Positions 1 through 64,000 of a DNA stretch of 64,000 nt are shown one piece after another. The notes beneath the pieces are model-generated. The model did not search any database and was not told the DNA's origin. It worked only from the letters and a program-made list of their open reading frames with translations. Position numbers and translations under genes: made by a program. The stretch is from contig CP092875.1 of assembly GCA_030710605.1 (NCBI GenBank), positions 66,330,216 through 66,394,215 of the forward strand. Direction: 5' to 3'. The stretch's first letter is position 1, and each line of letters opens with the position of its first letter. Source of the DNA: Cordylochernes scorpioides (taxonomy: Eukaryota; Arthropoda; Arachnida; Pseudoscorpiones; Chernetidae).

Positions 1-46
1 TAATAAAGTTTTATTTAAAATTTCTCAAAATAATCACCGTTACTAT

Positions 47-1069
47 CTATACACTTGTTCCATCTTTTTTCCAGATATCAAAACACCTCTGAAAATCCTC
101 ATCTTTCAGGCTTTTCAAAATATTCTTCGTATTCTCCTTTATTTCAGTTATTGAGTCAAATCGACGTCCTTTTAAGACTTTTTTAATTTTAGGATAAAAG
201 AAAAAGTCGTTGGGAGCAAGGTCAAGAGAATAGGGTGGCTGGGGTAGTAAATCAATTCCGTGTTTAGTCAAATAGAGTTGTACAGTGACAGCCGTATGTG
301 ACCGTGCGTTGTCATGATGCAAGAGCCAATTTTTCTGATGCCATTTTTCGGGTCGTTTCTGACGCACAGCCTCCCTTAAACGTCGCAATACATCAAGATA
401 GTAATGTTGATTAATGGCCTAACCCTCGGGCACGAATTCATAGTGTACCAATCCCTTTACATCAAAGAAAGTGATAAGAAGACACTTAAACTTCGATTTG
501 ATCATCCTTGCTTTCTTGAATCTTGGTTCTCCAGGCTCTAGCCACTGGCTTGATTGCCTCTTAGTCTCGGGATCATATTCGTACACCCATGTTTCATCTC
601 CCGTGATAACAATTTTGAGCCAATGGGGATCATAATTAAACATTTCGACCATGTTTTTGCACCTTTCTTTGCGATGCTGTTTCTGCTCATTCGTTAAGAG
701 ATGTGGGACAAATTTAGCCCGGGATCGTTTAAGACGCAGATCATTCTTTATGATGGTTTGGCATGTTCCAAAAGAGATATCCAAGTCTTCTGATATCTCT
801 CCGATAGTTATTCTTGGGTTTTCTTTGATCGATGACTTGATTTTGAATGCATTTTCGGGGTTTCGAATCGATAAAGGTTTGCCAGTTTGTAGGTCATCCT
901 TGACGCTTGTCCGACCAGCTTTATATCGGACACACCATTCAAATGTCCTCGATTGTGATAGGGCATCTTCTTTAAAAGCCTGCTTCAACATTTGACATGA
1001 TTCGGAAGTTGTTTTCCCTCATTTAAAGCAAAACTCTATGCAGACTCGCTGTTTTTCAATACAGTCCAT
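47..1069 (-). pseudogene. mariner (Tc1/mariner, DD34D) transposase, two nonsense mutations
   Basis: Cut-and-paste transposase pseudogene. The frame runs from an ATG at 1069-1067 to 47, about 340 codons, which is normal mariner length. The catalytic triad is visible: Asp158 in ITGDETWVYEYD, Asp253 in HHDNARSH, and Asp288 in SLDLAPND, with exactly 34 residues between the last two. An N-terminal helix-turn-helix region (around PRITIGEISEDLDIS) should bind the inverted repeats. Two in-frame stops break it: TGA at 1021-1019 (codon 17) and TAG at 421-419, just after FVPEG, where relatives usually have Gln. No frameshift is seen, so decay is recent. The left end of the element is cut by the window edge and I could not fix the terminal repeats. 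Confidence 0.93.
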
Positions 1070-1099
1070 ACTGAAGTTAGAAAATGTTCTGATATACTC

Positions 1100-1581
1100 G
1101 GGCTTATAAATTCGAAAAAAAACGTGAGCGCATGCGTCTGTGTGATATATATTTTTTCTACTTGTTGATGAATGTTTTATCTATAAGGTCCGTATAAAAT
1201 TATTTCCTTATTTTGAATATTTTACGTGATCCAGTCTCATTCCTGGAAATTATTGATAACACGTTGTATAATCAAAATAACCTGGGCGAAGCTGGGTTGT
1301 TTGTCTATTAAAGACTCTACATAAAAATTGCCAAAAATGTCGTTAAAATTGTAAGATGGCGGATAGAGGCCAGTGGTTTTCTCTAATCGCTTTTAGAGAT
1401 CAGTTAGCTAATCGATCCCAATGTTCACATTGAACTAAGTGGTCGGTCAGTCTGTTTGTTCTATCAGAGCGACCTAATCTAACGGCCACCAAAAAATAAA
1501 TTTGAGAAGTATCACCGTTCAATAGATAATCCTTTGTGTCAATATTTAAGGTGGAAATTTCTACAAGGATTTATAATATAA
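1100..1581. other. mariner right flank and unassigned AT-rich DNA
   Basis: The first ~100 bases are probably the mariner 5' untranslated region and right terminus, though no partner repeat is available to confirm it. The rest shows no coding frame and no repeat I recognise. The base at 1581 is the A preceding the Helitron that starts at 1582. Confidence 0.4.
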
Positions 1582-2167
1582 TCCCTATATATATAAAAGT
1601 CAGTGTATGTATGTATGTTTGTCGGCTATACACGTCCACAATACGTAACTAATCTGGCTGAAATTTTAACAGTATATAGAGTTGAATCTGAAAAAACTTA
1701 TCGGCAAATTTTCAGGCTTCTATCTCGAATATATTTGGAGTTATTAACAAATTATTAACAAATTTTTCCTATTTCACTCGCAACCAGCGCCTCACTGCGG
1801 TAACTGCGAGAAGTAAAGTTGGGGAAGGATGAACCACGTGAAGCGACAGGGATTGGTGGAGCGGGACGTTTCACAAGAGTGACACCTTGAGTGATATAAT
1901 GACGGCATAGAGGCAAGAAATCACTTGCTATAATCATTTTAGTATATGTCAAATTCAAAATATATTCATATAAAAATCAAAATAATAGAATTTTCAAATA
2001 TCGTAGTGAAAATTTACATTTTTATATTTTAAAAACACACAAAGTTTGGAGCGGGACGTTTCACAAGAGTGACATCCACGGCGCCAATTTATAATTGTAA
2101 CGAATATTATTTGAATAAAAATATTTAATCGGGTAGAACCCGGGCATTGCCCGGGTCATTCGGCTAG
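1582..2167 (+). mobile_element. non-autonomous Helitron, copy 1
   Basis: Starts with TC after an A and ends with CTAG before a T, the expected Helitron insertion between A and T. About a dozen bases before the CTAG lies the GC-rich palindrome CCCGGGCATTGCCCGGG, the usual 3' terminal hairpin. There is no Rep/helicase coding, so it would depend on a helper. Length 586 bp. The internal sequence (from about 1640) is shared with the Helitron ending at 24713. A direct repeat of 'gagcgggacgtttcacaagagtgac' type lies near 1859 and 2049. Confidence 0.8.
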
Positions 2168-2579
2168 TAATAAATCTACCTCATTCCCACTAAAAATTAA
2201 AACAAAAGTGAAATTGAAGCAAGAAGTAGAATATTCTTTGAGTGTGAAAGCTTGTAAAAAATAGGAACTTACCCTCTATTATTAATTTGTTTATTTTTTT
2301 GCTTTGTCGTCTGTTTTGCACAAGTTGAATCTGGTTAGAACGAAGTATGTAAATTAAATGATTCTTTTGTTGCCTTAAATACGAGGTAATTAACTCGTTT
2401 CTCTCTATATATCTAAAAATGTTTAAAGTTTAATAAATTAATTTTCTAAATCTGAGAGTTGTCTTCAAAAGGATCCAACAGAAACTGTACTAGGATCAGG
2501 TTAAGATAAAAAAAAATTAAGAAAAAGGCCTCTCTAATCCATGAACTAAAAGTTGCTGCGTCATTTGACAGAATAATTA
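2168..2579. other. no gene seen
   Basis: AT-rich sequence between the Helitron and the 312-bp array. No coding frame, RNA gene or terminal repeat could be recognised. Confidence 0.4.
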
Positions 2580-3815
2580 TATACTAATCGTATATTTTTA
2601 AATTATTCCATAATTAGCCAATTAGCTCTTTCTTGATTAAATATCTTGGTTTTTCAGGATGACCAAAAGACCAGCTTTTTTAGTCGTTGAGGTACAGATA
2701 TCACCCTGCTTATGAGGACCAACAGCCTGAAACGTTTACGTGTGGATAGCTTTTCTTGATTAAACAAGAAAGAGTATTTGACCAATTATTGAATAATTAA
2801 AAATGAAAAAATGGTTGATATTTATTCCGATAAATGGCGCAAGCAATAGGTAATTTTCAGTTGTACGATAAGGAGGTGCCTTTTTCTTAATATAAACTAA
2901 TCGTTTATTTTTTAATTATTCAATAATTAGACAATTATATCTTTCTTGATTAAATATCTTGGTTTTTCAGTATGACCCAAAGACCAGCTTTTTTGGTCTT
3001 TGAGGTACAGCTTGCACCACGCTGATGAGAGCCAACAGCCTGTAGTGTGTATGGTAGTTAGCTTTTCTTGATTAATCAAGAATGGGCATTTGGCCAATTC
3101 TGGAATAAATTTAAATCAATGAATAGTTGATATTTATTCCTATAGATGGCGCAATACATCAGAAACATTCAGTTGTACGATAAGGAGATGCTTTTTTCTT
3201 AATATACACTAATCGTTTATTTTTTAATTATTCCATAATTAGACAATTAGCTCTTTCTTGATTAAATATATTGGTTTTTCAGGATGACCCAAAGACCAGC
3301 TTTTTTGGTCGATGAGGTACAGATATCACCCTGCTTATGAGGAACAACAGCCTGAAACGTTTACGTGGATAGCCTTTCTTTATTAAACAAGAAAGAGTAT
3401 TTGACCAATTATTGAATAATTAAAAATAAAAAAATGGTTGATATTTATTCCGATAGATGGCGCAAGCCATAGGTAATTTTGAGTTGCACGATAAGGAGAT
3501 GCCTTTTTCTTAATATAAACTTATTGTTTATTTTTTAATTATTCCAGAATTAGCCACTTAGCTCTTTTTTGATTACATCCTTTGATTTTTCAGGATGACC
3601 CAAAGACCAGCTTTTTTGGTCGTTGAGGTACAGATATCACCATGCTTATGAGGGCCAATAGCCTGAAACTCTTACGTGGATAGCTTTTCTTGATTAAGAA
3701 AGAAAGAGTATTCGACCAATTCTGGAATAATTAAAAATTAACGATTAGTTGATATTTATTTCGATTAATGGCGCAGGCCATCAGAAAATTTTGGTTTCAC
3801 GATCAAGGATTGCTA
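2580..3815. repeat. tandem array, period ~312 bp, four units
   Basis: The marker GACCAGCTTTTTT recurs near 2669, 2981, 3294 and 3604, giving a period of about 312 bp. Each unit also carries a Cys-free, non-coding stretch ending 'gataaggagatgcctttttc' and a segment with 'gatggcgcaagcca'. Units differ by scattered substitutions. Parts of the same sequence occur singly at 7660-7745, 16560-16830, 21755-22000, 27800-27845, 20010-20130, 22560-22680 and as a short TIR element at 39333-39422, so the array is an amplified dispersed repeat. Confidence 0.85.
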
Positions 3816-3869
3816 TTCTCTTAATTTATTTGTTACTTTAAATTATTTTTAAAGTTTTTAAATGCGAAA

Positions 3870-4135
3870 TGTTAGCTTTATTTATTTCAATACACAAAAC
3901 GCGATATCCCGGCTAGGGATGATTGCGTCGATTTACATTTTTTTCAAACAGAAACAGTTATAAACATATTATACAAGAAAAATTAATCGAAATAAAAAGA
4001 GAAACAATAATATATATTAGGAACCTGAATCTTTCAGGTTTGAAAGAAAAACATAAATATATCTACAAAAATAGTTAAACCTATGATAATTCTCTCTGGT
4101 ATTTACAAATTGATATAGAAATACAAATTGATATA
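3870..4135 (-). pseudogene. LINE 3' end: ORF2 C-terminus plus 3' UTR hairpin
   Basis: On the minus strand the last ~34 codons of a LINE ORF2 (ENYHRFNYFCRYIY then FLSNLKDSGS and stop at 4017) precede a 3' UTR ending in a GC hairpin (3899-3930) and AAATAAA. The same tail follows ORF2 remnants at 28300-28535, 37665-39192 and 54920-55605. The element is 5'-truncated, as is typical of target-primed reverse transcription. Reading frame further upstream (to 4253) is open but not clearly LINE. Confidence 0.75.
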
Positions 4136-4680
4136 TGTTTACTAGTAAAGGAGATATTTTTTGTCTAATCTCAGTTAAAAAGAGATATTTAAAACCCAGA
4201 TTTCTGGAGCACAGAAAGCCAACTATCAAGCCTATTAGCATTAATTCCCGCATTTCTTTACAAACGGTTTGCTACTCTTTTTCAATATTAATTTTCATTG
4301 AGTTTTTTACTAAATTATTATGCACATCATTTATTTTTGGTGTATTAAAAATAAAATGAATAATTCAAACTAAAAACTTAACATAAACAAAAGAAAATTA
4401 TGTAAATTTGAAATTTATTTTTCTCCTTTTTTTTGTAACGTCTCAACATGAAACTTAAAAAAAATCAGGTAATATAATTATAATAAATAGTTAAAAAAAC
4501 ACTAAAATACTTTTAGGTTAAAATTACAATTATATTCTCACAATTTTAATACTTTTTCACAATTTTATCATGAATAGAGACTTTTAGGTTAGCCTTTTTA
4601 CCGCTAAAGGCGGCACTATATATATATATATATAAGATAAAAGTTGATAATTATTTTTGTGTTTAAGTTAGATGAGATTA
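4136..4680. other. AT-rich spacer with TA microsatellite
   Basis: No gene recognised. A short TA run lies at about 4616-4636. A segment around 4555-4590 resembles 62215-62255 (both contain 'tactttttcacaattttatcatga'-like text), so part of it is repeated. Confidence 0.4.
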
Positions 4681-5949
4681 AAAAGTTCTTTATATGTATT
4701 ATATTTATATCTTATTTAGGAGAGAAAAATGTAATAAAAGTAATTATATGTTAGAATAATATGTTTTTATTTTAGATAGAAAAAAAAAAATTTGAAAAAT
4801 AAAAAGAAAATTTAACAAGAAAAGAAGATTTAACAACGTAACGTCTTTTAGCATCGGCTTTTACCCGTCATTTAGACATACTCTTAAAATAAATAGGAAT
4901 AAAGAAGAGATTTATAATGATTATATATTTATTTTTTAGTAAAAGAGAGGAAAGAGATAAAGAAAGAACCATACACTTTTATTTCAAACAGGTAGAGAAT
5001 TGAAAGGTTGTTAGTATTTTTTTTTTTAGTTAATTAATAGTTTTTGTAATTTTTTTATATAATTTTTTTTTTCCTATATAATTTTAGATTTTTTTTTTCC
5101 TAAGAGTAAGAATAATATGAAATAATATTTTTGCCTAGTTAAGGATAGATAAACATATTTTAAATCTTTGCCTATTAGAAATTATTTTTTGGAACCCTAA
5201 TGGTAGACCAGGACATTACACAAAAGGAGATTTGGAAAATCTATTGGAGAGAGAAATCTGTGGTACCAGGGCTCTTCAGATGAAAATACCACAACCCATG
5301 TGAACCCAAATGAAGTAAGGGTGAAATGGGTTGTGGTATTTTCATCTGAAGAGCCCTGGTACCACAGATTTCTCTCTCCAATAGATTTTCCAAATCTCCT
5401 TTTGTGTAATGTCCTGGTCTACCATTAGGGTTCCAAAAAATAATTTCTAATAGGCAAAGATTTAAAATATGTTTATCTATCCTTAACTAGGCAAAAATAT
5501 TATTTCATATTATTCTTACTCTTAGGAAAAAAAAAAAAAATCTAAAATTATATAGGAAAAAAAAAAAATTATATAAAAAAATTACAAAAACTATTAATTA
5601 ACTAAAAAAAAAAATACTAACAACCTTTCAATTCTCTACCTGTTTGAAATAAAAGTGTATGGTTCTTTCTTTATCTCTTTCCTCTCTTTTACTAAAAAAT
5701 AAATATATAATCATTATAAATCTCTTCTTTATTCCTATTTATTTTAAGAGTATGTCTAAATGACGGGTAAAAGCCGATGCTAAAAGACGTTACGTTGTTA
5801 AATCTTCTTTTCTTGTTAAATTTTCTTTTTATTTTTCAAATTTTTTTTTTCTATCTAAAATAAAAACATATTATTCTAACATATAATTACTTTTATTACA
5901 TTTTTCTCTCCTAAATAAGATATAAATATAATACATATAAAGAACTTTT
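4681..5949. repeat. ~620-bp near-perfect inverted repeat with 28-nt loop
   Basis: Left arm 4681-5298 and right arm 5327-5949 are reverse complements with differences mainly in A/T homopolymers. The loop is 5299-5326. There is no coding capacity. The arms contain a unique-looking segment with 'gcatcggcttttacccgtca'. RNA from either strand would fold into a very long duplex. It could be a foldback element, a tandem inverted duplication, or an artefact of library or assembly. Confidence 0.92.
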
Positions 5950-6497
5950 ATATAGATAAGATTATATAATATATAATGTCCTTTAAAAATATTTTCCAAT
6001 CAAAAAGAATTCGGTGGACGAGTGGGTAACACCCTCGATTCCCGACAGTCATGAACCGGGATTGAATCCCACGTTAACATTTTGTTTAATATGTGAATAA
6101 CCTTCACATATTATTCATTGTTGCAATTATCATAAACTAGGTTGTTCTTGAGAGCGGTACATGATAAAGTGATTTGGGAACCGAACCGATTTTCCATCAG
6201 ACAAAATAAGAAGAAAAAGAGTTTCTTTCGAAAAAGAATAAAAATCCTTATATATATAAAAATGAAATGCGAAATCGATGTTTGTTATCGCATCACGCAA
6301 AATCTACTGACTCAATCATTATGGAATTTCGCATGTAGGTAGCTGAAGATTTCGTTTAACATATAGGCTATTCAAAAAACTAAAAAGGTTAATGTGCTTT
6401 TTTTTAAAAATAAAAAAACCAAAAAGCGTTAGTTCCAGTCTTTTACCGCTAGGGCGCAGCACTGGTCGCGACGTTAAATGAATTTGATTTTTTTAAA

Positions 6498-6568
6498 GCA
6501 TCGGTGGTTCAGTGGTAGAATGCTCGCCGGCCACGCGGGCGGCCAGGGTTCGATTCCCGGCCGATGCA
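6498..6568 (+). tRNA. tRNA-Gly(GCC)-like gene, probably a pseudogene
   Basis: A 71-nt cloverleaf with intact 7-bp acceptor stem (GCATCGG/CCGATGC), A box GTGGTTCAGTGG, B box GGTTCGATTCC and a T8 Pol III terminator directly after. Anticodon GCC. Two flaws: base 33 is G instead of the near-invariant T, and the T stem has an A-G mismatch (CAGGG/CCCGG). Its 3' flank is shared with the copy at 23887, so it is a repeated unit. Confidence 0.75.
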
Positions 6569-6607
6569 TTTTTTTTAAAACAATTTTTAAAACTCATTTA
6601 TATTATA

Positions 6608-7105
6608 TCTATATTAATAAAATGCAATCTTCTATATAAATGGAAATTTCATAAGTGGTGTTCGCTAAAAACTTTCGTTACAATGCATCAATTTCGACCA
6701 AATTTTCAACATTTATGTAAAACGAGATGGAGCAGGTTTTGCTTAACATCAAAATATTTTTCCTAACTTTAAAATACAAAACTTTGCTGTTATCGATAAA
6801 ATACAAAAAAATTCAACAGAGTTAATTTTATTTATATATAAATACAAAAAAAAAATTCAACAATTCATTCAACTCAATCTAAAAAAATATTCAAAACAAG
6901 CAATTTTAAGATAACACCATATGTAAAACAGTCGGCCAAGAAAACAACAACGATATTACATCTTTCTCACATATTCACACACAATCTTGATTAATAATTA
7001 AAACTAATCTTTAGCATTGTTTATTATACTTCATAATATATAATATTCGTTAGGCAAACTTTCACTCGGATAAAACCCGGGCGAAGCCGGGTACACATAC
7101 GCTAG
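6608..7105 (+). mobile_element. non-autonomous Helitron, copy 2
   Basis: Begins TCTATATTAATAAAA after an A and ends CTAG before T. Just upstream of the end is the hairpin ACCCGGGCGAAGCCGGGT. 498 bp, no coding. It shares its 5' ~240 bp with the minus-strand fragment at 33780-34014. The element directly follows the tRNA-Gly-like unit. Confidence 0.85.
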
Positions 7106-7335
7106 TCATAATAAATGTTTTCTTTTCTTATATATAGATGGCGTGCTAATATGCAATTTTGTAATATGCAATTTTGTCTAATTTACATATACAGTACCTC
7201 AACACTATCACCACCAAAGACAAAATAATCGATATGTATTTAAATAAAGAAAAATCAAAATAAGTGTGTGTGTGTTAAAAGATAAAATTTGTAAAAGATA
7301 AATTTATCAGCCATATTAAAATTTTGTTCTTTTGT

Positions 7336-7373
7336 CTGATGATTGTGACAATGTTGTTACCGAAACGTCACAC
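7336..7373 (+). ncRNA. hammerhead-ribozyme-like core
   Basis: CTGATGA (7336-7342) is followed after 19 nt by GAAACGTC (from 7362). The intervening GTGACAA-TG-TTGTTAC can form stem II with one G-U pair, but an unpaired U and a U-C mismatch lie at its base, so activity is doubtful. It sits at the edge of foldback family F, whose other copies keep GAAACGTC but not CTGATGA. Confidence 0.4.
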
Positions 7374-7660
7374 ACTATTAAATTATTTGGATTAGGTCTT
7401 ATTTACTTTTATTATAATCTATAATCCAAATTGTGATTTATCATTACCAGCAATATGTTTATTTTCAATAATATCATCAAATATTATCTCTACAGACCTT
7501 ACTGCAATGATATAAGTTATTGAATGAGAGATGAGCCAAGCCCTCTCATTCAATAACTTATATCATTGCAGTAAGGTCTGTATAGATAACATTCGATGAT
7601 ATTATTGAAAATAAACATATTGCCAGTAAATTATTTGTCACAAATAAACGTTTATAAAAA
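7374..7660. repeat. foldback element (family F), copy 1
   Basis: Arms 7449-7530 and 7543-7624 are reverse complements around the 12-nt loop ATGAGCCAAGCC. The outer part ('cactattaaattatttgga') matches the F elements at 11071-11672 and 22411-22560. No coding capacity. Confidence 0.8.
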
Positions 7661-8183
7661 GAAATAAAGGCATCTCATCGTGCAACTAAAAGTTTTGATG
7701 GCTTGCGCCATCTATCGGAATAAATATCAACTAATCGTTAATTGTAAAATGTAGATAATCTACCGTCCATTGAATACCAACAGTGAGATCGGCGATGTGT
7801 GAGGAGAAAAGGACGCTGACACCAATGCTAACACTCGTCCAATTTTTGCCATTTCTATTTGTTTGACATTCCTATTTACATATATTTCACAAGAGTGATG
7901 CAAAATATTCACTTTTCACATTTTATAGCCCCTACAGCAGTTTTATTTTGTCCAGTAATACTTTGTTCATTCTGAGGCTCAAACTTCCATTTGACTTTAG
8001 CACTCCCTATTTACTAATTATCTTTGAGATATCACTTTGTTATGATCCGTTTAATTATTATTTTTGGAAATATTGTAGTTAGTATTTATTAAGAAATATG
8101 TAAAAAGGAATCATCATTATGTCTCAGTATTAGATATAAATGAATATATGGGGGGCGTAATCTGTTTATTACAATTGAAACAA
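7661..8183. other. 312-bp-repeat fragment and spacer
   Basis: 7665-7745 is an inverted single copy of part of the 2580-3815 repeat. From 7746 to 8183 I see no gene or repeat. Confidence 0.5.
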
Positions 8184-8403
8184 CACTCATGGACAAAACT
8201 TGAAGTTGTACCTTTTAGCATGTATATCGGGATTCAGACAATAATTCTGAAAGATATTACAGTGAACTTTATTGAAGACACACGAGATAACCAAGTGTGA
8301 AAAAAATTGCCTCCGTCTCCTTAAAAAAAAAAAATAATAAATAAAAAATAGACCACTGGCGACATAAAAGTCTTTCCACTTCTTTAAGATTTGTCCATGA
8401 GTG
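8184..8403. mobile_element. short TIR element (CACTCATGGACAAAACTT ends)
   Basis: Left terminus CACTCATGGACAAAACTT is mirrored at the right by a close reverse complement ending CCATGAGTG. 220 bp, non-coding, so a MITE. The termini look like those of Tc1-type transposons (inference). Related copies: 25877-26100, halves at 20215-20300 and 22745-22830, and the start of the satellite at 58178. Confidence 0.7.
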
Positions 8404-8949
8404 CATATCGTTTAAATGTAAAATATTTAATAAAGGATAAGCCAACGATGACACTATAGCATGTGCTATACATCTCTATCCCAATATAAGTCTGAAAAAT
8501 CTCTAATTGTATTTTAAGTGTTAAAAATACCATCGCCAATGCTCTTGGGTTTCTTCAGTCTTTAAATATCCACCGAGGAAAAAATACCAGACGAAAAACG
8601 GCAACAGCAAAAAGCGGCGGCGAACTAAAAAAGTGGTGTGAGGAAAGATTCGTCTGCGGTTGTAACTTCGATTGGCGCCATTCATCGTCTGACGTCAGTT
8701 CGAATTCCCATGGGTCGTTTGGCCATAATACCATCGTAGAATTCTTCTATGTCCCCCCCCTACCTATGGATTTACAATTTACAAAAATAATCTACCCTCA
8801 GATGGTCCTCTCGAGAAAGGGCGTGATTGTTACAATGATTTGTGCGGAAATGTGATTTAATATTGGTTGATTTATTAGATGCGAGAGAATGACTCCGCGA
8901 TTTTTTTCTTGTTAGAAAGTTTCATGAATGGAAACAAAATTATAACTGA
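8404..8949. other. no gene seen; one GC-richer patch
   Basis: 8580-8830 is less AT-rich ('gtcgtttggccataatacca' region) but has no open frame or splice pattern that I trust. Confidence 0.35.
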
Positions 8950-9300
8950 CACTTAATACCATTATATATTATTATTACAAAAGCGTTATTTATCAAAAAT
9001 TATATATTCTAAATTAAGAAGTAAAGAACATAAACAACAATCTATTTCTCCCGTGTACACCAATATTAAAAAAAAAAAAAGCCCGGTATGAAAAGAACAT
9101 AAATTGAACAAGGTTAATTTATACGTGTTCTTTTATCAATTAAAATTTATTTCTTCGCTTAAAAAAAAAAAAAAATTCCCACGCCGGGAATCGAACCCGG
9201 GCCTTCTGGGTGAAAGCCAGATATCCTAGCCACTAGACCACGTGGGAGTACGTCCTTTTGATCGTTATTTCTCTCTTTTATCAACAATACATAGGTTGAT
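8950..9300 (-). repeat. tRNA-Glu repeat unit, copy 1
   Basis: The tRNA-Glu gene at 9176-9247 lies within a longer unit whose two flanks recur at 11836-12029 plus 16329-16560, and at 21430-21740. Shared text includes 'taaagaacataaacaacaat' and 'accaatattaaaaaa' upstream (plus-strand view) and 'ctcttttatcaacaat' beyond the gene. The unit, not just the tRNA, has been duplicated. Confidence 0.75.
9176..9247 (-). tRNA. tRNA-Glu (anticodon TTC)
   Basis: A complete 72-nt cloverleaf: acceptor TCCCACG/CGTGGGA plus discriminator A, D arm GGTCTAGTGGCTAGGATA, anticodon loop CTTTCAC, and T arm CCCGGGTTCGATTCCCGG. A long T run (plus-strand A14) follows at once and serves as Pol III terminator. CCA is not encoded, as expected in eukaryotes. 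The two other copies (16395, 21580) appear identical over the gene. Confidence 0.96.
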
Positions 9301-9483
9301 GTGTTTATAACATTATCTCATAAAGCATATTTGTTTTGAAATCAAATATTCTTCTCTCCACACCCAGGCTATATTTTTTCTTCGCAGTAAGGACAGTAGA
9401 AGTTTGTATTATATATAAAAGAAACATCCGTGCTTTTAAATCCTTCCATTTTATATGTATAGATGGCGTGTTATAGCTTTGTG
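9301..9483 (-). repeat. family X fragment
   Basis: Contains the X signatures 'cgcagtaaggacagtagaag' and 'atagatggcgtgttat' in the minus orientation, but the double-hairpin core is missing. It abuts the Gypsy gag fragment. Confidence 0.6.
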
Positions 9484-10147
9484 TTAATTCAGGTTTCCCG
9501 TGTCCACAATAAAGTCCAAATGGCAACCATCAACTGTAAGGTTTATTTTTGCCTCGGAATTAATCTTTAGAGAGAGGACATATTCTCCTTGAAGATCTTT
9601 TCCCTTTGATGGTGACTTCCTCGTCCTACACACTCTACTTAGATGACCGACCTTCTTACACTTAAAACAGGTCTTGGTCTTATGTGGACATGCAGGTGCT
9701 AAGTGCGAGTCCTCGCTACATCGGAAGCATAACAATTTTCTTTTAGGTACAGCTTTCTTCTGCCCTCTATTTCTATCAAAGGTTTCCCTCTTTCTGCTTT
9801 CTTCTGGAATGGCAGTCATCATTGCTACCAGCTCATCCTGAATTTCCTTGGAATTTTCCTCAGCCATTTCAAATGCCACAGCTATCGAAAATACCTTTTC
9901 CAAGGTGACACCATCGTCTTTCTGTAGCAATCTTTTCTTTAGATTTTCCGACTTGATTCCTGCGACGAATCGGTCTCGCAACATCACCTCCAGCATCTCC
10001 CCAAAATTACAGCTCATGGCAAGATGCTTCAGTTCTATGAGGTATTCTGCACTAGTTTATTTTCACCATGCACATGTTTCACGAATTTGCATCTCTGCGG
10101 GATTATCTTTTGCTTAGGTGCTATGAGCAATTTGATTTTATCTATAA

Positions 10148-10498
10148 CTAGACGGGTGACCCGGGCTTCGCCCCGGGATTGACCCGTGTGCATATCTACC
10201 CGAGTGATATATATTTAGATAAGATTTTTTTTATAATTGTTTGCATTATCTATTTGTTTGCATCAGCATAATTCAATCTAATCTTTGATAGAGGGCGATG
10301 TTCGTGAGCTAAGTAGAATAATTTGAATATATAGTTTTAATAATTGATTTATATATTTTTTAAAATAGTCTATCGTCTTCCCCGTATTTTTTACCTATGT
10401 ATGGAAATTTTTGTTTGAATTAGTGAACTACTGCGAATTTTTATACCGGACATACAAACAAACAAACAAACATACAAACATTCATTTTTATATATAGA
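10148..10498 (-). mobile_element. non-autonomous Helitron, copy 3
   Basis: On the minus strand it begins TCTATATATAAAAATG (5' end at 10498) and ends CTAG (10151-10148) before T, with hairpin CCCGGGGCGAAGCCCGGG just inside. 351 bp. It is nearly identical to the plus-strand copy ending at 49371. It sits inside gag coding, so it is younger than the gag fragment. Confidence 0.88.
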
Positions 10499-10590
10499 TA
10501 TAACCTCTTGATTTTTCAATTTTGCAGGAAAGAACAGATCTTTTCCCAACCTAAGAATTACCAAGTTCAGCAGCAGAAGAAAAAATTGTA

Positions 10591-10765
10591 CAGTTGAACC
10601 TCCCTGTAAAGGACATCTAATTGTAGAGCCAAAGTGTCCTTTAGGGAGAAGTGTACTCTTACCGGAGAGTTGCTAAATTGTAAAAATAGTAATTTTGCAA
10701 ATAAAAACTGTCCTTTGTAGAGAGGTGTCCTCTAGCGCGAGTGTCTTCTCATGGTGGTTCTACTG
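10591..10765. mobile_element. pogo/Tigger-like MITE, copy A
   Basis: Termini CAGTTGAACCTCCCTGTAAA and a matching reverse complement ending TCTACTG, flanked by TA on both sides (10589-10590, 10766-10767), the target duplication of this superfamily. 175 bp, non-coding. Relatives: 26110-26284, 36766-36932 and 48546-48715. Inserted in gag coding. Confidence 0.85.
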
Positions 10766-10891
10766 TACATTCTTTTTCTCTTCAAGTTCATTTGCCCTAA
10801 AAGCTGCTTCAAAATTTTGAATACAATTTTCAAAAGAATCCTCCATTGGCACAAATGGTCTAAATGGTACTATTAATCCTTTTGCTTCCAT

Positions 10892-11070
10892 TTTTCTATA
10901 GAACCCTGTTGAACTTACATGTATTGGTAGCTTCTTCACTTCCTTAGGATATTCTGAAGTCGTCCCGTAGATAACGAATTCTTAAAACGATCTCGTTCTC
11001 ATCACCAAATCTTTGTCGTGTCGCGCTGCTTCACTTTAGCCACGAAACAACGCGTATGCTCTTGAGCAAT
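10892..11070. other. flank between gag fragment and foldback
   Basis: No gene recognised. A stretch at 10960-11060 is less AT-rich ('tcgtgtcgcgctgcttc') and of unknown origin. Confidence 0.3.
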
Positions 11071-11672
11071 TATCCTTTATTGCCAAGTTAAACTACAATA
11101 GACGCCTAAAGTAACCAGACTACTTAACTCCTTGCATCCTTACATCATTTACATACTATTTATTTGGATTTGGTCTTATTACCTTGTGTTTATAATCTTT
11201 AATCCAAATTGTGCCTTATCATCCTTATATCCTATTTATAAATTCAATTGCCATCTATCGATAAAATTTGAAACAAATAAATGTATTGGAAATGAGTTTA
11301 TTTTCAATAATTACAGCAAATATTATCTCTACAGACCTTACTGCAATGATATAAGTTATTGGATGAGAGGGCTTGTCTCATCTCTCATCCAATAACTTAT
11401 ATCATTGCAGTATGGTCTGTAGAGATAATATTTGATGTTATTATTGAAAAGAAAAACATTGCCAGTAAAATATTTGTTAAAAAAATTATCGATATAAATG
11501 GCAATTGAATTTATAAATAGGATATAAGGCACAATTTGTATTATAGATTATAAACACAAGGTAATAAGACCAAATCCAAATAAATAGTGTGTGAATGATA
11601 TAAGGATGTAAGGAGTTAAGTAGTCTGGTTACTTTAGGCGTCTATTGTAGTTTAACTTGGCAATAAAGGATA
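11071..11672. repeat. foldback element (family F), ~300-bp arms
   Basis: Arms 11071-11369 and 11382-11672 are reverse complements, separated by the 12-nt loop GGCTTGTCTCAT, one change from the reverse complement of the loop at 7531-7542. Contains 'ccttactgcaatgatataag' and 'atttggtcttattaccttgt'-type sequence shared with 7374-7660 and 22411-22560. Non-coding; an open frame at 11132-11395 merely crosses the arms. Confidence 0.9.
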
Positions 11673-12029
11673 TAGTACTGTATATACTATATTTATAGCA
11701 CCAATAAGTTTAAGTAAAACTATGCAAATGTGCTACAACCAAGAACAAATATACAAAGACACAACACACTAGATGGCGCTCCGACATCTAAAAATGCTCA
11801 TGTGAGGGGTCAGGATATGTCTTTTTGTTTTAAATACCATTATATATTATTATAAACAACGCTTTTTATAAAATTATATTTTCTTCTAAATTACAAAGTA
11901 AAGAACATAACAACTACAATTTATTTCTCCCGTGTGCACCAATATTTAAAAAATATATTTTATTTATATATATTTATTATAAAAAAAAAGATGCACCGTA
12001 TGAGAAGAACATAAACTGAACAAGGTTTA
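11673..12029. repeat. left part of tRNA-Glu unit, copy 2 (split by Gypsy)
   Basis: Matches 21330-21550 and 8955-9120: 'ttatagcaccaataagttta', 'tgtgctacaaccaaga' and the 'accaatatt' block. It ends at the Gypsy target site GTTTA (12025-12029). The unit resumes at 16329. Confidence 0.75.
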
Positions 12030-12152
12030 TGTTTTAATGTCCGTCCATACAGAGAGCAACATAACAACTGACTCACCCGTGCAGCCGAGGTCACGCTCCG
12101 CTGCGTCACGTGGGGAAACATAGGTACATGTTTCTTACATGTTCTCAGCACA
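12030..12152 (-). repeat. 3' LTR of Gypsy
   Basis: 123 bp, TG...CA ends when read on the minus strand, identical by eye to the LTR at 16206-16328. An ATTAAA-like poly(A) signal lies near its end. Short for a Gypsy LTR. Confidence 0.96.
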
Positions 12153-12163
12153 TCCCCCTTTTT
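12153..12163 (-). other. polypurine tract
   Basis: Minus-strand AAAAAGGGGGA directly next to the 3' LTR, the expected primer for plus-strand DNA synthesis. Confidence 0.85.
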
Positions 12164-12212
12164 AAGACTTGAAATATATATATACATTACAAACTTTAAA
12201 TGCATAATATAA

Positions 12213-15200
12213 CTAATAATGAAGGCGATCCACAGGTTTAACAATTCGTCCACTCCGGGTTCTTATCTGGCCGTCTTCTGAGTCGTTAGAGGGATGATCC
12301 ACAACTGGGGTCTTTTCATTTTCAACCAGTTCCTCCCCCGAAAAGGTCGGCGTCGATGGGTCGGCTGGATATTGCACTGTAACTCCTTTTCGTAGATGGA
12401 ACCTGTTTCGACGTAAAGTCCCAACTGGAGTATCAACCATATACGACCTTGGTGTCGATGCTTTCTTCTTTACAATCCCCCAGGTTCGCGTATCTGTAAT
12501 CCAAACCGTGTCACCTTCGGATAGCTCCTCCATGTCCGTAGCTCCGCAGCGTCGATCATATCTGGATTTCATATCCTTTCTCCTTCTCCCCTCCTTTCTT
12601 TTCAGGGTCTGAGAGTCCACCAACTTTGGATTAAGATTCTCTGGTGCAATTGGCAAGGTCGTTCGGAGTTTACGTCCCATGAGAAGCTCAGCAGGGCTGT
12701 AACCGTTCTCCAAAGGGGTCGATCGATACTCCAGGAGTCCAAGCGATGGGTCTAGATTTTTCTTGAGGATCATCTTAGCAATTTTCACACCTGCTTCTGC
12801 CATCCCATTGCTCTGCGGGAATCGAGGACTTGAAGTGACATGTAGGAATCCGTACTGCCTTGCGAAATCTGCAAATTCACGAGCAGCTTCAAATTGCGTC
12901 CCATTATCGCTTACAACAGTTTCTGGTATTCCATGTCGGGCAAATATGGATTTGCAACCACGCACCACCACATTGGCTGTGAGCCGATCCAGCTGAACCA
13001 CTTCAGGAAATCGAGAATAATAGTCAATGACGACTAGATACCACTTATTCTCGAACTTGAACAAATCCATTCCAATCTTTTGCCACGGTCGTGTAGGAAA
13101 GTTGGTTGGTATCAAAGGTTCATGTTTTGAGACGGCTTCCTGGATACAGACACTGCACTTTCTGACCGTTTCCGCGATCTCCTCCGAAATTCCAGGCCAC
13201 CATACCGTCTCACGTGCGCGAAGTCTTGTTTTTGTAATCCCGAAGTGCCCAGCGTGCAACTTCTCTAGGATCTCCAGTTTCATACTTGCTGGAATAACAA
13301 GACGACAGCTACGCATCAGTAGTCCATTTTGAACGCCGAGTTCATCCTTGACATGCCAATAAGAGAGCAGAGCCGGTGACATCTTCTTCTTATCTGGCCA
13401 GCCTTTCTCAAGGTAGTTGACTACTGCTTTCAGGGTCGTATCCTCTTGTTGAGCTTCAAAAATCTTCGTCAACATCTCGTCTTTGTCGGTTATACTCGAG
13501 AGAACTGCATTTATATGCGCTGAGGTTTGCCGTTCGTTTTCACCTCCCTCGGTTGTAAGAAGTGGTTGTCTGGATAATGCATCGGCGTCGAGCAGCTCCT
13601 TTCCAGGGATATGCACTATTTCGAAACCAAACCTCATCATACGCATTCGGAAACGTTGCAGTCTTGGGGTCAGCGAACTCAATTCTTTCGTCGAAAATAG
13701 AGGAATGAGAGGCTTATGGTCGGTCTCAATGCGGAAACGCTTTCCAAGCAGGAAATCTTGAAAACGTTCGCAGGCCCATGTAATTGCGAGAGCCTCTTTC
13801 TCGATCTGAGCATATCGTTTTTCGGTAGGTGTCATAGTTCTAGAAGAATAAGCAACAGGTCGCCAGATTCCATTCTTACCTTCTTGCTTCAGTACCGCTC
13901 CCAAGCCATATGAAGATGCGTCGGATGACACCATAGTTGGTTTCCTGACGTCGTATGCTGCCAAGATGGGTTGAGTCGTGAGCAATTCTTTCAACTTTCG
14001 GAATGCTCGCTCCTGGCTGCAATCCCAAACGAAGTCTTGACCTTTCACCAACAACTGGTTCAGTGGAGCCACAATTTCAGATAAATTTTCCACAAAGCGT
14101 CCCAGATGGTTCACCATGCCAATAAATCTTCTTACGCCATGAACATCGGTCGGAGCAGGCATCTTCGCCACCGCTTCGATTTTCGCTGGATCTGGTCGGA
14201 TACCGTCTTCATCCAGTATGTGCCCAAGAAAATTAATTCTTGGCACGCCGAAGACACACTTGGCCTTGTTTAGTGTAACTTTCGCCTCTTTCAGTTTTCG
14301 GAGCACTAAACGAAGAATTCGATCGTGAGTCTTGGATTCGGAGGCAAATATCAGGATATCGTCCAGGTAACACATTACACCGTCCATGCCTCGCAAGATT
14401 ATTGACATAACCTTCTGAAAATACTCTGGGGCGAGTGAGATTCCAAATGGCATCCTGCAGTATTCATCTCTCCCAAAAGGAGTGATGAAGGTCGTTAAAT
14501 GCTGGCAGTCCGGGCTCAACGGAATCTGGTGAAAGCCACTGTTCGCGTCCAGTTTCGAAAAGAATCTTGCTTCCCCCAGTTGCCCCAGCATGTGCTCCAC
14601 CACTGGCATGGGATGCACTTCGCGCTGTAGATGTTCGTTCAGCCTTGAGAGATCCACACAGAGTCGTATGTCGCCATTCGGTTTACCAGCAATCACAGTC
14701 GGTGCACACCATTCAGTCGCAACGTTAACTTGTGCTATGATTCCCGCCTTCTCGAGCTCTTCCAATCTTGTTTTGAGCTTTTCCATCAAAGGTATTGGTA
14801 CCAGTCGAGGAGTATGCACAGCATATGGTTTTGCTCCAGGTTTCAATTTGATTTCGTAAGGGTTTCCGATCTGTCCCAGTCCTTCAAATACTTCAGGGAA
14901 TTCCTTGATCGGGTTAATTCTCGTCGCAACCACTTCAATCCGCCTCGCCAGGTTCAAGAGCTCACATGCCCGGCAACTCAGAAGAGGTTCACTCAAACGA
15001 CGAATGACATAAATCTTCTCCTTGATTTCATAATTGCCATTTCGCAGCGTTGATATAAACATACCCACAGTCTGAAGTTCGGAGAATTCAGCAGCTCTAA
15101 TGTTGATATCACTTTCCACTAGTCGTTGCTGTCCCATTATCTTCTTGAAGAGACACAGAGGAACACATGTAACATCCGCCTGGGAGTCGAGCTTGAACTT

Positions 15201-15785
15201 CACCTTTTTCCCGTTCACTTGGATTTCTGCTGTCCATCGCCTCCTGCACTCGTCTTCATCATTATCGAGATTAGATGAATCCTCCACAGCTGAGACTTCC
15301 AGGAGAAAACCAATTTCTTCATCAAGTTCAGAAACAGCTTTGACTTCCGCAGTCTTCGCCTGCTTATCTGGGCAGCAATTTGCAAAATGGCCTGTTCTTG
15401 AACACAGGTTACATTTCTGTCCTTCAGCACGGCAAGCCTGTCCTTCCCTGTGGGTGAAACCTCCGCATTTTGGACATCGTGATCTTGTTTTGGCTGACTT
15501 CTCCTTCTTCCTCGAAGGCTGCTGTTGTTGTTTCGGTGATTGCTTCTTCGAATTGAACTTCACCTGATTGACCTTTTGGCTCGCTGAGGGACGCTGCAGG
15601 TCGACTTGCTGCTGTCGAACGGCTTCCTGCTGTCGAACCAATTTCACCGCCTTTTCCAAAGTCAGTTCGCTGTCCAACTGCATTCTTTCAGATAAAGCTT
15701 TGTCCCTCACTCCAACCACAATTCGGTCACGGATCAACTGCTCCTGAAGACCCTCAAATTCGCAACTATCAGCCAATTTGTACAA
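12213..15785 (-). CDS. Gypsy gag C-terminus and pol polyprotein
   Basis: 1190 codons. In order: end of capsid; two zinc knuckles (C104-C107-H112-C118, C125-C128-H133-C137); aspartic protease with active site D200-SQA in place of the usual D-S/T-G-A; reverse transcriptase with catalytic YLDD at about 473-476 (VMCYLDDILIF); RNase H (SSDASSYGLGAVL, then YAQIEKEALAI and ETDHKPL); integrase with HHCC zinc finger (HAGHFGITKTR, CSVCIQ) and D,D,E core (GMDLF, VVSDNGTQFEA, QSNGMAEAGVK); and a C-terminal basic region (GDTVWITD). No internal stop. Stop codon 12215-12213. It overlaps the gag frame at 15734-15785; the two should be one frame, so translation of this part depends on a gag start that is now out of frame. 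Confidence 0.96.
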   Translation of the reverse strand: MYKLADSCEFEGLQEQLIRDRIVVGVRDKALSERMQLDSELTLEKAVKLVRQQEAVRQQQVDLQRPSASQKVNQVKFNSKKQSPKQQQQPSRKKEKSAKTRSRCPKCGGFTHREGQACRAEGQKCNLCSRTGHFANCCPDKQAKTAEVKAVSELDEEIGFLLEVSAVEDSSNLDNDEDECRRRWTAEIQVNGKKVKFKLDSQADVTCVPLCLFKKIMGQQRLVESDINIRAAEFSELQTVGMFISTLRNGNYEIKEKIYVIRRLSEPLLSCRACELLNLARRIEVVATRINPIKEFPEVFEGLGQIGNPYEIKLKPGAKPYAVHTPRLVPIPLMEKLKTRLEELEKAGIIAQVNVATEWCAPTVIAGKPNGDIRLCVDLSRLNEHLQREVHPMPVVEHMLGQLGEARFFSKLDANSGFHQIPLSPDCQHLTTFITPFGRDEYCRMPFGISLAPEYFQKVMSIILRGMDGVMCYLDDILIFASESKTHDRILRLVLRKLKEAKVTLNKAKCVFGVPRINFLGHILDEDGIRPDPAKIEAVAKMPAPTDVHGVRRFIGMVNHLGRFVENLSEIVAPLNQLLVKGQDFVWDCSQERAFRKLKELLTTQPILAAYDVRKPTMVSSDASSYGLGAVLKQEGKNGIWRPVAYSSRTMTPTEKRYAQIEKEALAITWACERFQDFLLGKRFRIETDHKPLIPLFSTKELSSLTPRLQRFRMRMMRFGFEIVHIPGKELLDADALSRQPLLTTEGGENERQTSAHINAVLSSITDKDEMLTKIFEAQQEDTTLKAVVNYLEKGWPDKKKMSPALLSYWHVKDELGVQNGLLMRSCRLVIPASMKLEILEKLHAGHFGITKTRLRARETVWWPGISEEIAETVRKCSVCIQEAVSKHEPLIPTNFPTRPWQKIGMDLFKFENKWYLVVIDYYSRFPEVVQLDRLTANVVVRGCKSIFARHGIPETVVSDNGTQFEAAREFADFARQYGFLHVTSSPRFPQSNGMAEAGVKIAKMILKKNLDPSLGLLEYRSTPLENGYSPAELLMGRKLRTTLPIAPENLNPKLVDSQTLKRKEGRRRKDMKSRYDRRCGATDMEELSEGDTVWITDTRTWGIVKKKASTPRSYMVDTPVGTLRRNRFHLRKGVTVQYPADPSTPTFSGEELVENEKTPVVDHPSNDSEDGQIRTRSGRIVKPVDRLHY

Positions 15786-16123
15786 TGAAGGATGAATTCG
15801 TCCACTGGCTCCCGATCCTCTTGGATTCTTGAATTAAATTTCGCACGTTCGTAGATAATATTCTTTCTGACACAGAAGTGGCTGTCGAACGCCTTGAGGA
15901 CGGAATCAATTTTCGTTGCCTCTTCTTCCTTTTCGAACTTGAAGGTCCTGAATATATCATCCGCGCGGTCGCCCATCAAGTACATGAACAAATCGATCTT
16001 GTCCGCCTCCTCTTTCTTCTTCATTCCACTGACCACGAGGTATCGTTCGAATCTCTTCCTCCATTTGGGCCATTCGTTGGGAGTCGAGAAGTCGAAAGTT
16101 TCTGGAGGTTGAATCTGAGCCAT
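15734..16123 (-). pseudogene. Gypsy gag N-terminus, frameshifted
   Basis: Starts MAQIQPPETFDFSTPNEW at 16123 and runs through the conserved capsid N-terminal region (WRKRFERYL, YLMGDRADDI). At about 15784 one T appears to be missing: the frame leaves ...DEFILH into unrelated residues, while the downstream ORF resumes with YKLADSCEF, the expected continuation. The site is inside conserved capsid sequence and lacks a slippery heptamer with a pseudoknot, so a disabling deletion is more likely than programmed frameshifting. Start chosen because it is the first ATG after the primer-binding site and matches family N-termini. Confidence 0.9.
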
Positions 16124-16185
16124 GTTGAATTATCTTCCAAGGTACGCAAAAATCGATATTTTGCAAAATACGGGTTCGTATTTTA

Positions 16186-16205
16186 TCCAGTTACCGCTGC
16201 CACCA
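16186..16205 (-). other. Gypsy primer-binding site
   Basis: Minus-strand TGGTGGCAGCGGTAACTGGA directly follows the 5' LTR. It begins TGG, complementary to the CCA end of a tRNA. I could not name the primer tRNA. Confidence 0.7.
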
Positions 16206-16328
16206 TGTTTTAATGTCCGTCCATACAGAGAGCAACATAACAACTGACTCACCCGTGCAGCCGAGGTCACGCTCCGCTGCGTCACGTGGGGAAACATAGG
16301 TACATGTTTCTTACATGTTCTCAGCACA
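16206..16328 (-). repeat. 5' LTR of Gypsy
   Basis: 123 bp, identical to 12030-12152. Carries the promoter for the minus-strand element; no separate TATA box stands out. Confidence 0.96.
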
Positions 16329-16394
16329 GTTTATATCGACACGTTCTATCAATCAAAATTTTATTTCTACGCGTTCTTTGCTTAAAAAAAAAAA

Positions 16395-16466
16395 TTCCCA
16401 CGCCGGGAATCGAACCCGGGCCTTCTGGGTGAAAGCCAGATATCCTAGCCACTAGACCACGTGGGA
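16395..16466 (-). tRNA. tRNA-Glu (anticodon TTC), copy 2
   Basis: Same 72-nt gene as at 9176, with TTC anticodon, intact stems and T-run terminator (plus-strand A11). It lies 66 bases outside the Gypsy 5' LTR, so the retrotransposon cut the repeat unit but left the tRNA intact. Confidence 0.96.
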
Positions 16467-16559
16467 GCACGTTCTTTTAATCGTTATTTATCTCTTTTAT
16501 CAACAATTAAAAGATAAGAATGTTGATACATTATATTTTATAGATTATAATTGCTGGGA

Positions 16560-16830
16560 AATTAAATATTCTAACACCTGATCGTGCAAATGAAAGTTAC
16601 TGATGACTTTCACCATCTGTCGTAATAATTATCAATTAATCATTGATTTTTTTTTAAATCCAGAATGTTGGTCAAATACATTTTTCCTTAATAAATCAAG
16701 AAAATCCAATTACGTTCGGATATCAGAGTGTTGGCCCTGTTCAGTATTGGACAGGCTTTACCTTAAAGACCAAAAAGGTTGGTCCTTGAGGCTTCCTACA
16801 AAATGAAGGAATGGATATTCAAGGTCAAAA
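16560..16830. repeat. dispersed copy of 312-bp repeat (diverged)
   Basis: Contains 'cgtgcaaatgaaagttactg', 'accatctgtcgtaataat' and 'gaccaaaaaggttggtcctt', in the order of the 2580-3815 unit but inverted. The same block follows the tRNA-Glu unit at 21755-22000. Confidence 0.65.
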
Positions 16831-17029
16831 GTACGTTTAAACAATAGGAAAAAACAGTTCAAAAGTGAAACCGTGCCGGAATAAGGCGGCTACATTTAGA
16901 AAATATAAAATAAGATTATAATCAATGCGTTTCTTTATTTGTTAAAAGTTCAAGTTTTCGGATCTTTATAATCCTTCCACAGGCATTCCTTCCACAGGTC
17001 GCTGATGGATTGCTCTTTCAATATATATT

Positions 17030-17130
17030 TATGAATTTGAAAATATCAACGATTATGATAAAGGACAATTTGGATTATAGATATAAGAAAATAAGAAATC
17101 CAAATAAATTAATAGTGACAATTGACAATT
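17030..17130. repeat. left half of a foldback (family F)
   Basis: 'tatgataaaggacaatttgg' and 'aatccaaataaattaatagt' match the left arm of the F element at 22411-22560. The matching right half is at 19930-20040, so the small reading frame and the LINE lie between two F arms. Confidence 0.7.
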
Positions 17131-17137
17131 AAACAAC

Positions 17138-17143
17138 TTTATT
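17138..17143 (-). terminator. AATAAA poly(A) signal
   Basis: Minus-strand AATAAA about 110 bases after the stop codon of the split 59-codon frame. Position fits a genuine mRNA 3' end, but no transcript evidence is available. Confidence 0.45.
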
Positions 17144-17327
17144 GACATCTCGTCAATCTTTACACTCAAAGGGAGTTATAAGGTAATAATAATGATAGGA
17201 ATGAAGAGAGATATTTACAATCGACGTAGCCCTCTCCGAGGGCACGTCCGGATCAGGAGCTTAAAGCCGCCTTGAATCTAGACAGAGCCCTGCCATTTGG
17301 GGAGTTCATGTTCGGAACATGTTTGAT

Positions 17328-17342
17328 GATAATGTCGAAGAA
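17328..17342. repeat. target-site duplication, left
   Basis: GATAATGTCGAAGAA, repeated exactly at 19797-19811 on the other side of the LINE. Confidence 0.93.
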
Positions 17343-19671
17343 CTCAAAGCCCTGGTTTGATCGAGAATGTTATCTAACAAAAAAGAATACTAAATCCCAT
17401 CTTAAAATCTACATGAAATCAAAAAAAGAAACAGACCGTGTTAACTATATTTCAAAAAAGAAATTCTATACTGCATTAATTAGAGATAAAAAGAAAAAAT
17501 ACTACCAATCATTGCATGTAAATTTATCAAGCAATACTCATGACTCTAAAAACTTTTGGAAAGCAATAAGCATTTATAAAAAAAGAAGTTTCATTCAAGG
17601 AAACATTTCGCTTCAAGAATGGCACCAATTTTACGACAAACTACTCTCATCTGAAACATCAACAGAATATATCCTTCCTATGTTAAATACGCTTTCAGTG
17701 GATACAGGCTTATTGGCGGAAATTACAATGAAGGAGATAATAGAAGAAATCTCGCGTTTAAAGAACTGTAAGGCAGCTGGAATCGACGAGGTACCGAACG
17801 AAGCAATTAAGCTCCTTCCCCACAGTTACTTACTGTTACTAAAGGATCTATACAACAGAATACTAAGATCAGCTGAATTCCCATCCTCCTTCTCGAAGTC
17901 TATTATTCATCCGATTTTTAAAAATGGCGATTCTGATAATCCATCCAACTACCGCGGAATCTCACTGCTGAGCAATTTCGCGAAACTATTTATAGCAATA
18001 CTTAGGTCCCGCCTAGTCAAATGGATTGAAACTAATGATATTATCCCAGAAAATCAAGCGGGCTTTAGATCTGCTCACTCATGTCAAGATCATATTTACA
18101 TATTGACATCTGTAATAATCCAACTTGCCCTAAGGAAGAAAAGAGGTAAATGTTACTCCTTCTTCGTAGACTTAAAAAAAGCTTTTGACATGGTTCCTCA
18201 CCCATTGCTATGGACAAAACTAGTCAAAATAGGACTGAATCACCGATTTGTCGACTTAATTAAATGTTATTATGAAGACATGACCGCTGCGGTTCGTTGG
18301 AACAATTCTATCACTGAATTCATTGAAATTCGTTCGGGGGTGCTCTAAGGTGACCCACTATCCCCATGCCTATTCCTACTCTTTATTAATGATTTGATTA
18401 AAATATTTGATGACTCGGGGTTGTCAGGAAGATACTTACCCAATTTCGGAAACATACACCTCCTCCTATATGCCGACGATATTGTTTTGATAGGTGATTC
18501 TAAAATAAACCTTCAATTGAAAATCAATATGCTGAAAACCTATCTAGAAACTAACTTACTAACTCTGAACGAAAACAAGTCAAGAATAATGGTTTTCCGT
18601 AATGGAGGAAAGGTGGCGCGTTCAGAAAGATGATATTGGGGTCAAAGTCCTTTAAGTGTTACATCAAAATATACGTACCTGGGCTACCCGCTAACCCCTT
18701 CGATTTCTTTCACTCAAGTTGCCTTAAATTATAGAGGCAGGACCATGGCCGCGATGGGTGCTGTGGGGTAGATTATTTTGAAGTCCAAGCTCAAATCCTT
18801 CCATGCAAGTATGAGATTGTTGGATTCTATGATCTTGACAGTCCTACTCTATGCGGCTCCAATCTGGGCACATGATCAAGCCTTAATCTTAGATAGAATC
18901 CAGGATACCTTTCTCAGACGTTTTCTGTGCCTTCCAAGCTATACTCCGGGCTATATTTTGAGGGCCGAAACAGGAAGAAACTCTCTTGATATCACAGTGA
19001 AAAAACTAACTTTAAAATTCTGGACTAGAATTCTGAAAATGGACGGCAGCAGGCTACCTTCAATTTGTCTGGCACATTTGTGGGACATTTCAATTTCTTC
19101 AAAACAGAATATCGGACTGGTAAAAAGTATAACAGAGCTACTTAATAACACCGGCTTCTCATGGCTTGTTGGATGTACAGACTTCAATATTCTACAAAGA
19201 TACTTCCCCCTAATTATTAGAATGGCAACCGATCAGTCCTTGCAGCTGGATTATGTAAGAATAAGAAAATCAATACTCTACTCTCACTATAAATACTTTC
19301 ATTCATCACCTACAATGGAATGCTATCTGAACGACAATATCCCCCTAACCTTAAATAGAATCATTGTACAAGTAAGAAGCCTTTTTGTAGTACAGAGAAT
19401 TAATCATGTTTCACTATTGAAAACTAAGACCATAAAATGCACCTTATGCAACGGTGAATTTAGTCTAGATTTTCCACACTACATGTTCTACTGTACGGCA
19501 ATGGAAGAAGAAAGAGAAATTCTTCGTCAAGACACCGGCTATAATAGCAATTCGCCTTATGTTTTAATGGCAAAAGTCGTAAAATCCAGAACCTTTGCAT
19601 TCGCTTTTTATAAATACTGGAAATCAGCTCAATCAAAATATTTAGCACTGACACCGGATCCAACTCGATAA
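17343..19671 (+). pseudogene. LINE ORF2 reverse transcriptase, three in-frame stops
   Basis: One continuous frame from the insertion point to a stop at 19669-19671. RT motifs are in order: KAAGIDEVPNE, PIFKNGDSDNPSNYRGISLL, ENQAGFRSAHSC, FFVDLKKAFDMV, SGVL-stop-GDPLSP, and catalytic YADD at 18469-18480 (LLLYADDIVLIG). A C-terminal zinc-binding motif (CTLCNGEFSLDFPHYMFYC) ends the protein. Stops: TAA 18346-18348 (where Gln is usual before GDPLSP), TGA 18631-18633 and TAG 18769-18771. No frameshift. The residues upstream of 17343 that are in frame belong to the target DNA, not to the LINE. Confidence 0.93.
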
Positions 19672-19796
19672 TTGGTCGAGGTCAATACCCAATATTTGTA
19701 TATAACTATGATGCTAATTTGTTATTTATTTATTTTGTTCTACAGGGAGAATCCTGTATGGCACGTGTGCCCAATAAAGGCTGTTGTTGTGTTGTT
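17343..19796 (+). mobile_element. 5'-truncated LINE with 15-bp target duplication
   Basis: 2454 bp. The body starts in the linker just after where the endonuclease domain should be (SKPWFDREC) and ends in a 3' UTR with two small hairpins, AATAAAGG and a (TTG)n-like tail. Flanked by GATAATGTCGAAGAA on both sides. No poly(A) tail, so the TTG repeat is the family's 3' terminus, as in the tails at 22406 and 50309. Clade not resolved; the 3' TTG repeats recall I-like or CR1-like elements. Confidence 0.93.
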
Positions 19797-19811
19797 GATA
19801 ATGTCGAAGAA
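19797..19811. repeat. target-site duplication, right
   Basis: Second copy of GATAATGTCGAAGAA. Confidence 0.93.
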
Positions 19812-19904
19812 TTTGTCGAGAAGAATCTTGTCTTCAGGCGTGAGTAGCCCGAGGAGGTGCTCCGTTTCTTCTTCGTAATAGACCGCGAGTATGATATCCA
19901 TCCT

Positions 19905-20130
19905 GACCACATTATTCTTGTTAATTAAAATTAATAGTGTGTGAGGTCTTAGTAACAACATTGTAAACGAAACTTCACACACTATTAATTTATTTGGATT
20001 AGGTTTTATTTTCTTGTATCTATATCAAAGATTAGTTAATATTTATATTCCGACAGATGGCACAAGCCATCAGTAACATGCGCCATCAGGAGATGCCTCA
20101 TTCTAAAAACTCCATATGATAGGTACTTCA
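19905..20130. repeat. foldback F, right half, plus 312-repeat fragment
   Basis: A hairpin AATAGTGTGTGA...TCACACACTATT (19933-19984) encloses 'ttgtaaacgaaac'. It is followed by the F right arm and then the dispersed 'gacagatggcacaagccatc' block. Confidence 0.7.
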
Positions 20131-20934
20131 ATAGACATTTAGCGGTGTTCACGAGCTATATTACTCAAATATATTGCCATACTGTAAAATATGTTGTAGA
20201 ATATTTATTTATACACTCATGGACGAAACTTAAAGAAGTTGTACCTTTTAACATGTATATCGAGATTCAGACAAGTCAATATTTATTATGTTAAGGTAAT
20301 ACATTAATATAAATATTTGTAAGTTACTAATGGACCAATTGGAAAACCTCTTATTCCTAGACTAAGGCTGTAGATGGATCAGCTTGGCGCAGGCTGATTG
20401 ATGATGTACACAGGTCTTGGGACACTCACACCTGAAGCAGAATTACCTGAAATCATAATGATTAACGGTTAACTAGTAATGTTAGAGATACTCAGTATAT
20501 ACATAACAGATGCTAAAAAATATTTTTATTCCTGATTAAAACAGAGATCCTCTTTATTGAGTAGAGACAAAAAATTACGTAATTTGCATAGAAAATTGCG
20601 GATGAAAAATCTAAATACTTTCAATTTATAATTGATAAAGGGGTGAACCCCTAGAAATATTGCAATTTAAGAATACAAAGAAATTAATGTGTGTGTTGTA
20701 AGATTTTTTTTCTTCTAGCAATATTGCCTAGAATAAAACCTCTCATGAGCGACCATCTACCTGAGTGAACAATTTAGTTAAATTGAGAATGAAATAATCC
20801 AACCTCTAATAAGAGACCACCCCCAGGAGTGACCCTGTTGTTAAGCCGTCTCACATAGATTCTGTAATAAATTTATAATTCCTCTCTCTCTATCATTTCG
20901 ATATGAAAGTCAAAGTCTATCAGTACATGTGGGG
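20131..20934. other. TIR-element half and unassigned DNA
   Basis: 20215-20300 is one half of the CACTCATGGAC family. The remainder, including 20730-20870 ('taataagagaccacccccag'), has no recognisable gene. Confidence 0.45.
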
Positions 20935-21275
20935 CGTAGCAGCTCCAGCGTAGATAATGATGATTGCTAATAATGATGAGGGGGGGTCAGTGGAAGGCTT
21001 TGGTTTTCGACCACAACGACCCTGGTTCAATCCTCGCATTGGACACTTTTTTCTGATAAAAAAAATGCTCCAATGGCCCCCGATTCTTGCAAAAGTCCAA
21101 CCCCCACCAGCGAGTGCAAGTAACCAAATGGAGCTCTAGAATATTTGTACCTGCAAATGTCGAGCTGCTTTTCACATGTGTAGACACGTGGTGCACTTAC
21201 AGTAAAGTAAAGCAGTCACCAACCTCTACCCACCATGATTATTATGGCCTGTACCACGTGTACTAGGAATAATAA
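20935..21275 (+). mobile_element. tRNA-derived SINE, copy 1
   Basis: About 340 bp. A tRNA-like head (B-box-like CTGGTTCAATCCTCG at ~21022) precedes a body with CCCGATTCTTGCAAAAGT and an end with CCTGTACCACGTGTAC. The copy at 51240-51555 matches throughout. No coding. A LINE partner cannot be assigned. Confidence 0.65.
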
Positions 21276-21579
21276 TAAATTAATCAAAACTACAATAGAT
21301 GACGTCTAAAGTAACACATAACTCCTAACTCTGGACTGGACTACTGAACATACGTCCTATTTATAGCACCAATAAGTTCAAATAAAACTATGCAAGTGTG
21401 CTACAACCAAGAGAAAAAATATGCAAAGACACAACACTTATAAAAAGCGTAATTATTAATTTATATATTCTAAATCACAAAGTAAACAACAATACTTTAT
21501 TTCTTCCGCGTGCACCAATATTAAAAAAAAGATGCCCCATATAAAAACTTAAAACAAAGCTTAAAAAAAAAAAAAAAAA
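21276..21579. repeat. flank of tRNA-Glu unit, copy 3
   Basis: Same blocks as 11673-12029 ('tagcaccaataagttcaa', 'gtgctacaaccaagag'). Confidence 0.7.
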
Positions 21580-21651
21580 TTCCCACGCCGGGAATCGAAC
21601 CCGGGCCTTCTGGGTGAAAGCCAGATATCCTAGCCACTAGACCACGTGGGA
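21580..21651 (-). tRNA. tRNA-Glu (anticodon TTC), copy 3
   Basis: Same gene as at 9176 and 16395, with full stems, TTC anticodon and a long T-run terminator (plus-strand A17). Confidence 0.96.
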
Positions 21652-22152
21652 GTACGTTCTTTTCATCGTTATTTCTCTCTTTTATCAACAATTAATAGAT
21701 AAGAATGTTTATACATTATATTTTATAGATTATATTTGCTAGGAAATTAAACACTGTAACACCTAATCATGCAAATAAAAGTTGCTGATGGCCTGCGTCA
21801 TTGATATTTTTGAAAATCCAATGTTATACAAATAATATTTTTGATAAATCAAGAAAAGTCAATCGCATACGGATTTCAGGGTGTTGGCTCTGGTCAGCAT
21901 TGTGTAGGCTGTACTTCACGGAACAAAATAGCAGGTCTTTGAAGTTTCCTGCAACATCAAGGAATGAGTATTTAAGGTCAAAAGTACGTTGAAACAATAG
22001 GAAAAACAGTTCCAAAGTGACACCGTACTGGAATAAGGTAGTCACATTTAGAAAACAGGCATCTTCTAATCATGCAAATGAAAGTCGCTGTTGGATTGAG
22101 CTAGCAATATATTCTGAATTGAAAATATTAACGATTATGATAAAGCACAATT
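21652..22152. repeat. tRNA-Glu unit tail and 312-repeat copy
   Basis: 21652-21770 matches the tails at 9248-9300 and 16467-16560. 21771-22000 matches 16560-16830. The left target duplication GATAAAGCACAATT is at 22139-22152. Confidence 0.65.
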
Positions 22153-22406
22153 AGCTCACTACAATGAACAACATGTATATACGTTAATGCTCTCCTGCTG
22201 GATAAAACATTTGTTTATAAATATTTTAAAATTTTCAAGGCGATTGATAAAATGAGAGAAGAGGTGCTCAACTCCAAAGACAACGGCTGATTGCTCCCCC
22301 TCCCCTCTAGATTGCTTTTCCTCCTCACTCATGTACATATATAACCTTTAGGGGAATCCCCTTGTAAGACAATAGTGTCTTAATAAAGGTTTTTGTTGTT
22401 GTTGTT
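22153..22406 (+). mobile_element. LINE 3' tail with 14-bp target duplication
   Basis: 254 bp of 3' UTR only, ending in hairpins AGGGGAATCCCCT and AAGACAATAGTGTCTT, then AATAAAGG and (TTG)n. Flanked by GATAAAGCACAATT at 22139-22152 and 22407-22420. Matches 50062-50309. It split a foldback F element. Confidence 0.9.
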
Positions 22407-22570
22407 GATAAAGCACAATTTGGATTATAGGTTATATCCACAAGAAAATAAGACCTAATCCAAATAAATTAATAGTGTGTGAGGTCTTAGTAACAACATT
22501 GTAACCGAAACGTCACACACTATTAATTTATTTGGATTAGGTCTTATTACCTTGTATCTATATCAAAGAT
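22407..22570. repeat. foldback element (family F), copy 3
   Basis: Arms of about 70 bp ('gacctaatccaaataaatta' and its inverse) meet at hairpin 22471-22524, AATAGTGTGTGA...TCACACACTATT. Inside is TTGTAACCGAAACGTC, the 3' half of a hammerhead-like core. Confidence 0.85.
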
Positions 22571-22860
22571 TAATTAATATTTATTCCGACAGATGGTGCA
22601 AGCCATCAGTAACATGCGCCATCAGGAGATGCCTCATTCTGAAAACTCCATATGGTTGTTACTACGATAGACATTTAGAGGTGTTTACGAGCTAAATTAC
22701 TCAAATATATTGCCATACTGTAAAATATGTTGTAGAATACTTATATATACACTCATGGCCAAAACTTAAAGAAGTTGTACCTTTTAACATGTATATCGGG
22801 ATTCAGACAAGGCAATATTTATTATGTTAAGGCAATACATTAATATAAATATTTTTATGA
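22571..22860. repeat. 312-repeat fragment and TIR-element half
   Basis: 22571-22690 matches 20040-20170; 22745-22830 is a half copy of the CACTCATGGAC family (here CACTCATGGCC). Confidence 0.55.
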
Positions 22861-23215
22861 TGTATCAGCGCGCCATCTGTTATGAATATTCGAAGCTATT
22901 ATAGACGCGTATGATTCTTTTTATAAATTAAACAATTTATACTGCCTTTACTGCAATGGAAAAATTAAAGGGAGGGCCTGGCTTATCAGTGGTGAACCCT
23001 CCCAGCGGTTTCGCCAGTTTAATCTACCATACCGCTGTTATATTGCATTTTTGAGGGTTTATCACTGTTCTACTAGTGTATTGGATTGGTTTTCTTATAT
23101 ACCCTGTATTTTCTAAGGAAGGAAGCTTAGGGGTGTTTAGGGAACCTATGGACATAAGCTTATAGGTCTGCAGAAGTGGATACATATAATTTCAAGAAAT
23201 TGCATCGAGCAAAGC
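22861..23215 (+). repeat. family X element, near full-length
   Basis: Begins near GCGCGCCATCTGTTATGAA and contains 'ctttactgcaatgg'. It has the two adjacent hairpins of the family: GGGAGGG..CCCTCCC, then AGCGGT..ACCGCT. It then runs to 'atggacataagcttatagg'. About 355 bp, non-coding. See 40148-40690 for two further copies. Confidence 0.75.
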
Positions 23216-23639
23216 TCTTTCGCATATATGTTTCACATCAAAGCTATATTAGCAAATTACAGCTTTTGCACATACATACTTTTATAAATATAAGTATTTA
23301 TTACAGAAAATTAATCTTATTTTTCCTGGTTAGAATGATTATATATTTTTACTGTAAATCAATACATACTTTAAAGATATCAGTTGAGGTGGAAAACCTT
23401 TTTGCGATGAATAATTATTCATAAAATTTTATAAAGATGCGTCTCGTTTTTTTTCTTTCACAATTTATTCTAATTTAGGATCTAAATATTACTACAATTC
23501 TCACTTATTGACCAAAATATCGAACAGTTATAGATATTTACTTAATTAGGACAGCAGATTATTACAGCAGATATTACTGAAGTGGCATACGTTATTCCAC
23601 GATGTAAAAATCTGCCTACAGAAATTCTAGGATCCGTGT
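23216..23639. other. no gene seen
   Basis: AT-rich; an 82-codon open frame at 23176-23424 has no recognisable motif and starts inside family X. Confidence 0.35.
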
Positions 23640-23810
23640 TACATCAAGAGAGAGATTGAGATTGAAACTGATTTATTACAATGTACATATAAGATTATAT
23701 AAGGTTAAATACAGAATAATTAAGATTATATAATGATAAATATATGAATAAATAGATAAAATATATAAAATAATTGATAAATTTACTTATACAAGTATCA
23801 GAGTCATAAT
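23640..23810 (-). mobile_element. LINE 3' tail ending (AATCTC)n-like
   Basis: Minus-strand AATAAATCAGTTTCAATCTC followed by AATCTCTCTC at the end. The same tail is at 63255-63400. A 5'-truncated LINE of a third family, with no coding left. Confidence 0.6.
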
Positions 23811-23886
23811 CAACAATCAATCAACAATTCTGTCACCGTTTGCTTTTGTGAATGGAATAAATACCAAATATGGCCATTTTTTATAA

Positions 23887-23957
23887 GCATCGGTGGTTCA
23901 GTGGTAGAATGCTCGCCTGCTACGCGGGCGGCCCGGGTTCGATTCCCGGCCGATCCT
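23887..23957 (+). pseudogene. tRNA-Gly-derived pseudogene, anticodon now GCT
   Basis: Same cloverleaf as 6498-6568, but the loop reads CTGCTAC, turning GCC into GCT (a Ser anticodon). The acceptor stem has a C-C mismatch (CCGATCC for CCGATGC). The T stem is intact and a T run follows. Acceptor damage makes it a likely pseudogene. Confidence 0.8.
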
Positions 23958-24049
23958 TTTTTTTTACAATTTTTAAAACTCATTTATATTATTATTATTA
24001 AAATATACAAGTATCAGAGTCATCAATTCTGTCATCGTTTGCTTTTGTT

Positions 24050-24713
24050 AATGGAATGCTTTTACGTAATATACGTAAAATATGTAACTAATATGGCTGA
24101 AATTTTAGCAGTATGTATAGTAGAATCTGGAAAAACTTATATTGAATATTTCAGGTCTCTACCCCGAATATTCTTCGAGTTATTTGCAAATTTGCTCTTT
24201 CGCTCGCAAGCAGCGCCTCTAGCGGTGAAGATGGGAGGTAATATCAGCTGACCTAATGTACATGTAAAACGTGTTTTAACAGGACATAGAAAAAAATATG
24301 GAAGATATATTTTTCGCATTTTTAGCCAAGAAAAATTGAAATTGACAGGTTCTGGGCAAAAATAGCTGTCTTTTTTTAGTCAGAAAGTGATTATGACAAT
24401 ATTGCTGTATCATATTTGATTATCAGATACAAAATTATATCCGGAAAAATTCCAAAAAGCAGAGACCACGGGTGAAGCCAGTTCATTTTTAGTATGCAGG
24501 AACAAAATTCTAACAGAAAAACATTCATTCGAGCAAAGGACACAAAGCCAGATCATCTCTTTATAAAAATATCGCTTCTCAGACACAAAGTTTGGAGCGG
24601 GACGTTTCACAAGAATGACATCCACGGCGCCAATTTATAATTGTAACGAATAGTATTTGAATAAAATAATTTAATCGGGTAAAACCCGGGCGTTGCCCGG
24701 GTCATTCGGCTAG
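24050..24713 (+). mobile_element. non-autonomous Helitron, copy 4
   Basis: Ends CTAG (24710-24713) before T, with hairpin ACCCGGGCGTTGCCCGGGT. The interior from about 24085 ('ggctgaaattttagcagta') to the end ('ccacggcgccaatttataat') matches copy 1. The 5' TC terminus could not be located, so the start is approximate. Confidence 0.7.
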
Positions 24714-24724
24714 TATACATATAT

Positions 24725-25170
24725 ATATAAAATATATACAAGTCGTCATTGGTGGCGCCCACCTCGGGAAAGACTCCGCCACCGATGAACTGCGAGAGTT
24801 CTTTCTCACAGAGTGGGTAGGTCGATAAGATGGCTGGCGTTACCCACCTCAAGACCAAGATGGTACTTGTAGATGGATAGCCTTCGCCACACTTGTGATA
24901 TTTATTGCCTCTCGGGATTGAGAGGCCGACACCGAACACCCAGGCCTGCAGATCCAGGGGCACTTCGCAGGAGGCGAACACCTCCCGGAGCAGGGGTCGC
25001 ACGGCTCGAGAGACAGAAAGAGAGATTGACTATATTAATAAGAGAATGTTACATATTAGAACCACATTCTGCAGATCTGTAGCTGCCCACGCGACATTTA
25101 AAGACATTTGAAAGGAGCATGGAATTACACGGCGGCGAAACATGTCGGACGTCAGATAACTGAAGGATTT
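24725..25170. other. GC-rich island of unknown origin
   Basis: Base composition jumps relative to the surroundings. Minus-strand frame 24607-25002 (start MRPLLREVFASCEV, containing WVTPAILSTYPLCEKELS) is open for 131 codons, and shorter plus-strand frames overlap it. I do not recognise the product, and the last part of the minus frame runs into the Helitron, so it is not a complete gene. It could be an old exon, a retroelement piece or captured DNA. Confidence 0.35.
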
Positions 25171-25184
25171 TATGATGGAATTCT

Positions 25185-25325
25185 GGAGACGTTTACTAAA
25201 CACACAACATGGAATTTCATCCTACACGGATGACAGCCCGAGCATGAATCAAACATGGAACAACATGCCTCCGCCGTTACTTTGTCCCATGATGCTTCTA
25301 TGTTACTCTCCGATTTCTTATGTTA
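25185..25325 (+). repeat. repeat with 'gacagcccgagcatgaatca', copy 1
   Basis: About 120 bp is repeated at 26590-26690 with ~90% identity ('gacagcccgagcatgaatca' to 'tgttactc'). Function unknown. Confidence 0.7.
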
Positions 25326-25876
25326 AAATGCTATTCAAGGTAGCCCATAAATCCTGAAAACTTTATTTTTTAAATTGAAATTTGAAAGTAAAACTCGAAT
25401 AAAATAGTTATAGTTTTTTATTCTAGTTTTCCTTTTAAATTTTAATAAAAAATAAAAGGGTTCGGGAGTTATGGGTAATCCTGTATTTCTGCCCTTATTT
25501 TTTAAAACGCTTTTATTTCCTATGGTATTCTAACATATGCTTAACAGCCTTAATATATACCAAATGACGAGGTTTTAGCACCAGCGGAAGAGAACAGATG
25601 TCTTATTATAATGCTGATAAAACGGAGATCAATTTGGATAGGCATTGTGTGAAGGCATGATAGACTATTGGAGGATTGATTGAAGATACCAGATCAAGAG
25701 GACTACATGTGTAAACCAACTGAAGAAAGAAACCATGATATCTTACCAACAAGACTATGTCTATGGATTGATCATCTTTGGAGGTGTCTGAATGAGGAGA
25801 CACACCACAGTCTTAGGACTGATTCACTTCTAAACAATAAGGTTCAAGTGATAATTGTTTTCGGACCAAAACTATA
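25326..25876. other. no gene seen
   Basis: Open frames here are short and without motifs. Confidence 0.35.
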
Positions 25877-26100
25877 CACTAATGGACAAAAATCAAGGAC
25901 GTTTTTACTTTTAGCATGTAATGTATATCAGGATCATGACAAGAACTCTGAAATAATTTTGATACACAGTTATCTTTATTGAAGACACACGAGATAACCA
26001 AGCGTGGACAAAATAGTCTCGTGTCTCCGTAAAAAAAAAAAAAAAAAAAAAAAACGGGAGATATTAAATACTTCCCACTACTTTAAGTTTTGTCCATGAT
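25877..26100. mobile_element. CACTCATGGAC-family MITE, copy 2
   Basis: Ends CACTAATGGACAAA and TTTAAGTTTTGTCCATGA are inverted; the interior 'agacacacgagataaccaag' matches 8274-8295. A 25-bp A run lies inside. Confidence 0.7.
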
Positions 26101-26109
26101 TTGTATATA

Positions 26110-26284
26110 CAGTAGCACCTCCTTGAAAGGACACTTTCGCTAGAGGACACCTCTCTACAAAGGACAGATTTAATCTTCAAAATTACCATTTTTACTATTT
26201 GGCAACTCTCCGGTAAGAGGACATCTCTCTCTAAAGGACACTTTGGCTCTGCAATTAGATGTCCTTTACAGGGAGTTTCTACTG
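26110..26284. mobile_element. pogo-like MITE, copy B
   Basis: CAGTAGCACCTCC...TTTCTACTG with flanking TA. Inverted relative to 10591-10765. Immediately follows the previous MITE. Confidence 0.82.
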
Positions 26285-26954
26285 TATATATTATTTATAT
26301 ACAACCGCAGTAAGAAAATACATATAAAAATAATATTAGGCTGAATAATATGAAGAAAAAAAGGAAGACAGGGATAGAAATGCTGAATTTTATTATGTAT
26401 AAGAAGAAAATAGCGTTTTTATAAATGGTTGCATCAAGCTACTGTCAGTACTATGGAATGGTACTTCCTATTTCCCCAAATACTTGGTCTTTTTACCCAG
26501 CAGGCGACACGTGGCAGACGGCCAAACTATTTCAGAGCGCGTCTCCCAGGAGGGCGGATGGAAATAGCGCCCGTGAATTGGATCCTCCACGGGTGACAGC
26601 CCGAGCATGAATCAAACATGGAACAACATGCTGCCACCGTTACTTTGCCCCATGGTGCTCCTATGTTACTCCGCTGTTATTCTTCCATATGTTTCCATTC
26701 GTTTTTATTCCTGCAGTTTTATTCTATCCTATATTAAACTGCTTTTTTCTGCTCATGTGACTCATCCGTTTTTCTTCCTGTTGTATTCAATCCTATGTTA
26801 AACGGGTAATTATTTTCCCTATGTTTTTCGTACGTTTAATATCCTATGGTATTTTATGTTGAAATTATATTTTCTTGCTCTATATTTATTAAACGCTTTT
26901 ACTCCCAATGGTATTATAACCTATACTAAACAGCTATAATTCATATAAAAAATC
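26285..26954. other. second copy of the 25185 repeat and AT-rich spacer
   Basis: 26590-26690 repeats 25235-25325. The GC-richer stretch 26480-26590 ('gagcgcgtctcccaggaggg') is unassigned. No gene. Confidence 0.45.
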
Positions 26955-27375
26955 TGACTTGAGTCGTACTCAGATTGTTCTTCTTCGGCCAAACATCTTA
27001 CTCGAGTCGTGATCTAATTGTTCTTCTTCGGCCCAACATCTAACTCGAGTCGTGATGTAATTGCTCTTCTTCGGCCCAACATCTGACTCGTGACCTACTC
27101 TGATTGTTCTTCTTCGGCCAAACATCTTACTCGAGTCGTGATCTAATTGTTCTTCTTCGGCCCAACATCTAACTCGAGTCGTGATGTAATTGTTCTTCTT
27201 CGGCCCAACATCTAACTCGAGTCGTGATGTAATTGCTCTTCTTCGGCCCAACATCTGACTCGTGACCTACTCTGATTGTTCTTCTTCGGCCCAACATCTA
27301 ACTCGAGTCGTGATCTAATTGTTCTTCTTCGGCCCAACATCTAACTCGAGTTGTGATCTGATTGTTCTTCTTCTG
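26955..27375. repeat. 43-bp minisatellite
   Basis: About ten units of ~43 bp with core TTCTTCTTCGGCCCAACATC and ACTCGAGTCGTGATCT. Some units have GACCTACTC in place of GAGTCGTG, giving a higher-order unit of three to four monomers. The minus-strand open frame across it is a by-product of the unit length. Confidence 0.9.
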
Positions 27376-27474
27376 TCTTGGAGACCTCCTAGTATATTTT
27401 TCACTGCAATAAAAGGATATTAGGAAAAACTATATATTTTCATTAAATAAAAAATATCTCTAAAATGGTATAAT

Positions 27475-27830
27475 ATTTTTCGTACATTGATGGCGCGCTA
27501 TTTCCTTCTGTTGAAATTATACCTAAATGGTCTTTGGTGAATTGTTTGCGGAATAGCAATGCTTGATTCAAATATTTATATATATTTCTACTGTCCTCTA
27601 AGCCTATGTCTATAGATTCACTAAAACATTAACCAAAATTTATTTTCAACTCCGGGTATATAATAAAAATAGGCCGATATCATATTAGTTGCATATATGT
27701 AGTATGCGTATATATGCAATACTACAGCGGTCTGGTGGATTAAATTGGCGAAACCGCTGGGTGGATTCAACACTGATGGGTCAAGCACTCCCATTATATA
27801 TTTTCAATGCAGCCATCAGTAACTTTTAGT
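27475..27830 (-). repeat. family X element
   Basis: Inverted copy with AGCGGTCTGGTGGATTAAAT and AACCGCT; the second hairpin is degraded. Ends near 'cattgatggcgcgctatttcc' on the left. Confidence 0.7.
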
Positions 27831-28212
27831 TGCATGATCAGGAGATCATTTTTGTGTGTGTTTACGTAAAAACGATTTAAAAAATAATATTCATGACATT
27901 CGCTATTTTCTGACTAACCAGCTCTCCAACCTTCCAATTTCAAACTCAAAGAAACCTTTAGTACAAAAGTTGATACTCAGATTAGTCTACCTTAAAATCT
28001 GCTCAGAACTTTGGAATGATGACTTTAGCTTCAGCTGCGTTTGTTGAGGAGATTAAAATAAGGACTGGATGACCTATATTTTGCTTTTTGACTGCCTCCT
28101 GTTACAAGGAGAAAGTTTAGAAAATACTCACATTTACCAATGTAGCATTCATCCCCTACTTATTTATCTAATTAAGCAAAAATACGACTACTGTAGAAGT
28201 AAGGATAACATC
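27831..28212 (+). pseudogene. possible LINE remnant
   Basis: Frame 27856-28047 (LKNNIHDIRYFLTNQLSNL) and the following bases run into a LINE tail, so they may be decayed ORF2, but no RT motif remains. The relation is inferred from position only. Confidence 0.3.
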
Positions 28213-28292
28213 GAACTCGTGACCTACTCTGATTGTTCTTCTTCAGCCCAACAATCCAACTCGAGTCGTGATCTGATTGTTCTTCTTCGTGT
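28213..28292. repeat. two more units of the 43-bp minisatellite
   Basis: TTCTTCTTCAGCCCAACAAT and a second unit, 840 bp from the main array. They are fused in frame to the LINE C-terminal codons that follow. Confidence 0.85.
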
Positions 28293-28535
28293 TGTAGATC
28301 TATATCAATTTGTAAATAGCAGAGAGAATTATCATAGAGTTAACTATTTTTGTAAATATATTTATGATTATCTTTCAAACCTGAAAGATTCAGGTTCCTA
28401 ATATATATTATTGTTTCCCTTTTTGTTTCGATTACTTTTTCTTGTATAATATGTTTATAACTATTTCTGTTTAAAAAATGTAAATCAACGCAATTATCCC
28501 TGGCCGGGATATCGCGTTTTGTGTGCTGAAAAAAA
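28293..28535 (+). pseudogene. LINE ORF2 C-terminus and 3' UTR hairpin
   Basis: DLYQFVNSRENYHRVNYFCK continues to YLSNLKDSGS and a stop at 28399-28401, then a 3' UTR with hairpin TTATCCCTGGCCGGGATA at about 28494. Same family as 3870-4135 (SNLKDSGS in both). Confidence 0.8.
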
Positions 28536-28617
28536 GTAAGGATAAAATACAATTACAGATTAAAATGTAGGCTAGAGAATTTTAGCTCTCCTTTTATACC
28601 ATCAACATTATTATATA

Positions 28618-29242
28618 CTATCGAATGTACCCGGCTTCGCCCGGTTTTTACTCGAGTAAAAGTTTGGCTAACTAAAATTTGTTAAATCGATTCTAGAAAA
28701 CATCCAATCCCTACTAAATCTATACTTGTCAAGATAACTTTATGTTTGATACTCTGCTCCACCTAGCTGTACCTGTTCATATGTTGCTGTGTTCGAACAA
28801 AAAGGCAGTTTTGATACCTCAAACATATTTTATTAATGATCAAATATATACAATATATCAAAATGTGTGTGTGAAAATTAATAATAAAATTATCTCTACA
28901 TATATGTCATTTGAATATAACATATGTACAAAACATAGATGTACATAGTTGATGGTAGAATAAACATGTTTCTTCACTTGTGATATTGAACAATATTCAA
29001 AACGAATTTCAATTGAACAATAATTTTGTAATTATTAAATATTACCATGAAATGAATGATATTTGATGATTGATGGTGAACCTTATCTTAGTAATGCTAG
29101 AACCCCAACTCTGATTTAAAAAAAATACAAAACCTTCACGGGGATATACCTAATAATTTCACAAATTTTCACGGTGATTGGATGTATGGTTTTGAAATCT
29201 ATCGAGTATAGACAGACACACATTCATTTTTATATATTTCGA
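28618..29242 (-). mobile_element. non-autonomous Helitron, copy 5 (mutated end)
   Basis: Minus-strand 3' hairpin CCGGGCGAAGCCGGG (near 28629) and 5' terminus near 29242. The final CTAG has become ATAG. About 625 bp. A frame at 28742-28948 inside has no motif. Confidence 0.7.
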
Positions 29243-29316
29243 TAAATATATTTTGCTTACACTTTCCCTTTGCCTTCGATATGAATGCAAGAATTTTAAT
29301 AAGGGATTTGTTCCTT

Positions 29317-29396
29317 CATGAAAAATAGACACTTCGGCCAGTTAGAGTTTTTTAAGTAAAAAAAACTCTAACTGGCCGAAGTGTCTATTTTTCATG
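29317..29396. repeat. 80-bp palindrome from a PLE terminus
   Basis: Arms of ~37 bp (CATGAAAAATAGACACTTCG and on) around a short A/T loop, then 'atgaatgccggccaggcagc'. The TTCGGCCAG and CCGGCCAGGCA parts are shared with the PLE termini at 34445 and 47085. Confidence 0.8.
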
Positions 29397-29429
29397 GAAA
29401 TATGAATGCCGGCCAGGCAGCCTATATCT

Positions 29430-30640
29430 TCAGGATTTATTCCTGTGCGATTTCAAATAATATTAAATATAAAAGCATTTTTTTTAAATAGACTAGAAAA
29501 CACATTAACCCGTTCGACGAGCGGGTGCAGAATAACATCCAGTTCTAAGCCTTACTAAAGATTTTACCATATTAAAGCTAAAAATAAGGTAAGTGAGAGA
29601 TAATAGATGTTTAACCCTTTCCTAAAATATAAATAAATGGGAAATAATGATTATCACAAGATATAATATTCTATATAGTTCTGTTATCTATTATATATTC
29701 ATTTATATGATGACATCAGCCATCATACACCCTAAGCCATATAAAAGTGTTTTTATATAATTTGACTATTTCAGCATTTTCAACTTGCTCACTCACGATG
29801 ATAATTCATTTATTTAGAAAATATTTCAATTGGGTCATATTTGAAATAATAGAACCATAACCCATTTGAATATAAAATATGTATAATTACTTAATGTGGA
29901 TCAGAACTTATTTTAAATCAATAAAAACTGAAATTTTAAAAACTTGTAAATATTTATTATAGATATAGATGACATATAATGGAATTATAATATATGTATG
30001 ATGGTATATTAGAAGAATATATGTTACTTAATTATAGCAAATGAATATTTATCTTGAATTTTGCCAGTTTTGCTTGTAATTTCTGGAGTTTGAGTTAGAA
30101 ACCTGGATTTTTGAATACTTTCCTTCTTTAAGGTAATGAACAATCGTTGAAAAAATAGAGTATCAACTTCCAGTAGTTTCGAATGCATCACAGCCGGACA
30201 GACAGACATCGTATTCAGATGATTATAATTAATAAGGTGTAATTTGGTTATACCTTTAATTAGATATAAAATTTTGTGTGGTTGTTTAAAATTTAATTAC
30301 ACATATCAAATTATCTTTAATAAAGAAAATATGTCATGGCTTATTAAAACGTCATAGAAACTTTATTTCTATATAAAATTTAAGTTCTACCAGTTTATGT
30401 GAGGGCAAAGAGAATTTCCTGGCGATGATAATCATATCATTATGATAATAGTGATAATATGCTAACGATTTTATAATATGGATGAATTTTTAGATTATAA
30501 ATACGTATTTGATCAAATATTTATTCGACAAAACTCCAGGCTAAGCCGGACCATTAATGTATAGAGTATAAATATAATAAAATAAAACAATAAAAACGAT
30601 AATGATGATACCTTTCATATTAATGATGAAAGTAAATATA
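29430..30640. other. no gene seen
   Basis: AT-rich with scattered stops. The 61-codon minus frame at 30024-30209 has no recognisable domain. Confidence 0.4.
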
Positions 30641-30880
30641 TTAATATGAATATTGAATGTAATTCTACTGTCCTAAAAGCTTATATCCATAGTTTACTTA
30701 AATGCCATTTCTAAGATTCTACCCTTCAGTGTAGCATATAAAAGCAGAAAGATTCAATATAGTATTGGAGTTCTAAAGAAGCGGTCTGGTAGGTTAAATT
30801 GGCGAAACCGCTGGGAGGGTTCACCACTGGTGAGCAAAACCCTCCCAATATATTTTTCATCGCAGTAAGGACAGTAGAAG
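30641..30880 (-). repeat. family X element
   Basis: AAGCGGTCTGG...AACCGCT followed by GGGAGGG...CCCTCCC, then 'cgcagtaaggacagtagaag'. Both hairpins intact. Confidence 0.8.
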
Positions 30881-31137
30881 TTTGATTTATTTGTGAAAAA
30901 GAAATATTTGTGTCAATGTCCTAATTCGTTGAATAACGATCCTAATGAGATATTACAGTAGACTTTCTCATGTGAGACTTATAAAAACATGGATAAACCT
31001 AGTATCTCCTGAACGTGATCTCTTATTAGAACCTCTGTCATGTCAGACCAAGTTCTGAGGAGTCTTTCAGCCAAAAATAGAGCTTCATTGATAAGAGACT
31101 ACGTCCAAGTCAGAACTGGTTTACTAACGTTCGTATA

Positions 31138-31400
31138 TATACACACACACACAAAGCTTTATTAAGACGACCGGTCTTATACAGATTCACCACAGGAAGA
31201 AATAATAGATGGAGCTCCTATACTCCAGGCAGCGCAGCGCCCAACAACAGCCTCCTGTTCCGACGCATGTCCAATGGCCACACGTTCCTTCGTGCATACG
31301 TCATGGTTAGCGAATCACTGAACAGGCGAGTGTGGAATCAGCCGCGTTCTAGTCTTCGCTTTCCTCGTCCAAATGGACCACGGCATTCGGCGATTCAATT
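31138..31400 (-). mobile_element. LINE 3' tail, TTTGTGTGTG-ending family
   Basis: Minus strand: hairpin AAGACCGGTCGTCTT directly before AATAAAGC and a (TG)n end. Upstream 'ggccattggacatgcgtcgg' is shared with tails at 46740-46925 and 47905-48140. 5'-truncated. Confidence 0.7.
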
Positions 31401-31959
31401 AATCTCCTCCGAACGGTGACTGCGGCCTTGTAGAATTTATTTAAACCAAAAAGAAGACCTTGATCAAACGTCATTGCATTCATTGTTCGTATATAACATT
31501 GTAGGCGGCTTCTTAAGGTAGCCGTTACTCTAATAATAATAATTCATTTTTAAAGTAAATTACTTAGGCACTTTCTCTCTGTATTTTTAGATCCAGTCGA
31601 TAAATGGGTATTCTTCAGGTTGAAAAATATAATAAAAACCTTTCAACATGATACATCAAAGGCTGGTCAATAGTTGTATTCCTTTGTGTGAAATATGATT
31701 ACCTCATATCGTTATTTCATTGGATTTTAGTATCTTCGTTTATAATACATTTATCTCTGTATTCATACTTTCTTCTTTTCTTTTCATATTCGTTATCATA
31801 ATGTTGAGTGTGTAATAATTCGTATATTATACGTACACTATATTGAATCATAAGCACAAAAGTAGCCTTTTATAAAAATACATTAAAACAATGTATAGAA
31901 CAATGTATTTTATTACAAATCAATAACGCGATATTTATATATAACGAATGAAGACATTA
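31401..31959. other. no gene seen
   Basis: 31401-31440 is still GC-richer LINE-like sequence; the rest is plain AT-rich DNA. Confidence 0.35.
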
Positions 31960-32220
31960 AGACGCCAATGTTTCTTTTCACAAATAAATCAAACTTCTAC
32001 TGTCCTTACTGCGATGAAAAAATATTAGGAGGGCTTGGTTCATCAGTGGTGAACCCTCCCAGCAATTTCGCCAATTTAATCAACTAGATCGATTCTTTAG
32101 AGCTCTAATACTGTATTGAATCATTCTGCTTATATATGCTGTAATAAAGAGTTGAATCTTAGAAATGACATTTAAGAAAACTATGGACATAAACTTTTAG
32201 GATGGGTAGAATTGTATTTT
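31960..32220 (+). repeat. family X element
   Basis: GGAGGGCTTGGTTCATCAGT..CCCTCC hairpin intact; the second hairpin is decayed (AGCAATTTCG). Right part 'actatggacataaac' present. Confidence 0.75.
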
Positions 32221-32982
32221 ATATTGAATTATATCATATTGTATGAAAAACGCGTTTCGCGCTGTTGGCGCTCGTCAGCGTGGAGTAGGCTGTACCACTG
32301 CGACCAAATTTCTTGATTTATCAAGCTAAATATCAGGGAACAGGCAATCAATGTTTAGTTGATTTCTGTTCCACCAGATGGCGCTCTGCCTTCTGAAAAG
32401 CACATGTGCTCCTGGTCAGGATATGCCTTTTTTATTTTTATTATATTGTATTTTATGAAAGAGGAAAACATATTTTCGCTAATGGTTAACCTCCTTCCAT
32501 CATTCTACACTTGTATTACTATGTGTATATTAGAAATTAACAATTCAATTTATGATGTTTTGATGGAGAGCTATCAAATATTTATGGAAGCTAAATATTG
32601 ACCTGCTTATCTGATGGCAACAAGATCAATTTAAAATGTTCGGTGTTGCCAGGAATGAAGTCTTCTGCCAATATTTGCGGTCAGTGTACCAATCAACTCC
32701 TTGGCCGTGACGGACGTCTTTACTTACTTAAGTGTTAGGTATTGGAGAGCCATCTGTATTCACGAGTTAACTCGTAGAATCAACTGTGTGATAAACTAGG
32801 TATCTCTTTAGTAAGCTATACTCTACTATCAGCAAAGTTTCCATGTATCATCACAATATGTTATTTTATTCTATTTACACAATGATTTTAAATATTTTGA
32901 ATATAAAATAGACGTTATTGTTAATTTTCAAAATATTCAACCTATATTTTACAAAATTTATTTTGTCCATAATATAAATATA
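32221..32982. other. no gene seen
   Basis: Contains 'tgttggcgctcgtcagcgtg' near 32262, a relic of the 312-bp repeat. The 80-codon frame 32359-32601 has no motif. Confidence 0.4.
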
Positions 32983-33734
32983 CTAGCGGATGTGCCCGGC
33001 TTCGCCCGGGTTTTACCCGAGTGAATGTTTGTCTAACGAACATTTGTTAAAACAATTCTCTATAAACTTATAAAACGTACTCGGCTTCGCCCGGGGTTTT
33101 ACCCGAGTAAAGGTTTGTCTAGCGAACATTTGTTAAAACAATTCTCTAAAAACTTATTTAAAAAAAAAAGATATATTTTGATAATTTGAAACTCGTAAAT
33201 TTGAATCTCTCGATAAAGTGAACATTTTCCCCCGGTCCCTGTGTGCCGTGTCATCCTGAATTTTGTCTTTCCTAATTTTCTACATTAGAAAATCATAGTT
33301 TTATCTAGTGAACATTTTTCCTGGTCCCTTGAAAAATACTCGATAAGTTGAATAAAATCAATATTAATTGGTTCCCTCGGTAATTGGAAGTTAAAGGAAT
33401 AGTATCTTCGCCTTGGAATTGTATCATTATTCTTGTCTCAAATAAATTGCCGTGTCATCCTGAGATAATCTTACTTTTGATAAATAATATTTAAGATAAC
33501 AAACTTAGTGATAAGAAAACTTGTTATCATCGTCACAATGGGGGCGTTGCTTGCGAGTTAAATCTACAAATCTGCAAATAACTCTAAGGATATTCAAGAT
33601 ATTCATGAAATTATTTTTCAAAAACCTTCCCGGTGATATACCTAATAATATCCCAAAATTTCACGGCGATTGGATGTATGGTTTTTGAATCTATAGAGGA
33701 CAGACAGACAGACATTCAATTTTATATATATAGA
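32983..33734 (-). mobile_element. Helitron, copy 6, with duplicated 3' terminus
   Basis: CTAG at 32986-32983, hairpin CCCGGGCGAAGCCGGG, and a second, internal copy of the terminal hairpin at about 33067-33095. 5' terminus TCTATATATATAAAATTG at 33734. 752 bp. The two ends are ~85 bp apart. Confidence 0.82.
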
Positions 33735-33774
33735 TTTTTAGATTGAGATTATTAGCTAGTATGTAAAAAATTAA

Positions 33775-34014
33775 CTCTGTTGAAATTTAATTTTGTATTT
33801 ATATATAAATAAAATTAACTCTGTTGATTTTTTTTGTATTTAATCGATAACAGCGAAGTTACGCATGTTAATGTTAGGAAATATATTTTGATGTTAAGCA
33901 AAACCTGCTCCATCTCGTTTTACATAAATGTTGAAAATTTGGTTGAAATTGATGCATTGTAACGAAAGTTTTTAGTGAACAACACTTATGAAATTTGCAT
34001 TTTATTAATATAGA
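33775..34014 (-). mobile_element. Helitron 5' fragment (copy 2 family)
   Basis: Starts TCTATATTAATAAAATGCAA at 34014 on the minus strand and matches the first ~240 bp of 6608-7105. The 3' hairpin is absent. Confidence 0.75.
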
Positions 34015-34114
34015 TATACAAAAATTTGTCTCCTCATTGAATATAACAAAATATTTTAAAACTTAATACTGTTGACGTTATGTGGCGCTGAGTTTGTTGT
34101 TGACACACTTTAAA

Positions 34115-34200
34115 AATGTTATAATACCTTGATAAAGGTTGGCGTTCAGCCAACTGAAATATTGGTAAAATAAATGATATTTTGATCCAATATGTCTTTT
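34115..34200 (+). mobile_element. PLE-type tail (AAATATTGGTAAAATAAA)
   Basis: CCTTGATAAAGGTTGGCGTTC then AGCCAACTGAAATATTGG: a GGTTGGC/GCCAAC stem between a degenerate CUGAUGA-like strand and GAAA, as in Penelope-like hammerheads, then AATAAA. Same as both arms at 37334-37541. The 20-base limit splits the motif. Confidence 0.6.
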
Positions 34201-34259
34201 TAATTAATGAATTTTATATAAACGTTCTTCCCTGATTTAATAAAAAAATTGTATTTATT

Positions 34260-34375
34260 ATTAAGTTGTTAAAGTGATAATCCTGTTAAAGGATTGACAA
34301 GTCCGAAAGTTTGAAAATAAAAAAGTTGAACAAGAAATTTAACCCTGGAAGCTTCATTTATTTTAAAATTTTTTT
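34260..34375 (+). mobile_element. PLE-type tail (CCTGTTAAAGGA)
   Basis: CCTGTTAAAGGATTGAC then AAGTCCGAAAGTTTGAAAAT, followed by 'accctggaagctt'. Closely matches 55270-55357. Hammerhead-like layout with a degraded first strand. Confidence 0.55.
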
Positions 34376-34540
34376 CCACTTGTATATATATCTCCCTCTC
34401 TCTTTTTGAAGAATAAACTAATATCTTCTAAAGATTACACTGAAGATAGAGGTTGCCTAGCCCTATTCATAGTTCTAATAAGAGCCACTTCGGCAATAAA
34501 AGGATTTAATTTCCTCGACGTTTCGACAAAAATCTTTTGT

Positions 34541-34910
34541 TTTTAGATAATAAATCTCATCCAGTAAAGATATTCATCCTTAGACGTTTAATTTATTATC
34601 TAAAATTGCTAGCAAAGGATTATACACCTATCCCCCGATTTACACGGTACTTTTTTTACACGTTTTCGCTTTTACACGGTTTTCCAAATAAGTTTTTTTT
34701 GTTTTGTTTTTATCGCACTATACTAAATGCTACTGTGATTGAACACATGCGCTGTGTACACATCTCACGAGGAATCCCGAACTTATGTGCTGACTATATA
34801 TTTTAACCTGTCAATGCATTTTATTTTTATTTCTGTGTACACCTATCTCCCGATTTACACGTTTTTCAGGAACATATCTACCGTGTAAATCGGGGGATAG
34901 GTGTATTCTA
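34541..34910. mobile_element. insertion inside hammerhead-like stem II
   Basis: Flanked by AAAAATCTTTTGT (34528-34540 and 34911-34923). It starts with a small palindrome (TTTTAGATAATAAAT/ATTTATTATCTAAAA) and includes the TIR element at 34623-34905. Confidence 0.75.
34623..34905. mobile_element. TACACCTATCCCCCGATTT MITE, copy 1
   Basis: TIRs TACACCTATCCCCCGATTTA and the reverse complement at the right end; an extra inverted copy of the end lies just inside (34837-34905). Non-coding. Second copy at 47231-47508. Pogo/Tigger-like by appearance. Confidence 0.85.
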
Positions 34911-35153
34911 AAAAATCTTTTGTCTTCATCAGGAAAAATAAAAAAATTAAGAATTTAACATGGCATTATAAAGAGATACAGTTATAACGCCTTGCTAAAG
35001 GCTTTAATTTTATTTTTTATTAACGAGGACAAAAGATTTTTATCGAAACGTTGAGAAAATGAAATCGTTTTATGGCCGAGGTATCTTTTAATCTTTAAGA
35101 ATCTTCAAGAGTATTTGAATAATTTAAAAATAAATAATTATATATTATTGCAC

Positions 35154-35236
35154 CAGGTTGCGGCTTGGCAGACTCTTCAACTTTGATTCTCTCCTGTGCC
35201 GGGTCTTGCATCTTACCAGTACGTGTTTCAACCATC
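35154..35236 (-). CDS. candidate host exon (weak)
   Basis: Minus strand: an acceptor-like TTTGTAG precedes GATGGTTGAAACACG. Translation MVETRTGKMQDPAQERIKVE then ESAKPQPG ends at a possible donor (G|GTGCAA). Composition is coding-like against the AT-rich surroundings and has no TE similarity that I recognise. The donor is weak and no partner exon was found. Could also be a short retrocopy piece. Confidence 0.3.
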
Positions 35237-36419
35237 CTACAAATTTATATAAGGGAATAATGATATAACTCTACTTTAAGTAGCCTCCAGAATAATTTTT
35301 TTATTTCTCACATCAAAGAGAGTAGTGAAGTCACACAGTGTACCTAAATACAAATGGTGATTCTATAATACATATATTCTGTTTATAATACATATATTCT
35401 GTTTAATAAAATAAATAAATATAAAATATAAATTTGAATTTAAAATATATGAAAAATAATATTACAAATTAAAATAAAATAGGTTCATGATGCAACAATA
35501 TAAGATATAAAAAGTGTGAAAAGACAACAGATTGCTAAGATACAGGATAAATAGAAAAGACATGCTACAGGATGTTTTAAGATGTCTGAAAGAAGAGGAA
35601 GGGGAAGATAGGTATTATGATCATCAATGGTCGACTGCATAGACAGATACGACAACTGGACAATAGCTGAACAGAATGGTGAGACTGCTGTCACTATCCT
35701 CATGGCAAATTAACAGCAGAATACTGAATAATTGTCATCGAATTGTCAAAGGCTATCATAAAACCAATGGCGCTCCAATCCATTCAATATTTTTGAAATA
35801 ATCTCTATAGTTTTGGCAGGGGATGTCAGCTTATCTCGTTTAAAATTTGAACATTATGAATATAACTAATAACACAGATTATCATTAATTATAATGTAAT
35901 TTGTTGAGTTGAAAATACAAAAACTATGTGTTAGTTAAAATTGTAATTCTCTATATTTGTCCATGCTTCCAAATCTCTTTATTTCTTCATTGTTCCCATC
36001 AAGTCCAAATCTTTTCTTCTTACTGTATTCTTTCCATTCATTTTAGCTTCAAGAACATTCTTTATCAAGAATCTTTAACATTATTTATTCTTAATATATG
36101 TCCAACCTAATTCATCTATTTGATTATTATATGGAATGTGAGGCATATCTGGACTACATAGGTAATGATGAGAAGTATAGAAAAAAATGAATGTTACTAT
36201 TAAATTTGTAAGCAATTTTAGAGGGTAATTATTTCAAATTAAGTCTTCAAAGAAACCTTAAAATGAGGCTGTTATTATATAAAAAAAGACAAATTCAAAA
36301 GTCTTTTATGAAAGATAAAATTAGAGCGATCATTGTAGTTTTTGTTCTGTAAAAGGAGTCGCTTAGCAGATAAAAGAAAGGTCGCTTAGAGAGGTCGAGT
36401 TCTGAGAAAATATATTTTG
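35237..36419. other. no gene seen
   Basis: AT-rich; the duplicated 'aatacatatattctgttta' near 35370-35403 is a local repeat. Open frames at 35485-35703 and 35928-36110 lack motifs. Confidence 0.4.
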
Positions 36420-36760
36420 GCTTTTAAAGGAAGATGGTGTTTTATAAGAGGTTCTACTCAAATATTCTCATGAAGACATATATAATATAACATAATATAA
36501 CTTTTACAAAGCAGTAAACAGAAAACAAGAACTTAGATGCATCGTTTTCTCCTCCACTACATGATGGTGAATGATCATTGTGGTAATATCGTTGCAAGCC
36601 GGCAATGAGAGAGGAGAATCTGACTGGTGTCTTAATAAAGTAGAACCTCTCTTTAGAGGACACCCCGCTAGCGGAGACCTCTCTACAAAGGACAGTTTTC
36701 ATGTGTTCAAGACGGCCGCTATGAATGCTAAATGGTCTATAAATAGTAAGTAGATTGAGT
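36420..36760. repeat. dispersed repeat with 'gcatcgttttctcctccact'
   Basis: Matches 48328-48600 across ~230 bp plus the following 'ggacaccccgctagcgg' block, which is a left half of the pogo-like MITE. Confidence 0.75.
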
Positions 36761-36765
36761 ATATA

Positions 36766-36932
36766 CCGTAAAACCTCCATGAGATGACAACTCTCTCTGA
36801 AAGACAGTTTTCATTGCCAAAATGACGATTTTTTTTCTATTCAGCAACTCTCCGGTAAGAGGACACCTCTCTTTAAAGGACACTTTGGCTCCGCAATTAG
36901 GTGTTGTCCTTTACAGGGAGGTAGTTCTACTG
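36766..36932. mobile_element. pogo-like MITE, copy C
   Basis: Left end CCGTAAAACCTCC (first bases mutated), right end TTCTACTG, TA on both sides. Confidence 0.78.
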
Positions 36933-37333
36933 TATAGGCTTTGTGTGGGTTTATATATATAATGGAACAGTTGGAAACATTGCGTTTTAAACGGCTAACT
37001 GAATTTCTAAAGATGTAATTCAGCTCAATACGTATTTTTAATTCATCGTTTATAGTCGGAATAAGGAAAGAAGGAGAAAATTATTTATTCACAAAAGGAA
37101 ACCTAAATAGTTTATATATTTGAATACAGATGGCTCGTCTATATAATGTAATAAACGTATTTTGAGAAATTTTATAATAAAATATTTCGATTTTTAAAAA
37201 TTGTTCTACTCTTCTCTCTTTCTAATGATGATAATGCACTAAAGTTTACAAATACGCTTTGAATTTATAAAATTTCCAACAAATTTTATATACAAGTATA
37301 CCTTTTGAAAATAGAGCAACCCATAAATGAATC
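36933..37333. other. no gene seen
   Basis: AT-rich; nothing recognised. Confidence 0.4.
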
Positions 37334-37541
37334 TTTAATTAAAAATACATATATTGGATCAAAATATCATTTATTTTACCAATATTTCAGTTGGCTGAAC
37401 GCCAACCTTTTTCAAGGTGTTATAACATATTTAATGTGTGTCTTATATGTTATAGCACCTTGATAAAGGTTGGCGCTCATCCAACTGAAATATTGGTAAA
37501 ATAAATGATTTTTTGATCCAATATATGTATTTTTAATTAAA
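37334..37541. mobile_element. palindromic pair of PLE-type tails
   Basis: Arms of about 95 bp read outwards from a 12-20-bp centre. Each holds GGTTGGCG..CAACTGAAATATTGG and AATAAATGAT. Stem II bases differ between arms (GTTCAGCC against CTCATCC). Confidence 0.8.
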
Positions 37542-37664
37542 CAAGTATACTTGTATAAGAAATTTGTTGAAAAAATTAACAAAATACAAGAAAAAGCAAA
37601 GTATGCAGAAAAAACTCTGTTGAAATAAAATTATAGGCTTAACTACTCAAATATCCACACAGCA

Positions 37665-39192
37665 GATAAAGAATAGACTCAGATAATTTACCGGAAAAAC
37701 TGATCAAAATCCTACAATCATATTTAAACTCCAGGTTCATTTCTTTCAGTTACGACAATCTAACAACTTCAAAGCCAATTACCAAGGGGTGTCCTCAGGG
37801 CGGTCCGCTTTCTCCACTTCTATGGACAATTTTGTTGAATGATTTGCTGATGAATTTGCAGGTGCCCAACTGTGAGTTGATTTGTTATGCGGATGATATT
37901 TCGATCATATGCTGGAATAAAGATCTAGCATCACTAAAAATAGTTATAGAGGAAGCATTAAATACTATCGAATTGTGGTGTATTAAGAACAAGTTAGAAA
38001 TCAGTTCCGAAAAAACAAACATTTTATATTTGCATAATAAAGAGAAGATCCCAGTTAAATTTAAGAGTGGATTAATTTCACCAGTACAAAAAATAAAAAT
38101 TTTAGGAATAACAATTGCAAATCATAGAAGAAAAAACAAATTAAATTTTGCTTTTCATATAGAGGAAATAGTGAGCAGAACTCTAAGAATAAAAAATTTT
38201 CTATTCTCTCTGTGCAGCAAATCATGGGGTTTGAGCTCCCATAAAAGAATTACATTGTACAAATCTTTATTCAGATCAACTTTAACATATGGATCAGAAA
38301 TATGGTTCAAATTTTTAAATAAAAAATCGATACAAAAATTAAACTCAATGCAATATCAGATATTATTATGGAGCATTCAAGCTTACAAGACAACTTCGTA
38401 CAACTGTGTTCACAGTTTGGCTAAGACTCCATTGATTGCAGATTACATTGAAGCAAAAAATATGAAATATGACTTAAATAACTTATCGTTCGAGGACAAG
38501 CAAAAATACAACATCGATATTCCCTTTATAATTAAATCCTATATAGACGAAAGAATGTTGCTCTTACTGAATAATACAAACGAGACATTTACAAGTTTTT
38601 TCAACCGGGGTATTCCTAATTATTTTCGCCCTAATTTCCACAACACACAATTTGTAACCAACCATGGTAATTTCGGAAGTTTTCTGGAAAGAATACGCGC
38701 ATCGGAGGATCCGGGCTGTTTTTGTGGATGCCGCATTCAAGATTCCACTCACCTTTTACTTAAGTGCCCAGCATTTCAAGACTACAGACTCAATAACTGT
38801 ATCCTCTGTACCGATCCAAGAGAACTGATATCCAGCAGGGATTCATACATTGTTTTCAATAGATTTTGTAAATTTATATCAAAGTTTTTAATTAATCTCA
38901 AGTGTTAGGTATAATTAACTATGTGCTGTATATATGATTCTTTTTTTTTCCGTTTTCCTTTATCTTGAGGTATGTTTAAATTAAATTACCTATGTATATA
39001 GAATGCTTGTTTGAAATCAATTTCAAAAATATGTAAATGCCTTGAGCATATGTTTTTTTTTTTTTTTTTTTTTTATATATGTAAATAGATTCTCCCTCTC
39101 TCTCTCTTGTATTGCTTTCCTTTGGGCGCCAGTGTCCTTGGCGGGACATCGCGCTTTGTATTTACAGTTGAATAAAGTTGATATATATTTTA
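37665..39192 (+). mobile_element. 5'-truncated LINE (Jockey/R1-like)
   Basis: Second half of RT, C-terminal zinc motif, 3' UTR with hairpin (39126-39160) and a final AATAAAG. No clear target duplication. Family shared with 3870, 28293 and 54920. Confidence 0.85.
37667..38908 (+). CDS. LINE ORF2 C-terminal half, open frame
   Basis: Open from 37667. RT motifs GCPQGGPLSPLLW and catalytic YADD at 37886-37897 (LICYADDISIICW), thumb/linker region (LEISSEKTNIL, LTYGSEIWF), and C-terminal CFCGCRIQDSTHLLLKC. Stop at 38906-38908. No internal stop, so insertion is fairly recent, but the endonuclease and RT fingers are missing and it cannot transpose itself. No valid start codon is implied; it is a 5'-truncated copy. 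Confidence 0.88.
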
Positions 39193-39332
39193 AAAAATCA
39201 TATTATTTTCAAAAGTATTTGAGGCAATATGTATAGTTTTTATAATATTGTGTTTATTTTTATATTTATGACTAAAATAATTCTGTGAAAAAATAGTACA
39301 AATGTGATATTGTACTGGGATAAGGTGCATAA
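39193..39332. other. AT-rich spacer
   Basis: Nothing recognised. Confidence 0.4.
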
Positions 39333-39422
39333 ATTAAGAAAAAGGCATCTCCTTATCGTCCTTTTTGGCGCAAGCCATCAGCAACTTTCAGTTGCACGAT
39401 AAGGAGATGCCTTTTTCTTAAT
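39333..39422. mobile_element. 90-bp element with perfect 27-bp TIRs
   Basis: Arms 39333-39359 and 39396-39422 are exact reverse complements (ATTAAGAAAAAGGCATCTCC...). The 36-bp centre contains GGCGCAAGCCATCAGC. The same sequence forms part of the 312-bp tandem unit. Confidence 0.88.
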
Positions 39423-40147
39423 ATAATTCTATTAATATTTTTCAATATAATATTAACCTATTTTCGGGATATTAAAAAAAGTTATTTATATGAAGAAATC
39501 GGTATATATATTATGAGAAATTTTACTGTATATGAACGAATTTTAAATGGAATATAAGAGTAGTATGAAAGATGAATACCAGGATCAGAATGAAAGAATT
39601 GTATTTTATTATTTAGTTCAATAACTACCAATTAACTCAAAATTTTGTGGACACCTAATTTTCTATTCTACAGTATGCCTCTTTATACTTCTTAGATTGA
39701 ATGGATTGGAAATTTACTTGAATTTATCGCATGTCTTGTAGTTAAAGAAGCAACAATGTAAAAAGACGCCACCTACAGAAACCCAAGTACCTCCTCGACG
39801 CGAAGAGGCGAGAAAAGCACTGGCCTCCAGCCAGCAACAGACGACCAGATGGAAGGCTATTACTCACTGCTAAAAAAGAAGTCAAAGACTTTCTATTCTT
39901 TCACCCCGGTGCGCTTTTAACCATCGGCTTCTTTGATCTGATATATGGCGACATTAACAACAATCATGGATCAGGAATGATTAACTTGAAGATAGGTTTT
40001 ATCAGATTTTTCGGTTATTCTCCATGGTTTAGAATGATCGACGATTTGAATTCTTTCATAGGGATCTTTAAGATAACCTTGTCTTTAACCTATCTAAATA
40101 TTCATGTGGTGATAACGGCAACAATGGATTATAAGTAATATGTATAA
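39423..40147. other. unassigned, with a GC-richer stretch
   Basis: 39765-39920 ('cctcctcgacgcgaagaggc') is GC-richer than its surroundings but has no long frame. No gene called. Confidence 0.35.
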
Positions 40148-40504
40148 AATAAAAGGATTTAAAAGCGCGAATGATTCTTTTATACATAAAACGAACTTCT
40201 ACTGTCCTTACTGCGATGAAAAAATATATTGAGAGGGCTTGGCTCATCAGTGGTGAACCCTCCCAGCGGTTTCGCCAATTTAATCCACCAGACCGCTTCT
40301 CTGAGCTCTAATACTGTATTGGATCATTCTGCTTTTATATGCTACACTGTAGGATGGAATCTTAGAAATGGTTTTCAAGTAAACTATGGACATAAGCTTA
40401 TAGGACAGTAGAATTACATTCAAATATTTGCTTCGAGCAATGCTCTTCAGCAAACTATAAAGACAAGGCCATTAGGAATAACTTAACACAAAGCAATAAC
40501 GCGC
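40148..40504 (+). repeat. family X element, tandem copy 1
   Basis: Full module: 'gaacttctactgtccttact', hairpin GAGGG..CCCTC, hairpin AGCGGTTTCGCC..AGACCGCT, and 'atggacataagcttatagga'. The copy that follows begins at its 3' end. Confidence 0.82.
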
Positions 40505-40690
40505 CATCTATACATATAAAATAAAAGGATTTAAAAGCGCGAATGTTTCTTTTATACATAAAACGAACTTCTACTGTCCTTACTGCGATGAAAAAATATA
40601 TTGGGAGGGCTTGGCTCATCAGTGGTGAACCCTCCCAGCGGTTTCGCCAATTTAATCCACCAGACCGCTTCTTATCAGCAATAATGGAGC
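40505..40690 (+). repeat. family X element, tandem copy 2 (truncated)
   Basis: Starts CGCCATCTATACATATAAAA; both hairpins perfect; then truncated after ACCGCTTCT. About 362 bp offset from copy 1. Confidence 0.82.
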
Positions 40691-41217
40691 TCCTACTAGG
40701 CAGCAATAGATAAAATTTAAAAGCCAAACCGATATAAATAAAATGGATGATTCTATCTTATTTATGATGAATCGTCGCTTTGTGAGAAAAATGTGTGCCA
40801 TCTATTTCAATCTTTATTTTAAAAATCTCATTTAATAAAATATCTTTGAATTAAATGATGTAAACATGTTGATATATGATACAAAGACAATTTTAAAATA
40901 AGAATATGACTAAAAAGCACATATATTGACCATCTAGAATTGCAATATATTTTCATAGCAGTGAAGCCATTCGAATCACAAATGATGTATTGAGGATACA
41001 AAAGATGAATCGATATATCAAGATAGATCAAATTGGAAAAACTTACCAATTTAAAGTTTTTCTTCTTCAAGATATACTTCTTGAAATATTCTTAATTTGA
41101 AGAAATAATCATTAAATACCATTATACCATTAAAACGTCAAATATAAATTATGTGGTAAAAACCTGTAAAACGGTTAAATTCGTTTAATATAATATGGTA
41201 CAGTCTTCTTTGATATG
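40691..41217. other. no gene seen
   Basis: AT-rich; nothing recognised. Confidence 0.4.
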
Positions 41218-41445
41218 AAGGTCGACTCTGATGAAACGCCGTTCCACCATGAAAAAAGGAACAAGCGAGAAGTTCATAGAACAGAGCAACGACAGAATAA
41301 TATGATAATAATATTTTCTAATTAATAGATAAAAGCTAAGGTGAAGAAACAAAAGTTCCTTATCTTCTCTCTTGAAGGGAAATGATATGATTTTATTATT
41401 TTTTTAATTTTGTGGTTTTTAAAGCTTATATTAAAGACAATAATA
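41218..41445. repeat. ~220-bp duplicated segment, copy 1
   Basis: From GGTCGACTCTGATGAAACGC through 'aaaagctaaggtgaagaa' it matches 44188-44410 with mostly single-base changes and small indels. Not coding. Confidence 0.8.
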
Positions 41446-42049
41446 GTGTAAAATGGAGGAATATACAATTTAAGATATTATTTTAATGATAGTAACCTAA
41501 AACTAGCCTATATTTAGACATAAAACCAAATAAAATTATGAACGAGTGTATCGTAAGCAAAATATGTATGTGTTTGTGTAATACTATACATAGAATACAT
41601 TGTATTAACATACTCTCTGGAGTGTGATGATATCTTTTATTATGTGTGGAGAAGTATTCATATAAAGAAGTTTGGATTCTAATATATAGTTTGAAACTCA
41701 CCAATAATATATGAAAGTTACAATAAATGTTTTGAATTGCCTGCGATATGTCGGTAATTAAGCAAAAACAAAGAGGAGGACATAAAATCTGCAAACGTAA
41801 CTCCGCTTACAATCTAAAATTTTGTTATAATGCTATCAAACCGATCAAATTAATATAATGATATGGATATATATATATATATATATATATGAAAATTCGA
41901 AACTATTATATAGGCGTATGATTCTTTTACAAATTAAACAATTTCTACTGCCCTTACTGCAATGGAAAAATTTATGGGAGGGCCTGGCTATAATAGTTTA
42001 GAATTTTCATAACAGATGGCGCGCTAATTCATCATAATATATATATATA
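41446..42049. repeat. AT spacer, TA microsatellite and family X fragment
   Basis: TA run at 41866-41890; X fragment 41891-42040 (GAAAATTCGAAACTATTATA through GGGAGGGCCTGGCT, then a jump to the GATGGCGCGCTAAT end). Confidence 0.65.
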
Positions 42050-42420
42050 TGTGGTACCACAAGCACGAACAGTCATAGGCCTCGCGGTCAGGCGTCTATG
42101 GTTAACATAAAGGACGAAGCAGGTTGGATGTCATCCTGAGAGAGGCCAGCCGAAGACGCGTCAAGGTCAAAGAGGATGTAATCTACACGAAAGGAAGAGA
42201 TGATCTGTTGTTGTCCGACTTGTTTATCTGTGGCGGTGGTCGTAAAACTTATTGGAAGTTTCCTGGGAGGAAATGAATAATCTTGAACTAATTAGACCTC
42301 GGACCTCGCCCTATATTGGATGCAGCAGAATCTCAATAAAACTTTATTGCTTTGTGATTACAAGATGGCCAAACTGGGGCGTTGCATTGTAACTACATAT
42401 TGGGACTGTTACACTATTTT
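42050..42420. other. unassigned GC-richer segment, possible LTR
   Basis: TGTGGTACCACAAGC...TGTGATTACA has TG/CA ends over 312 bp and contains AATAAA (near 42335), but no target duplication or internal region was found, so the LTR reading is tentative. Confidence 0.3.
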
Positions 42421-42466
42421 TATAATTATCAAACATATGAGAGAAAATATAGTCTAAATTGGAATA

Positions 42467-42595
42467 GAAAATTCGAAATTATTATAGACGCGTATGATTC
42501 TTTTAAAAATAAAACAATTTTTACTTCCCTTACTGTGCAATGGAAAAATTAATGGATAAAAGAATCATACACGTCTATAATAGTTTCGAATTTTC
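42467..42595. repeat. family X deletion derivative showing TIRs
   Basis: Both ends survive as ~40-bp inverted repeats (GAAAATTCGAAATTATTATA...), with the hairpin module deleted. This shows that family X is a TIR/foldback element. Confidence 0.75.
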
Positions 42596-43369
42596 ATAAC
42601 AGATGGCGCGCTAATGCATCACAATATATTCGAATATACAAATACTTGTATTACTACCTATATAGATATATTTCTACTGTTTTTTTTAATCTTGCATATT
42701 GATTCATCAAATATCTTAACCATGCATTCCTTTCCAGGGACGGGCATAAAAGCAGAATAGCTCGTTATCATATTAAATGTGTTGGGAAAAATGTATGGAT
42801 TCGTGGAAGAGAAAGATCCTTTATTACCTAAGGGTATAAAAGATATAAAAGAAGGACAAAAGAACAAACTATATTTACATCAGCAGATCACGTCGGCCTG
42901 TCCTATTCACTTGACTGCTAGCCAACCAACTAACAAACAAACATGGCCGCGCTATATAGGCAGAGATGTCATTTGCATAGGCAATACTAAAACTATGCAA
43001 ATATCTGCATATCAAATATCATAGAAATATCTGTGTAAAATAAACCTTTAATCACATTTATTTAATACAAATTATCAGAAGGGGTTGCATTGTTGTATTA
43101 TTACATGTTGAAGTTATCTTTTATGTATGTGTGTGTGGTCAAATATTAATTCTAGATTATATAATGTTAGACATATGTGCTTGATATATTATAGATAAAT
43201 ATTTACATTTCATATTATTTATGATTTATATTTAGAATGATGTATAATTATTTTATTATATTGATATGGCAACAATTAATATGATATTAATGTTAATTCA
43301 TATAATTTTAATAAAGTATATTTTATATCTGAAATTGTCAATTTCAACAAGATGACTGCATACAATATC
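42596..43369. other. no gene seen
   Basis: Frames 42658-42867 and 42779-43024 overlap on opposite strands and have no motif. Confidence 0.4.
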
Positions 43370-43475
43370 AGAGCGGCCTGATGGATTAAATTGAAGAAAC
43401 CGCTGCAAAGATTCACCACTGATCAGAGCCAAGCCTTTCCATCATATTTTTCATCACAATAAGGACACTATTTAT
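43370..43475 (-). repeat. family X fragment
   Basis: GAGCGGCCTGATGGATTAAA...AACCGCT hairpin and a decayed second hairpin. Confidence 0.65.
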
Positions 43476-44187
43476 ATATAAATATTGCCTTGAAGTTGTT
43501 TTATTTCTTCTACATAGATGAAACGCTGATGTCTTACGTTTAAAGAATCTTTTATTATAAGATTTCTCAAAAATCCTTTTTTACATTCTTCAACACCAAA
43601 CATAAATGCAAAAAAAAACCCAGGTATAATCAATAATATATGTAGATAAAACAACAATGATTATGTATAATATTATATTAATATTAGCTGTATATATACA
43701 AAAAATGTAATATTTAACTGTAATATTTCATTGGTCTTGTTGAACGAGAGTGATACACGCGGTCTCACGTGTTTTAGTGAGAAACACAAACATCCTCGAT
43801 AAAGAGAGGCGAGTTGCCCCTCGAAATATCGGAATAATAAAAATATTTATAAATACAATATATGCATTTTTCCTAAATATAATAAATAATATGTGAATAA
43901 GCAATTATTTATATATTTAATATATTAAAATAAAAAAGCAAAGCTCCTTTTATACAAATATAAAGGATGTATGAAGATGAAAAAGAGAAGCAAAAAAAAA
44001 ACAAATTTATTTTTATTTTATATCTCTGCTTCAGGCAATGATAAGAGAAAGACCTTTCCTTCCAATTTACCAAAGCTTACTTTCTACTATTGATTGGTCA
44101 GATCTGTCTAGAGAGTATCAGAAAGATTTGCGTTTTCCTTTTATGCATTTAAAAAAAGGAATACATTCTCCTTGTCTACTTGGAGGT
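43476..44187. other. AT-rich with one PLE-type tail
   Basis: 43790-43840 reads CCTCGATAAAGAGAGGCGAG then TTGCCCCTCGAAATATCGGA and AATAATAAA, a PLE-like tail. No gene. Confidence 0.5.
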
Positions 44188-44410
44188 CGACTCTGATGAA
44201 ACGCCATTCCAGCATGAAACAAAAAAGGAATAAGCGAGAAGTTTATAGAACAGAGCAAAGACAGAATAATATGATAATATTTTCCAACTAATAAAAGCTA
44301 AGGTGAAGAAAAAAAAGTTTCGTATCTTCTCCCTTGAAGAGAGATGATATAATTTTATTATCATTTTATTCAATTTTGTAGTTTTTAATGCTTATACTAA
44401 AGATAATGTA
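44188..44410. repeat. ~220-bp duplicated segment, copy 2
   Basis: See 41218-41445. The pair lies 2.97 kb apart in direct orientation. Confidence 0.8.
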
Positions 44411-45247
44411 ATGTACATGAATATTATTCTCTATTAAAATTATAAATTTTCATCTGTGAAATTAATTAATTCCTAAATTTAGTGAAAAAAATCATTAATC
44501 TTCTGAATTGAATTAAGGTACAAAGACATATACTGTTCTCTAGGGAATAGTTGTTTTCGACAACTCATCATTAAGGCTAAATCTTTCGGGCTTATATGCC
44601 CTTTTATATATAGTTGAAGAAGATAAAACTGTTTACACCTAATTGATAAAAACTTTCATTACATAGATTCTGTCGAAATTAGTTAACCAAATTTGCTTGT
44701 TTGACAATACAAATAGTAATACTGGGACGTTACAAAGACCATCTGCATGGCCCCTGGATGGTGCAGAAATGGGTCATCAGATTTAAAAAATGCTCCCCCA
44801 CGATGTCAGGGAGCTATCCTCACCTAATCCCCGATAGGAAGATAAAAAAAGAGGTGTAAACCAGAATGAGGGTGTCGTCTGGCTGTAAATAAGATCGACG
44901 TGGTATCAAAATAGATGGGACCAGTTTGATCTGGTTCTTGATGTAGACCATTATCTCTGCACAATTTCCTCACTATAGGTTTTCCTTTTGGTTTTCTACG
45001 GAAATTTTGGATGCACATGCTAAGCTGTCTTCTTATGATATGTGTACACTAATTCAAAAGCTAATCCCCAGTACTCTTTAGCGTTAAAACAAGAAGACTT
45101 GAGGAAGTGTTCGTTTTACTTAAATCTCATAAGTTACAATCTTTTGGAAATGTCTACTTGCTTCATTCAGAAGCAACTGTTGAAGGAGAAACATGTCAGA
45201 AAGTTTGTGATATAAATGTGAATATAAGAGACACACTCTTCCCTATG
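44411..45247. other. no gene recognised
   Basis: Minus frame 44824-45018 (CRDNGLHQEPDQTGPIYFDT) is GC-richer but unidentified. Plus frame 45107-45382 runs into the PLE repeat. Confidence 0.35.
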
Positions 45248-45303
45248 TTAAAACAGCAAGTAGGTAAACAGCGTGGTAAGTTTCTTTATTGGGAACTACG
45301 AGC

Positions 45304-45330
45304 TTTCGGACATCAGCTGCCCTTCATCAG
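45304..45330 (-). ncRNA. hammerhead-like core in left PLE repeat
   Basis: Minus strand CTGATGA (45330-45324), AGGGC-AGCTGAT-GTCC stem II, GAAAGC. Identical to the right copy. Confidence 0.5.
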
Positions 45331-45601
45331 GTACAATGGGTGGTTGGAAAAAGTGAACCAATATATATATGCAGTAAATTAGCATAAGAGAAAGCTAACT
45401 AACATCTATTTAAAATAATTAAGAAATTTACATAGGAACTAAAGATAAAAGTACGAAATTTCTAAAAAATACGAAATTTCTAAAAAATAGACTAAAAATC
45501 TGTATATGACGGATAAAAGGTAAAACACGAGAAAAAAGGATGGGAAGACAAGAAAAGCGTAGGCATCTAGGCACAATGAAGGAAGGAAGCGAAATAAGAT
45601 G

Positions 45602-46489
45602 TCAGTGGCCAAGTTTAGAAAAAGCAGTATATTGAGGGGGGAGATCTATTTTTCTATTAAAACTAGGGATGGAGTTGGACACGAGAGCCTCCAGGACCAA
45701 ACGTTGATATTTATTCTTAACTTCACTGTATACCGGAATCGTGTTGCGTAGATTAAAAGAGTGGTTAAATTCGTGGCTGTGTTGATATAGTAGTGACTTA
45801 CGATCATGGGAACGGATGTTACGTTCGTGTTCTAGGACACGAGTGGCAATGGTGCGGCCAGTTTCTCCGACGTATGATTGTGGACAGTCGTTGCACGGTA
45901 TTCTGTAGATGGCATTGGAGGAAGATTGGGGGCTGGGCCTGACGGAGCTTTTTTGTGAGGGGATGGCGTAACGATGTGCCTAGGGAAGGTGATTTTTTAA
46001 AAAACGTGCGGATGCCAAATTTACGCAGATAAAAACCGATGTCGGAATTCGTAGTAGAAAACGGAAGAACGCAAACATCTTTAAACGGGGGAGGAATAGA
46101 ACTGTCGTGGTTTGGTGAATAAAAATGTCGATCGATAAAGTTACGTGGGTAACCCGCGGATAAAAGGTGTAGGTAAACGATCCGTTTTTCGATTCTACTG
46201 AATAAAGGAAGGGAGCAATGAGTAAAAACGCGCTTAGAAAGAGTTTTTAACGGTGGTAATTTTATGGGAGACGGGAGCATGTGATGAAAAATGCAAGTAA
46301 GAAGGGGTAAAACCAGCTTTACGAAAAACAGTTGTATGGAAACGACCCTGGAGGTTAACCACTAAAACGTCTAAGAACGGGATACAATTAAAACGGGAAG
46401 AATTGTGGGTAAAACGTAAATCGGAATGATAGGAGTTTAAAACAGTCAGGATAGGGGAGTGGTCAGTGCTCTGATGCAGACAATTTACT
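45602..46489 (-). pseudogene. PLE reverse transcriptase C-terminus and GIY-YIG endonuclease
   Basis: Read in three minus-strand frames. First: SPILTVLNSYHSDLRF and IPFLDVLVVN, then TTVFRKAGFTPSYLHF, the conserved end of PLE RT. Second, after an extra A near 46250: KRVFTHCSLPLFSRIEKRI. Third, after a shift in an A6 run near 45950: YRIPCNDCPQSYVGETGRTI and RVLEHERNIRSHD, the GIY-YIG endonuclease core (Y..YVGETGR), ending with a stop at 45604-45602. The family integrates with this endonuclease. This copy is dead. Confidence 0.9.
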
Positions 46490-46531
46490 GCATATATATA
46501 TTGGTTCACTTTTTCCAACCACCCATTGTAC

Positions 46532-46562
46532 CTGATGAAGGGCAGCTGATGTCCGAAAGCTC
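46532..46562 (+). ncRNA. hammerhead-like core in right PLE repeat
   Basis: CTGATGA (46532-46538), stem II GGGC/GTCC, GAAA (46555-46558). Penelope-like elements are known to carry hammerhead ribozymes; activity here is not shown. Confidence 0.5.
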
Positions 46563-46739
46563 GTAGTTCCCAATAAAGAAACTTACCACGCTGTTTACCT
46601 ACTTGCTGTTTTAATATATTGAGCGTGGCTATATTATGTCTTCCCTATGTCTTCACGTTTTAACGTCATATGATGTGCACATTACATGCGCCATCGCTCT
46701 ACGTTTCCATTATTATCATTATTTTTTTTAACATGGTCC

Positions 46740-46925
46740 CTGTGATATACACACAAAGCTTTATTAAGACCAGCGGTCTTATACAGATTCACCATAGGAA
46801 GAAATAATAGATAGAGCTCCTATACTCCAGGCAGCTCAGCACCCAACAACAGCCTCCAGGCCCGACGTATGTCCAATGGCCACACGTTCCTTCGTGCATA
46901 AGTCATGGTTAGCGACCTTTCGTTT
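46740..46925 (-). mobile_element. LINE 3' tail, TTTGTGTG family, copy 2
   Basis: Same as 31138-31320: hairpin AAGACCGCTGGTCTT before AATAAAGC. Confidence 0.7.
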
Positions 46926-47084
46926 ATTATAACATCTGGTGTGATACCAGATTCTGTGGATAGTGATCTAAGTTTTTAATTCAGACCAGCCAAACACACT
47001 GTAGACAACAATGACATAAAAATCTACATCCTTACTTATTTTATTAAGGCCTAACATGTCTTGGTTTTCGTAAAGATAGAGGTT
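46926..47084. other. spacer
   Basis: Nothing recognised. Confidence 0.3.
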
Positions 47085-47230
47085 GCCTGGCCGGCATTCA
47101 TAGTTATTCAAATTAAAGATACTTCGGCCAGTAAATCTTTTTATTGTCTCGACGTTTTGACAAAATTTTTTTGTCTTCGTCAGGAGCAAACAAAAATAAA
47201 AAAATTATGAAGCGTTGAAACAATTAAAAA

Positions 47231-47508
47231 TACACCTAACCCCCGATTTACACGGTACTTGTTTTACACGTTTTCGCTCTTACACGGTTTTCCAAATAAG
47301 TTTTTTTTTGTTTTATCGCACTATACTAAATGCTACTGTGATTGAACACATGCGCTATGTACACATCTCACGAGGAATCCCGAGCGTATGTGCTGACTAC
47401 ATATTTTAACCTGTCAATGCATTTTATTCTTATTTCTGTGTACACCTATCCCCCGATTTACACGTTTTTCTCAGGAACGTATCTACCGTGTAAATCGGGA
47501 TAGGTGTA
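47231..47508. mobile_element. TACACCTATCCCCCGATTT MITE, copy 2
   Basis: TIRs TACACCTAACCCCCGATTTA and reverse complement; ~90% identical to 34623-34905. Confidence 0.85.
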
Positions 47509-47551
47509 ATTGTTAATGTTTTTTCAAATGTGTTTCAATTTTTGTTCGCTC

Positions 47552-47583
47552 CTGATGAGGACAAAAGATTTTTGTCGAAACGT
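47552..47583 (+). ncRNA. hammerhead-like core, best preserved
   Basis: CTGATGA (47552-47558), G, stem II GACAAAA-GAT-TTTTGTC, then GAAACGTC. All invariant core bases and a GUC cleavage triplet are present. Stem I and III partners were not worked out. Confidence 0.6.
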
Positions 47584-47645
47584 CGAGACAATAAAAAAGA
47601 TTTACTGGCCGAAGTATCTTTAATTTGAAGAACTATGTCTTGGTT

Positions 47646-47904
47646 TCTTAGGTTGATCCTGTGAAGGTAGATTATTAAAAAGAAACGCATTGCCTTTAAA
47701 ATTTTAATTTTTACAAATTTTATCGATAAATGGCAATTGAATTTATGAATATTATCATTAGATAGTATAATGAAATTCATATCACATCAATATTACTAAG
47801 ATTTTTATTTATAATTTTCTCTATGATATTCTAACAAAGTTTCCTCTCTAAATATTTGCTACGCCATAGATAAAAGGAATAGTATAGGCTAGGTAAAAAT
47901 CACA
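47646..47904. other. AT-rich spacer
   Basis: 47700-47760 resembles 11228-11265 (family F flank). No gene. Confidence 0.4.
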
Positions 47905-48140
47905 TACACAAAGCTTTATTAAGACCATCGGTCTTATACATATTCACCACAGGAAGAAATAATAGATGGAGCTCCTATATTCCAGGTAGCGCAGCACCCA
48001 ACAACAGCCTCCAGGTCTGACACATGTCCAGTGGCCACACGTTTATTCGTGCATACGTCATGGTTAGCGAATCACTGAACAGGCTAGTGTGGAATCAGCC
48101 GCGTTCTAGTCTTCGCTTTCCTCGTCCAAAGCTAGGTAAA
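47905..48140 (-). mobile_element. LINE 3' tail, TTTGTGTG family, copy 3
   Basis: As 31138-31380, hairpin AAGACCGATGGTCTT. Confidence 0.7.
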
Positions 48141-48309
48141 TTCTGATTTATGACTTTTCATTATTATGTGAACTGGGGGTTTCGCCATTACATACATAAA
48201 TGACAGAATTTGACTTTTATATATTAAGTTATTAACACACTGAAAATGAATAAAATCGAATTATTTTACTGTAGAACCAGTAGAAATGAGAGGACACTCG
48301 CACTAGAAT

Positions 48310-48715
48310 ATTATATCGTGCTAGAATATATTTTGGCTTTTAAAGGAAGATGGGTATTTATAAGAGGTTCTACTGAAATATTTTCATGAAGACTTATATA
48401 ATAAAACAGAATATAATTTTCACACACACACAAAGTAGTCGAACAGAAAAAAGAACTTAGATGCATCGTTTCCACTCCACTACATGATGGTGATTGATCA
48501 TTGTGGTGATATCGCTGCAAGTCGGCAATGAGAGGGGAGAATCTGTATAAGAACCTCCCTTTAGAGGACACCCCGCTAGCGGACACCTCTCTATAAAGAA
48601 GAGTTTTTATTCTCAAAATTACCATTTTTACTATTTTGCAACTCTCTAGTAAGAGGACACCTCTCTCTATAGGACACTTTGGCTATGCAATTAGGTGTCC
48701 TTTACAGGAAAACAA
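48310..48715. repeat. dispersed repeat plus pogo-like MITE, copy D
   Basis: 48328-48545 matches 36420-36640; 48546-48715 is the MITE with lost termini (AACCTCCCTTTAGAGGACAC to GTGTCCTTTACAGG). Confidence 0.7.
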
Positions 48716-48854
48716 ATTATTAATTATTAATATACACTGTAAGAGATTTTAAGCAAATAAAAGATATACTAAAACTAAGTATGATTCAATATTAATATTT
48801 TTTTATAATGTAAATAAATTTTGTTAGTTTTAAATTAGTGTGTGTACAAATGAT

Positions 48855-48955
48855 TATGAAAATTCGAAACTATTATAGACGCGTATAATTCTTTTAAAAA
48901 TAAAACAATTTCTACTGCCCTTACTGCAATGGAAACATTAATGTATCATAATACA
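48855..48955 (+). repeat. family X fragment
   Basis: GAAAATTCGAAACTATTATA to ACTGCAATGGAAA. Confidence 0.7.
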
Positions 48956-48959
48956 AATG

Positions 48960-48961
<2 letters not shown>

Positions 48962-49026
<65 letters not shown>
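48962..49026. repeat. TA microsatellite
   Basis: About 32 TA units directly against the 5' end of a Helitron. Confidence 0.97.
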
Positions 49027-49030
<4 letters not shown>

Positions 49031-49371
49031 CAATGTTTGTATGTTTGTTTGTTTGTATGTCCGGTATACAAATTCGCAGTAGTTCACTAATTCAAACCAA
49101 AATTTCCATACATAGGTAAAAAAATACGGGGAAGACGATAGACTATTTTAAAAAATATATATAAATCAATTATTAAAACTATATATTCAAAATATTCTAC
49201 TTAGCTCACGAACAGCGCCCTCTATCAAAGATTAGATTAAATTATGCTGATACAAACAAATAGATAATGCTAATAACAAACAATTATAAAAAAATCTTAT
49301 CTAAATATATATCACTCGGGTAGATATGCACACGGGTCAATCCCGGGGCGAAGCCCGGGTCACCCGTCTAG
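49027..49371 (+). mobile_element. non-autonomous Helitron, copy 7
   Basis: Near-identical to 10148-10498. Ends CTAG before T with hairpin CCCGGGGCGAAGCCCGGG. The 5' TC is obscured by the TA repeat. Confidence 0.87.
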
Positions 49372-50061
49372 TAATTTTATAAAATGTAAAACTTTCATTT
49401 TATAATGATAGTCATATAATGTGTTTTCTGAGGTAGCTTTATATATTGATTAAAAAAATAAAAATTTGAAATAAATAAAAGAAGAATTTTATTTCAGGAG
49501 TGTTTTTTTGGTCAAAAGTTTTACCATTGGGAAAATGTTTAAGATTCTACGGGTGCAAGATCTAAGAAGTTTTCCTCCAAACCATTTCATAATTTACTTT
49601 TTATGTAATAGCGAGTATTTTTCTTTAATATGAAAAGGAAATGCTTATAGATGTCGAAATCCATCAGAAATGACTGAATTTGCACACCAACCCTTTGTAC
49701 ATATATCAATTGTGTTGATATACATATATTTTTATCTTTTCATATAACTAACTTGCATACTAATTCTGTACATATTTAAATATCTTTCTTTTCTTTCAAA
49801 AGTTTTGTTTATGTTCAAAGTGCAAGTGTCCCTAGGGGGACATAGCGCTCTAAGTCAAAATAAAGAATAAAGAATCAGTAATGTATAGTTACACAATCAT
49901 GGATCTATCTAATTCATAAAGTTCATATGTAGACTCTTAGTGAACCTATTTAGGTACATGACACAATAACATCCTTATAAAATCTAAGATATTAAAAAGG
50001 TTCTACTACATTGCCCATTCCTACAGGAAAAGAGACTAGAAATTCACGAAATTTCGGGGCT
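49372..50061 (+). mobile_element. AT spacer, then LINE 3' tail
   Basis: 49735-49875 ends with hairpin GTGTCCCTAGGGGGACATAG and AATAAAGAATAAAGA, the same design as the tail at 39126. Upstream is unassigned. Confidence 0.55.
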
Positions 50062-50309
50062 AACTCACTATAATGAACAACATGTATAAACAATTTTTAC
50101 TACTCTCCTGCTGGATAAAACATTTGTTTATAAATATTTAAAGGCGATTGAGAAAATGAGGAAAGAAGTGCTCAACTCCACAGAAACGGCTGATTGCTCC
50201 CCCTCCCCTCTAAATTGCTTTTCCTCCTTACTCATGTACATATATAACCTTTTAGGGGAATCCCCTTGTAAGACAATAGTGTCTTAATAACGGTTTTGTT
50301 GTTGTTGAT
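50062..50309 (+). mobile_element. LINE 3' tail, TTG family
   Basis: Matches 22153-22406, with AGGGGAATCCCCT and AAGACAATAGTGTCTT hairpins, AATAACGG and TTGTTGTTG. Confidence 0.85.
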
Positions 50310-50532
50310 ATTAAAAAAATTACAGATACAGTATACAGGTCTCGTTTCGAATTCATAAAACTGTTTTTCTTTCCGAAGACCATTTGTTGGATGGAAGTAG
50401 AATCAGAAAAAACACAGCAACCAATGATTTATTTAACTCCCGATGTTCCTCAATGACCTGCTGTCACTCTCCTCAGGGGAATTCCTTAAATTATTGGTTG
50501 ATGTGATTTGTTTTTTCTCAATTGTTTTCCAT

Positions 50533-50857
50533 TGTTACGCGCCTCCTTTTCCCACTTAACTCAGACAGACGGTGCTGATTAAAATATTATGTCGCGCGCT
50601 TGACCCTTCCGGTTCTCGCGACGACGCCGCTTCTTCCTTCGTGGATCACCTACTCGGGCTCCCGTTGCTTTCCCTCTACAGTTCTACCCTGTAGAACACC
50701 CAAGGACGTCCGAGAACCACCACTTAAATGGATCTCCTTTCCTCTGGCAGTATATCTCGGCCTTACCACTGTTGGGGGGACACGAGAGACTTACCAGAAG
50801 AGTAGCGACTGTGGTGTTGGCGAGAGTAACAACAGCAACCGGCAACAAGACTTCTAA
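50533..50857. repeat. possible solo LTR
   Basis: TGTTACGCGCCTCC...CTTCTAACA: TGTTA/TAACA ends over 325 bp, clearly GC-richer than the flanks. No 5-bp target duplication was seen and no internal region. Overlapping frames on both strands are ignored. Could also be part of a host gene. Confidence 0.3.
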
Positions 50858-51239
50858 CACTCCTCCTCTTCTATTGTCATTTCTACTACACATTACATAT
50901 AACTAGAATAACAATTAACGGGTATTTACATTACGTTACCTCCTAGGGCCAATATAAACGTGTATTTACAAACATTTGCCCCAGGAAACAGGACCACAGC
51001 AGTCGGCGATTCCCACCCCAGTTTCAGATCAGAAACAGGCGAAAGCGCCATCTATTGGCGAAGGTTGTAGTTATTCCGAGGCCTTATCCGCGACAATATA
51101 TAATACAGAAACCATATATTTACAATTAAAAGCTAATGTCCATAAGCTTCCTAAACATTCCTAAGCTGCTTTCCATATTAAAATCAGGATATATAAGAAA
51201 ACCAATTTCGTTCAGGTCGGAGTATTGAAGTACTTTATG
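50858..51239. other. unassigned, with family X fragment
   Basis: 51115-51205 is an inverted X right end ('atgtccataagcttcctaaa'). 50960-51070 is GC-richer and unassigned. Confidence 0.4.
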
Positions 51240-51555
51240 ATTATAAATGGGGGTGGGTGAACATGTGATTTAAACCGTTGGTTTTCGACTGCTACGACCT
51301 GGGAACGAATCCCGCATTGGGTACTTCTTCTGAATAAAAAATGTTAGCGTGTGGACCCCGATTCTTGCAAAAGTTCAACCCCATCACCGAATGAAAGTAA
51401 TCTAACGGGGATCTGCACATTTGTAAGTGTAAAAGTCAAACTGCTTCTCACATGTATAGACATGTGGTGTACTTAGAGTAAAAACAGTCACCAGCTTCTA
51501 CTCACATTGAATATAATGGCCTGTTCCACGTGTACTGGAAATGATAACAAAAAAT
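51240..51555 (+). mobile_element. tRNA-derived SINE, copy 2
   Basis: Head with GGGAACGAATCCCGC, body CCCCGATTCTTGCAAAAGTT, end TTCCACGTGTACTGGAA; matches 20935-21275. Confidence 0.65.
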
Positions 51556-51967
51556 ATATATGTTATATAAAAATATTATTTTATTTTAAATTATAATTTC
51601 ATAGATTCAAATACTCTGCTAAATCGAAGGCCAGAGGTCACTTTTTACTATAAAAACTCGTTGTTGTTTTTACCCCGTTGGTCGGCTCAAAACTTTTGTA
51701 CATTATATAAATAATCTTTCGTTTTTTTCGTTTTCTACTCGCCTTAAGCCAGGCAGAACTTTTACCAAATTATGTTTTTATATATTCCTTAAATTCAATT
51801 AAAGCAATATCTGATCAAAACTATTTTTATTATTATTCTTTCAAGATTTAACCACGACTGCATTACATTACCATAATCCTCAACATGATCTAAATACAAC
51901 AGAAAATCTCATTCATCTTTATTTATAACATATATATATATTACAAAGTGCACCATTCCTGTATATA
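51556..51967. other. no gene seen
   Basis: AT-rich. Confidence 0.4.
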
Positions 51968-52122
51968 CAGTAAAACTCTGGATAATTCGATTGTCTCTAA
52001 TTCGAATATTTATCTTGTTCCCTAGAATTTCCTATAAATAGAATTTCCGTTTTTAATTCGAATTTTCGGATAATTCGGTTTTCTTCCCGTCCTTTGGGCT
52101 TTGAATTATCCAAGTTCGACTG
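51968..52122. mobile_element. Tigger/pogo-like MITE
   Basis: CAGTAAAACTCTGGATAATT and a right end TTATCCAAGTTCGACTG, flanked by TA. 155 bp; interior 'aattcgaattttcggataat' is also palindromic. Confidence 0.85.
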
Positions 52123-52329
52123 TATATGTTTTTCTCCATTTTGAAAACACGTTTTGGGTTGAAGGAAACAAAATTTACAATAAATAAATATATTGAATTA
52201 GGTATTACCTTTTGAGATTTTGAAAAAATAAACTGGTCATGGTAGCTTTACGCGCATTTGTAATTTATATAATTTCCAATCAAATAAATATGTTTCCCTT
52301 TATTTTTTGTTTTTATTGTTTTTTTCGGC

Positions 52330-52525
52330 AAGTAAGGACTGTAGACAAACAATGGTTAGAGTTGGGGAGGCCTGTGGACAAACACCGGCAAAAATTAGGA
52401 AGTCCTGTGGAAATAGAGTGACGAAATTTGGCAAGTCTTGTAGACAAACACTTGGCAAAGTTGGGAAGTCCTATGTAGACACAGTGGTAAAATTCGGAAA
52501 CTCCTGTGTAGAGACAATATAAAAA
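52330..52525. repeat. 36-bp degenerate minisatellite
   Basis: About five units (GGAAGTCCTGTGGACAAACA type). A minus-strand frame (52313-52612) shows the 12-residue periodicity (LPNFCRCLSTG, LPNFAKCLSTR), but the open frame follows from the unit length being a multiple of three. No known domain. Confidence 0.7.
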
Positions 52526-52619
52526 GTTTAAAAATAATTTAAACATGCAGTGACGACTGATAAGAAGTATCGTGAACAAAACATGGAGACAGTTTGGAAT
52601 TCCTGTTGTCAATAAGTCA

Positions 52620-53279
52620 TTCTTTCCTTATAAGCAAGGTGAAATACCCATTTCACGTTCAGTATAATTTCATTACTTAAGAAATCATTTTATATGAAGC
52701 ACATTTTTTGTTTAATTATTCTTAATTCCTCCTTTCTGTGATCTTGTTTAATCATAATTCTTTAAAACCTTAAACCTATAGACAACAGGAATATCAAATG
52801 GTATTCATAAAAGAAAACTGAGTGTTAAATGGCAGCTTACTATTTACTAACTAAATTTTCCCAGTTGAAACTGTAGCGTTCATGATCTAAATATCTATTG
52901 CAACAGTAGTTGAAACTGTGTCGGACCGCCATATACACGTACCATTTTTAAAAACTGCTCTAGGCAACTTATTTCAATGAAATTAAATTTTACAATGCTT
53001 ATAGGCTTGAAAAATTCTGAATAGTATATTAATAATAGAAAGTGATAGAGTATAAATAGGGTATTGATATTTCATAGGTGCAAAGTTGAACTGTTTTCTA
53101 TATTTAGCATATTTAAGTTTCTACGGGCATTGGTAACATGTAAGTCCAAATTCACCTCATTATGTATAAATCTGTTGTGTGAAATTAAAACTTTTTTGAG
53201 ATTTTTTTTTTCAAATTAACAGACGCTTTTTACTGCCCCTTTCATCCTAAAATTACAATATTTACTAATATTAAAATAT
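52620..53279. other. no gene seen
   Basis: AT-rich. Confidence 0.4.
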
Positions 53280-53291
53280 ACATTTTCAGCT

Positions 53292-53410
53292 GATGGGTCC
53301 AAGAATCCATCGCCGTGTTAAAGCAAAGACTTCCCTACAAGATGACGATGTCCCTATAGACGATACGACAACAAAGCCGCTCTTCACGCTGGAAGAAATA
53401 GGACGTTAAA
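53292..53410 (+). pseudogene. candidate exon or retrocopy fragment
   Basis: After an acceptor-like CATTTTCAG comes MGPRIHRRVKAKTSLQDDD, VPIDDTTTKPLFTLEEIGR and a TAA. After the stop the frame goes on STEDKV. FTLEEIGR-x-STEDKV faintly resembles the start of a cytochrome b5 domain, but no haem-binding HPGG follows. Weak. Confidence 0.25.
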
Positions 53411-53469
53411 GTACTGAGGACAAAGTTCCAAGACTACGAGGGAATTCTTGGCAGAAGCACGTCAGATCT

Positions 53470-53945
53470 ATGTTAGTAGCAACAAAATTTGCAAATTCTG
53501 AATCACAATCCCATAAGAAAAGGATCTATGTAGCGAAATTTTTATTTTACGAACAGAATATTAATTTTGATATTTATATTTCGCTACTCTGTATACTTTC
53601 CTTATTGTTTCTCTTGTATTTTAGCTTGTGCTCCTGTTATTTAAATAAAATGATGCGTCAACTAGAAAATTCACAATATTCACTAATATTACAATAATAC
53701 AGGGCGCTTCATCTATATTTAAAAATATAAACAATATAGCGCAAGAATTTTTGTTTCCCTCTCTTTTTTAGATAGAGAATAACAAATAGAATAAAGGTAG
53801 TATAATGGTCACTCCAAAAGTTTTTGAAATCACTTATTTTTATTAAAGCTACAACTTTCAATACCTGAATAACTACAATTTCAAACTTGTATATAGAAAA
53901 CTTTATTTTCAAAAAGAAATGAGATCGCGAAAGAAATAGATGATA
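53470..53945. other. no gene recognised
   Basis: The 75-codon frame at 53470-53697 contains a hydrophobic stretch (LLCILSLLFLLYFSLCSCYL) but is AT-rich and unsupported. Confidence 0.3.
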
Positions 53946-54535
53946 CAGTTAAACCTGTCTATAGCGCCTCCTCTTGGGACTCACCAAAATAGGTTTCACA
54001 ATAAAAATCTGTTATTTTTCTATCCACCAGGTGTGGATTGGGAAGACCAGACTTTGATATCTTTGACAGTTTGGATGTTAGCATTGTGGAACCGATTTTC
54101 CATCTTTTCCAAGCTTGTTGAAGTTAAAGCTTTCAGTAAATAAAGTTTTGTACATTCACTATACCATGGTTACACAAGCTCTTCCACTAAATGTTAGCGA
54201 TATTTTTTAGTATTCGATTGGCTTTAATTAATTTTTTCATGTTCAAGGTCCATATGATGTACGAGTTGACAGTAGCCACTTATAGAACCCAGAAGAATAT
54301 TTTTCACCGCCATTTTAGTTTTTCTGAGAAAGTTGTATGTTGTACAATAGTGCTTAGCAACATCCACACCTCCCTAGTCTCTAATGGCAGTTGGCTTCTT
54401 AATAGGGTGGTATAGAGAGGGGGTGCTATAGACAGGTCACTTTTAATGTAAAATGTTTACATTTTAATGTTTAAAATCGGGCGCTATAGAGAGGAAGGCG
54501 CTATTTAGAGGGGGTGTTATAGACAGGTTTAACTG
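53946..54535. mobile_element. 590-bp pogo-like TIR element
   Basis: Ends CAGTTAAACCTGTCTATAGC and its reverse complement, perfect for ~19 bp, with TA duplication (53944-53945, 54536-54537). Near the right end GGCGCTATAGA is repeated in inverse. Too short for a full transposase; plus frames at 53940-54143 and 54191-54415 show no DDE motif. Confidence 0.9.
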
Positions 54536-54919
54536 TATTTCATCACTGATGAACGCAATCTTTGTCCTATGCTAGAGTTGGGACTATAGAAATGTATTAA
54601 TATGTAAACTAGGTGCTAAAATATTATCTTTTTCCTTCATATATTTAGTGCTAATAAATTATCTTTAAAGCGTTAGCTAATCATCAAGCCAAAAATGTTT
54701 CGGAAAAACGAGAAAAAAAAATGTTTGGGCTTATGATGAGTTGACGTTTGGAAGTTTGCCACTTTGGATTAATAAACTTATTGCCAATCTTCTTATTGAT
54801 ATATTGCGGTTTTTACTTGGATATTTTTATTAAATATTACCTTCTGTTGTATGTGTGATTTTACGGCAATATAAATTTATATATATTCTATACTAGTGCT
54901 CACTTTCGTCTCTTTTTTC
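54536..54919. other. no gene seen
   Basis: AT-rich. Confidence 0.4.
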
Positions 54920-55605
54920 CCTTCAGGCATCCTAAAATATTTCTGCCCTGACTTTTACAATGTGCAATTCGTTACTAACCATGGGAAATTCGGAGATTTT
55001 CTGTTTAGAATAGGAGCTATAGATGATCCAGGGTGTGGAGAGAGAAGGCAGGATTCCAGTCACCTGCTCATTGAATGTCCAATCTTCCAGAACTACAGAA
55101 AGCGGAAAGATATTGAATACAAGGATCTTTTTATGTTTATAAACAGTAAATACTCATATATAAACATTCTTTCTTGATTTATAATATTATAAAGTAAATA
55201 AAGCTTCCAGAGTTAAGTTTATTGTTCAAATTTTTATAAAAATAGTATATATATCATCAATTTATTATCGTGATACTCCTGTTGAAGGACTGACAAGTCT
55301 GAAAGCTTGAAAATAAAAATTTGAACAAGAAACGTAACCCTGGAAGCTTTATTTACTTTATAGTATGGACTCATATTTAAAATTTAGGAAAATTTGTAAA
55401 TATATCTATGATTTTCTCTCTTGGTTAAAAAACCTTAACTGCTAACTATATATACATTTGTATTTGTTTCATTGGTTGTTTTGTTGTTGTTGTTTTCGGT
55501 TTCAATTGTTTTTGTAAAATAGTTCTCTGATTTTGGTGTTGTTGCTTGACGCAAGCATCCTTTGTGGGGATATCGCGTCTAATTTGATAATAAATAAATA
55601 AATAT
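54920..55605 (+). pseudogene. LINE ORF2 C-terminus and tail, with internal insertion
   Basis: LKYFCPDFYNVQFVTNHGKF and DSSHLLIECPIFQNYRKR match the LINE at 37667 (YFRPNFHNTQFVTNHGNFGS). The frame is cut by 55195-55362 and its last codons resume as RKICKYIYDFLSWLKNLNC before a 3' UTR hairpin (GCATCCTTTGTGGGGATATC, 55555) and AATAAATAAAT. Confidence 0.85.
55195..55362 (+). mobile_element. PLE-type terminus inserted in LINE coding
   Basis: ~45-bp inverted ends (AGTAAATAAAGCTTCCAGAG and its inverse) enclose CCTGTTGAAGGACTGACAAG then TCTGAAAGCTTG, a hammerhead-like arrangement with GTTGAAG for GATGAAG. Matches 34260-34375. Confidence 0.75.
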
Positions 55606-56690
55606 ATGATAAACACACAATGTTAGAAACCTTTTCTCGGTACATAATCATCTAGTGTAAGAGTCTTACAGCACCCCTCATCCATCCTACTGTCGATTAA
55701 CAAACCCGAACAAACGCATCATCTTAAACGGTAAAAATGCTATTAAATATATTATTTTGATTCTAAAAAAGGATTTTAAATTGCCCCAAGGCATTATTAT
55801 CAGTACATTTTCTTTTATCCATGCAATGATAGAGATTTCTTCTTTAATCAAAAATCTAAAAATATTTATTTGTGGCTTAAATTACCTCTGAGTTTTACAT
55901 TAATTTAAATTATCTAAACATTAATAAATAATGTATGAACTTTTAAAAATTGAGTGAAAATACTCTAAATTTTATTTGTAAAAAATCTAATATAAAAAGC
56001 ACACAAAAAGAAAGTAAGATATCAGAAGATAAAAGCAACTACATTTTTATATTTAAAAATCATTATCATATTTTTTATTATCAATATGGAATTCTTAATT
56101 TAAAAGATAATAAATAACTGATTTTTTCTAACAGAATATATCAAAATGTCTTGTGTTCATCTATCAAATAGTAATTATAATTATGTCTAAACCGATTATG
56201 GTTTGACACAGTAGAATTTGATGATAACAAGAAACTAATATATTTGACTAAAATTGTATCGAAAAGTTTACTGGTGTATACAACGCCCTTATAGTATATA
56301 TGAACGTCCCCCTTAATAATATACTTCAGTTAACCTTAAAGGAAAATAAAATGCTCGTCAATTTTATTTATAAACTTATATAACATCCCTTACAATTATA
56401 TCAAACGATAAAGATCTCAATGTTGAACACCGAATAATACTATAAATATACATAAAATACTAGATTCATATACAAAATATGAAAATACATGATTTGATAG
56501 GCAATATTAGCTGAGAAACCAGTTAAGAATTGAGTACAGGAACTAGGTAGCAATGTGATGCCAAATCCAGACAAGATGTACCATCGGAACTACAAGATCT
56601 AGAACAAGAAAGATAAGATTCCACAAGATGGATTAGGTGGGAAGAAGGCCAAGTTATTTAGGAACCTGCCGATTCTACGATGATGATGAA
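55606..56690. other. AT-rich intergenic DNA
   Basis: No repeat or gene recognised. 56500-56690 becomes less AT-rich towards the candidate first exon. Confidence 0.4.
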
Positions 56691-56866
56691 ATGGGGGGGG
56701 GTGGACTAAGGGACTTTATTAAGAGGGAACAGAAGCAGGCAGGGACCGTCTGCTATTTCTAAATGATTTCTCGGCTGCGCCTAATTTAGTAAGCCGGCGG
56801 CGGGTGTAAACACCGACACCACAGCGTAGCGCTAAAGTTGGACTCGCAGGCCCACTCCACGCCGAA
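56691..56866 (+). promoter_or_regulatory. GC-richer 5' UTR/promoter region of candidate host gene
   Basis: Sharp rise in GC content before the ATG at 56867, with no TE similarity. Includes an upstream ATG at about 56762 with a short frame ending in TAG. No TATA box placed with confidence. Confidence 0.4.
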
Positions 56867-56999
56867 ATGTCGACCGCAGCGGAGCCTACCAAGAAAGTGA
56901 AGAAGGTGAAGAAGACGAAGACCATAGTCACCACGGTCCAAGATGTCATCACCGAGGATGGAAGCGGGCGATATCCAGCAGCAGATGCCTCAGAGCGAG
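56867..56999 (+). CDS. first coding exon of an unidentified host gene
   Basis: ATG at 56867 in a reasonable context (GCCGAAATGT). 44 codons plus one base: MSTAAEPTKKVKKVKKTKTI then VTTVQDVITEDGSGRYPAAD, ASER. The exon ends GAG|GTGGGT, a good donor; if not spliced, a stop follows two codons later. Lys-rich, acidic-ending N-terminus, GC-rich against the AT-rich surroundings, no repeat copies elsewhere in the window. I do not recognise the family; KKVKKTK stretches occur in giant muscle proteins, but that is not enough to name it. No further exon is seen up to 64000, so the next would lie beyond the window or be very short. Confidence 0.55.
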
Positions 57000-58177
57000 G
57001 TGGGTGATTTTAAATATTCATTTACCGCCAAATTTTCGCGCGTTTGACTTCTTACTCTTTTGATAAAATTCTGTGAAATTTTTTTCAAGTCTCAACTCTC
57101 TCTGTTGAGCAAAAATTGTAATAATCTTCTCGAAAATATTATCTTTCTTTTGTTGTTCACACACAATTAATTACATTTGCAGAATAATGTGTGAATATTT
57201 GGTCATTAAGCGTAATTAGGCATGCTTTTTAATTCCCTATTTGATTTCTAAATTTCTATTATCACAGAATTTCCTCTCTCTCTGAACATGTTACTTCGGA
57301 TTTATACCAAACGATATTTATTCTTCTAAATATTTTGAATTTTCGAGTTCTTTTGAATTCTATCTTTCTAACTCATTTGTTTGGTTGAGAATTGTTACTA
57401 AAATAATAATTTCATTGAAAGAAATATTAAAATTTAGAGTCAACGATTAAAAAATTGCTATCTCTCTGTGAATTTTCAAAAATATCAATGATTTTTAGTT
57501 TAGTAGCATTTCTAATTTTCAAAAATATTTATTCTTCCCACCCCCCTTTTATAGGAAACTATTTCTAACTCATATTGAATCAAAATATTAACTTTTTCAT
57601 ATTGCATAGGTATTTTAATTTTAATAAAATATATACTCTAGACACAGCACAAAATAATTTTATGATTTACAATGAATGAAATTATGGATTTTATAGCATA
57701 CGATAATTATAGCAATACTGAACTATAATATCCTTACCAACATAAAAATTTGAATTTTATATTAAATATATGAGAATTAGAATTGAATTTTAATTTTTAA
57801 TATACACAAAATAATATATTCTATAATCAGTATTACTATGTAAAATCAATTTAAGAATTTTGAGCGATACATATTTTAATTTCCTCATATTTGTATTTTG
57901 TAGGCGAATAATTTCATTTTTTAAAAAAATAAATAAAGATACAATTATATATAATAATTGAAGTTCATAAATTATTATTTTAAAAATTAAACGTTTTTAT
58001 CACAAACGTATTATCACCCTAGATACACCACCGTCACCCATAATAAATAAAATATTTGAATTAGTAATATTTTAAACGAAAAATAAATAAATTTATAAAA
58101 ATAAGAGAATTAATTATGTAAAGAAGCAAGTTTTTATTTTAAATTAATCCTTCTAGTGTGAAAAATGTAAATCACCT
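57000..58177. other. AT-rich DNA, possibly first intron
   Basis: No gene or repeat recognised. Would be intron 1 if the exon at 56867 is real. Confidence 0.4.
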
Positions 58178-58384
58178 ACACTTATGGACAAAGTTAAGGA
58201 ATTAGATTCTCTTTGATGTCGCCTTCGTCTGTTTTTTTTAAGGAGACAGAGGCAATTTGTTCACACTTTATTTCGTGTGTCTTCAATAAAGGTCTTTGTG
58301 TGTCAAATATCTTTCAGAGTTATTGTCAGAATCCCAATATACATACTAAAAGGTACAACTTCCTAAAGGTTTGTCCATGAGTGT
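58178..58384. mobile_element. CACTCATGGAC-family element at the satellite edge
   Basis: Left end CACTTATGGACAAAGTTAAG, interior 'aaggagacagaggcaattt' as in 8305-8325, right end TTTGTCCATGAGTG. The satellite repeats only its right half. Confidence 0.75.
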
Positions 58385-59510
58385 ATACACACTTGGTATT
58401 CTCGTGTTTCTTCAATAAAGGTCTCTGTAATATATTTCAGAGTTATTGTTTGAATCGCAATATATATATGCTAAAAGGTACAACTTCCTTAATTTTTGTC
58501 CATGAGTGTATACACACTTGGTATTCTCGTGTTTCTTCAATAAAGGTCTCTGTAATATATTTCAGAGTTATTGTCAGAATCCCAATATACATACTAAAAG
58601 GTACAACTTCCTAAAGGTTTGTCCATGAGTGTATACACACTTGGTATTCTCGTGTTTCTTCAATAAAGGTCTCTGTAATATATTTCAGAGTTATTGTTTG
58701 AATCGCAATATATATATGCTAAAAGGTACAACTTCCTTAATTTTTGTCCATGAGTGTATACACACTTGGTATTCTCGTGTTTCTTCAATAAAGGTCTCTG
58801 TAATATATTTCAGAGTTATTGTCAGAATCCCAATATACATACTAAAAGGTACAACTTCCTAAAGTTTTGTCCATGAGTGTATACACACTTGGTATTCTCG
58901 TGTTTCTTCAATAAAGGTCTCTGTAATATATTTCAGAGTTATTGTCAGAATCCCAATATACATACTAAAAGGTACAACTTCCTAAAGTTCTGTCCATGAG
59001 TGTATACACACTTGGTATTCTCGTGTTTCTTCAATAAAGGTCTCTGTAATATATTTCAGAGTTATTGTCAGAATCCCAATATACATACTAAAAGGTACAA
59101 CTTCCTAAAGTTTTGTCCATGAGTGTATACACACTTGGTATTCTCGTGTTTCTTCAATAAAGGTCTCTGTAATATATTTCAGAGTTATTGTTTGAATCCC
59201 AATATGCATACTAAAAGGTACAACTTCCTTAAGTTTTGTCCATGAATGTATACACACTTGGTTATCTCGTGTTTCTTCAATAAAGGTCTCTGTATATCAA
59301 ATATCTTTTAGAGTTATTGTCAGAATCCCAATATACATGCTAAAAGGTACAACTTCCTTAAGTTTTGTCCATGAGTGTATACACACTTGATTATCTCGTG
59401 TTTCTTCAATAAAGGTCACTGTATATCAAATATCTTTCAGAGTTATTGTCTGAATCTCAATATACATGCTAAAAGGTACAACTTCCTTAAGTTTTGTCCA
59501 TGTAAGTATA
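58381..59510. repeat. 124-bp satellite, nine units
   Basis: GTGTATACACACTTGG recurs at 58380, 58505, 58629, 58753, 58877, 59001 and 59125, and in altered form near 59247 and 59375. Units 1 and 3 share 'tttgaatcgcaata', units 2 and 4 'gtcagaatcccaat', making a 248-bp dimer, and the 77-codon frames at 58381 and 58629 are identical by-products. The last units are more diverged. Confidence 0.95.
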
Positions 59511-62135
59511 CTGTATATCAGTTCTCTGTACAATATACAGCCACAAGGGCTGTGATCAAACTATCAACTTTGTTTTGTTGGCCGTCGCAATGTAATATGC
59601 GTGTAAAATACTTTTATCTTTAATATAGAAAATTATTTCCTTTCAATAATCTTACGACGAAAGTCTAAAAAATAGCTAAATTGATTTAAAAAGCAAAGAA
59701 ATTAATATATATGATCCGTTTCATCAAACAGTATAACAGATTATAAATAAATAAATCAATAATTCAGAGAAAATTTAAATATTACAACATTATAAAATCT
59801 GGCCTTTAGAAATCTAAAAAATATATTTTATGTTGGATTCTCTATTATTTTATATAGAGAGTTTCACTAATCATATATAAAAAATGATATAATATGAATA
59901 AAATTTGAATTTACTTATAAATATGGGTAGCTATTTTCGAAAATGAAGTTTGTGAAATTCAAAAACACATATATAAGAATAAATAACTTGTAGAACATAT
60001 CTCATATTGTTCTTCAAACATTGAATAGTGTAAGAAATATGAAGGCACGGTATTAGATTTAAATATTCTTGTCTTTGTAATATATATTTACTGAAGGAAT
60101 ATTATAATATTTAATATGTAAAATATGATTGTTATTCTCTATACTTTTTAAAGTCTAGTAATTCCTATTTATATATATCATATTTAGTGGTATTTCTTGT
60201 GTAAAATAATCCATCATCGCAATGTTTAAACGATTTTCCTGTGAAATTCTTTTTACTCTGTCCATTATAAATTAGAATTTTAAATCTGGCCCCCTGATCA
60301 TAACTAAGTTGTACATGCTGACCTATATAAATAAAATATAAATATAATATATATAAATCTAGATGTTGAGAAACACCAGAGCATCTTTTGTTGGCTTGCC
60401 TTCTGACTAACCAAATTGAACTTGCTTACTTTGACATAATGCCATCTTTCTGTATATACTCAATCTTATGAACACCTTAGCAAGTTTAGAGCAATTTGTA
60501 CACAGATTTATAAATCACTACTAATTCATCGTGTAAATATTTAAAGATTTAAATAATTCTAATATAGCACAATAGTCTGATAGACTTCGTGCTTCTATAA
60601 TAATAATAAATATATATATATATATATATATAAATTAACAGATATATATATATATAAAGTGATAAGTATTATATATATTCGGAATAATATTATATTTAAA
60701 ATTACATATATATTGTGAATATATAGATTTATTTTATTATCGAAATAAATATGCAGAAGAATACAGTATATGATATTTTATATAAAAACTCTTTATACAA
60801 GAACCTTTAAGATAAATACGATAATTTAATATGTTTTGACGTTTCAATATAAAGGCCATAATAAAATGGCAGAAATATTTGAAAATATATAGAATTTCCA
60901 TATACTTCAAATAAATATGAAAAACAACGATTGAATACACTTTGTCCTTAATGCTCGAATTTTAATAAAAGTTCAGAATAAATTTATTACTAAATTAAAC
61001 TCATTTTAAGACCAAAATATTTATTTTATGGAAAAGGTCCATTAAAATATGTATTTACTATTGATCTTTGCAATATACTGAGCAATAAAAATCTAAATGT
61101 TTTTTCAAAAATGGATAAGAGGCATTAAGTATATTTCAACCCCAAAAAAGATTTATTGGGGATTCTTTTTCGTAAAGAGCCTTACATTTTCTTAATGCGT
61201 TCCATCAATATTATTTTACTTAATTTTCATTTTATCGGAAATAATTCTCTTAACTTTATATTTCATTTCAAATAAAATTTTATAGCATTGTTTTTCACGG
61301 CATACATTTTACGGAATTTGTAAAATATCGAATATATATATTATGAATATATTGTTTTGTTGTTGAATAAGCTAGAGAATTGAAGGTGCAGTCGTGAAAA
61401 AGGAAAGATGATTATTTACCTTTCAAGTAGTTTTATTTTCAATTACTTGAAAAGAATTACACATTAATTATTTTTCACAGTAATATAGAATTTATAAAAT
61501 GAATTCTATATTCGTGATTTAAAAAAATAGGTAGGTTAACTATACATATTTACAACAAATATTCAAAGTATTATGTTCTAAATCTATGGTCGAAAAATGT
61601 AGAACAGTCAAGGAATGAAAATAAAATATATGTTTTAAAAATTAAAATGATTGCATTTTAGATTATGTAATATATATATAATTATAGGAATTAAGGCACT
61701 TTTTTGTAATACAAATCTTGCTTCATAGAATAATAATTTAAAAAATAGCATAATTATAATTTTTTTTAAAAACAAATTGAATAGAAGAAACAAATGATTT
61801 TTATATTTTTAGTATAATGGGAATAATAATAAAAAATACTTCTCTATTATGTGTCAATTGACGACCAAGAACAAGTTCTATATTTATAGCTACAACAATG
61901 GCGCCTCTTTCTTCAACACAATCCATCGGCTGCTATCATCCCTTCAATACAAATACTTTTCTGTCATCTCTCATAAGTTATTTTTAAAATAGAAAACACC
62001 GAGATTTTTTTAGTTAAATATTCATAAAGGTGCTCTGCGACATTTCATTATGTTAATTAAAATTACAATTATAAATATCCACGCTGCGCGCGTTTGTTTT
62101 TTGTAAATATTTCTGGTGGGATAAAGTCGATATTA
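59511..62135. other. AT-rich DNA without recognised features
   Basis: Short TA runs (60610-60650), no gene, RNA gene or long repeat found. Confidence 0.45.
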
Positions 62136-62210
62136 TATTGTAAGCCCGTTGAAGAGCGATTAACGCTTGAAAGCTAGCGTTTTTAAAATAAAAATGATAC
62201 TCATTGTGAG
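62136..62210 (+). mobile_element. PLE-type tail
   Basis: CCCGTTGAAGAGCGATTAAC then GCTTGAAAGCTAGCG and AAAATAAAA. GAGCG..CGCTT stem and GAAAGC fit a decayed hammerhead-like layout. Confidence 0.5.
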
Positions 62211-62499
62211 AATATAATTGTAATTTTAATACTTTTTCACAATTTTATCATGAAAAGAGATTTCATTATGTATTTATAATAAATAATAAAATATAAAACC
62301 GTATAAAATAATACAACTTAAACATACCATTTATTTTATATAGCCTAATGATGTTTAAACAGATAATATGATAAAGTTATTTATATATAAGTTTATAGAA
62401 GTTATTTTATTTTTCGTTTCTCTCTCTCTCGCGCGCGCCGCGTTCTCTTTAAATTCTTATTTTTAAAAGTAAAATACTCTCTTTTTTATTTTTAATTAT

Positions 62500-62605
62500 T
62501 ATATTATTGTATAATATGTTTATAACTGTTACTTTTTAAAAATGTAGATCGACGCAATTTTATCCCTAGCCGGAATATTATGTTTTGTGTGTTGAAATAA
62601 AAGTT
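62500..62605 (+). mobile_element. LINE 3' tail (decayed hairpin)
   Basis: GACGCAATTTTATCCCTAGC then CGGAATATTATGTTTTGTG, GAAATAAAAG: a mutated copy of the 3899-3930 tail. Confidence 0.6.
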
Positions 62606-62689
62606 AAATACTCTCTACATAAAATATGTAGAAAAATGCATATGCAATTTATGCAATATTTTAAGTAATAAATTATAGAACCAATTATT

Positions 62690-62920
62690 TTATTTCCAAA
62701 GCGCTATATCCCGCAAGGGATACTTGCGCCAAACAAGGAGAAAAGTTTATTTACATAAGTTATTCACATTATTCAGCGCATGAAAACATTAGAGATCCAG
62801 ATTTTGTAGAAAGTTTAGAATGTATTTACAAAATGAATTGAACTTTAAATATGATTTTTTTTATCGGAAATCAAATATCCTTGCGGGATATAGCGCTTTG
62901 GAAATAATAATAATAATAAA
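62690..62920. mobile_element. inverted pair of LINE-type tail hairpins
   Basis: Minus copy 62695-62735 and plus copy 62875-62915 both contain TATCC..TTGCGGGATATAGCGC and 'tttggaaataa'. Two opposed 3' ends or an inverted duplication. Confidence 0.65.
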
Positions 62921-63254
62921 TGAAAGTGAAGACCAAAAAGAATTGTCGCCAATTGACCATTATCAATAAGGATAGCCGAAATTAAAAGAGTATATGACTT
63001 ATTATTATAGAATAAAAGCAAAATTTGAAATAAAATATTAAAAATATAATTCTATAGAATCAAATATTAAATTTAAAACAACAAAATTGTTATTTAAATA
63101 TTTTTATATATTCATTTTTTCAAACGATAATATTCATCTAGGGGTAATAAAATCGATATTTTAATAAAAATATTTCTAAAAAAAATGTTTAAATCAATAT
63201 CAAAATAATTTTAGAAATATATTTTGAATATTTTATTAGAAATCTATATATATA

Positions 63255-63400
63255 CAAGAGAGATTGAGATTGAAACTGATTTATTACAACGTCCATATAT
63301 GATTATATATGGTTAAATACAGAATAAATATAAATATGAATAATAAATAATATAAATATGAATAATAAAATAAGACAAAGAGTATAAAAAAGAAAAATTA
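63255..63400 (-). mobile_element. LINE 3' tail, AATCTC family
   Basis: Same as 23640-23790. Confidence 0.6.
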
Positions 63401-64000
63401 AACCTTTAAAATATGATAAATTCTATATATAGTATTCTGAAGAAAAACTATTTAGACAATTATATCATTTGAATTTTATACTAGAAAATATTGATTATGT
63501 TAATATTTTTAATTTTAAATTCAGGAAACGAGCTTCAAAAGGTTTTATGTGTTTTGAAATAAATTCAAGAAGATATAAAAGAAATCTAAATGCAATTACG
63601 AAAAGTTGTAAACTTTCCGTCTGGAATTTAATAAACACCTCTTTTTTATAAATCGAAATAAAACACCGGATTTAATTAAACAGCTACAAATAATGTTGTT
63701 TCAATCGAATTTTTTTTCCTAACAAAACAAATTAATTTCAACAATGGAAAATTAACTAAAAAAATATTCATCTAATATTTTAATTTGTTCTATGTTTTTT
63801 AAATTAAATATTATATTTTGCAGAATATTTTAATTATTTGTTTTGCTATATATGATGAAAATAGCTATATGAATTAAAATATAGACAAAATAAATATTGT
63901 TACAAAAGCTGTTTTAAATCTGTATAATTTTCTCTCTAGAATAAATTTGCATAGCGAAATTAGCTACTCTCTGTTATTGTTGGAAAAAGAAATAAAGCTA
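63401..64000. other. AT-rich end of window
   Basis: The 60-codon frame 63469-63651 (FKFRKRASKGFMCFEINSRR) has no recognisable domain and no supported start. Confidence 0.3.

Follow-up and report, generated by a model that had tools for sequence, protein, structure and literature searches.

The 64,000 nucleotides of Cordylochernes scorpioides DNA analysed here (part of contig CP092875.1, called the window below) contain two inverted ends of a Penelope-like element (PLE), which lie head to head around a MITE. This arrangement raises two questions: how such a pair comes to be, and whether the hammerhead-like motif in its arms is needed for it. The pair occupies window positions 47068-47637, each end carries a minimal type-I hammerhead-like motif, and the whole lies inside a 9-bp target duplication, TCTTGGTTT, at 47059-47067 and 47638-47646 (12 nt when the ATG preceding the left copy is included). 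The left arm (47068-47220, minus strand) ends in a tail, its outer 31 nt (47068-47098), and the right arm (47507-47637, plus strand) is untailed. The two arms are complementary over 65 nt at 88% and over 44 nt at 98%. In the spacer is the MITE, with inverted ends and TA at both of them (47231-47508). A preliminary description had recognised Penelope termini in head-to-head order, a hammerhead-like core and a MITE in the spacer, all of which were borne out by the sequence and the arm alignments. Comparison of copies leads us to favour, with a probability of roughly 0.7, the joint reading that 47068-47637 is a single insertion of a GIY-YIG PLE family, old and non-coding, and that the pair would be explained by two reverse-transcription starts per insertion, one on each DNA strand.

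The PLE identity of this family (the first family below) rests in part on a longer copy, L040. In this one copy, a GIY-YIG piece at 8070-8198 lies on the strand of the arm, ~0.4 kb upstream of the hammerhead-like core at 7627-7641, and matches Pfam PF01541 (E 1.3e-4) with a score equal to the cut-off. Further upstream is a 70-aa stretch that we take to resemble a PLE thumb and that gave no Pfam match. The outer ends of the arms fall at reference positions 484-500 or 521-528, with one at 507; these two sites, ~34 nt apart, define the tail, and their sharpness is partly by construction because the reference ends at 528. Published PLEs are known with inverted pseudo-LTRs, a single optional tail, target duplications of 8-10 bp and minimal hammerheads without helix III. 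Neither in kind nor in anatomy is the window pair new, and it is ordinary for PLEs. The inverted pair had been presented as peculiar to this locus; instead, such pairs are frequent in the family, with 42 in the 58 loci sampled, and belong to PLE anatomy as published for Adineta vaga (PMC3846280).

The history of the locus can be read in part from a paralogue, L010, which lies on contig C13 at a distance of about 52 kb from the window copy. It holds the same pair without the MITE, and its flanks, which are 90-96% alike, indicate a local duplication. Since L010 has an empty site, its spacer aligning to the joined flanks of the MITE, the MITE appears to be a separate, TA-flanked insertion that entered the spacer after the pair had formed. 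At least 40 near-full-length copies of this MITE are present in the genome (40 were scored among 561 candidates). Both full first-family pairs of the window contain it, and among the 42 sampled pairs it lies between the arms only in the window copy (L009) and just outside the pair in L064.

A second PLE family is represented in the window at 45249-46638. Its arms (45244-45380, minus strand, and 46482-46618, plus strand) are 99% complementary and head to head, and a tail continues only from the right arm. Between them is an EN-like reading frame with a match to PF01541 that falls below the cut-off (E 0.0058). The sequence TCTTCCCTATGT is present at 45237-45248 and again at 46639-46650, and in L010 the flanks are joined with a single TCTTCCCTATGT, indicating that the second-family pair entered as a whole in a single insertion, with a 12-bp target duplication, after the local duplication. 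This family looks young, with 41 scored matches in the genome at 98-100% (40 of 835 candidates were scored).

In the assembly (2.62 Gb, 24 contigs), the exact 29-mer TTTTTGTCGAAACGTCGAGACAATAAAAA of the first family occurs 2,665 times, compared to 0 for the reversed-pattern control. One half of our sample consisted of the top matches to the window arm (best-match sample, L009-L038), and the other of the 30 exact 29-mers that come first on contig C1 (pattern sample, L048-L077). L001-L008 are without the first family, and L039-L047 are longer re-reads of nine loci. Removal of L010 and of L066, which is the same place as L065, from these 60 loci left 58 for analysis. They yielded 42 head-to-head pairs and 20 arms with no detected partner, with a pair count that omits pieces whose match stops before reference 470 (e.g., an inverted piece in L014). 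Neighbouring arms lay within 1.2 kb of each other in 45 cases, of which 42 were head to head, 2 tail to tail and 1 direct; the tail-to-tail adjacencies fall between neighbouring pairs (L011, L076) and the direct one is L035. We inspected 17 of the 20 partnerless arms, omitting short fragments in L035 and L071 as well as L038, whose partner is seen in L040. Very short partners of the opposite kind appear to be hidden in L057, L061, L074 and possibly L048, whereas in L073 and L077 a single arm has a target duplication of its own. A same-strand couple 55 nt apart was also seen outside the sample (C21:3600153/3600208).

The pairs proved to be asymmetric. Exactly one tailed and one untailed arm were present in 40 of 42, compared to ~21 expected by chance with half of the arms tailed. 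On realignment, the outer ends of the two exceptions were 526/490 (the second pair of L076) and 507/493 (L068). A target-duplication score of 7 or more was obtained for 32/42 pairs versus 3.6% of 1,232 re-paired flanks, leaving 10 pairs below 7. At the inner junctions, 18 pairs overlapped, 5 were flush, 16 had 1-31 nt, and 3 had more; because the junctions differ between copies, the pairs must have been made separately. In 20 pairs it was the untailed arm that extended inward by at least 10 nt more than its partner, in 7 it was the tailed arm, and in 15 neither did so; the values for the untailed and tailed arms in the pattern sample were 13/20 and 1/20, respectively. L021 is the extreme case: its tailed arm covers reference 495-528 and its untailed arm 361-497, with only 3 positions in common. 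Thus, in 20 of the 42 pairs each arm holds sequence that the other is without, and in the inserted form neither can have been copied from the other. Copying of one arm from the other may have occurred in the 7 pairs whose tailed arm reaches further and in the 15 where neither does.

The inner ends also bear on the RNA template. Part of the hammerhead was missing from 17/42 tailed and 5/42 untailed arms. Of the 84 inner ends, 28 fell at reference 359-366, which is likely the 5' end of the template upstream of the motif. There was no peak of truncations at the expected cleavage site, with 2/84 inner ends at 441-446. The whole motif was present in 62/84 arms, indicating that the RNA copied there was uncut at the motif.

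Arms of a pair resemble each other more than re-paired arms do. Identity within pairs was 0.893 versus 0.883 after re-pairing (5 of 2000 shuffles), and 8 rare variants were shared, in 7/42 pairs, against a re-paired mean of 1.2 and a largest value of 6 in 1000 re-pairings. At two diagnostic sites, 474 and 480, arm concordance was 0.66 versus 0.43 when re-paired (8 of 2000 shuffles; the 20 pairs of the pattern sample). This sharing above chance suggests that the two cDNAs often came from one source. Four pairs were mixed at both diagnostic sites (L013, L020, L022, L031); all are in the best-match sample and none in the pattern sample, and selection by best match may have inflated their number. 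We had considered that the arms of a pair come from different RNAs and have withdrawn this, as no clearly mixed pair lies outside the best-match sample.

With two starts, the PLE protein would cut both target strands ~9 bp apart, and reverse transcription of PLE RNA would begin at two adjacent sites, each of them used on a different strand. This would yield two 5'-truncated cDNAs, one with the tail and one without it, that are joined head to head; the MITE would enter the spacer later. The second-family pair with its single tail agrees with this reading. The one-tail rule, the differing junctions and the sequence unique to each arm fit two starts and argue against self-priming, the process proposed for Adineta Penelope (PMC3846280), in which one cDNA or antisense template would fold back and be copied into the inverted arm. 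Self-priming predicts head-to-head order, and it accommodates the variants shared above chance (the 8 rare ones and the concordance at 474/480). However, a copy cannot exceed its template, and it is hard to see how copying would leave the tail on one arm only in 40/42 pairs, or an untailed arm with at least 10 nt of inward sequence missing from the tailed arm in 20/42, down to an overlap of 3 positions in L021. The four best-match pairs that differ at both diagnostic sites also count against it. Although a junction deletion after copying could explain the missing sequence, we consider self-priming unlikely. The two-start reading has difficulties of its own: some insertions are one-armed (L073, L077), 10/42 pairs are without a duplication score of 7, the arms of a pair agree at sites 474 and 480 above the re-paired level, half of the sample was picked for its similarity to the window arm, and start-site use in vitro is reported as equal between strands (PMC11167929), which by itself does not predict a rule of one of each.

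A palindromic element of fixed structure that would move as a unit, whether MITE-like or an inverted retrozyme, is much less probable. The abundance of near-symmetric ~260-bp units, their defined outer ends and the target duplications give this appearance, but the inner junctions vary, the ends are asymmetric with a single tail, single arms with target duplications exist, and longer copies carry PLE coding sequence. That the pairs are two independent PLE insertions placed back to back by chance is the least credible of these explanations. It would account for arms that must be separate cDNAs in 20/42 pairs; yet the target duplications enclose pairs, 42/45 close adjacencies are head to head with one tail per pair, and the second-family pair is missing as a whole at an exact empty site in the paralogue. 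Returning to two starts, a more specific version, which we advance only tentatively, is that an asymmetric pair of simultaneous reverse transcriptases makes each PLE insertion: the inner start would run far and give the untailed arm, and the outer start, on the opposite strand, would stop sooner and give the tailed arm, perhaps from one source or one RNA molecule. If so, inverted pseudo-LTRs would be the normal product of integration rather than a by-product, and the ribozyme would not be needed for integration.

The hammerhead-like motif is best preserved in the untailed arm, on the plus strand. The 5' strand of stem I (47539-47551) is followed by the core CTGATGA (47552-47558), an extra G (47559), a 7-bp stem II with a 3-nt loop (47560-47576; GACAAAA at 47560-47566 and TTTTGTC at 47570-47576), GAAACGTC (47577-47584) and the 3' strand of stem I (47585-47597). 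GAAACGTC consists of the core GAAA and a self-complementary ACGT that replaces helix III, with a putative cleavage site after C47584. The CUGANGA and GAAA core and the cleavage triplet GUC are present. CTGATGA, stem II and GAAACGTC, all noted in the preliminary description, are present at 47552-47584; that description omitted the extra G before stem II, and stem I, which it did not describe, does form, pairing at 11/13 facing positions (TTTTTGTT-CG-CTC with GAG-AC-AATAAAAA). The decayed inverted partner that it noted is present in the tailed arm, at about 47151-47184 of the minus strand rather than at 47159-47190, with GAAA changed to AAAA. A register of stem II without the extra G was rejected, as only 2 pairs are left. 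A core without the extra G (CTGATGAGACAAAA) was also rejected: it was found at 37 genome places compared to 23 for the reversed control, and because none of the 8 fetched loci hold the arm, the extra G is a feature of the family.

It had been stated beforehand that failure of Rfam hammerhead models to match together with a lack of cleavage, or stems I and III that cannot form, would count against a hammerhead. No Rfam hammerhead match was obtained at the gathering score in the whole window or at E<=10 in 46400-47700, where 14 weak matches were mostly to miRNA families. Rfam hammerhead models need helix III, which is reportedly absent in minimal PLE hammerheads, so the missing match is weak evidence. 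Stems I and II are able to form; helix III is absent from a single copy of the motif and cannot form within it, but since ACGT is self-complementary, two copies could share a helix. A scan of the window with a pattern of the core, an optional extra base, stem II, GAAA and a self-complementary NNNN returned 3 sites, the motif described above and two of the second PLE family, whose cores have AGCTC; 100 Markov-simulated windows returned 0. When the self-complementary part was dropped, the window gained 1 site, on the minus strand at 32278, and the 100 simulations gave 7; a looser CTGATGA...GAAA pattern occurred at 6 places versus 1.4 expected. The two families share the layout in different letters, each with the extra base before stem II. 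Among 44 of 79 motif copies that were aligned (40 distinct), stems I and II were paired in 97.1% of 720 cells versus 49-69% with slid partners. None of the 18 pairs had changed on both sides in the 40 distinct sequences, and thus there is no support from covariation within the family, whose copies are too alike to give much power.

These observations have to be weighed against the idea that the core is a chance or decayed look-alike, functionless even in the parent element. The missing Rfam match, the extra base, a minimum-energy fold in which part of the core is paired into another helix, the lack of double-sided changes and the amplification of a variant with U4 changed to A (see below) all agree with it. 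Against it, core, stems and a helix-III remnant occur together in two families and in none of 100 simulated windows, and minimal hammerheads, suggested to act as dimers, have been reported in PLEs (PMC7761336, PMC6155905). On balance we find a look-alike somewhat unlikely. The motif belongs to the RNA of the parent element and probably does nothing at the window locus. A single transcript containing a ribozyme and its own antisense, as had been envisaged, is possible, but would arise only by read-through; the 570-nt RNA is predicted to fold as one long hairpin (-228.6 kcal/mol, z -19.2), in which the core would be buried.

A variant of the motif bears on whether the ribozyme is needed for spread. 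U4 is a conserved base of the hammerhead core. A 28-mer spanning stem I and the core occurs 2,648 times in the genome, the same 28-mer with U4 changed 52 times (35 A, 10 C, 7 G), and with one T of stem I changed 38 times (23 C, 8 G, 7 A). The U4-to-A change is present on both members of five couples in minus-then-plus order, each couple on a different contig and with its members 0.7-3.1 kb apart (e.g., C9:4290670-4293756). The excess of A together with these couples indicates an amplified subfamily; the U4-variant list also includes two same-strand couples (C12, C21). Because a change at a conserved base has been amplified, activity of the motif was probably not needed for spread in trans, and from these counts ribozyme activity is probably dispensable for spread of the family. 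In vitro, hammerhead mutants of an Anolis PLE are reported to insert unchanged (PMC11167929).

That PLE, PAc, a Poseidon element of Anolis carolinensis, is described as cutting and extending both strands in vitro and as having two adjacent reverse-transcription starts, the interval between them being the tail (PMC11167929); this agrees with the two starts favoured here. It resembles the first family in its two-site tail and in a pseudo-LTR hammerhead with stems I and II. Its start lies 111-118 bp into the ORF, and the first-family tail ends ~114-117 nt from the ATG of CTGATGA. PAc differs in being tandem and in having an active purified protein, whereas short inverted pairs dominate our sample of the first family. 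Pen2a and its relatives in Adineta vaga share with the first family inverted head-to-head pseudo-LTRs, a 31-bp tail on one of them and target duplications of 8-10 bp, but are described as having few copies, with self-priming proposed (PMC3846280); here there are thousands of copies and evidence against self-priming. The minimal type-I hammerheads of PLEs (Cervera and de la Pena 2014; Lunse 2017; PMC7761336, PMC6155905) are likewise without helix III and within a pseudo-LTR, while both window families have an extra nucleotide between core and stem II.

Metazoan retrozymes, short non-coding repeats with a type-I hammerhead that are possibly moved by PLEs, are also similar, but are described as direct tandem repeats of 150-450 bp (PMC7229834), whereas the first family is direct in 1/45 and head to head in 42/45 close adjacencies. 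We rejected retrozyme identity for this reason, and a TIR DNA transposon or MITE identity of the pairs because their junctions differ and they have no shared internal sequence. The first family addresses questions of PLE integration, frequent pseudo-LTR inversion and the role of the hammerhead. Its short copies number in the thousands, and the many paired insertions among them record both starts, so that two starts and self-priming can be weighed against each other by counting. The one-tail rule and the comparison of arm ranges make it a good test bed for PLE integration, and the amplified U4 variant provides a natural experiment on whether spread requires the ribozyme.

Other features of the window were noted. 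A further first-family pair lies at 34443-35101, with the tailed arm on the left, the untailed arm on the right and the same MITE in its spacer (34623-34905); outside the arms and the MITE, it was not found to resemble the 47-kb copy. At 29360-29436 is a decayed first-family arm that has a tail but no detected partner. On either side of the 47-kb pair is a direct repeat of 165 nt, 91% alike (46751-46915 and 47906-48070). Finally, three minus-strand tRNA-like genes have identical letters in alignments (9176-9247, 16395-16466 and 21580-21651), and two more are present at 6498 and 23887.
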